From NCBI GenBank assembly GCA_943737045.1, contig CALSFV010000657.1, positions 1 to 64,000 of the forward strand: a stretch of 64,000 nt of DNA, read 5' to 3'. This stretch comes from Parapristionchus giblindavisi. Its lineage: Eukaryota > Nematoda > Chromadorea > Rhabditida > Diplogasteridae. Position 1 is the first letter of the stretch. Every line of letters starts with the position of its first letter. The position numbers and the translations under genes were made by a program. The notes beneath the pieces are model-generated. The model saw only the letters and a list, made by a program, of their open reading frames with translations. It did no database searches and was not told the DNA's origin. Shown here in pieces: positions 1 to 64,000 of this stretch.

Positions 1-391
1 GTTTTCTCCGTTTTTCTTTTATTTTCGCAGTTTTGAACAGAGCATGGATGTGAAAGCGAGCCAGAGGCGGAGGGATGATTCATAAATAGACTCTTCAAAG
101 ATCAAAGATCAAAGATCAATGATCAAAGATTAGGTGACTCTGTGACGAAAAAGTAAAAATCAGATTTTACCGATTTTTATGTTGCAGAATAAACAGAGTA
201 AAAATTTTAAAAAAATATTTAAATTATTATTCTATCCCTCTCTTCCCCTCTTTCTCCTTCTCCCCCTATCCCTCACCCTCTCCCTCCTCTGACCCTATTC
301 TTTATCCCGTTAGTTATTATACAAGTAGAGCGGGAAGAAGAGAACACTCTTCTCTTCTTACGATTCTATCAATGTATCTAATGTAAATTGG

Positions 392-392
<1 letters not shown>

Positions 393-447
<55 letters not shown>

Positions 448-505
448 GGAGAGAGAGAGGGAGAGAGAGAGGGAGAGGGAGAGAAAGGGAGAGGGAGAGA
501 GAGAT
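393..505. repeat. (GA)n microsatellite grading into GAGGGA
   Basis: About 50 bases of uninterrupted GA dinucleotide followed by GAGGGA-type purine repeats, all purine on the plus strand. No coding signal. Confidence 0.95.
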
Positions 506-1118
506 AAAACGAGACTGAGGTTACTTTCATTGAGATATTGTATAAGAACAAACGAATAACGTATTAAATTGGAAAGGATCTGTCAAAACTCTCTTACCAT
601 CCCGCACAAGTAATGATTTTTGTTTTTTTAAATTATTTATTTTTTATTTTCCCAGATTTGATTTCTTATTTTTAATCACCGAACAGACCATGTAAATACG
701 ATTTCAACCTTCAGATTACCCTAGAAGATCAAAGATCAAAGATCGTATTGATGATCGAAGACTGGATAAACGTAGATAGAAGACAATTCATAGCTAGATT
801 TAACCGTGTGCAATAAAAAAAACAGATTCGAGCAATCGAAAAATACACATTTACTTAAATTTTTTTGAAACTCTCACGGAGACAAAGAACGAAGGGGAAG
901 GGAGAACGCGTTGCCAGAGCGGGGTTTTCAATTTAGCTCCGAGAGTTTGAAATTAACTCGAAATGTTTCAGATCAGATCATTTTAAATTTAACAAGTATG
1001 AACGTTATTAATCGATAAAAGGTGCCAAGTGGAGATAAGGAAAAGATGGACCGAGAGAGAAACAGAATTTAAATTGAGCACTCTACACTTGGTCCACCCT
1101 ACGGACGAATTTTTAGAT
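506..1118. other. Non-genic stretch
   Basis: AT-rich unique-looking sequence. It holds an AAAGATCAAAGATC motif near 727-745 that recurs across the window, and half of a hairpin element near 905-950 (TTGCCAGAGCGG followed by an AATTTAGCTCC-like arm). I see no splice-bounded open frame. Confidence 0.6.
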
Positions 1119-1362
1119 GTTGAGAGGGAGAGGGAGAGGGAGAGAGTCTTGTTCAAATTTATGCGAATTCACATAAGAAGAAGAAGAAGTGCAGGGGAGG
1201 AGTGAATTGAGGGAAATAGAAATGATGATGGTGGAGAGAGGGAGGAGAGGGAAGAGGGAGAGGGATAGAGATAGAGAGGGAGAGAGAGAGGGAGAGAGAG
1301 GGAGAGGGAGAGAGAAAGGGAGAGAAAAAGAGGGAGAGAGATAGAGATAGAGCGAGAGAGGA
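1119..1362. repeat. Purine-rich GAGGGA/GAGA repeat
   Basis: Two purine blocks (about 1119-1150 and 1231-1360) separated by a short non-repetitive segment. The open frames on the minus strand here (Ser/Leu/Pro only) follow from the repeat and are not genes. Confidence 0.9.
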
Positions 1363-2177
1363 CGAACTCTAGTACTAAAGTACCTGATAAGTCGAGTACT
1401 GAAGTACCGGTGCCATGGTCCCCAGCTTGGAACACTAGGATTCATGAATTGGTAAAGAGAATCAGACTATTTTCTATTTAGAATGAACTGCATACTGTAG
1501 TTCTTCTGATTTTGTGTGATGTAGCTTTTAAGCCCGTCCCTTTTATGTTGCAAGAAACATCTACTATTAACGTTAGCATTCTCTGAACAACAAACACATG
1601 CTGTGCGGGAACTAAACCAAAACCTGAACTCCCCCTCCCAAAAAAAACCCAGAAAAAAACATTTTCAAAGTCTTAAAACTTTCAGTAACTCTACCGCTTC
1701 ATCTTCCAATCAACTTTGCCAACATCGTCGTAACATCGTGCTTATGCGTTCCCCACTATCTATTAATATATCTACTATCATATTGTTTAATGCAAAGTAT
1801 ATTATTATTGTATCTATTTATTTATAGCTTTGGTACTATATACATATAATACAATTGTATAAATAATTTAATCTATATGTACCAAATTGAGTTTTAGACA
1901 CTCCGTCCTGGCCATGCTCTCTCGCAGACAAATGAAGCAGAGCAGAGACTTTCAAATTAGCTCTTGGTATTCTTGTTTTAACGTTGTTTTAAATGCCAAT
2001 GTAAACAAAAATTGTACTACATCATGTACAATCTTACAATAGATTGAGGGAAGAACCGTCCGGTAGGATAGAGAAGGGAGTGAATGAAAAAAGAGCGAAT
2101 GAATGAATGAATAGAGTGAAACAAGAGAGGAGAAGAACAGATGGGAGGAGAGCGGACAAATGATAGGGGAAGAGAAG
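1363..2177. other. Non-genic stretch with one hairpin-family fragment
   Basis: No supported gene. A diverged copy of the hairpin element lies at about 1902-1965 (GCTCTCTCGCAGACAAA, then TTCAAATTAGCTC). Confidence 0.6.
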
Positions 2178-2527
2178 AAAAGGAGAGGGAGAGAGGGAAA
2201 GGGAGAGGGAGAGGGAGAGGGAGAGGGAGAGGGAGAGGGAGAGGGAGAGGGAGAGGGAGAGGGAGAGGGAGAGGGAGAGGGAGAGGGAGAGGGAGAGGGA
2301 GAGGGAGAGGGAGAGGGAGAGGGAGAGGGAGAGGGAGAGGGAGAGGGAGAGGGAGAGGGAGAGGGAGAGGGAGAGGGAGAGGGAGAGGGAGAGGGAGAGG
2401 GAGAGGGAGAGGGAGAGGGAGAGGGAGAGGGAGAGGGAGAGGGAGAGGGAGAGGGAGAGGGAGAGGGAGAGGGAGAGGGAGAGGGAGAGGGAAGGAGAGG
2501 GAGAGAGAGGGAGAGGGAGAGGGAGAG
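2178..2527. repeat. Long (GAGGGA)n hexanucleotide array
   Basis: About 290 bp of nearly perfect GAGGGA (roughly 2204-2490) with slightly degenerate edges. All six frames are open and give Gly-Glu, Gly-Arg, Ser-Pro or Leu-Pro dipeptide proteins. That is expected for a 6-bp repeat without stop codons, so none is called as a gene. A run of this size could form triplex DNA. Confidence 0.97.
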
Positions 2528-3154
2528 AAAACAGGAGGGAGGAATGATGAAGAGATAGACATAAAGGCGACAGAGGGAGAGGGAGAGAGGTAGAAGGAGA
2601 GGGAGATAAGGGCACTTACTAATCATCTGTTTATGCAGTAACGCATCGTTGATAATAAGACAGTGTTTGGTGTTCGGACTACTCTTTCATGGTGTATTTC
2701 ATATAAACGAAGAATGATTCAGGGTTTTTGGAAAACGCCTCCGCCTACGCTAATGACGTCACATTTTCCCGGAAAACGGTTCTTGCATACGGCCACAGGA
2801 TAGAAGACAGAGAAAGAAAAAAATATAAAATGAAAATACATCTGAAACAGAAGCACCTATAACTTGTGTACCTGCATCTCACTGCGGCTCGCACTTTCGC
2901 GCATCACTTATTTCGTTTACGTATGATTTTTTTTCAATTTTCAAAATACTAACCATAATTTTCTGTGATAAAAAGTTCTTCTAATGAATAAAGAAAACTT
3001 TTGTTCATGAGAAAAACAATTAAAAGGCAAATCACGCTGGTCCGAAAATAATACTCTGAATTTCAAAAAAAATCATAAGTAATTATTCGATCGATACGAA
3101 ATAATACAGCACACCCTTCCAGCAAATTAGTGCCCTTCATCCTTTTAAAGGCAC

Positions 3155-3262
3155 ACCCCAAGCTAATTTTACTCTCCGCATTGGCAATACTCACTCGAAG
3201 ACACCGAAAGCGAGAGAGTGAGGCCAGACAGCAGGGTTTGAAATTAGCTCGGAATGTATTTT
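3155..3262. repeat. Dispersed foldback hairpin element (GCTCTGGCAA family), diverged copy
   Basis: The arms resemble AGCTAATTT...ACTCTCCGC and GTTTGAAATTAGCTCGG, with a GAAAGCGAGAGAGTG core. Member of the family described at 14088-14172. The flanking 2.53-3.15 kb stretch shows no gene. Confidence 0.65.
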
Positions 3263-3314
3263 TAACTGTTTTTTCGCATTGATAAAAAAATATTTTATTT
3301 TATTTAGTCATTTT

Positions 3315-3472
3315 TTATGACAGAAACTCAAGAACCTGGGACCTTCCGGTTTGGAATTGCCGAGTTGGGAGAGTTTGGATATGTTTCATGATCTCCTTAT
3401 CATTCTCAACTTTGGCAAGGTCGTTGATCAGTTGAAATTTCCGGTGCGCACACCATAAATAAATAAATAACC
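3315..3472 (-). CDS. Terminal coding exon of an unidentified gene
   Basis: On the minus strand, a TTTATCAG acceptor at 3473 opens a 52-codon frame that begins with two carried-in bases and ends in TAA at 3315-3317. The peptide is charged and helical in character (contains KFQLINDLAKVENDKEIMKH) with mixed codon use, unlike the nearby repeat frames. I do not recognise the family. The opposite strand also has an open frame between plausible splice sites (3324-3443), so strand assignment is not certain. The start phase does not fit directly onto the exon at 3561-3728, so an intermediate exon or another donor is needed if they belong together. Confidence 0.45.
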
Positions 3473-3560
3473 CTGATAAAGATTATTATTATTATAATAC
3501 ATTGATCAATCAATTACTGACGAAGGCATCGTGGGTTATTTCTGTCTATTTCTTCCTGTA

Positions 3561-3728
3561 CTACACTTCATAGACCGTGGTGAATAGGTCCGAAGAAGAT
3601 ATTAGGTCCTCCAGACTGAATTGGACTTGAAATATCACTGGAATTTCATCCACAGGACCTCGTGTGCGGGTTGTACCTTTACATTTACGCATTATGATTT
3701 CGTAAGGATCAAGGGGAGGGCTTTGATT
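3561..3728 (-). CDS. Coding exon of an unidentified gene
   Basis: On the minus strand, the acceptor CATTCTTCAG at 3729 is followed by 55 sense codons and a TAG. The peptide starts NQSPPLDPYEIIMRKCKG and ends in SLEDLISSSDLFTTVYEV. The plus strand is broken by stops in all frames over this stretch, which favours minus. A donor such as GAA|gtgtag just before the stop could connect it to a further exon. No family recognised, and no upstream exon found among the microsatellites. Confidence 0.5.
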   Translation of the reverse strand, partial: NQSPPLDPYEIIMRKCKGTTRTRGPVDEIPVIFQVQFSLEDLISSSDLFTTVYEV

Positions 3729-4035
3729 CTGAAGAATGTCATCAATGGATGAGATCAGAGCTGATCAGAAGAAGATTAACAAAGTCTTCAAAATTTAAGT
3801 GCCCTTGTATCGTCCGTAAAATGTACTTGTTTTAGAAAATTTTGATTTGCGAGAGAGAGTGACCAGAGCGGCGAGTTTCAAATTAGCTCGGGGAGTGCCT
3901 TTAGGCTGAAGGTGGTTGACTGGTGCGAAAACGGAAAAAAAAGCAAATGAAATAAGAAGAGAAGATGAAGATGAATAGGAAGCGGTGTTCTTATCATGTC
4001 CTGCTATCAGAAGACCCCCCTATGATCCCTCAGGC

Positions 4036-4545
4036 AATTTGTCCCTCTCCTCCTCTCCCTCTCCCTCTCCCTCTCTCCTTCTCCCTCTCACTCTCTCCCT
4101 CTCCTTTCCCCCTCTCTCTCTACCCCTCCCTCTCCTTCTCTCCCTCCCTCTCCCTCTCCCTCTCCCTCTCTCTCCCTCTCCCCCTCTCCCTCTTCCTCTC
4201 CTCCCAACAGGCACCTTCTCCGGATGAGATATTGGTGTGATTTTGATGAGTAGATGAGGAGGACAGGTAGGAAGAGCGAAGGAGAGGGAGAGGGAAAGGG
4301 AGAGATAGAGGAGGCAGAGGGAGAGATAAAGGGAGAGGGAGAAGTGAGATCCAAGAGGGAGAGAATTGGACTCATCCGATATGTGTGGACGATAATTGGT
4401 GATCGTATGTCTTCAGTGCAAATAGTCTTCTGAATGTGGAAAAGGAGGTGATCTGAATGGATGGAGAGGGAGAGGGGGAGAGGGAGAGAAGGAGAGATAG
4501 ATAGGAAAGGAGAGGGAGAGGTAGAGAGAGGGAGGGGATAAGGGA
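4036..4545. repeat. Facing pyrimidine and purine microsatellite blocks
   Basis: CTCCCT-type pyrimidine repeat at about 4036-4203, then GAGGGA-type purine repeat at about 4279-4545 on the same strand. The two blocks form an imperfect giant inverted repeat. Open frames here are repeat artefacts. Confidence 0.9.
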
Positions 4546-5092
4546 CATAATGGGATAAATTAAGACGCATCTAGATGGCTAGATCGGGGTAGATCAAGGG
4601 ACAATTGCATTTACCGTTTATGTACTAGAGACAAGGAACAAAGAAAAAGAGTGACAAGGAGTTCACTGGAGCTCACTCTAGCTCAGAGACTGATTTATCA
4701 GATTTACTTTATACATGGTGAGGGGATTAGTGAGTCTGAAAGGAGAAATGCAAAGTTGCGATGATTACCGTTTGGGTATGACCAAGGATGTGACTGGGCG
4801 TTGGGGTTCACCATAACTCAACATGACTACAGTTAAACGATTTCAGTACCGCGATAACCGTAACCTCAATGATTCAACATGGTTACAGTAACCTCCACGA
4901 TTTATCAGGGCTACAGTATCTAACTACTTGATTCAGCACGGTTAGGGTAACCGAGGCGCTGCAGTCAGAGCAAAAAACACACACAATAATTCGAAATATA
5001 TGAAAATGGAAGTTGATCAAAGTAAAAATAGCCGTGGACCACCCGGCGGTAAAAGTGCAAGTGTGGTATATTACTAGTGAAAGTGGTTTATC
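4546..5092. other. Non-genic stretch with GTAACC-type scattered repeats
   Basis: Contains loosely repeated ACCGTAACC / GGTTACAGTAACC words (4790-4960). They resemble the unit of the 30-bp minisatellite at 55.6-56.2 kb. No gene supported. Confidence 0.5.
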
Positions 5093-5292
5093 CCCCTATC
5101 TCTCCTCTCCCTCTCCCTCTCCCTCTCCCTCCCCCCTCCCCTCACCCTTCCTCCCTCCTCCCCTCCCCTTCCTCCCCTCTCCTCCCCTTCCTCCTTCCTC
5201 CCTCCTCCCCTCTCCTCCCCTTCCTCCTTCCTCCCTCCTCCCCTCTCCTCCCCTTCCTCCTTCCTCCCTCCTCCCCTCCCCTTTCCCTCTCA
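5093..5292. repeat. Pyrimidine (CCTCC/CTTCC) minisatellite
   Basis: Almost pure C/T on the plus strand, with about three copies of a roughly 39-bp CCTCC/CTTCC unit at 5166-5280. Confidence 0.9.
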
Positions 5293-6089
5293 GCTCTGAC
5301 CCCACCCTTCCAGCTATACTACTGCATTGTTGTAGTATATATGTATTGTATTGTGTATATCTTTCTCCCTCTATCGTAACGTATGAAGAGACCTGTTCTG
5401 GCTATATCTCTTAGACACATTTTTGTTACTATTATAAAGTACACCAATTGATTAATGCATCGAGTTACTGCGGTAAGTAGTAACGGTGGCAAATTCTAAT
5501 AGGTATCATTTAACGGTCAAGTTCGAATTTCTTAAAAATATAAAACAGAATAATAGATATCCGTCGAAAATCTACAGATTTCTGAATGAAGAGTGGCTTG
5601 GAACTGATCAGGCGAAAAAAGTAAGAAAATCGAAGAAATTCGTAATTTGAATTCTCGCGGACACACAGTAAGTTATGACGAGAGCCGTTTGGAACAGTTA
5701 AATTGGTCGAACTTCATACGAAATCTGAATATTGATTGGTTCGAAATGTGGGTGGTCCAAAGAACGATGTGGTAGGGAGTTCTATCAAACAGGAAAAATG
5801 AATCAGTCAATGTATGTACGTTTTTGAAGAATGTTCGAAAAGAAAAGAAAAAAAGACGCGAGAGAGTTTGTGAAAGTAGGAGAATTCCCCCCGTTTTCTT
5901 TTCTTTTCGCATCTTTTGAACTTTGCATGGAGTAGATGTGGAGCAGCGCTGTGCGAAGACTTTTCTGGGGGAAAATACTGGAAAATCGGGAAAAAAATCT
6001 AAAAAGTAAAATTACACATTAAAAAAAAGTTTTTAGTGATGTTTATCCATTTTGACCCATGATGCGCTAATATTGATCAACACGCACAT
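5293..6089. other. Non-genic AT-rich stretch
   Basis: No splice-bounded coding frame that I can support. The only longer open frame (5673-5912, minus) is low-complexity and Phe/Leu-rich. Confidence 0.5.
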
Positions 6090-6222
6090 TCCTATGAGCT
6101 TAAGCTCCACAGTGTTCGCGATTGAAAGTTACGGTTTGAACCTTCTGGCAATCCTCTCTCGTTGACAATGAAAGCGAGAGAGCCTTGCGAGAGCGGAGTG
6201 TTTCAAATTAGCTCGTGGTGTT
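6090..6222. repeat. Foldback hairpin element (GCTCTGGCAA family)
   Basis: TTCTGGCAATCCTCTCTCG, a short loop, GAAAGCGAGAGAGCC, then GAGCGGAGTGTTTCAAATT. Diverged copy of the family described at 14088-14172. Confidence 0.7.
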
Positions 6223-6321
6223 TAACAAATAAAACCATAATAAAGTATAGAAATACACTCGGAAACAAGATCGAACATCGAACATCCACTCAGAATTTCG
6301 AACAAGTCCATATCTCTTACA

Positions 6322-7002
6322 TCTCTCTCTCTCCCTCTCTCCCTCTCCTACTCTCGCTCTCCCTCTCCCTCTCCCTCTCTCTCTCCCTCCCTCTCTCTCT
6401 TAGAAAGATAGCTATTATCCAGACATTTCGCTATGCTTTCTCGTATAATACCAGAGTGCCAGATGTTAGTTTCGATGAAGAGAGAGAGAGAGAGAGATCA
6501 GACAAAAAATGTGTTCAACTCTATGAAAGATGAAGTCAAGTACTTGAATCATTTCCTCCTCTCCTCCTTCTCCCTTCTCCTCCTCTCTCTCCCACTCTCG
6601 TCCTCTCTCTCTCCCTCTCCCTCTCTCCTCTCTCCCTCACCCCACCCATATTCCTTCCTCTCGCCCTCTCTATTCACTTTTATAATCCAACCAAATGGGA
6701 CTCATTCTATCTGTAGATGAAGTATAGAAAGAGCAAAGTGACTTACCAAGAGTTCTCCTCTAACTCTCCCTCACTCTCCTTCTCCTTCTCCTCTCCTTCT
6801 CCCTCTCTCCCTCTCCCTCTCCCTCTCACTCTCTCCCTCCCTCCCCTCCCTCCTCTCTCTATCTCTCCGATTATGCAACAAGCTCTTCATTCATCTGCTC
6901 ACACCATTCTTCTGTAATGTGATAAATCGGCCCTAGGGATGAATAGAAGAGGGAGAGGGAGAGGGAAAGGGAGAGGGAGAGGAGAGGGAGAGGGAGAGAG
7001 AC
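6322..7002. repeat. Cluster of CTCCCT and GAGGGA microsatellites
   Basis: Pyrimidine blocks at about 6322-6402, 6556-6676 and 6762-6866, and a purine block at 6948-7002. Short unique segments lie between them. No gene supported. Confidence 0.85.
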
Positions 7003-7356
7003 ATCTTACTTAAGTTAATGACCACCATATATCAAGTGATATGTGAGTAAATTCAGGAGAATTTACAGTAATTAGTATTGATCGATAGCCTTCGAGGTCC
7101 ATGTCATTTTTATTTTCATTACAACCCATGTATCAAGAGAACTAAAGAGCTCTGATGTGCATGGCTTGCAGCCACTGCGTACGTTGTGAGAGTATTTTAC
7201 AAATCATCATCGTTTTTTACATATTAACGTGCCCATGTCTGAAACGGGACACGTAAGGATAATGAGAGAACTCTCAATATTTTGACGATTGCGATGAACT
7301 TCCATATAATGGTTGAGTAAATCTCAAATTCAATAATCTCTCACTCCCATTGACAG

Positions 7357-7662
7357 GCCTCGCCACTCCTTCCTGCACATTGTGTACGGTCGTATCCTAC
7401 AGTATGCTCCATCCTTTGAAAGCAAGAAGAGAGGGGGTGGGAGGGAAAACGAGGTTTGCTGTAGTAACCGACCGAAATAACTATGGTGGCTTCAGTGGCA
7501 TGGATATTCTAGGGAAGATAATAGAAATTTTAAAATTATTCTTGATCCATTCTACCATTCTCACCTTTATAGGGAATGAAACCTTTGTCAACGGTCTCTT
7601 TAACGCTCTACACTCTCTCGTTGTTAGAGAACAGAGAAATAGTGTGCGCAATGAAGAGGTGA
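7357..7662 (+). CDS. Last two exons of an unidentified plus-strand gene
   Basis: Exon 7357-7453 follows a TTGACAG acceptor, carries one base in, and encodes 32 residues (includes RHSFLHIVYGRILQYAPSFE) before a GAG|gtttgc donor in phase 0. Exon 7573-7662 follows CTTTATAG and continues in phase 0 for 29 codons (includes MKPLSTVSLTLYTLSLLE) to TGA at 7660-7662. An AATAAA signal lies 42 nt downstream (7704-7709). The phase match, both acceptors and the poly(A) signal support a real 3' gene end. I do not recognise the protein and found no upstream exon in the microsatellite-rich 7 kb before it. Exon 2 also has a second open frame, so its phase is inferred from the join. Confidence 0.5.
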
Positions 7663-7703
7663 GGTCACTCTCCCTTTATGTTGTAATTATTCCACACGAT
7701 ATG

Positions 7704-7709
7704 AATAAA
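7704..7709 (+). promoter_or_regulatory. Poly(A) signal AATAAA
   Basis: Canonical hexamer 42 nt after the stop codon of the exon ending at 7662. Inferred to end that transcript before the convergent tRNA gene. Confidence 0.5.
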
Positions 7710-7835
7710 GAGTTCTTGTGAAACGATTTTATAATACTTGATAAATATATATATTTTTAATATTTAGAATCCTACTAAAAGAAAAAGAAAACAGAACGTT
7801 TCTTTTAAACCTTAAAGTTTTTTTAAAAACTGGGC

Positions 7836-7840
7836 AAAAA
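7836..7840 (-). terminator. Pol III terminator of the tRNA-Sec gene
   Basis: A run of five T on the minus strand beginning four bases after the discriminator base of the tRNA, followed by a second T run at about 7826-7830. Confidence 0.85.
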
Positions 7841-7844
7841 GCGA

Positions 7845-7931
7845 CACCCGGAAGGTGGAATCGAACCACTGCGCCGCTAAGCGCCTACGGGTTTGAAGCC
7901 CGCACCCCGGACCACCGAAGTTCATCCGGGC
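7845..7931 (-). tRNA. tRNA-Sec (anticodon UCA)
   Basis: An 87-nt gene with the eukaryotic selenocysteine tRNA layout. It starts GCCCGGATGAAC, and its 7-nt 5' strand pairs with TCCGGGT near the 3' end (one G-T pair), followed by a G discriminator. The anticodon loop is CTTCAAA with UCA as anticodon, in a GCGGG/CCCGT stem. There is a long variable arm and a perfect GTGG-TTCGATT-CCAC T-arm. It closely resembles the animal tRNA-Sec I know from human and C. elegans. It acts in co-translational insertion of selenocysteine at UGA with SECIS elements. Transcription runs leftward and ends at the T run 7836-7840. Upstream GATAAG about 30 nt before the gene could act as a TATA-like element, but this is weak. 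No second tRNA-Sec is seen in the window. Confidence 0.95.
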
Positions 7932-8865
7932 GCTAAACTCTCTTTGCGCGCACGCTTATCTAGCACTAGTGGAGAGAGCGGCGTACCACAGACGGGTTTG
8001 GAGCGCGAGAGGGAGAAGTAAACAAAGAGGCGGGGCGACGTGTATGAGATCTGGAGGGTATTCGGTCTTATTGAATAAGTATTGATTTTTGGTCATTCTT
8101 AGAGATCTCTTCAGTGAGTAATGCTCTCTCGCTGGCAGATAAAGACAATAAAAAATATTGAAGTATAGAGAACGTCATTCGATCATTTTTTTCGGTGTAA
8201 ACACCAGAAGAACATTATTCCAATCATTTTTTAATCTTTGATCTTTCAGCTCTTTAATCTAAAGATCTAAAAATTAAAGATTAAGAGTTGCTGCAGCAGT
8301 CTTGTTTTTTTTTCTTTTTTATTCTCTCCTCTTCTTTTTTTATTCCCACATCTCTTCCTATAATTACTAATTTATTTATTTGTCAATTACTCATTGATTC
8401 TTAACAATAAGAAATATATACACAGTGAAGAAGAGTAAGACACAGGGGAGCTAATTCTTATTCTTCCATCTCAGATATGTACGTAGTCTTCTCCATTCAA
8501 GATGACGATTGAACCTGAATTTCACAATGGAAGTAGATGGACAACACGAAAACGTTCCGCATACCTCCATTAGACCTGCTTTACTGCATAAAGATGCATT
8601 ATTGATTATTGATTATATTATGCGTTACAGGGTGCAAAGAATGGATTTGTTTCGAAACAAAAATGAAAGCAATGAATTATTTTTTTAAAATGCGAATGGA
8701 CCTCCATCAACCTATCGTACATCGAAAAATCGTTTGATCATGATTTCGTCAGAATCATTCCGAATCATTCTGGCCATTCAACGACGATTATGCCCGGATG
8801 AGTCCATTTTTATTCTTTCTTTTCAAAGGTTTCTTAGGTTTTCACATTGTTTCATATTTTTTATT
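7932..8865. other. Non-genic stretch upstream of tRNA-Sec
   Basis: 7932-8060 is GC-richer and should hold the tRNA-Sec upstream promoter. A partial hairpin-family fragment sits near 8113-8150 (TAATGCTCTCTCGC). The rest is AT-rich with no supported gene. Confidence 0.5.
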
Positions 8866-9294
8866 AGAAACACTATTGAGATTAATTTTAAGCAATTCCT
8901 AGACTGATTTTTTTACCCGAATTTTCGGTTTTTTTCGATTTCTCGGCATCTCAATTTCAATTCCGCATAAGTTCTCTAGTATATCCATGTAGCCCAACTA
9001 CTAGTGCATGTAACCCTGCTAGGCGGAAATCGATCTTAGATTGCGCGTGTCGGAAAAAATCGGTCTGAGTGTTTCCAACTCCGAATCGTTGTTTCATGAT
9101 TTTTTGCTGTATTTTCCAAACAATTAGTGCGGAATAGTGGTCTACTCAAAGTTTAGAGGTGAGACGAGTAAACTGACACAAGAAGCCCATCACTGTGTTC
9201 AATCTGAAAATTTCGATTTTCATGACCCGGGGGTCATGGGCCGAAATTTCAAAATTTCTCAAGTTTGAAATGTTTTCATTTATGTGGCCTATTG

Positions 9295-10280
9295 ACATTG
9301 ACATTTTGACATTGAACAACTTTATCAGCTAATGGGTGTTACGTAGCTGGGTTGCCATGAAATTTCTCCATTCCGAACGATTGTGTCTCGCAATTTGCAT
9401 GAATTGAGGACCAGCAGCCTTCACGAAATCGTCCCTCCATCTCTTGACTGGGCGTCCCTGTTTCCTCTTGCAACTGGGGGTCCAATTGAGCACACTCAGC
9501 GACCATCGATCATGTCGCAGTCTCGAGAGCCTCTCTACCCACAACCACCTCTGTCTCTCCGCTTCCCTAACAACGTCCTTGAAATTTGTAATGTCACGGA
9601 TTTGCTCATTGGATATTCGGTCCAGAATTGAAACCCCGAGAGTTTTACGTTCGAGTCTACGCTGGGCAACTGACAGCCTTTGCTTTTCACGTTTACTGAG
9701 ATACCATAACGAGAGAAAATCCAAATGTTAAAATTAATAAAAATTGATTGTATTAATAAATGATAAATGGTGATAAAGAACATTATATTTGCATTACGCT
9801 TCACATTCACATAATTCTATCAATCGATAATCTCTAGGATAATCTTTATCCAATTTCTTCAAGAAGTAATTCTTGTATGACTGAGCACAACAATGATTGA
9901 AAGAATAAAAATCCCGTCCACCGTAGAATGCCCCGAGCGGAAACCTAGTTGTTCTCGAGATCTATTATCATCGAGACAACTCCCAATTCTAGTATTGATG
10001 ACAGATGTAAGGGTTTTTTGTACCACCGGGAGAAGGGATATAGGTCGATAGTTTTTGGGTGTAGTTTTATCCCCTCCCTTATGCAGAAGTATGGTACGAC
10101 TATACCCAAACCCAGATGGAATGATACCATTTTGAAGGATACCATTGAATATGGAAGCGAGGTAAGGTGATAGAATGTCGGCTCCGACCTTCAGCATTTC
10201 CCCAGTGACCCCATCCTCCCCAGGAGATTTTCCCGATGTGAATGCCCTTAGAACGCTCTCTATTTCGTCTCTCTCAATTG
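9295..10280 (-). mobile_element. Truncated RTE-type LINE with internal deletion
   Basis: Two coding remnants on the minus strand. 9859-10290 matches the start of a non-LTR reverse transcriptase (SGKSPGEDGVTGEMLK, KNYRPISLLP, EQLGFRSGHST). 9329-9724 matches the C-terminal part after the RT of RTE/BovB-like elements (LGVSILDRI, RWLWVERLSR, GRPVKRWRDDF). The catalytic palm and thumb between them are missing, as is the endonuclease, so the copy is 5'-truncated and internally deleted. It is flanked by a perfect 52-bp duplication (9243-9294 and 10281-10332). Its 3' end carries repeated TGTCAA units, as RTE tails do. Both frames are dead as a transposition source. Confidence 0.88.
9329..9724 (-). 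pseudogene. RTE LINE C-terminal fragment
   Basis: A 131-aa open frame, the post-RT region of an RTE-type protein: ERKTLGVSILDRISNEQIRD, the conserved RWLWVERLSR and a basic GRPVKRWRDDFVKAAG. Part of the truncated LINE described at 9295-10280. Confidence 0.8.
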
Positions 10281-10290
10281 GAAATTTCAA
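9859..10290 (-). pseudogene. RTE LINE reverse transcriptase, N-terminal fragment
   Basis: A 143-aa frame covering the fingers region of a LINE reverse transcriptase, with KSPGEDGVTGEMLK and KNYRPISLLPVVQK. It stops before the FADD-type catalytic box, which is absent. The first residues read into the flanking target duplication. Confidence 0.85.
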
Positions 10291-11540
10291 AATTTCTCAA
10301 GTTTGAAATGTTTTCATTTATGTGGCCTATTGTGAAGTACTAATGATGTGAAGAATATTCAGCCAATGCTCAATGGCTGATCTCTCCTTTCAACCATTTT
10401 TCGTTAAGTTTCATGTTGAATGCGTCGAAAAAGTAAGAATTGTGCTTGAATCAGTTTCCAACTTACTTTCTGTAACATTCTATCTAAGTACTTTCCAATG
10501 TATATAATCAATATGAAAATCGTTGATTTTGGAAAATTCAAAAAAATCAATTTGAGTGCCTACTTTCACGGAAAATTTCTGAAATATTGCATTTTTTCGA
10601 CTCGAATGGTGCGACAATTAGCAAATGACAGTGACAATGTGATGTTTCATGATGAGTAAACATAGTAGAACTGAAATCCCGGCATTCGGCTCATTTTTGA
10701 AAAAATCGATTTCCATGACCCCGGGGTCATGGTAAAAAATATGAATTTTCCGAAATTCACGATTTTCATATTGATTATGTACATTGCAAAGTACTTAGAT
10801 AGGATGTTACAGAAAGTAAGTTGGAAACTGATTCAAGCATAATTCTGACTTTTTCGCACGCATTCAACATGAAACTTTTCGGAAAATGGTTGAAAGGAGA
10901 GATCAGCCATTGAGCATTGGCTGAATATTATTCACATCATTAGTACTTCACATTAGGCCACATAAATGAAAACATTTCAAACTTGAGAGAAATTTTGAAA
11001 TTTTCGACCATGGGGTCATGAAAATCGAAATTTTCAAATTGAACCCAGTGATGGGCTTCTTGTGTCAGTTTACTCGTCTCACCTCTAAACTTTGAGTAGA
11101 CCACTATTCCGCACTAATTGTTTGGAAAATACAGCAAAAAAATCATGAAACAACGATTCGGAGTCAAGTTGGAAACACTCAGACCGATTTTTTCCGACAC
11201 GCGCAATCTAAGATCGATTTCCGCCTAGCAAGGTTACATGCACTAGTAGTTGGGCTACATGGCTATACTAGAGAACTTATGCGGAATTGAAATTGAGATG
11301 CCGAGAAATCGAAAAAAACCGAAAATTCGGGTCAAAAAATCACTCTAGGAATTGCTTAAAATTAATCTCAATAGTGTTTCTGTGCACATTGGGCATGCCT
11401 TACACAATGCCGAAGAAATTTGGACTCTAGCTTGTTCGGTTGAAAAAATATGAAAATCGAGTTTTCAAACTTGGCGCCCACCTGGCACGCCGCGTTCCAC
11501 TGCTAGGGCCACTTTGGGTACCATTTTCTAATGTGGGCCC

Positions 11541-13087
11541 AAGGTATCGTACACTCAACAAAATTCGACCCATCGTAGAAACATTTACTGCCAGTCACAA
11601 ATTGTCAGTAAATGTTAGTGAATTTTACAAACACGATTTGAGCATTTGATTATTTGCAATTTTTACAATTTTTCACTATTATTTCTATGTTTCCCGTGAT
11701 TAATTACCTACTAGGGCACAAAATAAAATCAAAACAACGTCTTGTGAAGGATCTGTCGAATTTTTTACAGCAAAGAAGAGTCAGTTTGCGATTCTCCAAA
11801 GGCTACAAACTACAACTTTATTTTTTCTTGGCTTCCATCAACTGCGAGCATTTGTACGCTTATTTCATGTATTTTTTGTGCTAATCGTGCTATTTTTCTT
11901 TTAAAATGATTGTACTTCATCTTATTCAGGTGCCTGACCGTCGACTGATCCGTGGAACCTCGTCGAGGCTGTTTTACACATAGCCAAAGACAACCGTTCC
12001 TTTAGAGAAGTTTTATTCTATTTATTTACTTGTATTTGTATGTATGTCCTTTATTTCTTTAATCAGATCAATCTATTTCAATGATACTTTGTGTGCAATT
12101 CAGGTTCAGTTGACTCTGTACCAATGAAGTGCCAAAACAAGGATCGAAGAGCAAGGACAACAAGGATTTATCAACGACGATAGAAAAGGTGAGAAAACTT
12201 CCTTAACTCCAGTTAGACGATGTACGAGCAGCACGTAGATCAACTGCTTCGATCAAACTAGAAAGAAATGATTTTTATGAATGACATTGGCACATATTGT
12301 TAGTTCTTTGTCACAGTTCGCAACTACAGTAATACGTTTAATATCATCTATATGGTTCAATTGCAGACTGTGCTGCGATAGATTGGACAGACTTCAATCA
12401 ATATAGTGCATATATGCTATGTGGAAGTGGAATTTCTCACCTTTTCTATCGTCGTTGATAAATCCTTGTTGTCCTTGCTTTTCGATCCTTGTTTTGGCAC
12501 TTCATTGGTACAGAGTCAACTGAACCTGAATTGCACACAAAGTATCATTGAAATAGATTGATCTGATTAAAGAAATAAAGGACATACATACAAATACAAG
12601 TAAATAAATAGAATAAAACTTCTCTAAAGGAATGGTTGTCTTTGGCTATGTGTAAAACAGCCTCGACGAGGTTCCACGGATCAGTCGACGGTCAGGCACC
12701 TGAATAAGATGAAGTACAATCATTTTAAAAGAAAAATAGCACGATTAGCACAAAAAATACATGAAATAAGCGTACAAATGATCGCAGTTGACGGAAGCCA
12801 AGAAAAAATAAAGTTGTAGTTTGTAGCCTTTGGAGAATCGCAAACTGACTCTTCTTTGCCGTAAAAAATTCGACAGATCCTTCACAAGACGTTGTTTTGA
12901 TTTTATTTTGTGCCCTACTAGGTAATTAATCATGGGAAACATAGAAATAATACTGAAAAATTGTAAAAATTGCAAATAATCAAATGCTCAAATCGTGTTT
13001 GTAAAATTCACTAACATTTACTGACAATTTGTGACTGGCAGTAAATGTTTCAACGATGGGTCGAATTTTGTTGAGTGTACGATACCC
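11541..13087. mobile_element. Foldback DNA element B
   Basis: Arms of about 650 bp (11541-12197 and about 12433-13087) are inverted copies starting GGTATCGTACACTCAAC. Each arm holds the same 76-codon open frame on its own strand (11654-11884 plus, 12745-12975 minus), differing at a few residues; it has no recognisable domain. The central 235 bp is unique. No transposase seen. Confidence 0.8.
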
Positions 13088-13486
13088 TACACCCATAAAG
13101 TACAGTGGCCTGAATTAAAATTTTTGGCGAAATGTCCGGACAATGCTCGAGTCTTACAGATCCGAGCTCTTAAAACGCATTCTCCCTTGCAGCGGAGGGG
13201 AGACTGCGGGGGCATGGCACAATGTTTCGAAATCATCCTAGGCGACTCATATTTGATGGTTGGAGTCCCTAGGGCCGGGATACACTTCACCCAAAAAATG
13301 ACCTGAATTATCGATTTTTGATCAACCAAAAGTCGAAAAATGAAAATGTGATTTCCATGACATGTCATATGCTATTCAATAGAGAATCAAAAGTTATATA
13401 AGAATATCAAGTTTCAGAGGGTCTCATAACTCCGTGTTCGAAAAATATCCGATTTTCCTATCTTTTTACCGATTTTTTGGCAGTAC

Positions 13487-13562
13487 GACATTTTGGAACG
13501 GCCGTTTTGGAACGGGACGTTTTGGAACACGGACGTTTTGGAACGGGACGTTTTGGAACGAG
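13487..13562. repeat. Tandem GACGTTTTGGAACG repeat
   Basis: About five short units of the type GACGTTTTGGAACGG. A related stretch occurs inverted near 28255-28310, so this belongs to a dispersed repeat. Confidence 0.7.
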
Positions 13563-14087
13563 ATTTCCGATTTTTCCAGAAAATATTTTCGGCAAATTTA
13601 CGTTTTCCGAAATTTTCCGAAAACTGTTTTCCGCACAGCCCTGCATCATACAGGTGTTGCGCACACACACCACTTTCTGGATCCATTGAATTTATATTAC
13701 AGAAAATAAGGATTTTAAGTGATTATTTCAAAGATTCATTCCAAGACAGACTTTGATCATAAGCATTATACAAAAGACAAAAAAAAATCTCCTTGTAAAT
13801 CAATAATACACCTCACGAAGTGAGCAATCAAGTCCTAGCTCTTTCCTGATCAAATCAACACTCGCTACCTGAAATTTTCTTTTCTTTTCCATTTTATGAA
13901 AACAGAAAAATGTATCGAAATTCAAAAAAAAAATTGTCATACCTTGCAGTTTTTTTTCGTCTGCAAATCGAGTTTGTTGGCCATGATGAGTGTACGAACT
14001 CCTTGAAAGATAATATTCATTGATTTGTTTAATCATTTCATCCAAGATTTGATCACGGACTACAAATTGAATGGCTAAACATACTGC

Positions 14088-14172
14088 TACACATTCAGAG
14101 CCATTTTGAAACTCTCCGCTCTGGCAATACTCTCTCGCTTTCTTTGTCTGCGAGAGAGTATTGCCAGAGTGG
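14088..14172. repeat. Dispersed foldback hairpin element, reference copy
   Basis: Near-perfect hairpin: CTCCGCTCTGGCAATACTC, a CTTTCTTTGTCTGC loop, then GAGAGTATTGCCAGAGTGG. Longer copies add outer arms (AAGGCACACTCCGAGCTAAT and its complement). Other copies: about 905-950, 1902-1965, 3155-3262, 3845-3896, 6090-6222, 8113-8150, 14468-14580, 16863-16957, 17448-17560, 17857-17941, 19898-19965. Two of the copies arise from the 1160-bp duplication. Confidence 0.8.
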
Positions 14173-14467
14173 TGAGTATACTTAGATCGCCTTTAGAATC
14201 ATTTGAAACATATTTTAATTTCCAAAATGGACTGACCATTCAATTCTTCAAAACTGAATATCTGATGTAATTGCTCTTTGGATTCGGACAATCGAGGGAG
14301 ATTCGTACTATCGATCACGTAGATCAATGCCTTCAATCGATATTTCATTAAGATTGATTTATTATTTATATTTTAATCTTAGTATAGACTACCATTACAT
14401 GTGGTTATAGGTTTTTTTTTGTTTTTTAACAATATTATTAGCAATAATGCAAAAGGTTTCCCCTATC

Positions 14468-14580
14468 GCAGGCACATCCAAGCTCATTTTTCTCTCCGCT
14501 CTGGCGACATTCTCTCTTAGACAAAGAAAGCGAGAGAGCATTGCCAGAGTGGAGAAGTTCAAATTACCTCGGTGTGTTCC
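14468..14580. repeat. Foldback hairpin element (GCTCTGGCAA family)
   Basis: Full-length copy in the intron between the exon 2 and exon 3 equivalents of the ARL copy: GGCACATCCAAGCTCATT, the hairpin core, then AATTACCTCGGTGTGTTCC. Its inverted counterpart is at 17448-17560. Confidence 0.8.
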
Positions 14581-15078
14581 TTTAACAACTAAATACAGTA
14601 AGTCCTTCCAAACTGATAAAAAAACGTAAAACAGCGGATACATACTGTAACTCCAGCCAAGAAATGCCTCCAGAAGGTAGTCTTTCTATCGGTCCCTCCA
14701 ATATCAGACAATCTAATCTTGTATCCGTTCTTCTTGCATTCGTGATAATTGAAAGCTGAAATATTGATTGATTAATGAGATAAAACGCCTACTGCACCCA
14801 TAATTTAATCGATCTTTCAGTGGCGTAAAATCAATAGTACGTTATTTTACAGCGAAAATGTGCAATCAAGATAATCTACGAGTGGGACCACTGATCAAGT
14901 ATGGAGATCCTTTTCTCTCCCCCCCCCCACCCCACGCCCCCAGTCACCTTTCATTTAGTTCTTTCTTCTAGATAGCGAAGTCATTATCATCACCTATTTA
15001 TTTTTGTTCATATCATTTTCATGTGTCGTTGCATGCGTGTGCATGTAGATAAAATATAAATATAATATAAATGAATAA

Positions 15079-15206
15079 ATTAATATTACTTCATAGGTGT
15101 AGCTTTACTGATCTGACTCACTCCTACAATCTCTTCCTCACACAAGATGGGTATCGTCTACTCGTAGTGTGCACCGGTTCGGGTTCGTCAATAATCTTTG
15201 ATCTTT
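15079..15206 (+). repeat. Direct repeat, copy 1 (about 127 bp)
   Basis: Starts TTAATATTACTTCATAGG and ends in the ATCTTTGATCTTT motif. Repeated with few differences at 16079-16207. The two copies flank the arm at 15210-15572 plus element D. Confidence 0.85.
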
Positions 15207-15209
15207 GAT

Positions 15210-15572
15210 CTTTAAGAGGCCGGATCTGAGAAAATTTACCATTTTGCCCCCTCCCCGGACATTTCGCCAGGATTTTCGATATGGGCCCCCATTCTCATAG
15301 GGCCTGGGGGGGGGGGGGGGGCTTTGACCTTGTTTACAAAAATGATGACGTCACCGCCTGTATTGCTCAATGCGGCGCAAAAGCGCCGGGTTCGTCGAAA
15401 ATCTCGAAAATTCGTAATTTCACAACCGAATGAGCTAGAACCAAAATTCTTTTTGCAGTATGTTAGGCATGCCCAGAGTGCACCACAGCACCATTGGGAT
15501 TGAAATTTGCCCAACTCTGACATCGACTTTTTGAATGAGACTTTCACATTTTGCGATTTCTTTGTATCTTAT
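15210..15572 (+). repeat. Inverted-repeat arm C, left
   Basis: Starts CTTTAAGAGGCCGGATCTGA. Its reverse complement is found at 19561-19900 with about 10% difference, including a G homopolymer tract in this copy. The two arms enclose element D, the ARL-like gene and element E. Confidence 0.85.
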
Positions 15573-16077
15573 ACAGTACAGCAGAATCCCCCAGTGAAAA
15601 TGGGCGCCCCGGGTGACCCGGGGAGCCCATGAGGCCCCTCGATTTTTTACGCTTTGATTTATGAATATCAACCTTTCAAATTGTATGCGTTGTTTTACTC
15701 CAGCGTTGACGGAATTTATCAAAGAAATTTTGGAATTTTTAAATGCTTGACAACTGAATTGTGCTAAGAAAAATAAATGCTGGTAAGATTTCACTTTGCG
15801 ATAGAATTTGCCGAGCGTGCGCGAGTTATGCAAAATTTTCGCGCGGCATTCGCCAAAAATTAATAAAAATTATAATTTTCAATATTTTTTCTCAGGCTAC
15901 GTAATTTATAAAATTCCAAAATGTCTTTGATAAATTCCGTCAACGCTGGAGTAAAACAACGCAAACAATTTGAAAGGCTGATATTCATCATTCAAAGCGT
16001 AAAAAATCGAGGGGCCTCATGGGCGCCCCGGGTCACCCGGGGCGCCCATTTTCACTGGGGGATTCTGCTGTACTGTA
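15573..16077. mobile_element. Palindromic Tc1/mariner-like MITE D
   Basis: Begins TACAGTACAGCAGAATCCC and ends in the exact inverse GGGATTCTGCTGTACTGTA, with TA at both ends as expected for a Tc1/mariner target duplication. Arms of about 165 bp contain a GGGCGCCCCGGGTGACCC GC block. No transposase; non-autonomous. Confidence 0.85.
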
Positions 16078-16078
16078 T

Positions 16079-16207
16079 ATTAATATTACTTCATAGGTGT
16101 AGCTTTACTTATCTGACTCACTCCTACAATCTCTTCCTCACACAAGATGGGTATCGTCTACTCGTACTGTGCACCGGTTCGGGTTCGTCAATGATCTTTG
16201 ATCTTTA
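16079..16207 (+). repeat. Direct repeat, copy 2 (about 127 bp)
   Basis: Second copy of 15079-15206, immediately right of element D. Confidence 0.85.
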
Positions 16208-16737
16208 TTATTTTACAGTGGTATCTTTACAATACTATATCAAATGAATAGCATATCACGCAAAGTTTATTTGGTGATTGATTCAAAATCGTCATTTGTG
16301 AATCACAAAATGTTCGTATCGAGCAATAGGGATTGGAATGGTGCGTTCATCGTAGCCACGCCCCTCTGAGAGAATGTCCGAATTACCAGCCCAAGGAGGA
16401 GACGTAGAATGAGGCGTCAGAACATGTAGAGTGAGTTCGGATTAAGCAATTCACATGTCGATTTCCCCTTCTGACCTTTAGAGAACACCGAAATTCCACA
16501 TTCTGACACCTCTCGCAGGGGAATAGGCGAAGATGAACTCACCATTATTTGTAAATGTTGAAACGACAAATGAATTTCCTTTATCACAGTATCTCAGAAT
16601 TATTAATTTACCACAGAGCACAGCAAGAGCATCGTTGAATAAAACGATTAACAAGCTAAAACCTGGTTTTGAAACTTAACTGAATCGGCATTCATCATAG
16701 TATGTGTACATTTTATGGACAAATAGATAAATTTCAG
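16208..16737. other. Stretch upstream of the ARL P-loop exon
   Basis: AT-rich, unique-looking sequence preceding the first recognised ARL exon. An earlier exon carrying the start codon is expected here or further left; I could not identify it. Confidence 0.4.
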
Positions 16738-18229
16738 GAGTGTAAAGTGGTCGTTATGGGCTTGGATAAGGGAGGAAAGACTTCTATTGTACACTGGATC
16801 TTATAATGAAAAGAACCAGAGGAGGAACCTCAACCCACTTATTGTACGTGCATTATATTGTAAAGGCATACTCCGAGCCAATTTACTCTTTTTTTTACAA
16901 ATACAACGAGAGAACATTGTCAGAGCGGAGTGTTTCAAATTAGCTCGGTGTGTAGCTTTAAAGTATAAACGCCGTTAAAAAAACTAAAACGGAAAAAAAA
17001 CTAGCATTTGTTATGATTAAAATTAATATATTTGTCAGCGTGATCATGAAATCCGAAATGACTATCATATGAGCCATTGTTATTGACTGTAGAGATGATC
17101 CGATTACTTGGTTTGGTCAGAGTTAATCCACACTCCGTAACACCATTTTATGTTGAAAATTTCTTGGGTATTTTCGCTGTAAAATAACGTACTATTGATT
17201 TTACGCCACTGAAAGATCGATTAAATTATGGGTGCAGTAGGCGTTTTATCTCATTAATCAATCAATATTTCAGCTTTCAATTATCACGAATGCAAGAAGA
17301 ACGGATACAAGATTAGATTGTCTGATATTGGAGGGACCGATAGAAAGACTACCTTCTGGAGGCATTTCTTGGCTGGAGTTACAGTATGTATCCGCTGTTT
17401 TACGTTTTTTTATCAGTTTGGAAGGACTTACTGTATTTAGTTGTTAAAGGAACACACCGAGGTAATTTGAACTTCTCCACTCTGGCAATGCTCTCTCGCT
17501 TTCTTTGTCTAAGAGAGAATGTCGCCAGAGCGGAGAGAAAAATGAGCTTGGATGTGCCTGCGATAGGGGAAACCTTTTGCATTATTGCTAATAATATTGT
17601 TAAAAAACAAAAAAAAACCTATAACCACATGTAATGGTAGTCTATACTAAGATTAAAATATAAATAATAAATCAATCTTAATGAAATATCGATTGAAGGC
17701 ATTGATCTACGTGATCGATAGTACGAATCTCCCTCGATTGTCCGAATCCAAAGAGCAATTACATCAGATATTCAGTTTTGAAGAATTGAATGGTCAGTCC
17801 ATTTTGGAAATTAAAATATGTTTCAAATGATTCTAAAGGCGATCTAAGTATACTCACCACTCTGGCAATACTCTCTCGCAGACAAAGAAAGCGAGAGAGT
17901 ATTGCCAGAGCGGAGAGTTTCAAAATGGCTCTGAATGTGTAGCAGTATGTTTAGCCATTCAATTTGTAGTCCGTGATCAAATTTTGGATGAAATGATTAA
18001 ACAAATCAATGAATATTATCTTTCAAGGAGTTCGTACACTCATCATGGCCAACAAACTCGATTTGCAGACGAAAAAAAACTGCAAGGTATGACAATTTTT
18101 TTTTTGAATTTCGATACATTTTTCTGTTTTCATAAAATGGAAAAGAAAAGAAAATTTCAGGTAGCGAGTGTTGATTTGATCAGGAAAGAGCTAGGACTTG
18201 ATTGCTCACTTCGTGAGGTGTATTATTGA
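16738..18229 (+). CDS. ARF/ARL-like small GTPase gene, probably disabled
   Basis: Five segments join in phase: 16738-16843, 17274-17383, 17699-17792, 18028-18086 and 18161-18217 (or to TGA 18227-18229). Motifs appear in ARF/ARL order: P-loop GLDKGGKT at the start of exon 1, a PTY switch I at its end, DIGGTD switch II in exon 2, ALIYVIDSTN after it and NKLD in exon 4. ARF/ARL proteins bind GTP and act in membrane or ciliary traffic; which ARL this is remains open. Oddities: two consecutive in-frame stops (TAA TGA, 16804-16809) lie between P-loop and switch I, at exactly the spacing of a normal ARL. The C-terminal TSA region is missing after exon 5, where a foldback element begins at 18330. Introns carry hairpin elements. 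An ultrashort 31-33-nt intron or an assembly error could explain the stops; otherwise it is a pseudogene. Confidence 0.65.
16863..16957. repeat. Foldback hairpin element in ARL intron 1
   Basis: AAGGCATACTCCGAGCCAAT at the left, CAGAGCGGAGTGTTTCAAAT at the right; the internal loop is diverged from the reference copy. Confidence 0.7.
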
Positions 18230-18329
18230 TTTACAAGGAGATTTTTTTTTGTCTTTTGTATAATGCTTATGATCAAAGTCTGTCTTGGAATGAATCTTTG
18301 AAATAATCACTTAAAATCCTTATTTTCTG
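17170..18329 (+). repeat. Right copy of the 1160-bp inverted duplication
   Basis: Inverse of 13700-14859. It ends exactly where foldback element E starts (18330), and starts 107 nt before ARL exon 2. Confidence 0.92.
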
Positions 18330-19560
18330 GATTTAGTTCCGAGCATAATTTTCTTTATGGGGTGGTACCACACTGCCATGGGCATCATGCCCACCCATGG
18401 CCATTATCGGATTCTGGCTCAATCTGAACGAAAAAGTGCCTTGAATGATCATCGCTCGGTTCCAGGACGGCTTTTCCCGGCACTTTCCACTGACTCTCTA
18501 ACGTAATCTAGCCAAATGTAGATCATATTGTATTATTGAGACATCTAACGAATATTTATCACCATCGGACTTGAATCCGCGACAATGAATTTTTCGAACC
18601 ATGACCCGGGGTTCATGGTCTAGAATTCATTCATGACCATGAACCCCGGGTCATGGTCAGAAATGGACCGAAAAAGTCAGGATGGAGAATCTTCAAGTAC
18701 TATGCGTCAATGTATGCTATAGAAGCCCAGTGACATATTATATCAGAAAGTACCGTATTCCATCAGTGGTGGAATCGAGAACTGGTTTTTTAACAAAGAA
18801 TCTATAAAAGAAAAAAACATTAACTTGCGATACCTGTACTATGCTGGTTTCAGTTCCTATATAGACAATACTGTACTACTGTATTGGTGTATATTCTAAG
18901 GAGGGCGTAAAAATATCATTTGTCATCTATTTCATTAAAATTTCTTATAGGATCAATGGGGGGAATGCCGTGCAATTCTGATCTGTAAGATAAGAACAGG
19001 GGGACTATGCATACAACAGGAATAAAGAGTTGGGACCAATAACAAAAAAAGAGATACTCAAAAATGAGCAGAAATGAAAATAAGCCAGATGAGGCATCGA
19101 CATCGCTGCACTCGGTTCCGCGTTTGTCAGAATATTGTATGTTGTGTTTCAATATAGCGCTGGGGAAGTGTTCTTCATATTGGCGCATAGTACTTGAAGA
19201 TTCTCCATCCTGACTTTTTCGGTCCATTTCTGACCATGACCCGGGGTTCATGGTCATGAATGAATTCTAGACCATGAACCCCGGGTCATGGTTCGAAAAA
19301 TTCATTGTCGCGGATTCAAGTCCGATGGTGATAAATATTCGTTAGATGTCTCAATAATACAATATGATCTACATTTGGCTAGATTACGTTAGAGAGTCAG
19401 TGGAAAGTGCCGGGAAAAGCCGTCCTGGAACCGAGCGATGATCATTCAAGGCACTTTTTCGTTCAGATTGAGCCAGAATCCGATAATGGCCATGGGTGGG
19501 CATGATGCCCATGGCAGTGTGGTACCACCCCATAAAGAAAATTATGCTCGGAACTAAATC
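18330..19560. mobile_element. Foldback DNA element E
   Basis: Ends GATTTAGTTCCGAGCATAAT and its inverse. Arms of about 385 bp (18330-18715 and 19190-19560) contain a second palindrome around CATGACCCGGGGTTCATGG. Central 475 bp unique. No transposase. Confidence 0.85.
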
Positions 19561-19900
19561 TCAGATACAAATAAATCGCAAAATGTGATAGTCTCATTCA
19601 AAATGTCGATGTCAGAGTTGGGCAAATTTCAATCCCAATGGTGCTGTGGTGCACTCTGGGCCTAACATACTGCAAAAAGAATTTTGGTTCTAGCTCATTC
19701 GGTTGAGAAATTACGAATTTTCGAGATGTTCGACGAACCCGGCGCTTTTGCGCCGCATTGATCCATACAGGCGGCGACGTCATCATTTTTGAAAACAAGG
19801 TCAAAGACCCTCCAGGCCCTATGAGTATGGGGGCCCATATCGAAAATCCTGGCGAAATGTCCGGGGGGTAGTCACTTTTCTCAGATCCGGCCTCTTAAAG
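19561..19900 (-). repeat. Inverted-repeat arm C, right
   Basis: Reverse complement of 15210-15572; ends TCAGATCCGGCCTCTTAAAG. Abuts element E on its inner side. Confidence 0.85.
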
Positions 19901-20384
19901 GCATGCCAGGTAATGCTCTCTCGCTTTCTCTGCCTACGAGAGAGTGTTGTCAGAGAGTTTTAAAGTATCTAGTGAAATTGATAAATTGATAAATAATGGT
20001 ATAATGGTGATGTGCGACAGATCTAACGAAATCTTTACGTAGCAAAGCATATATGAGACGAAGTTGAAACATAACAGGTGCGTATTGATAACAAACATGA
20101 TCTAACACAAAAATGGTATTAAATGTGTTGTCCCACGAATATTTTGTGAATAAACTGTGAAGACAGGATGGTAGCAAAAGTCATATAAGTCATCGCACAC
20201 TATTCATTTATAATGATTCTGCGTATTGATCGGTATAATCATGAATGAAAGGTGTTCTATAGATAGTTCAGTTCAGTAGTTCAGGGACTGGAGAGGGATG
20301 GGAAGGGGCCTAATGGGATAGCAAAGGCTGACAATGAGTGCCCTTCGCAAACTGAACATCAACACACTTTTTACTTACAGTAGG
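19901..20384. other. Non-genic stretch
   Basis: Begins with a hairpin-family copy (to about 19965); otherwise AT-rich sequence with no supported gene. The missing C-terminal ARL exon could lie here or beyond but was not found. Confidence 0.45.
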
Positions 20385-20767
20385 TACAGTCGCGCCGGAA
20401 AGTAAGTGCCAACTTTTTGTTTTTGCGATATTTTGTGAACCAAGCGTGCTATCTTGCCGTTCTCGCGACTTCTTGCACGAAATTTATCGAGGAATCCGGC
20501 CCTGATATTGAGAACTCATGAAAAATTTTCATTATTGCGTAATTATGACGCAATCGAAGTGCACTTTTTTGAAAAATCATAACTCACAAGGGAAGTATAG
20601 TGCGCCGGTCCGGACTTCGGAATGGGACATATACCATTCGATAGGTCTCCAAAATAGAAGACTCCCATATTAAGGATTTTGCAACGTACCCCTGGGGGCA
20701 GAGTAATTTGCATATTTCTGACTGTCTTTTTTTTCGTCCTACAATGAGATCCAGTCTCTGTGAGATC

Positions 20768-20840
20768 TAGTGTGAGGTGGCCGGATGGATAAGAGGATTG
20801 TCTCTATATCTTTTGCTCGTGAGTTCGATTCCCACACAAG
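20768..20840 (+). other. tRNA-like sequence with A and B boxes
   Basis: GTGGCCGGATGGATAAG resembles an A box and GAGTTCGATTCCCAC a B box plus T-arm, 45 nt apart as in a tRNA. The acceptor stem does not pair, so this is a tRNA-derived relic or Pol III promoter, not a working tRNA. Confidence 0.55.
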
Positions 20841-20997
20841 TTCAACTTCTTTTGCTATTTTTCTATGTATGAAAATCTTACAAAAATCATTTAAAAATCA
20901 ATCAACAATATTTTGCATTATCATATGATAATGATAATAAAAATACAATTTATAATTTTTACAAAGAATAATGATTATGATTATAATTTATGATAGT

Positions 20998-21326
20998 TTA
21001 ATGGCTCGTTAAAAAATAGGGGAAAACCGAAATCGGCGACTTTCCACCCGTTAAAAAAGTACACGGAAAGTCGAAAATGGAAACGCGAAATTTGAATTCG
21101 CGCGCGCGCAAAGAAGTGCGGGAATTCAAATTCCGACTTTCCGAGTTGAATTTCCATTTTAACTGCTAAAAATGAAGACGGAAATTCTTAATTAAAATCA
21201 CCGCACCTCTTTGCGCGCGCGCGAATTCAAATTTCGTGTTTCCATTTTCGACTTTCCGGGTACTTTTTTAATGGGTGGAAAGTCGCCGATTTCGGTTTTC
21301 CCCTATTTTTTAACGAGCCATCAAAT
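20998..21326. repeat. Near-perfect 329-bp palindrome inside element F
   Basis: TTTAATGGCTCGTTAAAAAA... and its inverse ...TTTTTTAACGAGCCATCAAA. It contains GCGCGCGCGCAAAG blocks facing each other and a small unmatched centre near 21160. Confidence 0.85.
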
Positions 21327-21970
21327 GAAAATCGAATTCATTATTTTCAATTGTTGTTTTTTGTAACATTTTCCCTTACGTGGAGTGGACTGGCGGTCGT
21401 TAAAGATGGAGGCCTGCGAATACGTTCGTAAATATATTATGAAAGCGATTCATTCTTGATAATAGCGCTCCTAACGCACTGGAAAAGTAAAAGTAAATTT
21501 ACAATCCGTTATTCAAGGCACACCTGACCTTCAAACATACTCCTTCAAATATTTCATAAAAAATGTACCCGAATCCAGCCCTGCATAAATCCTCACAAGG
21601 ATACGTATATACTATGAATCTATACCGAGGACTCATCGATTTGAGACAATTGATTTTTACCGTTCGTTCATGAAAGATTATCGTAACCCCTAATTACTGC
21701 ATACCGAGCGTTAGGAGCGCTATTATCAAGAATTAATCGTTTTCATAATGTATACACGGTAGGCTGAAAAAAAAATTTACCTCTGAGTTATGATTTTTCA
21801 AAAAAGTGAACTTCGATTGCGTCATCATTACGCAATAATTAAAATTTTTCATGAGTTCTCAATATCAGGGCCGGATTCCTCGATAAATTTCGTGCAAGAA
21901 CTCGCGAGAGCGGCAATATAGCACGCTTGGTTCACAAAATATCGCACAAACACTTTCAGGCGCGACTGTA

Positions 21971-22578
21971 CAGTGTAGCCTAATTACAAAAGGAATCGGA
22001 ACTAAACAAAAATAAAGGATATAAATAAATGATGCATCACAAAACTGCTTGCGCTGGAACCATAATTTCAGAAGACCTGCCCTCAGAACGGTAGGGTATC
22101 AAAATCGGTCTTCCCAACAAATAAATTATTTTATGCCCTGAGGGCAAATTACGAGCGACTAATCTGAGGATAAACATTACTCGCCACTAGCATCATTTTA
22201 GCACATAGAACAGGTCGTTAGCACATCTAGAAGCTGAGTTGTAAATTTTGGGGGTCAAAATTGCGACCCTGCTACAGCTTGAAATCGGAATCGGAGCCAT
22301 TCCGGATTGTGTGACTGTGCAGCCCTAGTGGGGGTCTCAACTCTCACAATGTTTCAGAAGAACAGGACCTTTTATTAAAGAAATGTAATTTTTCAAAAAA
22401 GTGTATTTCAATAGCGTCATCACTACGCATCAGTGAACTAATTTAATTATACCAACACATCATGTTAATATTCCTTGATAAATTCTGTACATTGACTGAA
22501 AAGATCAGCTTGATTGCTTTTCTGGATCAAAAGTTATGAAAAAATGAAAAAGTGTCCCGTGACTTTTAGGCTACACTG
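21971..22578. other. Relic stretch with Tc1-type arm similarity
   Basis: 22375-22570 resembles 27146-27285 in direct orientation and 24250-24420 in inverse orientation (TGAACTAATTTAATTA, ACATTGACT-AAAAGATCAGCTT), so it is a shared TIR-type repeat. No gene. Confidence 0.6.
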
Positions 22579-22687
22579 TACAGTAGCGCCGCAAAGTCTT
22601 AATACACTTTTTAGTTCTGCTGCCATTTTGGCGTCAGATGAGATATCAAGCTGAAACTTGTACATGATGTACCCACTCCGCTATTTT

Positions 22688-23160
22688 AGTGGGGCCAATA
22701 ATTTGGTCGAAGTTGGGCCAATAATTTGGTCGAAAGTTTAGCCTCAACTTTGGCTACCAGACAAGCCCCACTTTTTTAGTTGAGCCAATAATTTGGTGGT
22801 TGGCCCTAAATTTGTTTTGAAGTGGGGCCAATAATTTGGTGGTTGGCCCTCAATTTACTCTAAAGTTTAGTCGATAATTTGATGGTGGGCTGTTAATTTA
22901 GTCGAAAGTTGGGCCAATAATTTGGTGGTTGGCCCTTAATTTACTCTAAAGTTAAGCTAATAATTTGGTGGTTGGCCCTTAATTTACTCTAAAGTTTAGT
23001 TAATAATTTGGTGGTTGGCCCTTAATTTACTCTAAAGTTTAGTTAATAATTTGGTGGTTGGCACTTAATTTACTCTAAAGTTTAGTTAATAATTTGGTGG
23101 TTGGCCCTTAATTTACTCTAAAGTTGAGCTAATAATTTGGTGGTTGGCCATTAATTTGTT
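22688..23160. repeat. 43-bp tandem repeats (AATAATTTGGTGGTTGG)
   Basis: About six regular copies at 22920-23160 and degenerate copies before them. The right end of H (28505-28790) has related words in inverse orientation, including two copies of a unit ending CAACTACCAAATTATTGGCC. Confidence 0.85.
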
Positions 23161-23323
23161 TACTTTTATTCCAGTTCCATTCATGTCTACTGCACATTTA
23201 AAAGATTTATACGTCAATTCTTTATTCTCACAACGAAAAAATTTACATATCGAATACAACATGACAAGAAAAAAATTAAACAAACAATAAACAATGAATA
23301 GATTTAATGTATCATTGACAAGA

Positions 23324-24170
23324 CAATATATCACGCCTGTCACGAGACATCGAGCTGAGAATGGGAATGAAGCAAAAAATGGTGAAATGAGTTAGTACCA
23401 TTTTGAACATCTCTAGGTATACCCTACCAGCCCCCAAAGTCTCATTGTGCATTTTTTCCATTTTGGGGCTCAATACACCGGTTCGGTCAGGAGAAGTCCC
23501 AACTTTGAGCACGAATTTCTCGCTTCTGGTTTGTTTTAGCGAAAAAGTGTCGCAACAGTGACACCCCGCTCTTTTTTCGAGCTCTATCGATCTAAACAAA
23601 CCATAAGTTATGAAAATGCCTCCGAACAGAGCTACACTACGGAGCACAGAACTCAAAAAAATAGGAAAAGGAGGTGTTCTTCTTCCAGTATGTTATTAAT
23701 TTTTCATGCGCTTTCTAATGAGGGGGTGATATTAATGTGATATGATATATCGGATTGATATTATCATTTTCTCCCTTTCTCTTCCCTCTTTTTCTTTCGA
23801 ACCATACGAACAAATTAACGTATTTTTTCGCAAACCCCTCATTTGAAAGCGCATGAAAAACGTAATAACATACTGAAAGAAGAGCACTCCGTAGTGTAAC
23901 TCTGTTCAGACGCATTTTCATGAACTCTGTTTTTTTTTAGATCTCGAAAAAAAGAGCGGGGGTCCCCTCTTGTGACACGTTATCGCTAAAACGCACTAGA
24001 AGAATTTGTGCTCAAAGTTGGGACTTCACCTTACCGAAAAATAGGGAAAAATACACAATGAGACTTTGAGGGCTGGTAGGGCATGCCTCGAGATGTCCAA
24101 AAACCATTTTCGCTCCAGTCACATGAATCGTAAGTTTAGCTCGATTTTCTCGTGACAGGCGTGATATGAG
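23324..24170. mobile_element. Foldback element J
   Basis: Arms around ATATCACGCCTGTCACGAGA and its inverse. The arms differ by many substitutions, so it is older than elements B or I. No transposase. Confidence 0.7.
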
Positions 24171-24492
24171 ACCATTTGTGCGTGATATGAGACCAACGGT
24201 AGCTCTAGGTGCAAAATGTTTCGTTTACAATATACAGTTAAACGTACAGCATAATGTACAATGTACAGCATAAAGTAATGATACGCTTTTTCCTTTTTTT
24301 GCAACTTTTGATCCAGGAAAGGAATAAAGCTGATCTTTTGAGTCAATGTAGGCAACACATCAAGGAATACAAACATAATATGTTGGTGTAATTAAATTAG
24401 TTCACAGTTGCATAGTGATGAATACACTTTTTTAAACACGCATATGCAGTCATTTATTTAGTTGAAATTTTTTATAGATTTAAAGGGAGACT

Positions 24493-24704
24493 TGTTCAAT
24501 TCATACGTGGGCGGCATTGCCGCTAGCGGCAATACCCGATTTTGGCACCAAACCCACCCGATTTAACCAAAATTCACTGAAAAATTGAATACGATTTGTG
24601 CAAAATTCACTTGAAAATGAAATTTTTGTGTCAAACCTACCCGATTTCGGCACCCGACCCTCCCGATTTTCATTTCCAGCGGCAATGCCCGCCCATGTAT
24701 GGTT
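24493..24704. repeat. Short inverted-repeat element
   Basis: TTCAATTCATACGTGGGCGG at the left and CCGCCCATGTATGGTTCAAT-like sequence at the right, with a CCCGATTTTGGCACC-type direct repeat inside. Confidence 0.6.
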
Positions 24705-25699
24705 CAATTACTCCATTCCTAAAGTGTTCCGCTATCGATCCACCCCTAATAGATACCATACCTCTTGTCGCTAGCGAAAAGACTCATCCGATTTAGCCAA
24801 AATTCACTCAAAATGAAAAAAAATGAGTTGGAAGTGCCTCAATTTGGAATGTACCACACGATCGTTGCTTAAGATCCACCCGCTTTTCAGCCACAATGTT
24901 TCCCACGTAGGATCGATCATAGGTGGGCGCATGAAAACGAATTCTTTTTGCACACAACCTTGCCTTCCCTTGCGCATAGCTTTGCCTCGCAAAGATTGGA
25001 AAATTTCCAGTCAAACCTGCAAAAAAAATTACCATGCGCATAGCCTTACAATTTCCCGGTTTGCACACAACCGTTCCCCCAGCGTGTCCGCATATGGGAT
25101 CGATACTCGTTCTGATTTTTTAAAAGATTTTAGAACTGATATGCGGTATGATTTCATGGGGGTGTTTCTTACTAATCTAGATCTCCCACATATTCCTAGA
25201 TGGGTATTAAGTCTCAAAACTGACCGCATCGACAAAAAATATTCACACACATTATAGGAGAGCGAAATCATACATTATTATACCCTCGCAATGCGAGGAT
25301 TGAAACACTATATATGGCTCATTTTAGGCCACTTGATGCGAAACGAAGCTAAAAATGAGGATTTTAAGCGAAAAATAAAGAATTTTCTGCATCAACCCAC
25401 CCTATTTCGAGAATCGACCCACTATTAAAAAATAAACGGCGAGGGCACCGAAAATATATGACATCGTTTTCCTAGGGATTACAGAGAGGGCTCAACCGTT
25501 CAGAGGGCAGAGGCCATATGCCCGATCACCAGGGTTTTATTTCCGGGAAAGCAGTTTTCCCAGAGAATGTTTTCTCTAAAAGGTGTTTCTAGGAAAACGG
25601 TTTTCCGTGTGCATGGAACAAAGTTTGCACACAGAGAGAAATAAGTCGACTTTTCACTAAAAAAACGTTACGTGCTAAAAAGGTTTTTTCCGTGATCAC
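24705..25699. other. Non-genic stretch inside element H
   Basis: Contains CTTGCGCATAGC-type short repeats (24960-25060). No supported gene. Confidence 0.45.
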
Positions 25700-27145
25700 T
25701 ACAGTAGCAGCCAAAAGTCAGCGGCACTTTTTTTGAATTGCCATAACTTTTGACTCATATGAGCAATATTGCTCATGTTTTGGTAGGTTAGTATGGGCCA
25801 TGTGGGCATCATATCCTAGTCCCGTTGTTATAATTACTCGTCGAATTATTTCGTAGTGATGATGCAACCAATTATTACTTACTCAGCAGAGACTATTTCC
25901 TCAGCTGGATTATTCTGAGGCTTATTGTTAACAGTGTATAAACAACATTTACTGAGGAGTTCAATCCGCTATGCAAGCCATTCGAGCTAATTCATTCCTA
26001 TGAGAAAATCGATATTTCCGACACCCCTGATATAGAGCAAAAATGTCATATCTCTGTATTCAGTGAAGTTGCAGGCTCCAGACTTGGCAGATATAATACT
26101 CCATGAGTGATACAAAACGTGGCCGAGTATGAACACGATCCGTTGAATTTTAAGAAATTTCGAAAAAATATTTTTCTCATTTTTCGAGGTACAGGAAGTA
26201 CCTGCTCAGGTTATCTTGTATTCTTTTTAACAGCCAGATGCCTTCTATATATAGTAGACGACAGTTTACCATTGTTTCAAGAAATATCGATTTCTTCGAG
26301 AGAAGATATAATTGGGGAAAGGAGGCGAAAATAGTTTTTTATCAGGCCATCTAAAAATTAAAATGATATATTTCTGGCACTAAGAGAGGATCGATAGCCA
26401 TTCTATTATAGGGATCATCTTTCCTCTTCATGATAATTCTCGTGATAATTTCTGAACCTAATCAGACAAATTCTAAGAATTTCGAAAATATGGTGAAAAA
26501 AAATTCTAACTGTTTTCTACCTTCTTTCCTCAATTATATCTTCTCTCGAAGAAATCGATATTTCTTGAAACAATGGTAAACTGTCGTCTACTATATATAG
26601 AAGGCATCTGGCTGCTAAATAGAATACAAGAAAACATGAGCAGGTATTTCCTGTACCTCGAAAAATGAGAAAAATAATTTTTCGAAATTTCTCAAAATTC
26701 AACGGATCGGGCTCATACTCGGCCACGTTTTGTATCACTCATGGAGTATTATATCTGCCAAGTCTGGAGCCTGCAACTTCACTGAATACAGAGATATGAC
26801 ATTTTTGCTCTATATCAGGGGTGTCGGAAATTTCGATTTTCTCATAAGAATGAATTAGTTCGAATGGCATGCATAGCGGATTGAACTCCTCAGTAAATGT
26901 TGTTCATACCCTGTTCCCAACGAACATCTGAAAAATCCAGCTGAGGAAATAATCTCTGCTGAGTAAGTACTAAGGGGCTACATCATCACTACGAAATAAT
27001 TCGACGAGTAATTATAACAACGGGACTAGGATATGATGCCTACATGGCCCATACTAACATACCTAAACATGAGCCCTATTGCTCATCTGAGTCAAAAGTT
27101 ATGGCAATTCAAAAAATGTGCCGCTGACTTTTGGCTGCTACTGTA
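25700..27145. mobile_element. Tc1/mariner-like foldback element I
   Basis: TACAGTAGCAGCCAAAAGTC at the left and its exact inverse at the right, with TA at both ends. Arms of about 630 bp enclose a roughly 180-bp centre. Each arm holds the same 73-75-codon frame (26107-26334 plus, 26517-26738 minus), which has no known domain. Confidence 0.82.
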
Positions 27146-28504
27146 TGTAACAGTGAACTAATTTAATTACAACAACACACCATGGTTGTATTTCTTGATG
27201 AGTTCCCTACATTGACTCAAAAGATCAGCTTTAGTGCTTTGCTGCATCAAAAGTTACAAAAAAATGAAAGCGTCCCTGACTTTGTGACGATGCCAGCAAC
27301 AAGAGGAAACTGCGCCTGATGTTGGCTGTGACGTGGTGGACGGCCAAGTGGTAGCAGAAGACGCACACCTGAAAAAGGGACATAGTTAATCAATCATCAA
27401 TGATGGATAAGTAATCAATAATAATATGCGAGATCTATCAAATAGCAACTGACCTCGCAACTTTGCACAGAGACCTCGGACAGGACATGAGGAAGGAGCG
27501 ACAGGCTTCTACCACAACTAGAGCTGAAAGTGATACAACTTTACACGATGTTTACCAGCATATGACAAGAAAATTCCGAGTGAATAGTTTTCAACAAAGA
27601 GAAAATATCTTTTCCATGCGATAACTGAGCAGACAGAGAAGTTGTAAACGGCCAAAGTGTGTGAAAGGGCAAAGAATGTAGAAGAAACAAAGGCGAACGA
27701 AGAAAAGAGTGCTGCTCTATGCATAGAGATATGAAATAGTGCCAGTTCTTGCGCAAAAAAGTCGAAAGAGCTAAGACAGTAACTGAATATGGAACGAACG
27801 CAATAGAGCGACTTCGTCATGAACAAACGAGATGATTAAAAAGCATAAACGAACACTAATCAAAAGATAACTACAACCCTCGTAAATTCAACAAAAAATT
27901 GAAGCAATCACACAACCAAAAACACGAGATTTCTAAGTCCACTAAATCACCTAATCACCGGCCTCAATCCAGGATTCGATCGTAAACTAACTTTTATTAA
28001 TATATATTTTTATATTCAAAATGTGAAATTTACCGCTCGAATTAAACATCAATCGACAGTACCCAATGTACTAAGCCGATATTATATGAAATCAGAGTCC
28101 CAACTCTTTCATGGCGGGAGATACAGGTTTTGCGGAAATTATAAAAATTATTTGGAAAACCAATTAATTTCATCTTATGACGTGTAATTAAATCGAGTCC
28201 TGTCAATTGAAACCAAATTCGAGAAAAAACAAAATTATTTTCGAATTCCCCCCAGAGAGACCAGAACGTCCGTGTTCCACTACGGCTGTTCCAGAATGTC
28301 GTACTTCCTCTGAATCTAATGAATAGCAGAACCACACATTAACAAAATAGAATACAAATAATAAATGTAACGAAAACAACATCTTTTAGTTGAAAAAAAC
28401 TGGGATCGCGTTAATGGTGGCATGGCGTAACACGAAAATTGCAAGCAAACATTGCCTGCTCACACTGACGCCATTATATGGCTTTCGGTGAAACGACTCG
28501 ACTT
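27146..28504. other. Internal region of element H
   Basis: Begins with the shared repeat noted at 22375-22570. 27290-27830 (minus) has short open frames between weak splice-like sites, not convincing as exons. 28255-28310 carries the inverse of the GACGTTTTGGAACG-type repeat of 13.5 kb. Confidence 0.45.
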
Positions 28505-30220
28505 GCGAAAAAGATAAGCCAATAATTTGGTTTGAAGTCGGGCTGTTATTTTAGCTCCAAAATTTTAGCCAAACTTTGGCTAAACTTTAGCTAAAATTAT
28601 AGCCAAAGTTTGGCTAAAATTTAGAACTAAAATAACAGCCCCACTTCGAACAAATTTAGGGCCAACTACCAAATTATTGGCCAAACTTTAGCTAAAATTT
28701 TAGCCAAAGTTTGGCTAAAATTTAGAACTAAAATAACAGCCCCACTTCGAACAAATTTAGGGCCAACTACCAAATTATTGGCCCCCCTAAAATAGCGGAG
28801 CACAGTATGTACGTATTCGATCCTCTTATAAGGTCTCAAGGGCCTTTCTGGTTATTGCACAGTGATGACGCTACCAAACAACACTTTTTCGAAAATTCAT
28901 TATTCTGGGGCGGTTCCGGTGTCTAGAACCGAGGGCCGAAACATCGGACCGCGTTTGTTTTGCTTATAGTTTCCTTATCATTTCTTTTTTATATCTGATC
29001 ACAGTCATAGACAATTTCGTCTTCCGTCTCTCTCATTATTTCATTTTTTTACTCATCAACCTTCGTGATCATTGAGAGAACTACAAGGCCTATCCAGAAA
29101 AAAAGTTTCAGGTTGCTGCGAATTCGGGTATTGGCTGCAGACTTGCTGCAACTTCGTGGTCGCAAAATCATATCTCGGCTTCTAGAAGAGCTTTAAAGGA
29201 GTTCAAAGCAGCAAACTCATTCTCTCGGTGAATCATAATGATCCTGTAAGTATGGTAGCGCTAGCATATCATTCACCCTCATGGATCGAAAAAGTCACTT
29301 TTTTAAAAGACCCAACTTTGAAAAATCACAATTCTGGTGGCGGACATTGTAAAATTCTGCTCAAGGAGATTTGATAGATGAAATAACTCTAAAACGTAAT
29401 GTCGCTAATCCTGAACATATAAAAGAAAGCGTTTTTGATCTTCTGTTATCGAATGAAACAACTTTTCATTGTGATTTTAAGAAAAAATTGACGAAAAATG
29501 AGCAAAGATAAAAGTTCAAAGATCGAAAACACAAAGATCAAAGATCAAAACTCGATTCATAAAGTGTCTCTCTATCATGACCAACAAAAATCACAATAAG
29601 CGGATACATCGTCATTGAGCAGTGTCGAAGACCCAGAAATGTTTGCGGGTCGCTTGATGAGAAGGGAGCGCGGCCTAAACGACTATCCTTCAGATAATCG
29701 ACTGCCGCAGGCAAGAAGGAATATCAATTGCTCTAAAAAGCGGGGAATCGATTAATTAATATATTTTCAACATTCCTATCCGAAAAACAGAATTTTACAA
29801 TGTCCGCCACCAGAATTGTGATTTTTCAAAGTTGGGTCTTTTAAAAAAGTGACTTTTTCGATCCATGAGGGTGAATGACATGCTAGCGCTACCATGCTTA
29901 CAGGATCATTAGGATTCACCGAGAGAATCAGTTTGCTGCTTTGAACTCCTTTAAAGCTCTTCTACAGTGCCCGACATAATGATAGGACACCCCTAAAATT
30001 TTTAGATTTCGGTCGAATGGTGAATGGAAATCAAAAGAGGTATACACCATTTGTATCCCTGTCTTGAATAACTAAAGTAGCCAACGTATGAGGAAATTCA
30101 ATTTCCCAGTCGACGAGAAAATAATGATTTTCCGAAATTTTACCGTGACATAATGATAGGACACCCTGATTTTTTCGATGAATTATTATTTTTTACGAAC
30201 TTCTGCATAACAGCAACGGA

Positions 30221-30795
30221 TCAACAACAGGTTGGTAATCGATGATATGGCCCTTCCTCCAGATTAAGCCAAAGGTGCGATTTTGCAGGATTCCGTAGAG
30301 GGCAGAAATCACTTTTGTCTCGATGTCTACCCACTCCGTTTTTTATGCCAGACTTAAACTCAGCAGCCGATGCATACTGTTTGTTGTTCTTGTACACACG
30401 ACGAACCACGATGAGCCAGATATGGTTTAAGTTGGGGGAAACCACTGGGCTTGGAAGAACAGGGATGTTCTTGACTGCGAACAATGCTTTTGAGCGGTGC
30501 TGCCAGGGATTTAGGCGCTGTCTTTCTGGGAGATCAGGTGGCTGGCACGGTTCTTCCTCATGAACGGAACGAGGGTAGTCTGAAGCATCGCTTGATACTC
30601 AGCATAGTCCATCCTGATGGAGTTGAAGGAAATGGGCGGCTTATCGAATTTTAAGAACGTGCCCCAGAACATGACCGAAGTTCATCCTGCTGAAATAACG
30701 TGATTTTCTGAGTAGATCACGTCAGAAGAAGTTATAGCCATCCGGAATATAGGGATTGAATTTCTTCTCATCGGTGAATGCAATCATAAATTGAT
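30221..30795 (-). pseudogene. Tc1 transposase remnant (left arm and centre)
   Basis: Read on minus: FTDEKKFNPYIPDGYNFF (the first-D/second-D region of a DDE transposase), an in-frame TGA, then PPISFNSIRMDYAEYQAMLQ and SPNLNHIWLIVVRRVYKN, the Tc1 motif usually written SPDLNPIENLW. The catalytic SPDLNPIE acidic residue is lost, and frameshifts separate the pieces. Confidence 0.8.
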
Positions 30796-30883
30796 AATTT
30801 GACTTTTTTTTGAAGAAAAAATACATGTACAGTACTGTGACGTAATATTCGGCGAGCTGCCCATCTCCTTCAACTCCAGCAGG

Positions 30884-31246
30884 ATGGACTATGCTGAGTA
30901 TCAGGCGATGCTCCAGATTAACCATCATTCCGTTCATGAGGAAGAACCGTGCCAGCCACCTGATCTCCCAGAAAGACAGCGCCTAAATCCCTGGCAGCAC
31001 CCCTCAAAAGCATTGTTCGCAGTCAAGAACATCCCTGTTCTTCCAAACCCAGTGGTTTCCCCCAACTTAAACCATATCTGGCTCATCGTGGTTCGTCGTG
31101 TGTACAAGAACAACATACAGTATGCATCGGCTGCTGAGTCTGGCATAAAAAACGGAGTGGGGCGACATCGAGACAAAAGTGATTTCTGCCCTCTACGGAA
31201 TCCTGCCCAATCGCACCTTTGGCCTAATCTGGAGGAAGGGCCATAA
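30884..31246 (+). pseudogene. Tc1 transposase C-terminal remnant (right arm)
   Basis: Inverted duplicate of the left remnant: MDYAEYQAMLQ, then SPNLNHIWLIVVRRVYKNN and QYASAAE. Slightly different indels from the left copy. Confidence 0.8.
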
Positions 31247-31877
31247 CATCGATTACCAACCTGTTGTTGATCCGTTGCTGTTATGCAGAAGTTCGTAAAA
31301 AATAATAATTCATCGAAAAAATCAGGGTGTCCTATCATTATGTCACGGTAAAATTTCGGAAAATCATTATTTTCTCGTTGACTGGGAAATTGAATTTCCT
31401 CGTACGTTGGCTACTTTAGTTATCCAAGACAGGGATACAAATGGTGTATACCTCTTTTGATTTCCATTCACCATTCGAATGAAATCTCAAAATTTTATGG
31501 GTGTCCTATCATTATGTCGGGCACTGTAGAAGCCGAGATATGATTTTGCGACCACGAAGTTGCAGCAAGTTTGCAGACAATACCCGAATTCGCAGCAACC
31601 TGAAACTTTTTTTCTGGATAGGCCTTGTAGTTCTCTCAATGATCACGAAGGTTGATGAGTACGAAAAATTCCCTGAAAGAATAATGAATTTTCAAAAAGT
31701 GTTGTTCAGTAGCGTCATCACTATGCAATAACCAGAAAGGCCCTTGAGACCTTATAAGAGAATCGAATACGTACGTACTGTGGGTACATCATGTACAAGT
31801 TTCAGCTTGATATCTCATCTGACGCCAAAATGGGAGCAGAACTAAATAGTGTATTAAGACTTTGCGGCGCTACTGTA

Positions 31878-32343
31878 TATAAGAGGGGTTAGGCCCACCG
31901 AAAAATATTGACTTGGCACTTTTTTTCTGCCATTTTAACGACTGTAAATGTGGCAAATGTTCGTGCCATATTATACGTGTGTATTATTGGCGTTTTTATA
32001 TAAATATTTTATCTCCAAATTTCAACAATGCAAATATGGCGGAAAAAAAGATCATTAGAAATGGCATAGTTGACGGATGAAAAGATGGCTTGAAGATGGT
32101 TGACAAATATTACGGGTGAAATATTGGCTATAAGGTGATGACGTCTACATTTTAAAATGTGGCAAATAATCAAGCTGCATAAATGGCATGAAATTGGCAT
32201 GCCAGAAAATCACATGTTAAAGTTGGCAATAAATATTGGAAACAATTATGCCAGAATTGCAAGTGTCAAATTTGTCGGAATGAGGGCAACCAAAAATGAT
32301 CGCTGCAAAATTGGCAGGTCGCAATAACAAAGTTATTGCCATT
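31878..32343. other. Non-genic stretch
   Basis: AT-rich; loosely repeated words of the ATGGC / GTTGGC type (32030-32260). No gene supported. Confidence 0.45.
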
Positions 32344-32455
32344 TTTTTACGGTGTAAAATGTGGTCCGCCATTTTTACGGTGTAAAATATGGTTCGCCAT
32401 TTTTTACAGCGTAAAATATGGTTCGCCATTTTTTACAGCGTAAAATTTGTCAGAC
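32344..32455. repeat. About 30-bp tandem repeat (GTAAAATATGGTTCGCCATT)
   Basis: Four copies of a unit containing GTAAAATATGGTTCGCCATT with small changes. Confidence 0.85.
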
Positions 32456-32878
32456 TAAAACAATTAATGGGGTGTATGACTAAACATGAAAAAACGAGTG
32501 ATTTCAAAGATTAGGAGGGATGAAAATGGGGAAGTGGAATAATACAATGATACACATAATAATACAAAAATAATAAAATACTGTAATAGTACACATAATA
32601 CAAGATCGAAGCGAATGGATACGTTGCCGTCCTCGACCAACTGGAATCAAATAAATCAATAATTTTAACTCGCAATCGTAACTGTGACCTGATTTAACTG
32701 CCGAAAGATTTTCTTAATCATTTCAAAAAGCACCAGTAATTAATTAATTGTTGTTCAGGTGTGAACTAGTCGGACATCGAAAAGACTACAGTAATCCACA
32801 TTAATCCCTAAAGATTCAAGACCAAGTAGTCCTAGTACGACTCCTACAGTGGATCAAAGATCATAGATCCTCGCTCAC
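32456..32878. other. Intergenic or intronic stretch
   Basis: Minus strand 32610-32640 follows a TTTGATTCCAG acceptor and has codon use typical of an exon (LVEDGNVSIRFDL). That frame does not match the phase left by the exon at 32879-32970, so it is only a candidate. Confidence 0.35.
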
Positions 32879-32970
32879 CTTGTCTCTTTGGCCGTCTTGC
32901 CCAGCGTCTCCTCCACACTGGACTGCTCGATCTCGCGCAGCTTTTCATCAATCCCCTCCAGCGTCACGAC
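32879..32970 (-). CDS. Internal exon of an unidentified gene
   Basis: Acceptor CCCTCCAG at 32971, donor AG|gtgagc at 32878. The 30 codons read VVTLEGIDEKLREIEQSSVE and on to LGKTAKET, acidic and probably helical or coiled coil. Starts in phase 0, matching the phase-0 end of the exon at 36739-36827. The 3.8-kb intron between them is almost entirely element K. Family not recognised. Confidence 0.6.
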
Positions 32971-33439
32971 CTGGAGGGAAAATAATAATTTAAACAAACT
33001 TAAAATATTTAATTAATGAATTAGGCAAATAGCGGATTTCGATGCTCAATCACAAGTTATTATTAAAATGAAAGCTGCGTAAAATATGCTAAAGATCACA
33101 CAATTAAACAATCGAAAATAGAGTAGTTCAGAATGTACATACGCACTCAGATCGAATCGTTCTAGGGAAAAGCATTTCCAATATTGTTTTTAACGGACAT
33201 GCTTAGGTTAACGAAATTTAAACACAATCATGCACAGTGTTTCGAGAAGTGCGACAAAGTAACGAGGTAGAAAGAAACGACAGATACAAAAATGTCTTGT
33301 TGTAGGAACGCAATTCCATGAATAAGCCAAGAAAATAACATTAAAAACGTAAATAAGGAAACAATTCCAACCTGTAGTTGGTTGATTAGTCGGTGGGGGT
33401 GCGGGTCGAGACCATGTTAGCAAAAGACATTTGCGCGAA

Positions 33440-33668
33440 ATGTATCAATTGCGCCGATCCCAAATGCTCCGAGGGACATTTGCGCAATAACCGAATGCGA
33501 CGAGGGACATTTGCGCAATAACCGAATGCGCCGAGGGACATTTGCGCAATAACCGAATGCGCCGAGGGACATTTGCGCAATAGCCAAATGCGCCGAGGGA
33601 CATTTGCGCGAGAACCAAATGCACAGAGGGACATTTGCGCGAGAACCAAATGCGCAGAGGGACAATTT
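33440..33668 (+). repeat. 31-bp tandem array, left end of K
   Basis: About seven copies of GAGGGACATTTGCGCAATAA plus CCGAATGCGCC. The unit is not a multiple of three, so all frames stay open across it; the resulting peptides are not genes. Confidence 0.92.
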
Positions 33669-33760
33669 CGCCGAATATGTCTTTTATTTTATTTTACTTT
33701 CTCATCATTTTCTTGCACTTATTTCAACAACCATGTGATCAGAATGAATATTGATGCTGA

Positions 33761-34195
33761 CAATGATCATAGTCTCACCTTCAATCATCTTCGTCCTCTA
33801 CAACAACTATCATTAAGAATATGATTATTCAAGTCTTTTCATTGTATCCACTGACATCCGTGATCATAGATTTCCCATCCTTTTCATATATCTTTCCCTT
33901 ATAGTATTCATTCAATATTACCCGCCTGTGTATTTAGAGCTATCTAAAGACTTCTACTTGGTCCAGTTGATGTGCCTACCTCGAGTTGGTCCACGAATGC
34001 CTCGAGTTTTTCACCATTTTACTTTCTCAATTTCGTGGACTTGATTGACTCTTCGTCTGTTCTGTGTCTATTCGATATGATTTTGTATGAACAAAAGGTA
34101 AAAAGAACATCATCGATCATCTTCTTGAAAGTGTCCTAAAATTTTAATATCAGTACATTTTCTGTAGTTTTAATGCTCATAATGGAATTGTGTGA
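33761..34195. other. Interior of element K, left
   Basis: AT-rich sequence between the left arm of K and element L. No gene seen. Confidence 0.4.
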
Positions 34196-34541
34196 GGACA
34201 CATATCCCGATCTTTACGAAACTTTGAGGGGTATATAACAAGGTGATTTCAAATCTGTTTTAAAAACCTGCACTTTGTGTCGTTGAAGACCATTGAGAAA
34301 AATTTACAAAAGAGGAATGCGTCGGTGGGAATTAAACCCGTCCCTCTCATAAAATGCTATTCCGAGCCGTAAACCACTCGTCTACCGATGCAGTGATGAA
34401 GGCAGCGTTAAACGATGTTATGTAACCAGTGAAATTTCTGTCTCGCTTTAACGACATCAAGTGCATGTTTTAAAACAGATTTGAAATAAGCGTGTTCGAA
34501 TTAGTATAAGCTCAAACTTTTGTATAGATCGGGATATGTGT
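34196..34541. mobile_element. Small TIR element L with a tRNA-like module
   Basis: CACATATCCCGATCT at the left and its inverse at the right, with a second inner pair (ATTTCAAATCTGTTTTAAAA). The centre holds a tRNA-like segment on minus (34320-34391). Confidence 0.7.
34320..34391 (-). other. tRNA-like sequence in element L
   Basis: On minus: TCGGTAGACGAGTGG as A-box-like and ACGGGTTTAATTCCCACC as B box with a T-arm, spaced as in a tRNA. Acceptor pairing is poor. Confidence 0.6.
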
Positions 34542-34729
34542 GATCCGACCATTCCCTTCACTGAGAGCAAACTTACCTGGCAAATCGTTAGCCACACCCA
34601 TTTGCCTGGCAAACGATTTGCCAGAAATCTGGAGTGGTCCATTTCGGGCAATCGATTTGCCCGCTTTATGGCTATAGGATTATATGTTTCTTTGGAAAAG
34701 ACTATGAGTTCTAAACAATGTGCATGCGT

Positions 34730-34799
34730 GTCCTGGTAGCGCAGTGGGTAGGGGGCTTGGCTAGTTCGCGGCGGGTTGGTGGTTCGGTTCCTTGTATGT
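34730..34799 (+). other. tRNA-like module 1 of element M
   Basis: TCCTGGTAGCGCAGTGGGTA (A-box-like) and GGTGGTTCGGTTCC (B-box-like). Repeated at 57467-57537 and inverted in the copy at 54.3-54.9 kb. Confidence 0.65.
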
Positions 34800-35079
34800 A
34801 CATTCCCACTTATTCATGGCGATCTTATGCTGTCACATCAGCATGTGATCCTTGCTTACTTATTTTTCATTTTTGCTGATTTTTCTGCTGTTAATGAAAG
34901 TGGTTGGGTTACTTTAGTGAAATATTCAAGCAACCATAAGAGAAGAAAGATGATTTGGACAGCCAAAAGCCAATGAATTGAAAGTATACTATGTGTTTTC
35001 AATAAGATTCTACTAGAGTAGAACAACAATAGCTCTATCAAGTTATATAACGAAGTTTTAAAGCTGCAAAAGATTTGTG

Positions 35080-35142
35080 CTCCAAGTGGGAATCGAACTG
35101 GCGTGGGTGAGAAGCGCCTTCCCTGTTGTCTGACTACAGGGT
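35080..35142 (-). other. tRNA-like module 2 of element M
   Basis: On minus: GTAGTCAGACAACAGGGAAG, GGCGCTTCTCACCCACG and AGTTCGATTCCCACTTGG; the last looks like the B box and T-arm of a tRNA. Points towards module 1. Confidence 0.65.
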
Positions 35143-35511
35143 ATCGATTTGCCCGTATTTAGGCGAAACAAAATAGCCCAAATGCTGGCTAAAGAGATTC
35201 GCCCGAATACGGGCAAATTGTTACATGAGTTCCCCGATGGGGCAAATCATTTGCCCGAATATAGGCAACTTTGCTCTCACAAGGGAAGTACAAGAAATAT
35301 CTTTTAGACTTTTGAACAAGACTATTTTTCCTCGATAGGTATAGGCAATATATAGACGGAACCAAAAAATTAGCTGCTACCATGCACTTTCAGATTTTAT
35401 ATAATTAATCAAAGTTTTTGAAAAAATTCCTCATTTTTTGAAGAAATAATGCACTGTGTAGGGGACAAGGAGCGTAGGAAACAAAGCGCACCTGTAAGAG
35501 CATTGAGGACA

Positions 35512-35578
35512 TGGCAGCGTGGTGTAGTGGTTGTGTATACTCTTCTGGATCGGTCTGTGGTTGGTTCAAGTACACCTA
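35512..35578 (+). other. tRNA-like module, left arm of N
   Basis: GGCAGCGTGGTGTAGTGGTT resembles an A box with flanks and TGGTTGGTTCAAGTACACC a B box. The inverse copy at 36018-36085 reads GGTGTACTCGAACCACCC on plus. Confidence 0.6.
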
Positions 35579-36017
35579 TGGACATTTTTCTTTTGCTCAT
35601 TTTTAACAGCTTCGGACTTGTACTTTCGCTGAATTTTTTTTCAATTTCAGATCTTCTTTCACTTTCAGAACGTTCGTGCAATTTGTTCCTATTCCATTAC
35701 ATTTTTCATTATTTCCAATATATTTAGCATCTAATAACTTCCACGAAATTTATCAACAAAACAAATTATTAAAATTATACATGCCACATAATATTTCAAC
35801 AACAATGGCAGTTAACAAAACAATTCCCGCGCAATCGACGATCACATATCGAGCATTTGATGAAATGAAAGTTGGGACAGGGTCTCTAACAGATTACAAA
35901 AACATCTTAAAAGATGTAATCTTGAGCATGCACGAACGTTTTGAAAGTGAAAAAAAATTAACAATTTTTTCCCACAAGTCCGAAGCTGTTAAAAATGAGC
36001 AAAAGAAAAATGTCCAT

Positions 36018-36085
36018 AGGTGTACTCGAACCACCCACAGCGCGATCTAGAAGAGTACAGACTACCACTACACCACGCTGCCATG
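36018..36085 (-). other. tRNA-like module, right arm of N
   Basis: Inverted copy of 35512-35578; on minus the B box reads GGTTCGAGTACACC, closer to consensus than in the left arm. Confidence 0.6.
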
Positions 36086-36422
36086 TCTTTAGGGCTCTTA
36101 CAGGAGCGCTTTGTTTCCTACGCTTCCTGCCCCCTACACAGTGCGTTTTTTTTCTTTAAAAAATAAGGAATTTTTTCACAAACTTTGATTAATTATATAA
36201 AATCTGAAAGTGCATGGTCGCAGCTAATTTTTTGGTTCCGTCCATATATTGCCTATACCTATCGAGGAAAAATAGTCTTGTTCAAAAGTCTAAAAGATAT
36301 TTCTGTACTTCCCTTGTCAGTGTTGTATGCTCAGCATCAATATTCATTCTGACCACATTGTTGTTGAAACAATTGCAAGAAAAATGATGAGAAAATAAAA
36401 TAAAATAAAAGACATATTCGGC

Positions 36423-36690
36423 GCAAATGTCCCTCGCGCATTTGGTTCTTGCGCAAATGTTCCTCGGCGCATTTGGCTATTGCGCTAATGTCCATCGCGC
36501 ATTTGGTTATTGCGCAAATGTCCCTCCGCGCAATTGGTTCTGGCGCAAATGTACCTCTGCGCAAATGTCCCTCCGCGCATTTGGTTCCGGCGCATTTGGT
36601 TCCTGCGCAAATGTCCCTTTGCGCATTTGGTACAGGCGCAAATGTTACTCTGCGCAAATGAGATCTTGCGCAAATGACCATTGCCTTCGT
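36423..36690 (-). repeat. Degenerate 31-bp-type array, right end of K
   Basis: GCGCAAATGTCCCTC plus GCGCATTTGGTT words, inverse of the left array but with irregular spacing and inserted bases. Confidence 0.85.
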
Positions 36691-36738
36691 ATGGCGCAAA
36701 TGTATTTTGCTAACATGGTCTCGACCCGGGGGTGCTAC

Positions 36739-36827
36739 ACGACAGTCAGTAGTATCTTCCTTGGACGTTGCGGCTTCAGCAGGGGTCTTCCGTCTGCGCA
36801 CGAGGTCATAGACTCCTTGTCGGAATG
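36739..36827 (-). CDS. Internal exon of an unidentified gene
   Basis: Acceptor CAATGCAG at 36828, donor CGT|gtagca at 36738. After two carried-in bases it reads FRQGVYDLVRRRKTPAEAAT and ends in TTDCR in phase 0, joining in frame to the exon at 32879-32970. Element K begins 10 bp after the donor. To the right the gypsy element (from 36976) separates it from any upstream exon. The exon at 53490-53557 ends in phase 0 and so cannot join directly (one carried base is needed). Family unknown. Confidence 0.6.
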
Positions 36828-36975
36828 CTGCATTGAAAAATCAATATATGAGATAGCAAATACCGTATGCAGCGTTTGGTAACAATTTTTAGCCCGTACT
36901 AAATGAATCAATCAATAATTGCCAAGAAGTAGAGCAGTACTAGTCGAATCCCCCAATAACCAACTCTCTTAATAT

Positions 36976-37345
36976 CGAAATATACCTCTCCCAATCACAT
37001 TATGACAATGGTTCTCTGAATACGGGAGGGACATATCACAAATGCCGGAACCCCAGATTTGAATGTTTTAAACAACACGCATGTAATTATACATCTAATT
37101 TATTCACAGCACGCATAAACTACAATCATGGTCTAAATAGGAATATAGTGGAGGGGCGAAACATAAAAGATAAGATACTAAAAATTAGGGGTCAGAGCAA
37201 GAGGTGTAAACCACCTCTTGCTTGGCCAGAATCTCTCTCTGACGAGAGAGGGGAGAGAGGGATAACTGCTAGAGATGAGGGGGAGGTTCTATCTCTGTCT
37301 CTATCTACTTGGAAACAAACTAGACTAAGTATACTGATACATTAC
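36976..37345 (-). repeat. Gypsy 3' LTR
   Basis: 370 bp, same sequence as 52796-53165. On minus it begins GTAATGTATCAGTATAC and ends GAGAGGTATATTTCG. No TG...CA end; boundaries are set by the AATAT duplication and could shift by a base. Confidence 0.9.
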
Positions 37346-37905
37346 ATCTACAATCTCTAATAAGTTGAGCTCCGTCGAAACAAAGAATACTAAAAAATGG
37401 ATACTAAATGGGGAAGGGAATATTGAATGAAATAAGCAAGAAAATCAAAGCAAGAAAAGCAAAGTAAGAATAAAAGCAAGAAAAAGCAAGAAACAAATTA
37501 AATGAGGTATAGATATTTGAGATCTTAGCATTGGTGAAAAAAATACGAAAACATATTAAAGTAATGAGGACGGGAGTGAACCCTTCCAAGAGAGAGATCA
37601 CTTTATCACACTTGCCCGAGATTCCCGAGATCCTTCACCCCGTCTCGTTTTGATACTTCCCTCGGAAACCATCGAAATCCAGCCATCTCTCTCGATGAAG
37701 GTGAGAGTGATTGGCTGATTTCATTTCTGGCTCGCAAGGAGGATATCTCAGTGACGTGAGTGTGGCCCGGTCTCTCTCGATTGGCTATGCGCTACTACAT
37801 GATCTCTCACTCGCAAAGGTTCTTCTCCATTCTCACGAAAAACAAACAATTTTTGTTTTCACCAATACTAGGAATTACATGAAATGATGAATAATTATTG
37901 TACCA
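37346..37905 (-). other. Gypsy 3' untranslated region
   Basis: Between the pol stop and the 3' LTR. Holds AAAGCAAGAAAAGCAAG-type purine stretches (37430-37500 on plus). No clear polypurine tract right at the LTR edge. No gene. Confidence 0.6.
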
Positions 37906-40900
37906 CTACTGCTTCTTCTTCTTGAGCCTCTCTGATCGTCGAAGAGGTGGGCTAGGTGTTGCTGCTGGTGTAGTCGATGTAGATGTCGTGGACGGGATGA
38001 GGGTGGATGGGAGATCTGACGGTCCTCGTTTGTAGAGTCTCAGCTGGTCTTTGTGGTAGGTTCTTCGTGTTGTTGGGTTTATTTCGATCTCCACTTGGCT
38101 TCCGATGACCTTTGTGACCACGTACGGTCCATCGAGTCGGGCTGACAGCTTATTTCTTACAAGAGGGCGTGACAGCAGCACTTCGTCTCCTTCTTGGATC
38201 TCCTTCTTCTTGATGAGATGACTCTTCTCGTATTGGACCTTCTGTTGGAGTGAAGCCTTCTCCATGTTCTGCTCGATTGTCTCGCAGATTCTTATCAAGG
38301 CGAGCTTGACTCTCTCAGAGTATTCCTCGAGACTGGTTGATGTGACTGCAGCAGGAATGTTGAGGTCTTCAGGAAGTCGGGCTTCTCGACCGTGGATGAC
38401 AGTGAAGGGTGGAACCTTTGTTGTTGAACTCTTCTTGTTGTTAAGAGCAAAGGCCACGATAGGGAGGTATTCGTCCCAGTCGTTGGCTGCTTCTTTAACG
38501 AAAGCTGAGAGGGACTCCTCGAGAGTACGGTTGAGCCGTTCCACGAGGCCATTAGCGTTCTTATGATACGGCGCGCTGATCTCGTGGTGGCATCCCAATT
38601 TCTTCAACAGTGATTCGAATTCCTTCGACATGAAGTTCGTGCCTTGGTCGGTGAATATCGTCTCAGGGGTACCATGACGGCTGAATACTTCGTTCACGAA
38701 TGCCTTGCAGATGGTCTCGGCTCGTTGATTAGGAAGGGGAATAGCAATGCAGTACTTACTGAAGGCATCCTGTGCGGCCAGAATATACTGATTGCCTTGC
38801 TCAGTCATGGGAAGTTTTCCGATGAGATCCAGATGAAGTCTTTCGAATGGTCGATGAACAGTGGGAAGGGATGATAGTGGCTCCTTCGATAGATCTCCTG
38901 GTAGAGTCTTCCTCTGCCTACATTGTAGACACTGGGCAACGAATGAGGACACATCTTCTTTCATTCCTTTCCACACATATCTCTTCCTTAGTTCGGCCAG
39001 TGTTCGAGCTGTGCCTCCATGGGCACCGATGTATGGGGTATTGTGGAAGTGTTCGATGATGTCGAGTGTGACCTTCTCATTACGAGGTAGAACGATTCGG
39101 AGTGGGGCTCCAACTGAGGATTGCTCGTATACGATATCATCCTTGATGGAATATCGGGTATGATTCGTAGACGGCGGGCTGTTCTTCATCTTCTCGAGCG
39201 TCTTGACTATCCAGTCAGTCTTCTGTTGAGCTTCTCGTACTGCTCCCATATCGATAGTAGCAATATCGAATGTTACAGTCTTCTCGTTGGTCTTCTTCTC
39301 CTTCTTGGGTGGAGTTACTGGAGCATCTTTATACTCATCATCAATATATCGGGATAACGCGTCTCCGATAGCGTTCGCTTTGCCGGGACGGTAGATGATG
39401 GATAGATCGTATTCCATTATGCTCATCTGATACTTTGCCAGACGACCGACTAGGTCCTTTCGGGTAAGGAGTGATGTGAGAGGGCGGTGATCCACTATAG
39501 CAGTAATCGGGGCTCCCAAGATGTATGTCCTGAATTGCTTTAAAGCAAACACTAATGCAAGGGCCTCTTGTTCGATTATAGCATATCTTCTCTCTGCTGG
39601 TATCAGCTTCCTTGATACATATGATATCGGGCGGGGAGGATCGTCATCTTTGGGTGATTGTAGGAGTACTGCTCCGATGGCGATTGTTGAAGCATCTGAT
39701 TCGATTATGAACGGTCTTCCGGGAGTTGGACCGATCAATACGGGCGGGGAACTGATTGCTTTCTTCAGTTTCTCGAAGGCTTGTTGAGTCTGTTCGTTCC
39801 ATTCGAATTTGCAGTCTTTCTTTGTGAGTTCGTGAAGGGGAGAAGCGATCAGTGCAAAGTTCCTGATGAATCTCCTGAGATACGTAGACATCCCAATGAA
39901 TGAACGAAGTCCTCCAACTGTAGACGGAACAGGGAAGTTTACGATTGCTTCGATCTTGGTGGGGTCTGCTCGTATCCCGCTTCTTCCGACGATTACTCCA
40001 AGGAAACTGATCTCTGCCATCCCGAATTCACACTTCTTTAGTTTGGCTTTCAGTCCAAACTTGATCAGAGTCTCCAGTAGTTCCTTGATATCCTCTAGGT
40101 GACCTTCTTCAGTATCCGACACGACCAGCAAGTCGTCCAAGTAGGCATAGATCTTGGCCTTCGTATGGTGTTCGATGACTCTTATCGCTCGTTGGAAGGT
40201 TGATGGTGCTCCACACAATCCCATCGGCATACGCCGGAATTGGAAGATTCCGATTGGTGTGGCGAAAGCAGTCAGTGGTCTGCTCTTCTCTTCCAGTGGG
40301 ATTTGAAAGAATCCAGATATGAGATCCAGTTTGGAGAAGTAGGAAGATCCATGTGCGAGATCTATGAGATCGTAGATTCGAGGGAGGAGATAGGTCTCTT
40401 TCAGTGTTGCCTGGTTTAGAGCTCGGAAGTCTATGGTGAATCTCCAACCGTCTCGTTTTGCGACCAAGCATACTGGGGAGACCAGATTTGATGTTGATTC
40501 TTCTATGATGTGTTGTTTCTTGAGTTCTTCGACTTGACGGATGATTTCGTCTCTTTTCCATAAGGGAATGACGGCACTGTATGGTTTGGGCCTTGGCTTG
40601 GAAGGGTCAAGTTCGATGATGTGGTTGACGTCTCCTTTGAAACATCCGATGGATCCGTCACCGTTGAAGAACGCTTCTTCATGAGACTTGATGATTCCTT
40701 TGATCTTGTTCTGACCTTCTTCTGAGAGGCTGCACTTCTTCAGATTGAGCTCTTTGAAGAAGTCATAGTCCGGATTGGGCATCAATGGGATGTTCTCTTC
40801 CCAATCGGCTTCTTGAGGTACATGCTCCTGTGGAGGTGTTTGAAGGTCGAACGGGCGTAGATCCTTTCTCAGAACTGCAGTTGAGGCGACGATGGCGTCT

Positions 40901-41949
40901 CTCTCGAGTCGGAGAGGGTAGTCAGACGTATTCTGTATGAGGACCTTAGTTGTCTGAGACTTGAGAGGGTGGAAGATGAAGTCTTCAAATGTGATGGTTG
41001 ATGAATCGATTGGTGTTACATGGTAGATGGGGATCTCTGTCATCATATCAATGGGTGGAGGTTGGATGGAGATGTAGACTTCTTCTTTACCATTAGGTGA
41101 AAATCGTGCTTCTCTTGAGACTGATGCGATTGTTGATATTCTTGAGAAGTATGGTCGACTGTCCTTGGTGAGAAGGGGGATGGTGGAACTTCCTAATGTG
41201 AGTGTGCCATTCATTGGAGATAGGACTGCTTTGATTCCTCTTTTCTCAAGGATCGTGATGAAGTCGAATCCGAGAAGAGCGTTGGCAGGGCAGGCATTGT
41301 CCTGTGAGACGAGGAAGGGGTATTTCACTTCATGGTCACCGATGCGAACAATCATGTCCGCTTCTCCTAAGAAAGAGAATGCGGATTTGTTGGCGGCGAT
41401 ACCGGTGATAGATATTGGTCTGTCGATCTTTCTTCCGATTTTGTGAAGAGTCGATTCGGTGAGGTAAGTACAGGCTGCTCCTGTATCCCACAAAGCAGTC
41501 ACTACTCGATCATTCAGTGTTACTGGGACATGAGGTAGATTTTGTCCCACAGCAACAGCGTAGATTGGGATGAATGATGACGTCGATGTTGTTGGACATT
41601 CATTACGATTATATCGATGTGGTGGCATATAGTACGGTTCCATCTCCATTTCTTCTTTCTCATCCACAACTGTAGGTGCACTGGGATCTGTCTCTTCCGT
41701 CTGTACGGGGTGGATTCCAACTGCTGTGGCGGCAGCTCTCAGGAAGTAGATCTTCATTCCTACTACTGCTACAGCGCCAATGAGAAGAAGTATTGCCACA
41801 GGTATTCCGAACGAGAGGATGTAGGTGAGATATCCTCTGGCCATATCCTTTGCAGTATCCTTCAGGAATTCAGTGGTTTCGTTGAATCCGATGTCTCCGA
41901 ATGAGAAGTCCATGGATTTCTCGATCTCTCCTCGCTCGAGGATCCGCAT
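37906..41949 (-). CDS. pol: Gypsy Pol (with envelope-like membrane segment at its N-terminus)
   Basis: A 1347-aa intact frame. Residues 43-64 form a hydrophobic membrane segment followed by a short basic stretch, which looks like the anchor of the envelope-like protein encoded upstream. Then come: protease with DTG at 155-157; reverse transcriptase with YLDD at 603-606; RNase H with an acidic residue at 752 (ESDAS); integrase with an HHCC zinc site (H967/H969, H977, C1007, C1010) and catalytic D1041, D1101, E1137, spaced D-59-D-35-E. The basic C-tail ends RRSERLKKKK. The protein copies the element RNA and integrates the DNA. The ATG is not necessarily the start: the frame stays open upstream to a single TGA at 41977-41979, beyond which the envelope-like ORF continues in the same frame. 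Confidence 0.95.
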   Translation of the reverse strand: MRILERGEIEKSMDFSFGDIGFNETTEFLKDTAKDMARGYLTYILSFGIPVAILLLIGAVAVVGMKIYFLRAAATAVGIHPVQTEETDPSAPTVVDEKEEMEMEPYYMPPHRYNRNECPTTSTSSFIPIYAVAVGQNLPHVPVTLNDRVVTALWDTGAACTYLTESTLHKIGRKIDRPISITGIAANKSAFSFLGEADMIVRIGDHEVKYPFLVSQDNACPANALLGFDFITILEKRGIKAVLSPMNGTLTLGSSTIPLLTKDSRPYFSRISTIASVSREARFSPNGKEEVYISIQPPPIDMMTEIPIYHVTPIDSSTITFEDFIFHPLKSQTTKVLIQNTSDYPLRLERDAIVASTAVLRKDLRPFDLQTPPQEHVPQEADWEENIPLMPNPDYDFFKELNLKKCSLSEEGQNKIKGIIKSHEEAFFNGDGSIGCFKGDVNHIIELDPSKPRPKPYSAVIPLWKRDEIIRQVEELKKQHIIEESTSNLVSPVCLVAKRDGWRFTIDFRALNQATLKETYLLPRIYDLIDLAHGSSYFSKLDLISGFFQIPLEEKSRPLTAFATPIGIFQFRRMPMGLCGAPSTFQRAIRVIEHHTKAKIYAYLDDLLVVSDTEEGHLEDIKELLETLIKFGLKAKLKKCEFGMAEISFLGVIVGRSGIRADPTKIEAIVNFPVPSTVGGLRSFIGMSTYLRRFIRNFALIASPLHELTKKDCKFEWNEQTQQAFEKLKKAISSPPVLIGPTPGRPFIIESDASTIAIGAVLLQSPKDDDPPRPISYVSRKLIPAERRYAIIEQEALALVFALKQFRTYILGAPITAIVDHRPLTSLLTRKDLVGRLAKYQMSIMEYDLSIIYRPGKANAIGDALSRYIDDEYKDAPVTPPKKEKKTNEKTVTFDIATIDMGAVREAQQKTDWIVKTLEKMKNSPPSTNHTRYSIKDDIVYEQSSVGAPLRIVLPRNEKVTLDIIEHFHNTPYIGAHGGTARTLAELRKRYVWKGMKEDVSSFVAQCLQCRQRKTLPGDLSKEPLSSLPTVHRPFERLHLDLIGKLPMTEQGNQYILAAQDAFSKYCIAIPLPNQRAETICKAFVNEVFSRHGTPETIFTDQGTNFMSKEFESLLKKLGCHHEISAPYHKNANGLVERLNRTLEESLSAFVKEAANDWDEYLPIVAFALNNKKSSTTKVPPFTVIHGREARLPEDLNIPAAVTSTSLEEYSERVKLALIRICETIEQNMEKASLQQKVQYEKSHLIKKKEIQEGDEVLLSRPLVRNKLSARLDGPYVVTKVIGSQVEIEINPTTRRTYHKDQLRLYKRGPSDLPSTLIPSTTSTSTTPAATPSPPLRRSERLKKKKQ

Positions 41950-41976
41950 TGTAGCGAGCTGCTGTTGTCGGATTGC

Positions 41977-43174
41977 TCAGAGATGTTGACCGTATGAGAT
42001 AGCCAATTGAAGAGGGAATGATGATGTGCGAATTCCTTCGAAGAGGGAAGGGGAGGTGTAGTCCAGATAGGGTAGATCGGGTGTCTTGAGAGTGTTGGTG
42101 GCAAATTTGAACTCGGTGATCTTTAGACCATCTACTAGACTCGAATACGAACCGTCTTTCTCTTTCCATACGAGTGGGTGTGCGTCCTTACACGGTATGG
42201 TACGACTGTGGTCTGTGAGATCAGGGTATCCAGCTTGGGAGAATAGCGTCCGATTATCATGGGTGAGAACGGGGACTTTCTCGAAGCAGGTATTGTTGAT
42301 CTTCTTGTCGAGGTATACCTTCTTTGGAAGGATAGCAGTACACTTCGAGATGGAGACAACGTCGGGTCCAACATACCGGGCGAGTATGTCGTCTCGGTTG
42401 AGGGATGAGCGTATACCCATTGTGGGATCAATCCGCATGATTGCCCAGAATAGTCGATTGAGCTTGAGGTTGATCACGCAGATCTTCTGGAAGACATCGA
42501 CGAATTCCTTCTTCACGACTTCTTGGTTCCTTTTCGTTAGGAAGGAGAGCTTGGCGTTGTAGTTGATCTCGGATTGGTTGAGACGGATGTTCTCTTCTCT
42601 ATCATATGCATGCTGCATATACTTGGTATGTTGATCAGATCCAACTGATCCTCTGTGCATTGGGACTTCTGTAGATGGGATCATTGTTGAAGATGGGATT
42701 CCTTCGAATTTCGCCTGGCGGCTCGTCCGATTCCGGGATCTCTTGGATAGGCTTTGAATCCATTGCTTGATGTCCGTAACCTCTGGCCAGGATGGAAGGG
42801 TGAAGATGATGCCAGCAGTAGTTACGTGTGGGAATTGGGAGAAGCATTTCTTGATCTCATGTGGAGTCTTCTTATCGGATAGTGTAAAAGCTACTTGGCT
42901 TTCTGGGATAAGAAGAGTGGGATATGCTATGGTTGCAGGATATTCTCCGGATTTGATGTAGTTACACTGGTCTTGATTGTTGACAGCATCCCATATTACG
43001 ACTGATGTTTCGTCTGAGCAGGATAGGTCTGATAGTTTGCATGACTTGGTGTTCAAGAGCATTGGTGTGATAATGGTATCGTCATCGATGGTGGAGATTC
43101 TGCTTCTTTCCAGGACCATCTTCTTGGATAGTACACATTCAGAAGACCATATTCCAGCTGAAGGATGCTTAGCG
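41977..43174 (-). CDS. env: Gypsy envelope-like ectodomain, C-terminal part
   Basis: The first ATG gives 380 aa (from 43119), but the frame is open up to the BEL insertion at 43175-43179, so this is the downstream half of a broken gene. Cysteine-rich, with several N-x-S/T sites, as in a secreted or surface glycoprotein, and a basic arginine-rich stretch near residues 130-140. The stop TGA (41977-41979) is followed in the same frame by the membrane segment at the N-terminus of Pol. It carries no Gag, RT or integrase motif. I cannot assign it to a named viral glycoprotein family from sequence alone. The role as an envelope is inferred from the signal peptide (in the upstream half), glycosylation sites, cysteines and membrane anchor. 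Confidence 0.7.
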
Positions 43175-43179
43175 GAATG

Positions 43180-44092
43180 TATAGCAGTCTCGAGGGACTT
43201 ATTGTGTGCTTTGACCTTAGGATGTGATACTAGTTGAGACAGATTTAATATAGTATATGACTACAATTTTATCGTCTGTTACACTAGAACACAAGAATGA
43301 TATAATAATAAATAGTAGGTTTACACTACAAATACAAGTTGATGATGACGTCGTAGACGATAGATTAGAAGGACATCATTGTAGATTATGCTTCTTAGGA
43401 CATCTCGACTGTTACCTCAAACTTGGGTAATTAAACAACAACAATGAAAATAGGGAGCAAACGGGGAATGAACGATTCGCACAATAATGATATGAATAGC
43501 GAAAGAACAAAGGGGGCAAGACTATCAAAGGGATAAAAGGATGATAGGAATGCAGAGCGAAGACGACATCAAGAAGAGGAGTGATGACGGAACAAATAGG
43601 GCATCGATGAAGAGCGAAAAAGGAACAAAAAGGACATCAATGAACGACGGCTAAGAGGACGAACATCGAGAGAGGAAAAGGAATGAAAAGGACATCAACG
43701 AGCGAAAGACTAGAGTTGATAGGATATAGATAAACAGAATATATGGACAATTTGTGAGAGATACACGATATATTCGGACTTGAAGAGCAATAAATAGTGA
43801 GAAAAGGAGAATAGGTAAACGTGTGAATGACATAGAAGAATGAGCGGTACACGATATAAGGATAATATGTGGTAAAAATAGTAAGGAGAAGATACATACG
43901 TGTCAAAAGGTTGAAGGAAAGGAGAGAGGATGATGAGAGAATGCCAAGTCATCATAGCCATTTGCATATTGCTCATTTCTACCATAGTCAGATATTGTAG
44001 GACCGGGTGAGAGAGTGCGCTAGTGCGCTAGGGCGTGCGCTAGAGCGCAATTCTGACTCGTGTTCGTATCAGTAGTGATCATGATCGCTACA
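43180..44092 (-). repeat. BEL 3' LTR
   Basis: 913 bp, identical in appearance to 48886-49798. On minus it starts TGTAGCGATCATGATC and ends GAGACTGCTATA. Contains GCGCTAGTGCGCTAGGGC repeats near its 5' edge. Confidence 0.92.
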
Positions 44093-44430
44093 CTCCCGCC
44101 CCAGAAAAGGAGTAGAGCATAGAGGATAGATGAACATACACAGAGGCATTGATGTTAGATAAGGCTTGTATTGAGGATACATAAATAGGTAAAGAGAAAA
44201 GATGTTTATGTCAACTATGTAAGGATAAAGATCAAAGATCATAGATCATAGATGACTATATGTAGGAAACGATGAATAGGAGGAATGAAGTGTCGATATA
44301 AGATATAAGAAACGTTCATAAGCTTATAAAGATCATATTATCGTCTTGAGGTAAATCATAGTGAATACTCATAGAAATACTATTAAGTTTAAAAAGGCAA
44401 ATGATTGAACTTCATGGAGTAACCATTACT
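44093..44430 (-). other. BEL 3' untranslated region
   Basis: Between the ORF stop and the 3' LTR; includes an AAAGATCATAGATCATAG motif at 44229-44250. The CTCCCGCCCCAGAAAAGGAG next to the LTR on plus is pyrimidine/purine biased but reads CTTTTCTGGGGCGGGAG on minus, so it could serve as a polypurine-like tract. Confidence 0.5.
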
Positions 44431-47400
44431 TTATGAATAATCTTGAATAGTATACGGTAGAACTTTGAAATCGAATAAGACACTTATAGTATGGTATGGT
44501 AAAGGATAATCCTTCATAGGAGTAGACTTCCTCCCCACTACAAGAATAGTGTGATAACTTGATACTATACTATGTAAATGGAAGTTATCTAGCTGTATTG
44601 AATAGTATGGATAGAGGATGAGATAGTAATACTGATGAGAATGTAGTAGAATAGTACTAGAATAGAGTAAGAGTTGATGGCTATATAATAAGGAGAGGTT
44701 TGGGATAATGACAGAAGAGATTATAAGATAGAGGACGACACTCATGATGACTACAGAACGAGTAGTCCAATCATATAGTTTTAAGGTGGCTTTAGAAGAC
44801 TTCACCTTAGACCTTGTCATCATAACACTCGTCTTCTGTTTCACTACTTCTACCATATCATGATTAGGAGTTGTAGTATTATCATAATAAGGTGGATTAC
44901 TTGTACTAACTGATATTTGTAATGGAATAAGTAAGTGATATGATTTATTTGAAGCTTCTTGAATAGATGGAGACTTATTGATTGGAGGAGAAATATTAGG
45001 CGATGATTCTTTCTTATCTTGTAGTGCTGGTCTCGAATTGAATAATGTGGATGACTTGCATATAGATAGTCTAGCGTTACGATGAATAGATAGATCGAGC
45101 CCATTTATATCATCCATTAACTTTAACCAATCAATATGAGAACGATCGAATAGTTTCAAGTACAAATCAATACTAGGCTCCCAAACGAATCTTAAGGATA
45201 AACATGTATTGAGAACAAGAGGAGAGATCATTCGTAATGGATCATGTGATGAGGATATAATTGAAGAGACTAATCTCTTGATATCATGAGATGGTTGAGA
45301 TAACTTCGGAAACTTAATCGATAAAGTATCAATAGTTGAATTCCATGGTAGATCAAGAAGTTTGTGTCCTCCTTTAGAGGTTCTATCTTCTTTTGATGTG
45401 TTTTCATTGAATTCTTTACTACTTGATTCATAGTGTCTTAGCTTAATACTTGTAACTCTAAAGATAAGTTTACTCTTTGTATATAATGAAGTATCGATAT
45501 CATTAACTGATAACAACAGTTTATCGACAGAAGTAGAATGATCTATTTGAGATATTGTCGAGTCATTACCATGATCTGCTTTAGCCTTATTCAAATAATG
45601 TTGAATAGTCTTGATGAGAGGATATGGTGATTGATTAATATCGAATAGAGTTACAGTGAATCGATAGTATATGATATTATCGTGAGATGATGATGAAGAT
45701 AGATAATTAATCCATAATGGAGTAGTTATTTTATCTGGAGGAAGAACTGATTGATGAACTAAGTAATGGATAATAAATCGATCATATCGATATCTTGATA
45801 GTTCTTCAATGTGACCTATGGATTGTTGATCTCTTATCAATTGATCATGAAACGATTGATGGTCTTGAATCGTGGATAGTTTAGTCAAATTGTGCTGTAG
45901 ACATTTATATGCCTTTGCATAATTATCATAATTATCATAGAGATTATTGTCTCGTAGACAATACTTGGCTGCATATTCATTATAATTATATTGTATGGTA
46001 TCAGATAAAGGAAAATCAACAATAGCATCTTCATGTTTTCTCACTTGACTCTCTGCCACAGTTTCTAGTTGAGAAGATGGTTTGATAGCTAAGGATCTTT
46101 CATTTGTAGTAATAACTTCATGCTCATTTATCAGGGTAGTTGAATCAATCGATGGTTTATCGATTAAGTGTTCAGTATCGGAAAGAATAGAGACATGACT
46201 GATATGCGAGGTGGTATCAGCATTAGGAGTATCTTTGGATTTGTTCAAATGATATGACTTATCTGAATCGATCGATGGTTTATCGATTAACTGTTCGTTA
46301 TCAGAATGAATAGATATATGATTAGTATGTAAGGTGATATCATCATTAGGATTATCTGTGATGGCTGAACGAGTTTGTCGTCCACCAATTACGTATCCAA
46401 ATGCTGATTCATGTAATCGAAGACCACTAGGTAGTGTATATGAGGATAAAGAATAGAGATTATCAATAGTGTTGTGAACACCTAACAATATTTCAGGTTC
46501 TATTCTTCCTGATCGATTTGGAGTATCAGATAGATAGATATTATTGTTGCTGATGAACACTCTGTCTTGTGAGGATAGCTTAGTAATGAATATCGGGTTG
46601 ACTACAGGGCCATCTATAACTAATGCATCTACTTGATATCCTTTTCTATCTACTGTATTGAGTATAAATGAAGCAATATCATAGGATTTCTTGCTAGTAT
46701 TCACTCCAGTAGCTAGATTCAGTCGAAGTTGCTCAGTACGTATAATGGGTATCTGTAGATAGTCAACTAATGTTCTACTGATTAATGATACTTCGGCTCC
46801 AGTATCCAAAAGTACATGTACCTTCTTATGTTCATATTGAATGGATTTGGAAGGAGTAGTAGTATCATTAGGAGGTAACAATGTGGTTCTTACAGTTAAT
46901 AGTCGAGGACAATCTCTATGTATAGGAGATGGAGATGATACACTTGTAGATAGAGAACCTACTGTAAGAGAGTTATCAGGTAATTGAGGGCATAACGATA
47001 TCGAATGTGTACCATTGCATCCCGTGCATCTCTTGTTACATGTACTCGTTAAATGATCAGAGGATAAACAACAATGGCATAGTTGTTTAGAAGTTAATAT
47101 CATTTTACGATCATTTATTGAAGATACTTTCCGACAGTTAAGGGAATTAGTGTGCTTATTACAGTATACACAAGTATCTTTGTAAGGAAGAGATGGTGGT
47201 GGTTCTTTCTTATTCCTATCATCTTTACTCTTATTATTATCATTACTAGGAGGTATAGTATTAGCATTCGTTTGAGAAAGTAAAGGTGGTATACGAGAAT
47301 CAGAGAAGGATAGATTATGCATACTATGACTTAGATCAGCAACATTATGTGATTCATAAACTCCTGATGCAATATTAACTCTGATGTCTTCTCTTATCTG

Positions 47401-48717
47401 TTTCAAGAGAAATTTTAGAGCGTCATCTGCACTGAATATATTGTTCACTCTATGAATATCTTGTCGATATTTTATACTGAATTTGTTGACAACAGTAAAT
47501 GCAGGTAATGTTGAACAATAATCATAATACTTCACCTGTTCTACTAAAGCTAATAACTCTCGAGCTAACTCTAATTGATGTTGTGCACTCTCAGATTTAG
47601 CCTGTATGTAATGTATTGATTGATGAAGAGCTGCTAATGCTTCTCTTGCATCACCATATTCATTCTTAAGAGCGTCTATCGCGAGAGGTAAACATAGTCC
47701 GTTAGGAGGATACATTTGTATGACTGATCGTGCCTCTCCACTGAGATGTTTTAAGAGATAGAGGTGTTTTTCTGTATCAGTTAAGTCCAGTCTATTCATA
47801 TAGACACTAGTGAATAATGACAGAAAGGTAGCAAATGAAGCTCTATCTCTTCCACTAAATGTTGGTATATTTAGAGGATCTAGTGGTGGTCTCGATGATT
47901 GAATAGTTGTTGACGGATATATCTGTTCTCTAGGTATTGATGTAGACATTCTAGGCATTGGCGTAGGAACGGTAGTATTATCTACTTGTCTAGTTGCTGG
48001 AATAGATATACTAGGAGATGGTGTAGGAAAAATAGTATTATCTACTTGTCTAGTCACAGGATGAGGTTGAACAGTATTGATAGCGGTGTTGATAGATGAC
48101 TTCTTACGACGACGACGATGTCTAGTCGTTCTAGTACTAGATCTACTTGTGTTGATCTCGCTCTCTCTACTCTGAATACTACTACTAGAGATATCACGTG
48201 TAGCTTTAGTTTCACGAGTTCCTCTGACCGTATGACTAGATTCAGAGCGTTCAGACTTAGATTGTTTCTTTCTGCGTCTAGGTTCGCGACTAGTAGTCCT
48301 TGCGCGTTGGAATGAAGTATTGAATAGGATAGAATTACCGGTTCTTTCGAGAGCTGATTTCACAGTGGATATCACAGAATCAATACCCGAACTAACCGAT
48401 ACATTTGTTCTGTAGACTGTGTTTGATGGATCTTGGGAATGTTGAAACGTTCGGAGATGTTCCGACTCGGTTACAGAACCACTTTCTGAAATGAGATGAG
48501 ATAGATCATCTTGATGTCTCTTATACGAGGCGAATTTGAGTTCTAATTTAGATGATATTGATCGATATTGGGTTGACAAACTATTGTAGTCGTCTATTGA
48601 ATAACACTGAGATATATCATCTACCAAGTTTTCTAGTTCTTGCATTTTAGCTATAATAAAAGCTAATTCAGTATCGAGCGTTGCATAAGTAGCACTGTAC
48701 TCGCTTTGAAAGGACAT
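44431..48717 (-). CDS. BEL/Pao-type Gag-protease protein with a remnant RT
   Basis: 1428 aa, uninterrupted. Residues 1-280: Ser/Arg-rich head. 280-450: BEL-type Gag region (PTFSGRDRASFATFLSLF, DUF1759-like). 516-576: Cys/His zinc-binding cluster (CVYCNKH, CHCC, CTGCNGTH). 632-800: retropepsin with DTG at 638-640 and the BEL-type LLGV...SGLRLHESAFGYVIGG stretch. 905-1290: pieces of a BEL reverse transcriptase (N-terminal fingers, and the thumb-like PWNSTIDTLSIKFPKL with VSSIISSSHDPLRMISP), but no palm and no YxDD box; RNase H and integrase are absent. A hydrophobic segment lies near 1330-1360. It can still make Gag and protease; copying must depend on another element. ATG at 48717 follows the leader directly. 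Confidence 0.85.
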   Translation of the reverse strand: MSFQSEYSATYATLDTELAFIIAKMQELENLVDDISQCYSIDDYNSLSTQYRSISSKLELKFASYKRHQDDLSHLISESGSVTESEHLRTFQHSQDPSNTVYRTNVSVSSGIDSVISTVKSALERTGNSILFNTSFQRARTTSREPRRRKKQSKSERSESSHTVRGTRETKATRDISSSSIQSRESEINTSRSSTRTTRHRRRRKKSSINTAINTVQPHPVTRQVDNTIFPTPSPSISIPATRQVDNTTVPTPMPRMSTSIPREQIYPSTTIQSSRPPLDPLNIPTFSGRDRASFATFLSLFTSVYMNRLDLTDTEKHLYLLKHLSGEARSVIQMYPPNGLCLPLAIDALKNEYGDAREALAALHQSIHYIQAKSESAQHQLELARELLALVEQVKYYDYCSTLPAFTVVNKFSIKYRQDIHRVNNIFSADDALKFLLKQIREDIRVNIASGVYESHNVADLSHSMHNLSFSDSRIPPLLSQTNANTIPPSNDNNKSKDDRNKKEPPPSLPYKDTCVYCNKHTNSLNCRKVSSINDRKMILTSKQLCHCCLSSDHLTSTCNKRCTGCNGTHSISLCPQLPDNSLTVGSLSTSVSSPSPIHRDCPRLLTVRTTLLPPNDTTTPSKSIQYEHKKVHVLLDTGAEVSLISRTLVDYLQIPIIRTEQLRLNLATGVNTSKKSYDIASFILNTVDRKGYQVDALVIDGPVVNPIFITKLSSQDRVFISNNNIYLSDTPNRSGRIEPEILLGVHNTIDNLYSLSSYTLPSGLRLHESAFGYVIGGRQTRSAITDNPNDDITLHTNHISIHSDNEQLIDKPSIDSDKSYHLNKSKDTPNADTTSHISHVSILSDTEHLIDKPSIDSTTLINEHEVITTNERSLAIKPSSQLETVAESQVRKHEDAIVDFPLSDTIQYNYNEYAAKYCLRDNNLYDNYDNYAKAYKCLQHNLTKLSTIQDHQSFHDQLIRDQQSIGHIEELSRYRYDRFIIHYLVHQSVLPPDKITTPLWINYLSSSSSHDNIIYYRFTVTLFDINQSPYPLIKTIQHYLNKAKADHGNDSTISQIDHSTSVDKLLLSVNDIDTSLYTKSKLIFRVTSIKLRHYESSSKEFNENTSKEDRTSKGGHKLLDLPWNSTIDTLSIKFPKLSQPSHDIKRLVSSIISSSHDPLRMISPLVLNTCLSLRFVWEPSIDLYLKLFDRSHIDWLKLMDDINGLDLSIHRNARLSICKSSTLFNSRPALQDKKESSPNISPPINKSPSIQEASNKSYHLLIPLQISVSTSNPPYYDNTTTPNHDMVEVVKQKTSVMMTRSKVKSSKATLKLYDWTTRSVVIMSVVLYLIISSVIIPNLSLLYSHQLLLYSSTILLHSHQYYYLILYPYYSIQLDNFHLHSIVSSYHTILVVGRKSTPMKDYPLPYHTISVLFDFKVLPYTIQDYS

Positions 48718-48842
48718 CTTTCTTATAGGTTCCGTACTATTGTACTATACTATTAGGATAGATCGATGTCGTGGTAATAGGAAAGGTTGTTCACAAGAAC
48801 AATAGGAAAGTTTTGCCTGCCAGGGCAAGAGGAGAATAGGTT

Positions 48843-48855
48843 GCCTGCCACGCGG
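48843..48855 (-). promoter_or_regulatory. Putative second tRNA-Gly contact (anticodon-arm complement)
   Basis: Plus strand reads GCCTGCCACGCGG, the anticodon stem-loop of tRNA-Gly(GCC) as known in animals. The element RNA (minus sense) is therefore complementary to that arm, 17 nt downstream of the primer site. An 8-nt partial repeat (GCCTGCCA) is at 48817-48824. Confidence 0.65.
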
Positions 48856-48872
48856 AATTGAATTAATAGTTT

Positions 48873-48885
48873 GGCCGATGCACCA
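48873..48885 (-). promoter_or_regulatory. BEL primer binding site, tRNA-Gly
   Basis: On minus, TGGTGCATCGGCC directly after the 5' LTR, complementary to the 13 3'-terminal bases (GGCCGATGCA-CCA) of tRNA-Gly as found in C. elegans. Primes minus-strand DNA synthesis. Confidence 0.85.
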
Positions 48886-49798
48886 TATAGCAGTCTCGAG
48901 GGACTTATTGTGTGCTTTGACCTTAGGATGTGATACTAGTTGAGACAGATTTAATATAGTATATGACTACAATTTTATCGTCTGTTACACTAGAACACAA
49001 GAATGATATAATAATAAATAGTAGGTTTACACTACAAATACAAGTTGATGATGACGTCGTAGACGATAGATTAGAAGGACATCATTGTAGATTATGCTTC
49101 TTAGGACATCTCGACTGTTACCTCAAACTTGGGTAATTAAACAACAACAATGAAAATAGGGAGCAAACGGGGAATGAACGATTCGCACAATAATGATATG
49201 AATAGCGAAAGAACAAAGGGGGCAAGACTATCAAAGGGATAAAAGGATGATAGGAATGCAGAGCGAAGACGACATCAAGAAGAGGAGTGATGACGGAACA
49301 AATAGGGCATCGATGAAGAGCGAAAAAGGAACAAAAAGGACATCAATGAACGACGGCTAAGAGGACGAACATCGAGAGAGGAAAAGGAATGAAAAGGACA
49401 TCAACGAGCGAAAGACTAGAGTTGATAGGATATAGATAAACAGAATATATGGACAATTTGTGAGAGATACACGATATATTCGGACTTGAAGAGCAATAAA
49501 TAGTGAGAAAAGGAGAATAGGTAAACGTGTGAATGACATAGAAGAATGAGCGGTACACGATATAAGGATAATATGTGGTAAAAATAGTAAGGAGAAGATA
49601 CATACGTGTCAAAAGGTTGAAGGAAAGGAGAGAGGATGATGAGAGAATGCCAAGTCATCATAGCCATTTGCATATTGCTCATTTCTACCATAGTCAGATA
49701 TTGTAGGACCGGGTGAGAGAGTGCGCTAGTGCGCTAGGGCGTGCGCTAGAGCGCAATTCTGACTCGTGTTCGTATCAGTAGTGATCATGATCGCTACA
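48886..49798 (-). repeat. BEL 5' LTR
   Basis: Same 913 bp as 43180-44092; open frames inside are the same in both copies and have no known domain. Confidence 0.92.
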
Positions 49799-51474
49799 GA
49801 ATGAGCTGAAGAACGGAAGACGTCCGGGATGGTAGTTGGTGATATCGTGATGTTGTTCCATTCACGATTTCGAGCGGCGTATCTGCAGTCTCGCACTGTC
49901 GGGGATGCATATCCGACTAGATGCTCATAATCCTTTCGGACCCAGATGCTTCCAGTCGTGCAGAGAGTGTATATCTCCAGTAGGCAACGCCATCCTTCTA
50001 CATCTAGATGGGTATAGTTCTTGATCCATAATGTTATTGTAGCGTTGACGTAGATGGGAGTGGCTGGGAGTCGACATGCTTCTTCGCTGAGGCGAATCGG
50101 GGCTACAAGAATTCCTCCTCCAGAGCTGTGACACCATTGGAATTGCTTGAATGAGGTGGTATCATTATGCTGCTCGATCTTTCGTATGGATAAGTCGTCG
50201 GTAGCATTTGCGGCCTGTGCTGTGGGTAGGAGTGAGATGAGGGCAATCCCTAAGAAGAGGGGAAGAATTCCTTTGACGGATGTTTTCTTCTTGATGGGTT
50301 CCTCATTCGCAACGACCGTGTTGACTCTGCGATCCTCTCGTCTGCCATCCGAACTCCAGTTCCTTCGATCTCTGCTTCCGTTCCGATCCCTTCTCGGACT
50401 GTGATGATCATAGTTACGGTATCGACTTGAGCTACGATGCTCCTGATGCCGATATCTGCTTCCGTTACGGCGATCGTTACGGTTGCGCCTGTCAGAAGAT
50501 GATCTCCTGTTCTGATATGAGACTCCGGACTCTTGGCGATATCCTCCTCTCCCATTACGATCCTGATACTGGTACCCTCTTCCATGTCCATCGCTCTTTC
50601 CATATCCATGTCCAACGTTCCTTCCATACCCATATCCATCGCTCCTTCCATATCCATGTCCATCGTTCCTTCCATAACCATATCCATCGCTCCTTCCATA
50701 TCCATGTCCATCGTTCCTTCCTCCGTTACTACGTCCGTATCCACTGTCCCGCTCCCTTGGTGGCGTTGATGAAATTTTGATTGAGTTGAATCCGGTGAGA
50801 ATGTCCTCGATCGAGGCCTTTCCCTTTGTCCTTGTCTCTTGTCTGATGGCGGAGCTTAGACCACGTGCCGTGGCGACGGCATCGGCAAAGGTAGTAGGGT
50901 GGGCCATCCTGACATATAGTCGTATAGCGTCATTCAGTCCATCGATGAATGATGTTTTCATTGCCGGGTCCTTCGCTGCGTTCGGAACGGGGAATGCCCG
51001 TTCCGCTTGTGTGCGAATGGCCTCCGAGAATTCCTCTATACTTGATGTACCCTGTGTGATGGTCCTGAGCTCTTCGAAGGCTAGTTGCCTTTCTTCATTG
51101 TTGACCAGTGCATCACATAGATGATGAAAAAATTCGTTCAATGGGACGTGGGGACCGTATAGGATGTGATGGTTGATCTGCTCGAGTTTAGAACGGTGTG
51201 TTGATGGAATCTTTGAGAGGACAACTAGCTTGGCTTGTCTGATATCTGGACATGCTAGGTTGAGTTCATCTGTCATTCTTTCTGCGAAGGCACACGGGCT
51301 TTCAGACTTGGGATTGTAGTTCCGAATGTTGCCAATCGTTCCGGCCAGGAGTGTTTGATTGAACATGTCTCCTTGCTGTCCGGCGGGTTGAGCGAATTGA
51401 AGTGGGAGGGGTGGTGGAGGTGGTGGTGGTGGAGGAGGTTGATCCAGTCTCCTTCTTCTGTTCGGCGGTTCCAT
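49799..51474 (-). CDS. gag: Gypsy Gag fused in frame to the envelope-like N-terminus
   Basis: The ATG at 51474 gives a frame that reaches the BEL insertion at codon 558; the last 24 codons of the present ORF (to 49726) are read from the BEL LTR. Residues 1-30: Arg and poly-Pro. 35-230: capsid-like Retrotrans_gag region. 240-385: Gly-Tyr-Gly-Arg and Arg/Ser-rich nucleic-acid-binding stretch, with no zinc knuckle. 402-421: hydrophobic signal-peptide-like segment ending TAQA. 422-558: ectodomain with five N-x-S/T sites (423, 437, 477, 486, 541) and five Cys (448, 467, 497, 505, 530). Gag thus leads directly into a secreted-type domain without a stop. Cleavage between the two by signal peptidase or the element protease is inferred. 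Confidence 0.82.
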
Positions 51475-52777
51475 CGTGTCCTACTTCCAAAGGAGTGGTC
51501 CTACGTCCAGTTGTGTTCGATCCGTCGTCCAATGAAGTGATCAATGTTCGGCCCCCTGAAAATATATAGATTATTTTCCGTGATCAAGATCTCGAAGATA
51601 AGATAAGATAGCAAGAAGGCAAAGAAAGATTAATGAACAGCGTGGGTAGGGAAGATGCAAGAGGACTAGGGGTAGGAGGATGTTAAACTACGTGAAGAAG
51701 ACTAGGGGTAGAAGGTTGGGGTAGGAGGTTAGTAAACTATTACACAGCAAAAATTGAGAGAGAGAAACTGGATGTTTTCGAAGTTTTACAATATTCTTAT
51801 TTAGACCTTTTTTTTTCAACTGACTGACATAGTTACGGTTTTATTAATACACAGAAAAGGGTTAGGACTTGCACCTGAACACGAAAGTGCCCACGAAGGT
51901 GGCCGTTTAGAATAGAGAGGGGAGAACCAAGGAGTGAGTAAGAGCCAAACGACGTGTTCTATGTGATACATAACGAATATACAAACAAGGCTCCCGAAGG
52001 ATTTCACTATCACCTCGTTTCAAAAGCATTATGATACCAACGCGTACAAAATACAAGAGAAGATTCGCTCATAGAACACGCATATAAATTAACTTATTGT
52101 ATGGGTTACGGCAAACACTGGCTCTCTGCAGAAGTAGTCATCAGATCAAAAGTAAAGATAGGTTTTCATAGACTTTACAACGAGAGAATTTAGGTACCAG
52201 TGATTCAAGTGGTCGCGGTAGCATGATTGGTGCATATCACGCTTCAAACATACTCAAGCCAACTAATTGTTAAATACTGTTTCCCTATTATAGAATTGTT
52301 AAGGGGGTAAGAGTGCCGGGAAAACAGATCTCATGCGAGAAACCCTACTGATGGATAATGTGAGACAATAATAATCCCTAATAAATAGTCATAGACGATT
52401 TATTAAACATAAAAGAGATGCAAATGTGAAACCAATGAATAGAACCCAATAATGTGAAATTACGGCCATCAGCAGGTATAACAACGAAATATTGCACAAA
52501 CAAGGCGAGTCAATAGTAACGGCACTCGAGAAAAACCAGCATAAAGAAAGTGAAAAAAATGAAACGACAAAAATTAGCTGGGAAAACTCAACTTGCAGTC
52601 AGTTCGAAAAAAATTGAATTATAGTTTCACTCTTAGTAATGTTACATGCAACCTTTCACTATTGAGGTGATCAGCAACGATAGGATTAGTCAGATGTTGG
52701 AGGTACAAAGAGTGAGAAGAAAATGAAAGCAATAAAACATGAGCGGTTAGTACAATGGGCAAAGAAAACTGGGGGAG
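51475..52777 (-). other. Gypsy 5' leader
   Basis: 1.3 kb between primer site and gag ATG; AT-rich, without long open frame or recognised motif. It should contain packaging signals. Confidence 0.55.
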
Positions 52778-52795
52778 TTAGTACCGGGACCTCCA
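52778..52795 (-). promoter_or_regulatory. Gypsy primer binding site
   Basis: On minus, TGGAGGTCCCGGTACT lies directly after the 5' LTR and begins with TGG, complementary to a tRNA CCA end. I could not identify the tRNA. Confidence 0.6.
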
Positions 52796-53165
52796 CGAAA
52801 TATACCTCTCCCAATCACATTATGACAATGGTTCTCTGAATACGGGAGGGACATATCACAAATGCCGGAACCCCAGATTTGAATGTTTTAAACAACACGC
52901 ATGTAATTATACATCTAATTTATTCACAGCACGCATAAACTACAATCATGGTCTAAATAGGAATATAGTGGAGGGGCGAAACATAAAAGATAAGATACTA
53001 AAAATTAGGGGTCAGAGCAAGAGGTGTAAACCACCTCTTGCTTGGCCAGAATCTCTCTCTGACGAGAGAGGGGAGAGAGGGATAACTGCTAGAGATGAGG
53101 GGGAGGTTCTATCTCTGTCTCTATCTACTTGGAAACAAACTAGACTAAGTATACTGATACATTAC
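52796..53165 (-). repeat. Gypsy 5' LTR
   Basis: 370 bp matching 36976-37345; followed on plus by the AATAT duplicate at 53166-53170. Confidence 0.92.
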
Positions 53166-53489
53166 AATATCCTTCCTTCTGATTTACATATAGAGGCAAC
53201 TACATGTCAACGGCCACCTCGCGGTCATCTGTTGACACGCAGTCTCCGCAATACAGCGCATAGCTTCAAATAATCTTCAGTAAGTACACTTATAAATTGC
53301 CTATTAACAATAGGCAAGTTTCGACGAAATTCAATCAATGGCAAAGATTTAAAAAGTCTATAAATGAAGGGCAAAAATCAATCGATAAAGAATTCACTAT
53401 CGCGGCGATAGTATCGCCCATTTCCCTACTCATCCCATATTGATACTGTAACAGATTATTATAACAAATCAATATTTCATCCACCGTAC

Positions 53490-53557
53490 CTCCTTATTCA
53501 CCTTCCCACTCAATGAAAACTTCATCTTCGCGCCCATTACGTCACCAATCGAATTAT
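53490..53557 (-). CDS. Orphan exon of an unidentified gene
   Basis: Acceptor TTTTTTACAG at 53558, donor GAG|gtacgg at 53489; reads NSIGDVMGAKMKFSLSGKV and ends NKE in phase 0. An in-frame ATG (MGAKMKF) could be the start codon after a trans-splice acceptor. It lies downstream of the TMEM209-like gene stop (56858), on the same strand. Its phase does not fit the exon at 36739-36827, so a further exon is missing or they are different genes. Confidence 0.45.
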
Positions 53558-54290
53558 CTGTAAAAAAATAATTGTGTAAACAAGTAAAGCATGTAATATA
53601 AGGTGTTTCACAAACCGGGAGTTGTATTTATTTGTTCATGTGAAGGCTAAAGGGCGGTTCTGTTACGTGTTTTATAAATTTCAATATCAAATGGATTATT
53701 TTATGGATTTCAATACGTTATTAGCGCCGATTTAGAGAGAACATCAAGATATAACACGATGATCGATGAAAAGAGGAAAGGAAACCCATTAATCTGCTAA
53801 GGACCTTTGCCATGATCGCCGCATCAATAAGCGATTTGACTTGTGGATTACACAAGTCATGTTTCAAATAAAATAACTACCAAGCATAAATGGGCAGCGT
53901 TCACCTAAACGTCATTTTTTACAAGGGGCATTCCACAAATTTTCGAAAAGCCCAATTTTACACCCCATGTCGGCGCCCATGTACTAGTAACCATGACTAT
54001 TTATGAATCGATAAATCAATCAGCCAATCAATAACTACAGTATTATAGAGGAAATTGTTATAGAGGAAAAAGCGTTGGACATCGATCAGTTATCCATTGC
54101 CGTCAGCATGGCAAAGCACTTTTTGACCCATTTTGCAATTACCCTACCCCTCCACCTCCGATTCTTCACTTATTACGCTCTTCTACTCGGTCAAACTAAA
54201 TGAGTGGTTTTTAATTGCAAAATAGCCTGGGTCAAAAACAGAGAAGTTCCCTTATCCATGAAGAGCCATCATAATGAGACCCACCATGGT
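53558..54290. other. Non-genic stretch
   Basis: No supported gene. Short palindromes such as GACTTGTGGATTACACAAGTC at 53838-53858. Confidence 0.45.
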
Positions 54291-54878
54291 GATACCCTGT
54301 AGTCACACAACAGGGAAGGCGCTTCTCACCCACGCCAGTTCGATTCCCACTTGGAGCACAAATCTTTTGCAGCTTTAAAACTTCGTTATATAACTTGATA
54401 GAGCTATTGTTGTTCTACTCTAGTAGAATCTTATTGAAAACATATGGTATACTTTCAATTTATTGGCTTTTGGCTGTCCAAATCATCTTTCTTCTCTCAT
54501 GATAGCTAGAATATTTCACTAAAGTAACCCACTCACGTTCATTAACTGCAGAAAAATCAGCAAAAATGAAAAATAAAAAAACCTAAGATCACATGCTGAT
54601 GTGAAAGCTTCAGATCGCCATGAATAAGTGGGAATGTACATACAAGGAACCGAACCACCAACCCACCGCGAACTAGCCAAGCCCACTACCCACTGCGCTA
54701 CCAGGACACGATTGCACATTGCTCAGAACTCTTAGTCTTTTCCAAAGAAACATATAATCATATAGCCATAAAGCGTGCAAATCGATTGCCCGAAATGGAC
54801 CACTCCAGATTTCTGGCAAATCGTTTGCCAGGCAAATGGCTGTGGCTAACGATTTGCCTGGTAAGTTTGCTCTCAGTG
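54291..54878 (-). mobile_element. TIR element M, copy 2 (truncated)
   Basis: Inverse orientation of the copy at 57298-58020. It ends TTTGCTCTCAGTG at 54878 but stops at GATACCCTGT on the left, missing about 120 bp including one terminus. Both tRNA-like modules are present. Confidence 0.85.
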
Positions 54879-55630
54879 CATAAATGCACGTTATCTATTC
54901 TCTACCTCTCCCTCTTTCTCCATCCATAGTATCCACCCCTCCAGATCCTCTCTATGTATGCCTTCCCAATATTGCAATCCGAGACTCCCGTACGCTAACA
55001 AGTCTTCTTTCATGCCAGCTCTTTTCCCTTATTTCCCTCCTCCAATAGTTACGTTTACGACATCCCGGACTTGCGTCGGTTAATAGTTCCTTCGTAAACA
55101 ATCGGAAAGATAAAATTACAGAGTCATTTTACCAGTCAATGCAAAAGTGAGATACAATTGAAAGAGAGATGTGGAGCGACAACGGATGGACTTTCAAAAA
55201 TAATTATATTAAAAATAATAATGATGACATGAAAGAAATACAACAGTCAACATCGATGAACAATAAAGTCAGAAACGTGCCCCGATCAGACTACCGTACT
55301 CAGAGAGAGAGAGAACAATAAACAGCAGCTACCGTAATCATATCAACATGAATACAGTATCTACCGTATCACGAGATAATACTACAGTAGACAAAGAAGG
55401 GTGGCTACACTACGTCGAGCAATACAAGCAGGGAGAATATAGTCAGATCACACAAGCGATGATGGGCTAATAAAAATAGAGATGAAAGGGGAGAAAATAT
55501 ACGAGACATACGAAACAACTTGTAATGAAAGAAGAAGGAGAGGGAGAAAGAAGGAGACGAAGGGAAATGGAGAGGGAGAAGGGGAGAGATACATGATGCT
55601 GGAGCCAAGATAGCGATAGATAAACTGTAC
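54879..55630. other. Non-genic stretch
   Basis: Unique-looking AT-rich sequence, with ACCGTAATC-type words (55290-55400) leading towards the minisatellite, and purine-rich GAGAAGGAG stretches near 55530-55590. No gene supported. Confidence 0.5.
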
Positions 55631-56212
55631 GATGTTACCGTAACCATCGATCAATAGAAAGTAGCTACCGTAACCATCTATCAATAGAAAGTAGCTACCG
55701 TAACCATCTATCAATAGAAAGTAGCTACCGTAACCATCGATCAATAGTGAGTGGCTACCGTAACCATCGATCAATAGTTAGAGGCTACCGTAACCATCGA
55801 TCAATAGCGAGTGGCTACCGTAACCATCTATCAATAGAAAGTAGCTACCGTAACCATCTATCAATAGAAAGTAGCTACCGTAACCATCGATCAATAGTGA
55901 GTGGCTACCGTAACCATCGATCAATAGTGAGTGGCTACCGTAACCATCTATCAATAGAAAGTAGCTACCGTAACCATCTATCAATAGAAAGTAGCTACCG
56001 TAACCATCGATCAATAGTGAGTGGCTACCGTAACCATCGATCAATAGTGAGTGGCTACCGTAACCATCGATCAATAGTGAGTGGCTACCGTAACCATCTA
56101 TCAATAGAAAGTAGCTACCGTAACCATCTATCAATAGAAAGTAGCTACCGTAACCATCGATCAATAGCGAGTTTCTACCGTAACCATCGATCAATAGCGA
56201 GTGGCTACTGTA
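55631..56212. repeat. 30-bp minisatellite (GCTACCGTAACCATC)
   Basis: About 19 copies of a unit GCTACCGTAACCATCGATCA + ATAGTGAGTG. Two main variants (CATCGATCAATAGTGAGTG and CATCTATCAATAGAAAGTA) alternate in runs, giving a higher-order pattern. The unit length is a multiple of three, so long repeated peptides open on both strands; they are not genes. Confidence 0.96.
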
Positions 56213-56857
56213 CCATGCTAACGCTGTGTCGGCATCGCGCCATTGTTCAGGATTGATAGAGAGGATAATGAAAAGGAATAAATAATAGGGGAGAGTGAGG
56301 AATAGAGAAAGGAGCCACCGCAGGCGCCACGTTGAGCAAACATTAATGTGGCATTAAAAAGTGGAATCAAACGCCTGTTCGATCAGAGAGAATGAGAGAA
56401 AACGAACAAGATATGAAACATAACAGATACAGTAGCTATCAAAGTGGCGGTGGTGGTCTAGCAACGAAAGGTGGATTACGGCATCAATTGTGGTGGAAAC
56501 ATGGAGGAGATGTATATAGTGGATCATGAAAGAGAGAAAGAAGGTAAAGGTCGGAGGGGAGGACAAAGACTAATAATCAATCGATATCCGAAATTAATCA
56601 TTCTTATATTCCTCCATCGATTAATCATTTCTCCATCATTTTCTCTTTCTCTCCTCTTCATTCGCCTTTTCAATACAAACTCAAACATAAAACGATACAA
56701 GATGGATGGATTTTGTAATGTTGGAGGGGTTATTGTAGCCTAAGCTAGAAGTACGGAAAAACGAGTAGACAACGATATAAATTACGATGAGTAAGCAACA
56801 GAATAGATACGGAGATACGGTAGAAAGTGGGCGGAGTCTGGGGATTACGGTAGCCGT
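56213..56857. other. Downstream flank of the TMEM209-like gene
   Basis: Probably contains the 3' UTR of the minus-strand gene. No other coding signal. Confidence 0.5.
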
Positions 56858-58926
56858 TCAGCGTCCCGTCACGACGACATCGAGATTGATAGCGGGATCG
56901 GAGAGAGCGAGTCGATCGATCCGTCCGTCGTTTCTTCTTTTCGCATGGGCGATGAAGTGAGCCAGAATACAGAAGAGTGAACGAGACTGAAATTAATCAA
57001 TAGATCAATAGATAATTTATGCACTTATATTAACGTACGTTAAGGAAAAATTTATTAGCTGTGTATTCATTCTTTACAGAAGCCAATAAATTAAATAGGC
57101 TTTAACTAATCAGTAATGCCTTACCGGAATCGTTGAGACGCCTTCAGACGTTACCGCGACGAACTCGAGTGAGGGAGGATTGATCGAGGCCTGATCAAGA
57201 ATATTGATTTTCTTAAATTTATTTTCATTTCGACAAATCTTTTCGCCCAAGAACCGCTCTAAAATTCGCGACTAAGAAAGATATATTAGGGTCTCTACAC
57301 TGAGAGCAAACTTACCTGGCAAATCGTTAGCCACACCCATTTGCCTGGCAAACGATTTGCCAGAAATCTGAAGAGGCCCATTTCGGGCAATCGATTTGCC
57401 CGATTTATGGCTATAGGATTACATGTTTCTTTGAAAAGACTATGAGTTCTGAGCTATGTGCAAGCATGTCCTGGTAGCGCAGTGGGTAGGGGGTTTGGCT
57501 AGTTCGCGGTTGGTTGGTGGTTCGGTTCCTTGTATGTACATTCCCACTTATTCATGGCGATCTGAAGTTGTCACATCAGCATGTGATCCTTGCTTTCTTA
57601 TTTTTCATTTTTGCTGATTTTTCTGCTGTTAATGAAAGTGAGTGGGTTACTTTAATGAAATACTCAAGCAATCATTAGAGAAGAAAGATGATTTGGACTG
57701 CCAAAAGCCAATAAATTGAAAGTGTACTATGTGTTTTCAATAAGATTCTACTAGAGTAGAACAACAATAGCTCTATCAAGTTATATAACGAAGTTTTAAA
57801 GCTGCAAAAGATTTGTGCTCCAAGTGGGAATCGAACTGGAGTGGGTGAGAAGCGCCTTCCCTGTTGTCTGACTACAGGGTATCGATTTGCACGTATTCGG
57901 GCGAAACATAATAGCCCCAATTCTGGCTAAAGAGATTCGCCCGAATACGGGCAAATTGCTACATGAGTTCCACGATGGGGCAAATCATTTGCCCGAATAT
58001 AGGCAACTTTGCTCTCAGTGTATTGTCCGTTTAAAATGTACAAAATAAGATGCAAAATCGTGAATCCGATAGGGTATAGTATGAAGAAGACCGAAATGTA
58101 ACCGGACTGCACCCTTCCAACTGGAGGAACCGATGAACAAAATATTAGTATATGCAGTCTCTAGAGAAATTATGGCCTTGCTCGTTTTAGTTTTTTTTGC
58201 AACCTCATTGTCAGATCTAATGAAATTATCAGACAATATTCAACCTTATCATGTCCCCACTGCGAAACGCTAATGCACCTGGTGGAATGGGCGAGCAGGT
58301 AAGTGACCGCACAGCTCAAATACAAACAAGCTGCCTTGCGCATATACACCCATTCTCTCTCCTCTTTCGCACTTCAACCCATGACTTTTGAACACACTAC
58401 ATGAACCTACCAGATGGATGTAGAACGACCCGCTGCTCTGGTGGAGGGCGGTCGGTTTCGACGGATTGATCAGTGTATATCGAGCGGTGAAGGGCTGATC
58501 GACCTGATCATGATGCAATCAATCAATAAATCAATAAATTCCAAAAGTCATGAACTACTGAATCATTGATAAAGAGAGTCTATCAAGTCTAACAACTAAA
58601 AATTCCTAATTCAATCGATAAACCAAATTACGGAAAAGCAATGACCAATACAGAATCGATCATAACTGCTCGTAAGCCTTAGAAAAAAGGAAGAAATGTA
58701 AGTAAAAAAGCCTACATTGTGAGTCTTCACGAGGGAGCTGCTGGATATGCGGGAGTCCATGAACTTTGAGAAGAGCGATAGCACGAGCTGCGTGTCTCCA
58801 CACGAGAAACGTTCCATTTGCTGACCTACTGCGAGATCAGCCACACGAGACACGATGTACTTCTGAATAAAGGAATTATTATTGTAATTATTCTTATTAT
58901 TATTAGCATTATTATTAGTATTACTA

Positions 58927-58989
<63 letters not shown>

Positions 58990-61900
58990 CCAAACGGCTA
59001 TCGTACCTGATTGTGATGAATCTTGAGGTATGGTAGAATGCGCGGGAGGGTGGTGGAGATGAGATCAGGATGAGCCGTGATCGCAGCGGACAACGCGTCA
59101 GACGAGCTCATACCGACGCGGAGATGCAACGCGGACAGATCCTACAAGAGCAAAAGATACCTAAGGATATGGGAATATTTCACAATACAAAAAGATATAT
59201 AATTCTTTGAAAAAATCAATAATTACCGTATCCAGACGCTCATTGAGCGAACGGATGTCATCATCGAGCGGTCGAACAATCGTGTTCACAAGCCAGACGC
59301 GCATCCGCTGCGCCGTACGCGTCAACTCCGCGACCGATAGAAGCCCTCCTGAGAATGCGAATATTCATTTTATTTTAAAAAAATTATTATCGCGATGCTC
59401 CATGTACCTTGAGTGTACATACTACGTTAATTCATTTCACATTTTAATGTAAAATGAACTGTAAAACTTTAAAAGGTCAATTCTGTTTGTTGCCCAAGCA
59501 CTTAACATATGGAACAGTCGTACTCTTACGAAATGGAACACCATGGTTGTTTCGATTCAAAGACAAAAACTTGTACAAGAATCCTGAACACACCTGTATT
59601 CGATGAGTCGCCGCGGCTTCTCTGGGCGCCAGAGTCCTTCTGCGAACCACTACCACAGGAACCGCTTGACGAAGCTCTGAATTACGCATAAATAGATAAC
59701 TATTATTACTAAATTGAATAATTTTTAAAAAAATTACATCGATTCATGGCGTGGACGCTTTCGAGGCGGCGATGACGACGATGAATCCTGCAAAAAAATA
59801 TTGATTGACCTAATATTTTATTGATTGATGGAATAATTTGTGAATAAATAGATCAACTATATAGAATGAAAGTGTTGAACATCTCAGTGGCGACAGAAAT
59901 GGCTTGTTCGTCAGCTCTCACATCATGGATCAAATCGCAAACAAACAACAACTCACTGCATTAGCCGCGACAGCCGCGCGTTGAGCCGCGATATCGACGC
60001 GGAAGCGCGTCGCCTCGTCCGAACCGGAACCACCTGTGAAGAGAATACACAGTTATCAAGGGATTTGCTCACACGAAAAATGTAATTCTTGGGCCTAGAA
60101 TATATCCAAAGATCAAAGATCACAAACCAGGGGGAGAAGCGAGTCTGGGCGACAGATCGACATCACCTCTTTTGTCGTCGATGACGGTATCTGGGGAAGA
60201 AATCAGTTAAAGAGTCAAAATAACAAAAATCAAAGATCAAAAGACAAAAGATCAGCTAATTCTAAATAATAGATAAACACGCTCAAACCTATGAGAACCG
60301 TCGAAATAAAATCAATCAGTATTACCTCACACAAGACTAGACTACTTCATTAGAGTCGAGATCAAAAGATCAAAAATCAAAGGTCAAAGATCAGAAATCT
60401 TACATAGACCAGACTTGCTCCCGGAGGCCTCACCACTCATGTCCTCCTCATCATCTTCACGATCCAGAAGCGGTGGACTGCCTTGGGGAGTGTGCTATAA
60501 TAATATAAAGTACCAAATTGTAAAGACCATGAATAGATGAATTCACGTTTCAGAATATATGGGTTTTATTTTTGTAATAATCAAGCGCGTACATTTATTC
60601 TAATTGATCACGTATCATATTTTCGTTCTCTCATCTCTCCTTCCACTGCTTGTACCATTTCCAGAGAATAACTATGGGGAGAGGGTTAGGCGGAAAGGGG
60701 ATCTCGGCAAAAATTCGGTAATGGTAATTTACCGGTCTGAAAAACCGGTGAACGGTAAAACTCTTAAAACCCGGTAAACGAGAGGTAAAAAAAAGACAAT
60801 TTTTTTCTGCGTAGTTGTTCTCTACGTTTATTTTTTCTCTATGAGATCTACGATATCATACTAACACTATGAATGGCAAACTGCCAATTTGCGCATACTT
60901 TGACAATAACTTGCAGACTTTCAATGGAGCATTTTATTTTTAAAGAACGAAGAGCTTTTGTTGTACTCATATATTTGTTGTTTTTTGATCGACTATCTCT
61001 CTGACTTCTACCATATTCCATCGTCTTACCTCAATGGTAGCTGCTTCTCTCAGCAAGGCAGGGGGGGCGATGTCACCTGAATGTAAAACATTAATATGGT
61101 GAGAGTCGTGAGAAGAACTTGCTCATTGAACCTGCACACGAGTAATCAATTGAAAAATCGTTTGAATTTTTCGGTGGCTTTTTCATTTTCTAGATTTCAA
61201 AAATGATTTGGAAACACTGCATTCGATCTAGTAAACAATACAACTTTCGTAAAGATCGCGATAAATTTGTTGTTTTTACCACCATCACCATGTGATCATT
61301 CATTGATTGACTCGATAAGCGGCTCGAACTTCAATGTTGTTCCATTCGGAGCAATTGATGAATAATTAAAGGGAGGGAGCGGGACTTACATGACATCAGT
61401 GGTCGGCACAATGGGAGAAGACCGAACTCTTCCTTCTGTAGTTCTGCAAAACATCTGATGATAATCCGATCATTTAGACATCATGTTTTTTAATGATTTT
61501 AATTTTATGATTATTTGAAACCTTTCTGCATTTTGAAAATCTGCAAGAAAGCTACTCGATGGATAAATCCCGTAATGTAACCTCAATTGAGCAAAGGTGA
61601 ATCATCTTACCAGTGAGGGCAGGGCTGGAATTGGGGCCCAGAGGAAGATCTGAAAAAAAAAATTAATTGATTTATCTATTGATTGTATCAATCAATACAA
61701 TCAATAGTTAATTCTATATTGTGTGTAGAAAAGAGGAGGGAGAGGGAGAGAGAAGGGAAGAATGAAGGAGAGGGAAAGAGGAGAGGGAGAGGGAAGGGAA
61801 GAATGAAGGAGAGGGAAAGAGGAGAGGGAGAGGGAGAGAGAAGGGAAGAATGAAGGAGAGGGAAAGAGGAGAGGGAGAGGGAAAGAGAAGGGAAGAATGA

Positions 61901-63183
61901 AGGAGAGGGAAAGAGGAGAGGGAGAGGGAGAGAGAAGGGAAGAATGAAGGAGAGGGAAAGAGGAGAGGGAGAGGGAGAGAGAAGGGAAGAATGAAGGAGA
62001 GGGAAAGAGGAGAGGGAGAGGGAGAGAGAAGGGAAGAATGAAGGAGAGGGAAAGAGGAGAGGGAGAGGGAGAGAGAAGGGAAGAATGAAGGAGAGGAAAA
62101 GAGGAGAGGGAGAGGGAGAGAGAAGGGAAGAATGAAGGAGAGGGAAAGAGTAGAGGGAGAGATAAGGGAAGAATGAAGGAGAGGGAAAGAGGAGAGGGAG
62201 AGGGAGAGAGAAGGGAAGAATGAAGGAGAGCGAAAGAGGAGAGGGAGAGGGAGAGAGTAGGGGAGAATGAAGGAGAGGGAAAGAGGAGAGGGAGAGGGAG
62301 AGAGAAGGCAAGAATGAAGGAGAGGGAAAGAGGAGAGGGAGAGGGAGAGAGAAGGCAAGAATGAAGGAGAGGGAAAGAGGAGAGGGAGAGGGAGAGAGAA
62401 GGGAAGAATGAAGGAGAGGGAAAGAGGAGAGGGAGAGGGAAGGGAAGAATGAAGGAGAGGGAGAGAGAAGGGAAGAATGAAGGAGAGGGAAAGAGGAGAG
62501 GGAGAGGGAGAGAGAAGGCAAGAATGAAGGAGAGGGAAAGAGGAGAGGGAGAGGGAGAGATAAGGGAAGAATGAAGGAGAGGGAAAGAGGAGAGGGAGAG
62601 GGAGAGAGAAGGGAAGCACAGCGTTTCTCTACCACAGTGAGAGCGCGCACTGGAATTTTGGCAAAATGCCAAAAAAATTACGGTATGACTACACCTCTCA
62701 TCGTCTGTGTCTCTCACTTTTGCGTGCTCTCTCTCTTTTTCGCTCTACCTTGTTCTCTGTTACACCATAGGCGCTCTAGAAACGCTGTGGGAAGAATGAA
62801 GGAGAGGGAAAGAGGAGAGGGAGAGGGAGAGAGAAAGTGAGGGGAGATGGAGAGCGAATGGATAATGGTGGAGAGGGGGAAGAAAAGGGGAGAATGAAGG
62901 ATAGAGAGAAATGGGGAGAATCTCCGGTATTTCAAAAGTTGAAGTGTACTTATACCTTCACTTTAAGTAGACTTGTAAGTCTGCTTACTAAAGTGAAAAA
63001 AGTGACGTCGCTAACTTAAAGTAGACTTAAAGTGTTTAAATTTTGAAATACCAGAGATGAAGGAGAGGGAGAGGGAAAGGGAGAGAGGGGGAGGAGATAA
63101 AAACCGAACAGTATGAAACACTTTTAAAAGTATTGTACCTTTTTCAGATCCACTAGATGATGAACTCTCTGACATTAATGATG
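56858..63183 (-). CDS. TMEM209: TMEM209-like nuclear-envelope protein (3' 14 exons)
   Basis: Exons, 5' to 3': 63139-63183, 61611-61649, 61390-61443, 61030-61076, 60404-60494, 60128-60190, 59957-60033, 59738-59787, 59594-59676, 59227-59348, 59007-59141, 58716-58862, 58411-58503, 57125-57190 and 56858-56986 (the last contains the TGA). Each has GT and AG ends and all 14 junctions keep one open frame. The first 200 residues are Ser/Asp-rich and disordered; a basic PPRKRPRHES could be a nuclear signal. The C-terminal half resembles TMEM209 (PF09786): RMRVWLVNTIVRPLDDDI, LPRILPYLKIHHNQKYI, SFYIHL joined to ASINPP, and a final exon with LFCILAHFIAHAKRRN. The N-terminal membrane helices and start codon lie beyond 63183. 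In vertebrates TMEM209 sits in the nuclear envelope and binds a nucleoporin. Introns carry element M copy 3 and two small inverted-repeat elements. A candidate upstream exon ending near 63558 has a conflicting phase. Confidence 0.78.
57298..58020 (+). mobile_element. TIR element M, copy 3 (complete)
   Basis: CACTGAGAGCAAACTTACC to ...TTTGCTCTCAGTG with TA duplicated at 57296-57297 and 58021-58022. Lies in the intron between TMEM209-like exons 58411-58503 and 57125-57190. tRNA-like modules at 57467-57537 (plus) and about 57816-57878 (minus). Confidence 0.9.
58922..58990. repeat. (ATT)n microsatellite
   Basis: About 20 ATT units in the intron between exons 58716-58862 and 59007-59141. Confidence 0.97.
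61726..62612. repeat. 46-bp purine minisatellite
   Basis: About 19 copies of a 46-bp unit (GAAGAATGAAGGAGAGGGAA + AGAGGAGAGGGAGAGGGAGAGAGAAG) in the first intron of the TMEM209-like gene. 46 is not a multiple of three, so the peptide repeats every 138 bp in all three minus frames (300-338 codons). These frames are artefacts. Another copy follows the element at 62617-62789. Confidence 0.96.
62617..62789. mobile_element. Small TIR element inside the minisatellite
   Basis: CACAGCGTTTCT at the left and AGAAACGCTGTG at the right, with an inner AGAGCGC/GCGCTCT pair. GGAAG duplicated at 62612-62616 and 62790-62794. 173 bp, non-coding. Confidence 0.85.
62925..63051. mobile_element. 127-bp inverted-repeat element
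   Basis: GGTATTTCAAAA at the left and TTTTGAAATACC at the right; an internal ACTTTAAGTAGACTT-type palindrome. Sits in the purine-rich intron, near a short GAGGGA block at 63060-63100. Confidence 0.75.
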
Positions 63184-63590
63184 CTGAAAAGGATAATATT
63201 TATTTTTCGAATGCATGGTGAGAATATGTGAAAATACGCAAAGTAGAGAAAAGGCAAGTCTCAATAGAATAGGCGGCAAAGTGGGGGATACATAGGAAGA
63301 GGCCGATCAATACAAGGTAGATCATTCATTCCCTAGAAGGTCACACACAGATAGTGAGTAGAGATGATAGGGGAAGGTGGATCGAAGAGAGAGCAGACGG
63401 GAAGACAATACATAGAGATATACAAGAGGTCAACAAGAATCCAGTGATCGATCAATAACTATAGTATCCCGGAGACCAATTACAGTATACCACTAGCTCC
63501 GAGAAAGTTCCTGAGCAATGCTGCCACAATTTCGAGTGGAAGAAAATCTCACCTTATAGTGCTCGATCTGCGCTGCTCTGGTATTTTTCC
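63184..63590. other. Upstream flank or intron of the TMEM209-like gene
   Basis: A donor-like AAG|gtgaga on minus at 63551-63558 may end an upstream exon, but the frame that would join contains a stop. Nothing else recognised. Confidence 0.4.
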
Positions 63591-63653
63591 TGCCAGGAAC
63601 CCGGTAAATCCGGCAAGGTTCCTGGTAGAAAATTTACCGGGTTCCTGGCACGC
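63591..63653. repeat. Inverted repeat (CCAGGAACCCGGTAAAT)
   Basis: TGCCAGGAACCCGGTAAAT and its inverse, with a further GGTTCCTGG half-site in the loop. Confidence 0.8.
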
Positions 63654-63697
63654 CCATGTTATTAAATTAAAAACTATCTCAATACATACAAACTTAA

Positions 63698-63870
63698 CCG
63701 TATATAACGGAAGTGCCAAAAGACCGCGGTCATTTGGCACTTCCGTTATATACGGGTCGAAGCCATGTAACCCGTATATAACGGAAGTCCCAAATGACCG
63801 CGGTCATTTGGGACGTCCGTTATATACTGGCCACCCGTACATAACGGACGTGCCAAAAGACCGCGGACTT
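63698..63870. repeat. Tandem palindromes centred on GACCGCGGTC
   Basis: Two near-perfect palindromes of about 60 bp (CCGTATATAACGGAAGTGCC... and CCGTATATAACGGAAGTCCC..., each with its inverse) and half of a third. Each is centred on GACCGCGGTC. All arms carry TATATAACGGA. Confidence 0.88.
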
Positions 63871-64000
63871 ATTCTATCAATCTATGCTACCATCAATCAT
63901 TTGAATTCATTCGGTAACGCAAATTATATTAGTATTTCTTACTCCGCACTACTCTATCGACTTCATTTACTCTACTCCATTTAATTACTCTATCCATTCA

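What the first reader, a model, noticed from the sequence alone, without database searches (positions are those of the whole stretch)
37906..51474. Gypsy element with an envelope-like gene between gag and pol, all in one frame
Known gypsy retroviruses have the order gag-pol-env. Here the Gag ORF runs without a stop into a signal-peptide-like segment and a glycosylated, Cys-containing ectodomain. After the BEL insertion the ectodomain continues, and the membrane anchor is at the N-terminus of the Pol ORF, upstream of the protease. By coordinate arithmetic, codon 558 of the gag frame starts at 49803 and the env frame has a codon start at 43179, the equivalent base of the other target duplicate. 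The two halves are therefore in the same frame. Pol is also in that frame, 27 nt after the env stop. This would be a single Gag-Env-Pol polyprotein interrupted by one TGA, and I know of no described element with this layout.
Basis: partly seen in the sequence, partly recalled or inferred. Interest (0 to 1): 0.88.

Follow-up and report, generated by a model that had tools for sequence, protein, structure and literature searches.

The report
Retroelement with envelope inside Gag-Pol
A lineage of virus-like mobile elements in a nematode genome carries its envelope (cell-fusion) protein in the middle of its single long reading frame, between the shell protein and the enzymes, instead of at the end as in known retroviruses.

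Summary
On the minus strand the window has a Ty3/gypsy element in the order Gag, signal peptide, Cys-rich ectodomain, membrane anchor, protease, RT, RNase H, integrase, split by a nested BEL element. The ectodomain is class III (gB-like; Pfam PF24664, E 4.6e-11). A decayed copy on C1 lacks the insertion and reads Gag-Env-anchor-protease in one frame without the TGA, so that stop is private to the window copy. A 49%-identical relative, C663, has the whole set in one unbroken 2285-aa frame between identical LTRs. Three more families (C41, C6, C204) keep that order unbroken into integrase, and a fourth (C263) up to a stop inside integrase. In an RT tree these elements form one supported clade; on the other side 10 of 10 have zinc-knuckle Gag before protease and no anchor. 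Env is under purifying selection in the window family (dN/dS 0.058). Most likely: a membrane-threaded Gag-Env-Pol polyprotein. The layout is shown; expression and processing are inferred. My paper searches found no description of it, but single-ORF Gag-Pol-Env (Atlas) and a gB-like env (Tas) are known in nematode BEL elements.

The parts
52796..53166 (-). 5' LTR of the gypsy element (371 bp, identical to the 3' LTR)
36976..37346 (-). 3' LTR; the outer flanks show a 4-bp target duplicate ATAT
52771..52795 (-). primer-binding-site-like sequence directly after the 5' LTR
   Evidence: sequence shown; match to a tRNA not tested
51475..52795 (-). 1321-nt leader; splice-acceptor consensus TTTTCAG 81 nt before the gag ATG
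50290..51474 (-). Gag (capsid-like, matches below cut-off to Ty3_capsid 0.0014 and Retrotrans_gag 0.0064; basic tail, no CCHC knuckle)
50212..50289 (-). internal signal-peptide-like segment with a signal-peptidase-like AQA/ANA end
   Evidence: hydropathy; site by eye
49804..50211 (-). Env ectodomain, N-terminal part (5 sequons, 5 Cys)
43180..49798 (-). nested BEL element (identical LTRs; target duplicates 43175-43179 and 49799-49803); not part of the gypsy layout
41980..43179 (-). Env ectodomain, C-terminal part, same frame (4 sequons, 9 Cys)
42154..42561 (-). class III fusion-protein core (PF24664 E 4.6e-11, above cut-off; PF00606 E 6.9e-5, below cut-off)
41977..41979 (-). TGA, private to this copy
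41755..41811 (-). Env membrane anchor near the start of the pol ORF
41197..41571 (-). aspartic protease
39988..40458 (-). reverse transcriptase
39409..39801 (-). RNase H
38563..39078 (-). integrase (zinc-binding and core)

Best explanation
It is a decayed copy of an env-bearing Ty3/gypsy element from a lineage whose single long frame encodes Gag-Env-Pol. Shown: order, frame, class III core, positions of signal-peptide-like and anchor segments, purifying selection on Env in the window family, and the same order across six families. Inferred: one mRNA is translated from the gag ATG; the internal signal peptide sends the ectodomain into the ER; signal peptidase frees Gag in the cytosol; the anchor stops transfer, so protease-RT-integrase emerge in the cytosol, tethered to the Env tail until the protease cuts them free; furin-like cuts mature Env in several families; Env acts as the fusogen. 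This needs neither a spliced env mRNA nor a gag-pol frameshift.
For: C663: gag, signal peptide, Env, anchor, PR, RT, RH and IN hits all in one frame of one 2285-aa ORF between identical 415-bp LTRs with a 4-bp duplicate. C41, C6, C204, C263: ORFs of 2838, 2564, 2741 and 2400 aa that hold both the Env core and RT, homologous gag upstream, and RNase H and integrase in the same frame (in C263 the ORF ends at a stop inside integrase). Signal-peptide-like segment before the ectodomain in 6 of 6 families examined. Even number of strong hydrophobic crossings before PR in 6 of 6: 2 in window, C663, C6; 4 in C41, C204, C263. Env dN/dS 0.058 and gag 0.038 between window and C1. Last Met before the window Env is codon 190, about 206 codons upstream of the signal peptide. 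No splice-site consensus hit inside the stretches scanned of window and C663.
Against: No RNA or protein data. Equal synthesis of Gag, Env and Pol would be unusual. Signal peptides and anchors were judged by a hydropathy scan and by eye; the even count in C41 discounts one weak segment (1.78) inside its ectodomain, and the last crossing in C263 is weak (1.75). The splice scan was a simple consensus search. The part of the C663 leader read lacks the acceptor seen in the window family. In the C204 family Env constraint looks weaker: dN/dS 0.31 for C204/C207, and 4 non-synonymous to 0 synonymous changes for C204/C334.
Confidence: 0.72

Rival explanations
1. Env is an in-frame exon: splicing removes it to make Gag-Pol, and another spliced RNA makes Env. 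The single frame is then only the unspliced form.
For: Retroviruses make Env from spliced RNA (stated in PMC10309623, passage). The host has SL1 genes and so trans-splicing (inference).
Against: No TTTTCAG, TTTNCAG, AGGTRAG or GTAAGT hit in the gag-env5 and env3-PR stretches of the window or in gag-PR of C663; one hit each in C41 and C6, not at the Env borders. The internal deletion shared by C8 and C237 has no GT-AG at its junction, judged by eye.
Confidence: 0.2
2. The env is vestigial as a fusogen: the elements move inside the cell only, and Env persists because it sits in the frame, perhaps as a membrane tether for Pol.
For: C8 and C237 lost the ectodomain but kept the stem; two C17 copies lack most of the Env core; weak or no constraint among C204-family copies.
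Against: Env is nearly as constrained as Gag between window and C1 (24 synonymous, 5 non-synonymous changes in 400 codons). Signal peptide, Cys pattern and anchor persist across families with Env only about 18-31% identical to the window.
Confidence: 0.15
3. Assembly artefact or chance insertion of an unrelated env into one copy.
For: The window copy alone is broken by BEL and a stop.
Against: Six families with the same order, and one supported RT clade.
Confidence: 0.01

Closest known systems
Atlas virus and related hookworm Belpaoviridae (PMC9094657; passages seen)
   Same: Nematode LTR element, identical LTRs, one stop-free polyprotein that includes a viral fusogen.
   Different: BEL/Pao, order Gag-Pol-Env with Env at the C-terminus, class II phlebovirus-like fusogen.
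Tas of Ascaris (said in PMC9094657 to have an env weakly similar to herpesvirus gB; passage)
   Same: Nematode element with a gB-like (class III) env.
   Different: BEL/Pao; env downstream of the polyprotein according to PMC7642597 (passage; that paper assigns the env donors of Tas and Cer-7 the other way round).
Errantiviruses (Drosophila gypsy)
   Same: Ty3/gypsy pol order PR-RT-RH-IN; carries env.
   Different: Env is the third ORF after pol (recalled). [quoted passage not shown]
Cer1 of C. elegans (PMC10309623; abstract and passages)
   Same: Nematode Ty3/gypsy with no stop between gag and pol.
   Different: Gag with three CCHC fingers; no similarity of its extra ORF (CERV) to Env; CERV follows pol and is made from spliced RNA.
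Anakin elements of mosquitoes (PMC7642597; passages)
   Same: Chuvirus-type glycoprotein captured by an LTR element.
   Different: Pao family, insects; the passages I saw do not state where the glycoprotein lies in Anakin.

Membership tests
Ty3/gypsy (Metaviridae) | PR-RT-RH-IN order with gypsy-type domains | tested here: met
   (Pfam)
Ty3/gypsy (Metaviridae) | LTRs with a short target duplicate | tested here: met
   window; C663; not tested in the other families
Errantivirus | env as third ORF downstream of pol | tested here: not met
   env lies between gag and pol
Errantivirus | spliced env mRNA | not testable with these tools
   no RNA data
Class III viral fusion protein | sequence match to gB / Monjiviricetes fusion families | tested here: met
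   E 4.6e-11, above cut-off; C663 and C6 above, C41 at the cut-off; 37 of 37 PDB sequences at E up to 10 are herpesvirus gB; 6 of them below 1e-3, best 1.4e-4; the window piece alone finds none in the PDB
Class III viral fusion protein | five-domain fold with bipartite fusion loops | tested here: inconclusive
   single-sequence model, mean pLDDT 34, unusable
Atlas-type single-polyprotein retrovirus | BEL/Pao pol with C-terminal Env | tested here: not met
Cer1 | CCHC Gag before protease | tested here: not met
   no CCHC upstream of PR in the 9 anchor-bearing loci nor in the gag pieces of window, C663, C41, C6

The most novel reading that the evidence does not exclude
A lineage of envelope-bearing Ty3/gypsy elements makes all its proteins as one membrane-threaded Gag-Env-Pol chain: host signal peptidase, not the viral protease, releases Gag, and Pol reaches the budding site on the Env tail rather than as a Gag-Pol fusion. 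Some families add a second small membrane protein between Env and protease by the same even-crossing rule.
Probability: 0.6. Interest if true: 0.87.

Novelty: new variant of a known kind. Interest (0 to 1): 0.76.

Why it matters
In the described retroviruses and errantiviruses that I know of, env follows pol and is made separately. A stable lineage with a class III fusogen inside the Gag-Pol frame shows a different way to become a retrovirus and a different solution to Pol packaging. It makes two questions testable: how Gag and Pol stay cytosolic around a lumenal domain, and whether Pol packaging can run through Env. It also places gB-like fusogens in a second superfamily of nematode LTR elements.

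Tried and rejected
Rejected: the TGA as a programmed readthrough stop (absent in C1 and C663). Rejected: the C8/C237 deletion as a reverse-transcribed spliced RNA (no GT-AG at the junction, by eye). Led nowhere: two protein-database searches (0 hits among 7077 candidates, 2 hits to RT-bearing proteins, best 3.1e-6, among 7778 candidates); PDB search with the Env piece alone (0 hits); single-sequence fold (discarded); SL1 as an Rfam family (nothing rang in the controls either); NCBIfam on four Env pieces (nothing relevant); IMG/VR search with the Env alignment (alignment too diverse). Paper searches that looked for the layout. I saw listings only, except for passages of three papers; none of what I saw describes gag-env-pol. 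The library lacks bioRxiv and most subscription journals. I recall, unverified, a preprint on env-bearing Ty3/gypsy elements across animals that I could not look up.

Full report
WHAT IS THERE. The window lies in a 251-Mb genome of 703 contigs. The exact SL1 leader plus splice donor occurs 38 times genome-wide, 0 times for the reversed control, with five copies spaced 4043 bp on C328, so the host is a nematode (inference; the SL1 sequence is recalled). On the minus strand, LTRs 52796-53166 and 36976-37346 are identical over 371 bp and flanked by a 4-bp ATAT duplicate. Between them lie three open frames in register: gag-env5 49726-51480, env3 41977-43260 and pol 37906-41976. Pfam gives protease, RT, RNase H and integrase in gypsy order in pol; weak capsid matches below cut-off in gag; and Monjiviricetes_fusion (4.6e-11, above cut-off) with Glycoprotein_B (6.9e-5, below cut-off) in env3.

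COPIES WITHOUT THE INSERTION. Both halves of the env find one other place in the genome by DNA search, C1 (env5 100%, env3 97% identical), and there they are contiguous. In that copy one 1115-aa frame runs from Gag CA through signal peptide, ectodomain and anchor into protease, with no stop where the window has TGA. The C1 copy is itself decayed: part of the gag start is missing and out of frame, and the frame breaks in protease. So the TGA is private to the window copy.

RELATIVES IN THE SAME GENOME. The env3 protein piece gave 24 matches, at 18 places besides window and C1; 16 of the 18 could be read in loci. In 11 of the 16 a protease hit follows the Env match on the same strand within 1 kb (C663, C263, C204, C207, C276, C41, C301, C3, C29, C6, C219). 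In 5 it does not within the 1.5 kb held (C681, two on C17, C21, C334). Two places (C284, C132) were not examined. By coordinate arithmetic the protease is in the frame of the Env core in 7 of the 11 (C663, C263, C204, C207, C276, C41, C6), and 5 of these (C663, C263, C204, C41, C6) have one uninterrupted frame of 2285-2838 aa around the Env match; the other 6 of the 11 carry stops or frame breaks.

C663 AND OTHER FAMILIES. In C663 the window pieces map in order gag, signal peptide, env5, env3, stem/anchor, PR, RT, RH, IN, all in frame -2 of one 2285-aa ORF, at 52, 53, 52, 49, 46, 64, 74, 89 and 69% identity, and 46% for the integrase C-terminus. Its LTRs are identical over 415 bp with a CACC duplicate; a second, 208-bp repeat at 98.6% lies outside them and was not followed. 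About 0.7 kb lie between the end of pol and the 3' LTR. C41 and C6 show Env, PR, RT, RH and IN in one frame with Env hits only 18-31% identical to the window. C204 shows PR, RT, RH and IN in one open frame; C263 shows them in one frame with a stop inside integrase. C41, C6, C204 and C263 share homologous gag upstream. Pfam finds the fusion domain in C663 (2e-10), C41 (1.4e-6, at the cut-off) and C6 (2.9e-7); its gag matches there are below cut-off (4.6e-4 to 0.039 for the best per family). LTRs were looked for only in window and C663.

ENV. Ten columns are invariant, five of them Cys, in an alignment of 9 rows, some partial, from seven families (window/C1, C663, C681, C204/C207, C263, C41, C6). 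A profile of these rows finds 37 PDB sequences at E up to 10, all named herpesvirus gB or its Epstein-Barr names BALF4/gp110 (recalled as gB), 6 of them below 1e-3, best 1.4e-4; the Env piece alone finds none. Furin-like RX(K/R)R motifs lie in the ectodomains of C663, C41, C6 and C263; none was found in the window Env or in the C204 stretch L028. Window and C1 differ in env3 by 24 synonymous and 5 non-synonymous changes (dN/dS 0.058), in gag CA by 15 and 2 (0.038), in stem/anchor/tail by 9.5 and 6.5 (0.20); env5 is identical and uninformative. C204/C207 Env gives 0.31, and C204/C334 shows 4 non-synonymous and 0 synonymous changes, so constraint is weaker or lost among those copies.

TOPOLOGY. 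A hydrophobic segment with a signal-peptidase-like end directly precedes the ectodomain in window, C663, C41, C6, C204 and C263. One anchor precedes PR in window, C663 and C6. C41, C204 and C263 carry two more segments, signal-like then anchor-like, between the Env anchor and PR. Each family then has an even count, which leaves Gag and Pol on the same side. Two cautions: in C41 I discount a weak segment (1.78) inside the Cys-rich ectodomain, and the last segment in C263 is weak (1.75). The scan is hydropathy only; it also flags one stretch in RNase H (1.66). This is the best indirect evidence for one threaded chain.

PHYLOGENY. Of 142 RT matches I examined the best 30. Nine have an anchor before PR and no CCHC knuckle; 10 have a CCHC knuckle before PR and no anchor there; 11 have broken upstream frames. 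Of the nine, seven also carry the Env match (window, C663, C6, C41, C263, C204, C276); C237 is the deletion copy without ectodomain and C289 was not examined for Env. An RT-RH tree of 26 rows (4 of 30 dropped as shorter than 300 aa) puts the 9 anchor-bearing elements and 7 broken ones on one side of a branch with support 100/99 and the 10 CCHC ones on the other, without exception. The tool warns that long branches meet there. The Env tree also separates window+C663 from C204, C207, C263 and C41, but puts C263 with C204 (91/93), where the RT tree puts it with C41 (94/97); neither is strong. The simplest reading is one origin of the layout in this lineage.

SPLICING. A consensus scan found none of TTTTCAG, TTTNCAG, AGGTRAG or GTAAGT in gag-env5 and env3-PR of the window or in gag-PR of C663, one GTAAGT at the upstream edge of the C41 stretch, and one TTTNCAG inside gag of C6. 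The window leader has TTTTCAG 81 nt before the gag ATG; it also occurs 113, 113 and 182 nt before it in C8, C237 and C1, and not in the 1858 nt of the C663 leader read. The last Met before the window Env is codon 190. This fits one message that starts before gag but does not prove it.

KNOWN RELATIVES. The Atlas paper (PMC9094657, passages) describes nine hookworm BEL elements with complete Gag-Pol-Env polyproteins and says that Tas has a weakly gB-like env. PMC7642597 (passages) describes chuvirus glycoproteins in mosquito Pao elements. PMC10309623 (abstract and passages) describes Cer1 as gag-pol without a stop plus a spliced CERV. So a single polyprotein with Env, and a gB-like env in nematode elements, are both known. 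Env between Gag and Pol, in Ty3/gypsy, with the anchor before protease, is what I did not find (searches; open-licence PMC only).

VERDICT. Real, present in six families of one genome, and new in layout as far as I could search. The mechanism is an inference from anatomy.

Noticed in passing
43416-43437 and 49122-49143 (BEL LTRs); L001, L003-L008: Both LTRs of the nested BEL element hold the nematode SL1 leader (first base differs) followed by a GT donor-like sequence. The last 20 nt are exact in all 7 BEL LTR loci compared and GT follows in all 7 (GTAAC in 2, GTGCG in 5). The element may use its own built-in leader exon.
   Followed up: partly
44431-48744: The BEL ORF (1437 aa) has DUF1759, protease and A17-peptidase matches but no RT or integrase match at E up to 1, so it looks non-autonomous.
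   Followed up: no
L016 (C8), L017 (C237): Two copies share an internal deletion that joins about the first 29 gag codons in frame to the Env stem, removing capsid, signal peptide and ectodomain; a later small indel shifts the frame near the anchor. C237 keeps PR and RT; C8 also lacks the RT region.
   Followed up: partly
L023, L024 (C17, two places): Two gag-env fragments (open segments 319 and 360 aa) lack env3 residues 1-273 and show no full anchor or protease match; a deletion derivative or a host-retained gene.
   Followed up: no
L027, L028, L031 (C263, C204, C41): A conserved extra segment between Env anchor and protease with a signal-like and an anchor-like stretch, perhaps a second small membrane protein.
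   Followed up: partly
36405-36660 and 55551-56000: Two short tandem arrays with units of about 31 and 30 nt.
   Followed up: no
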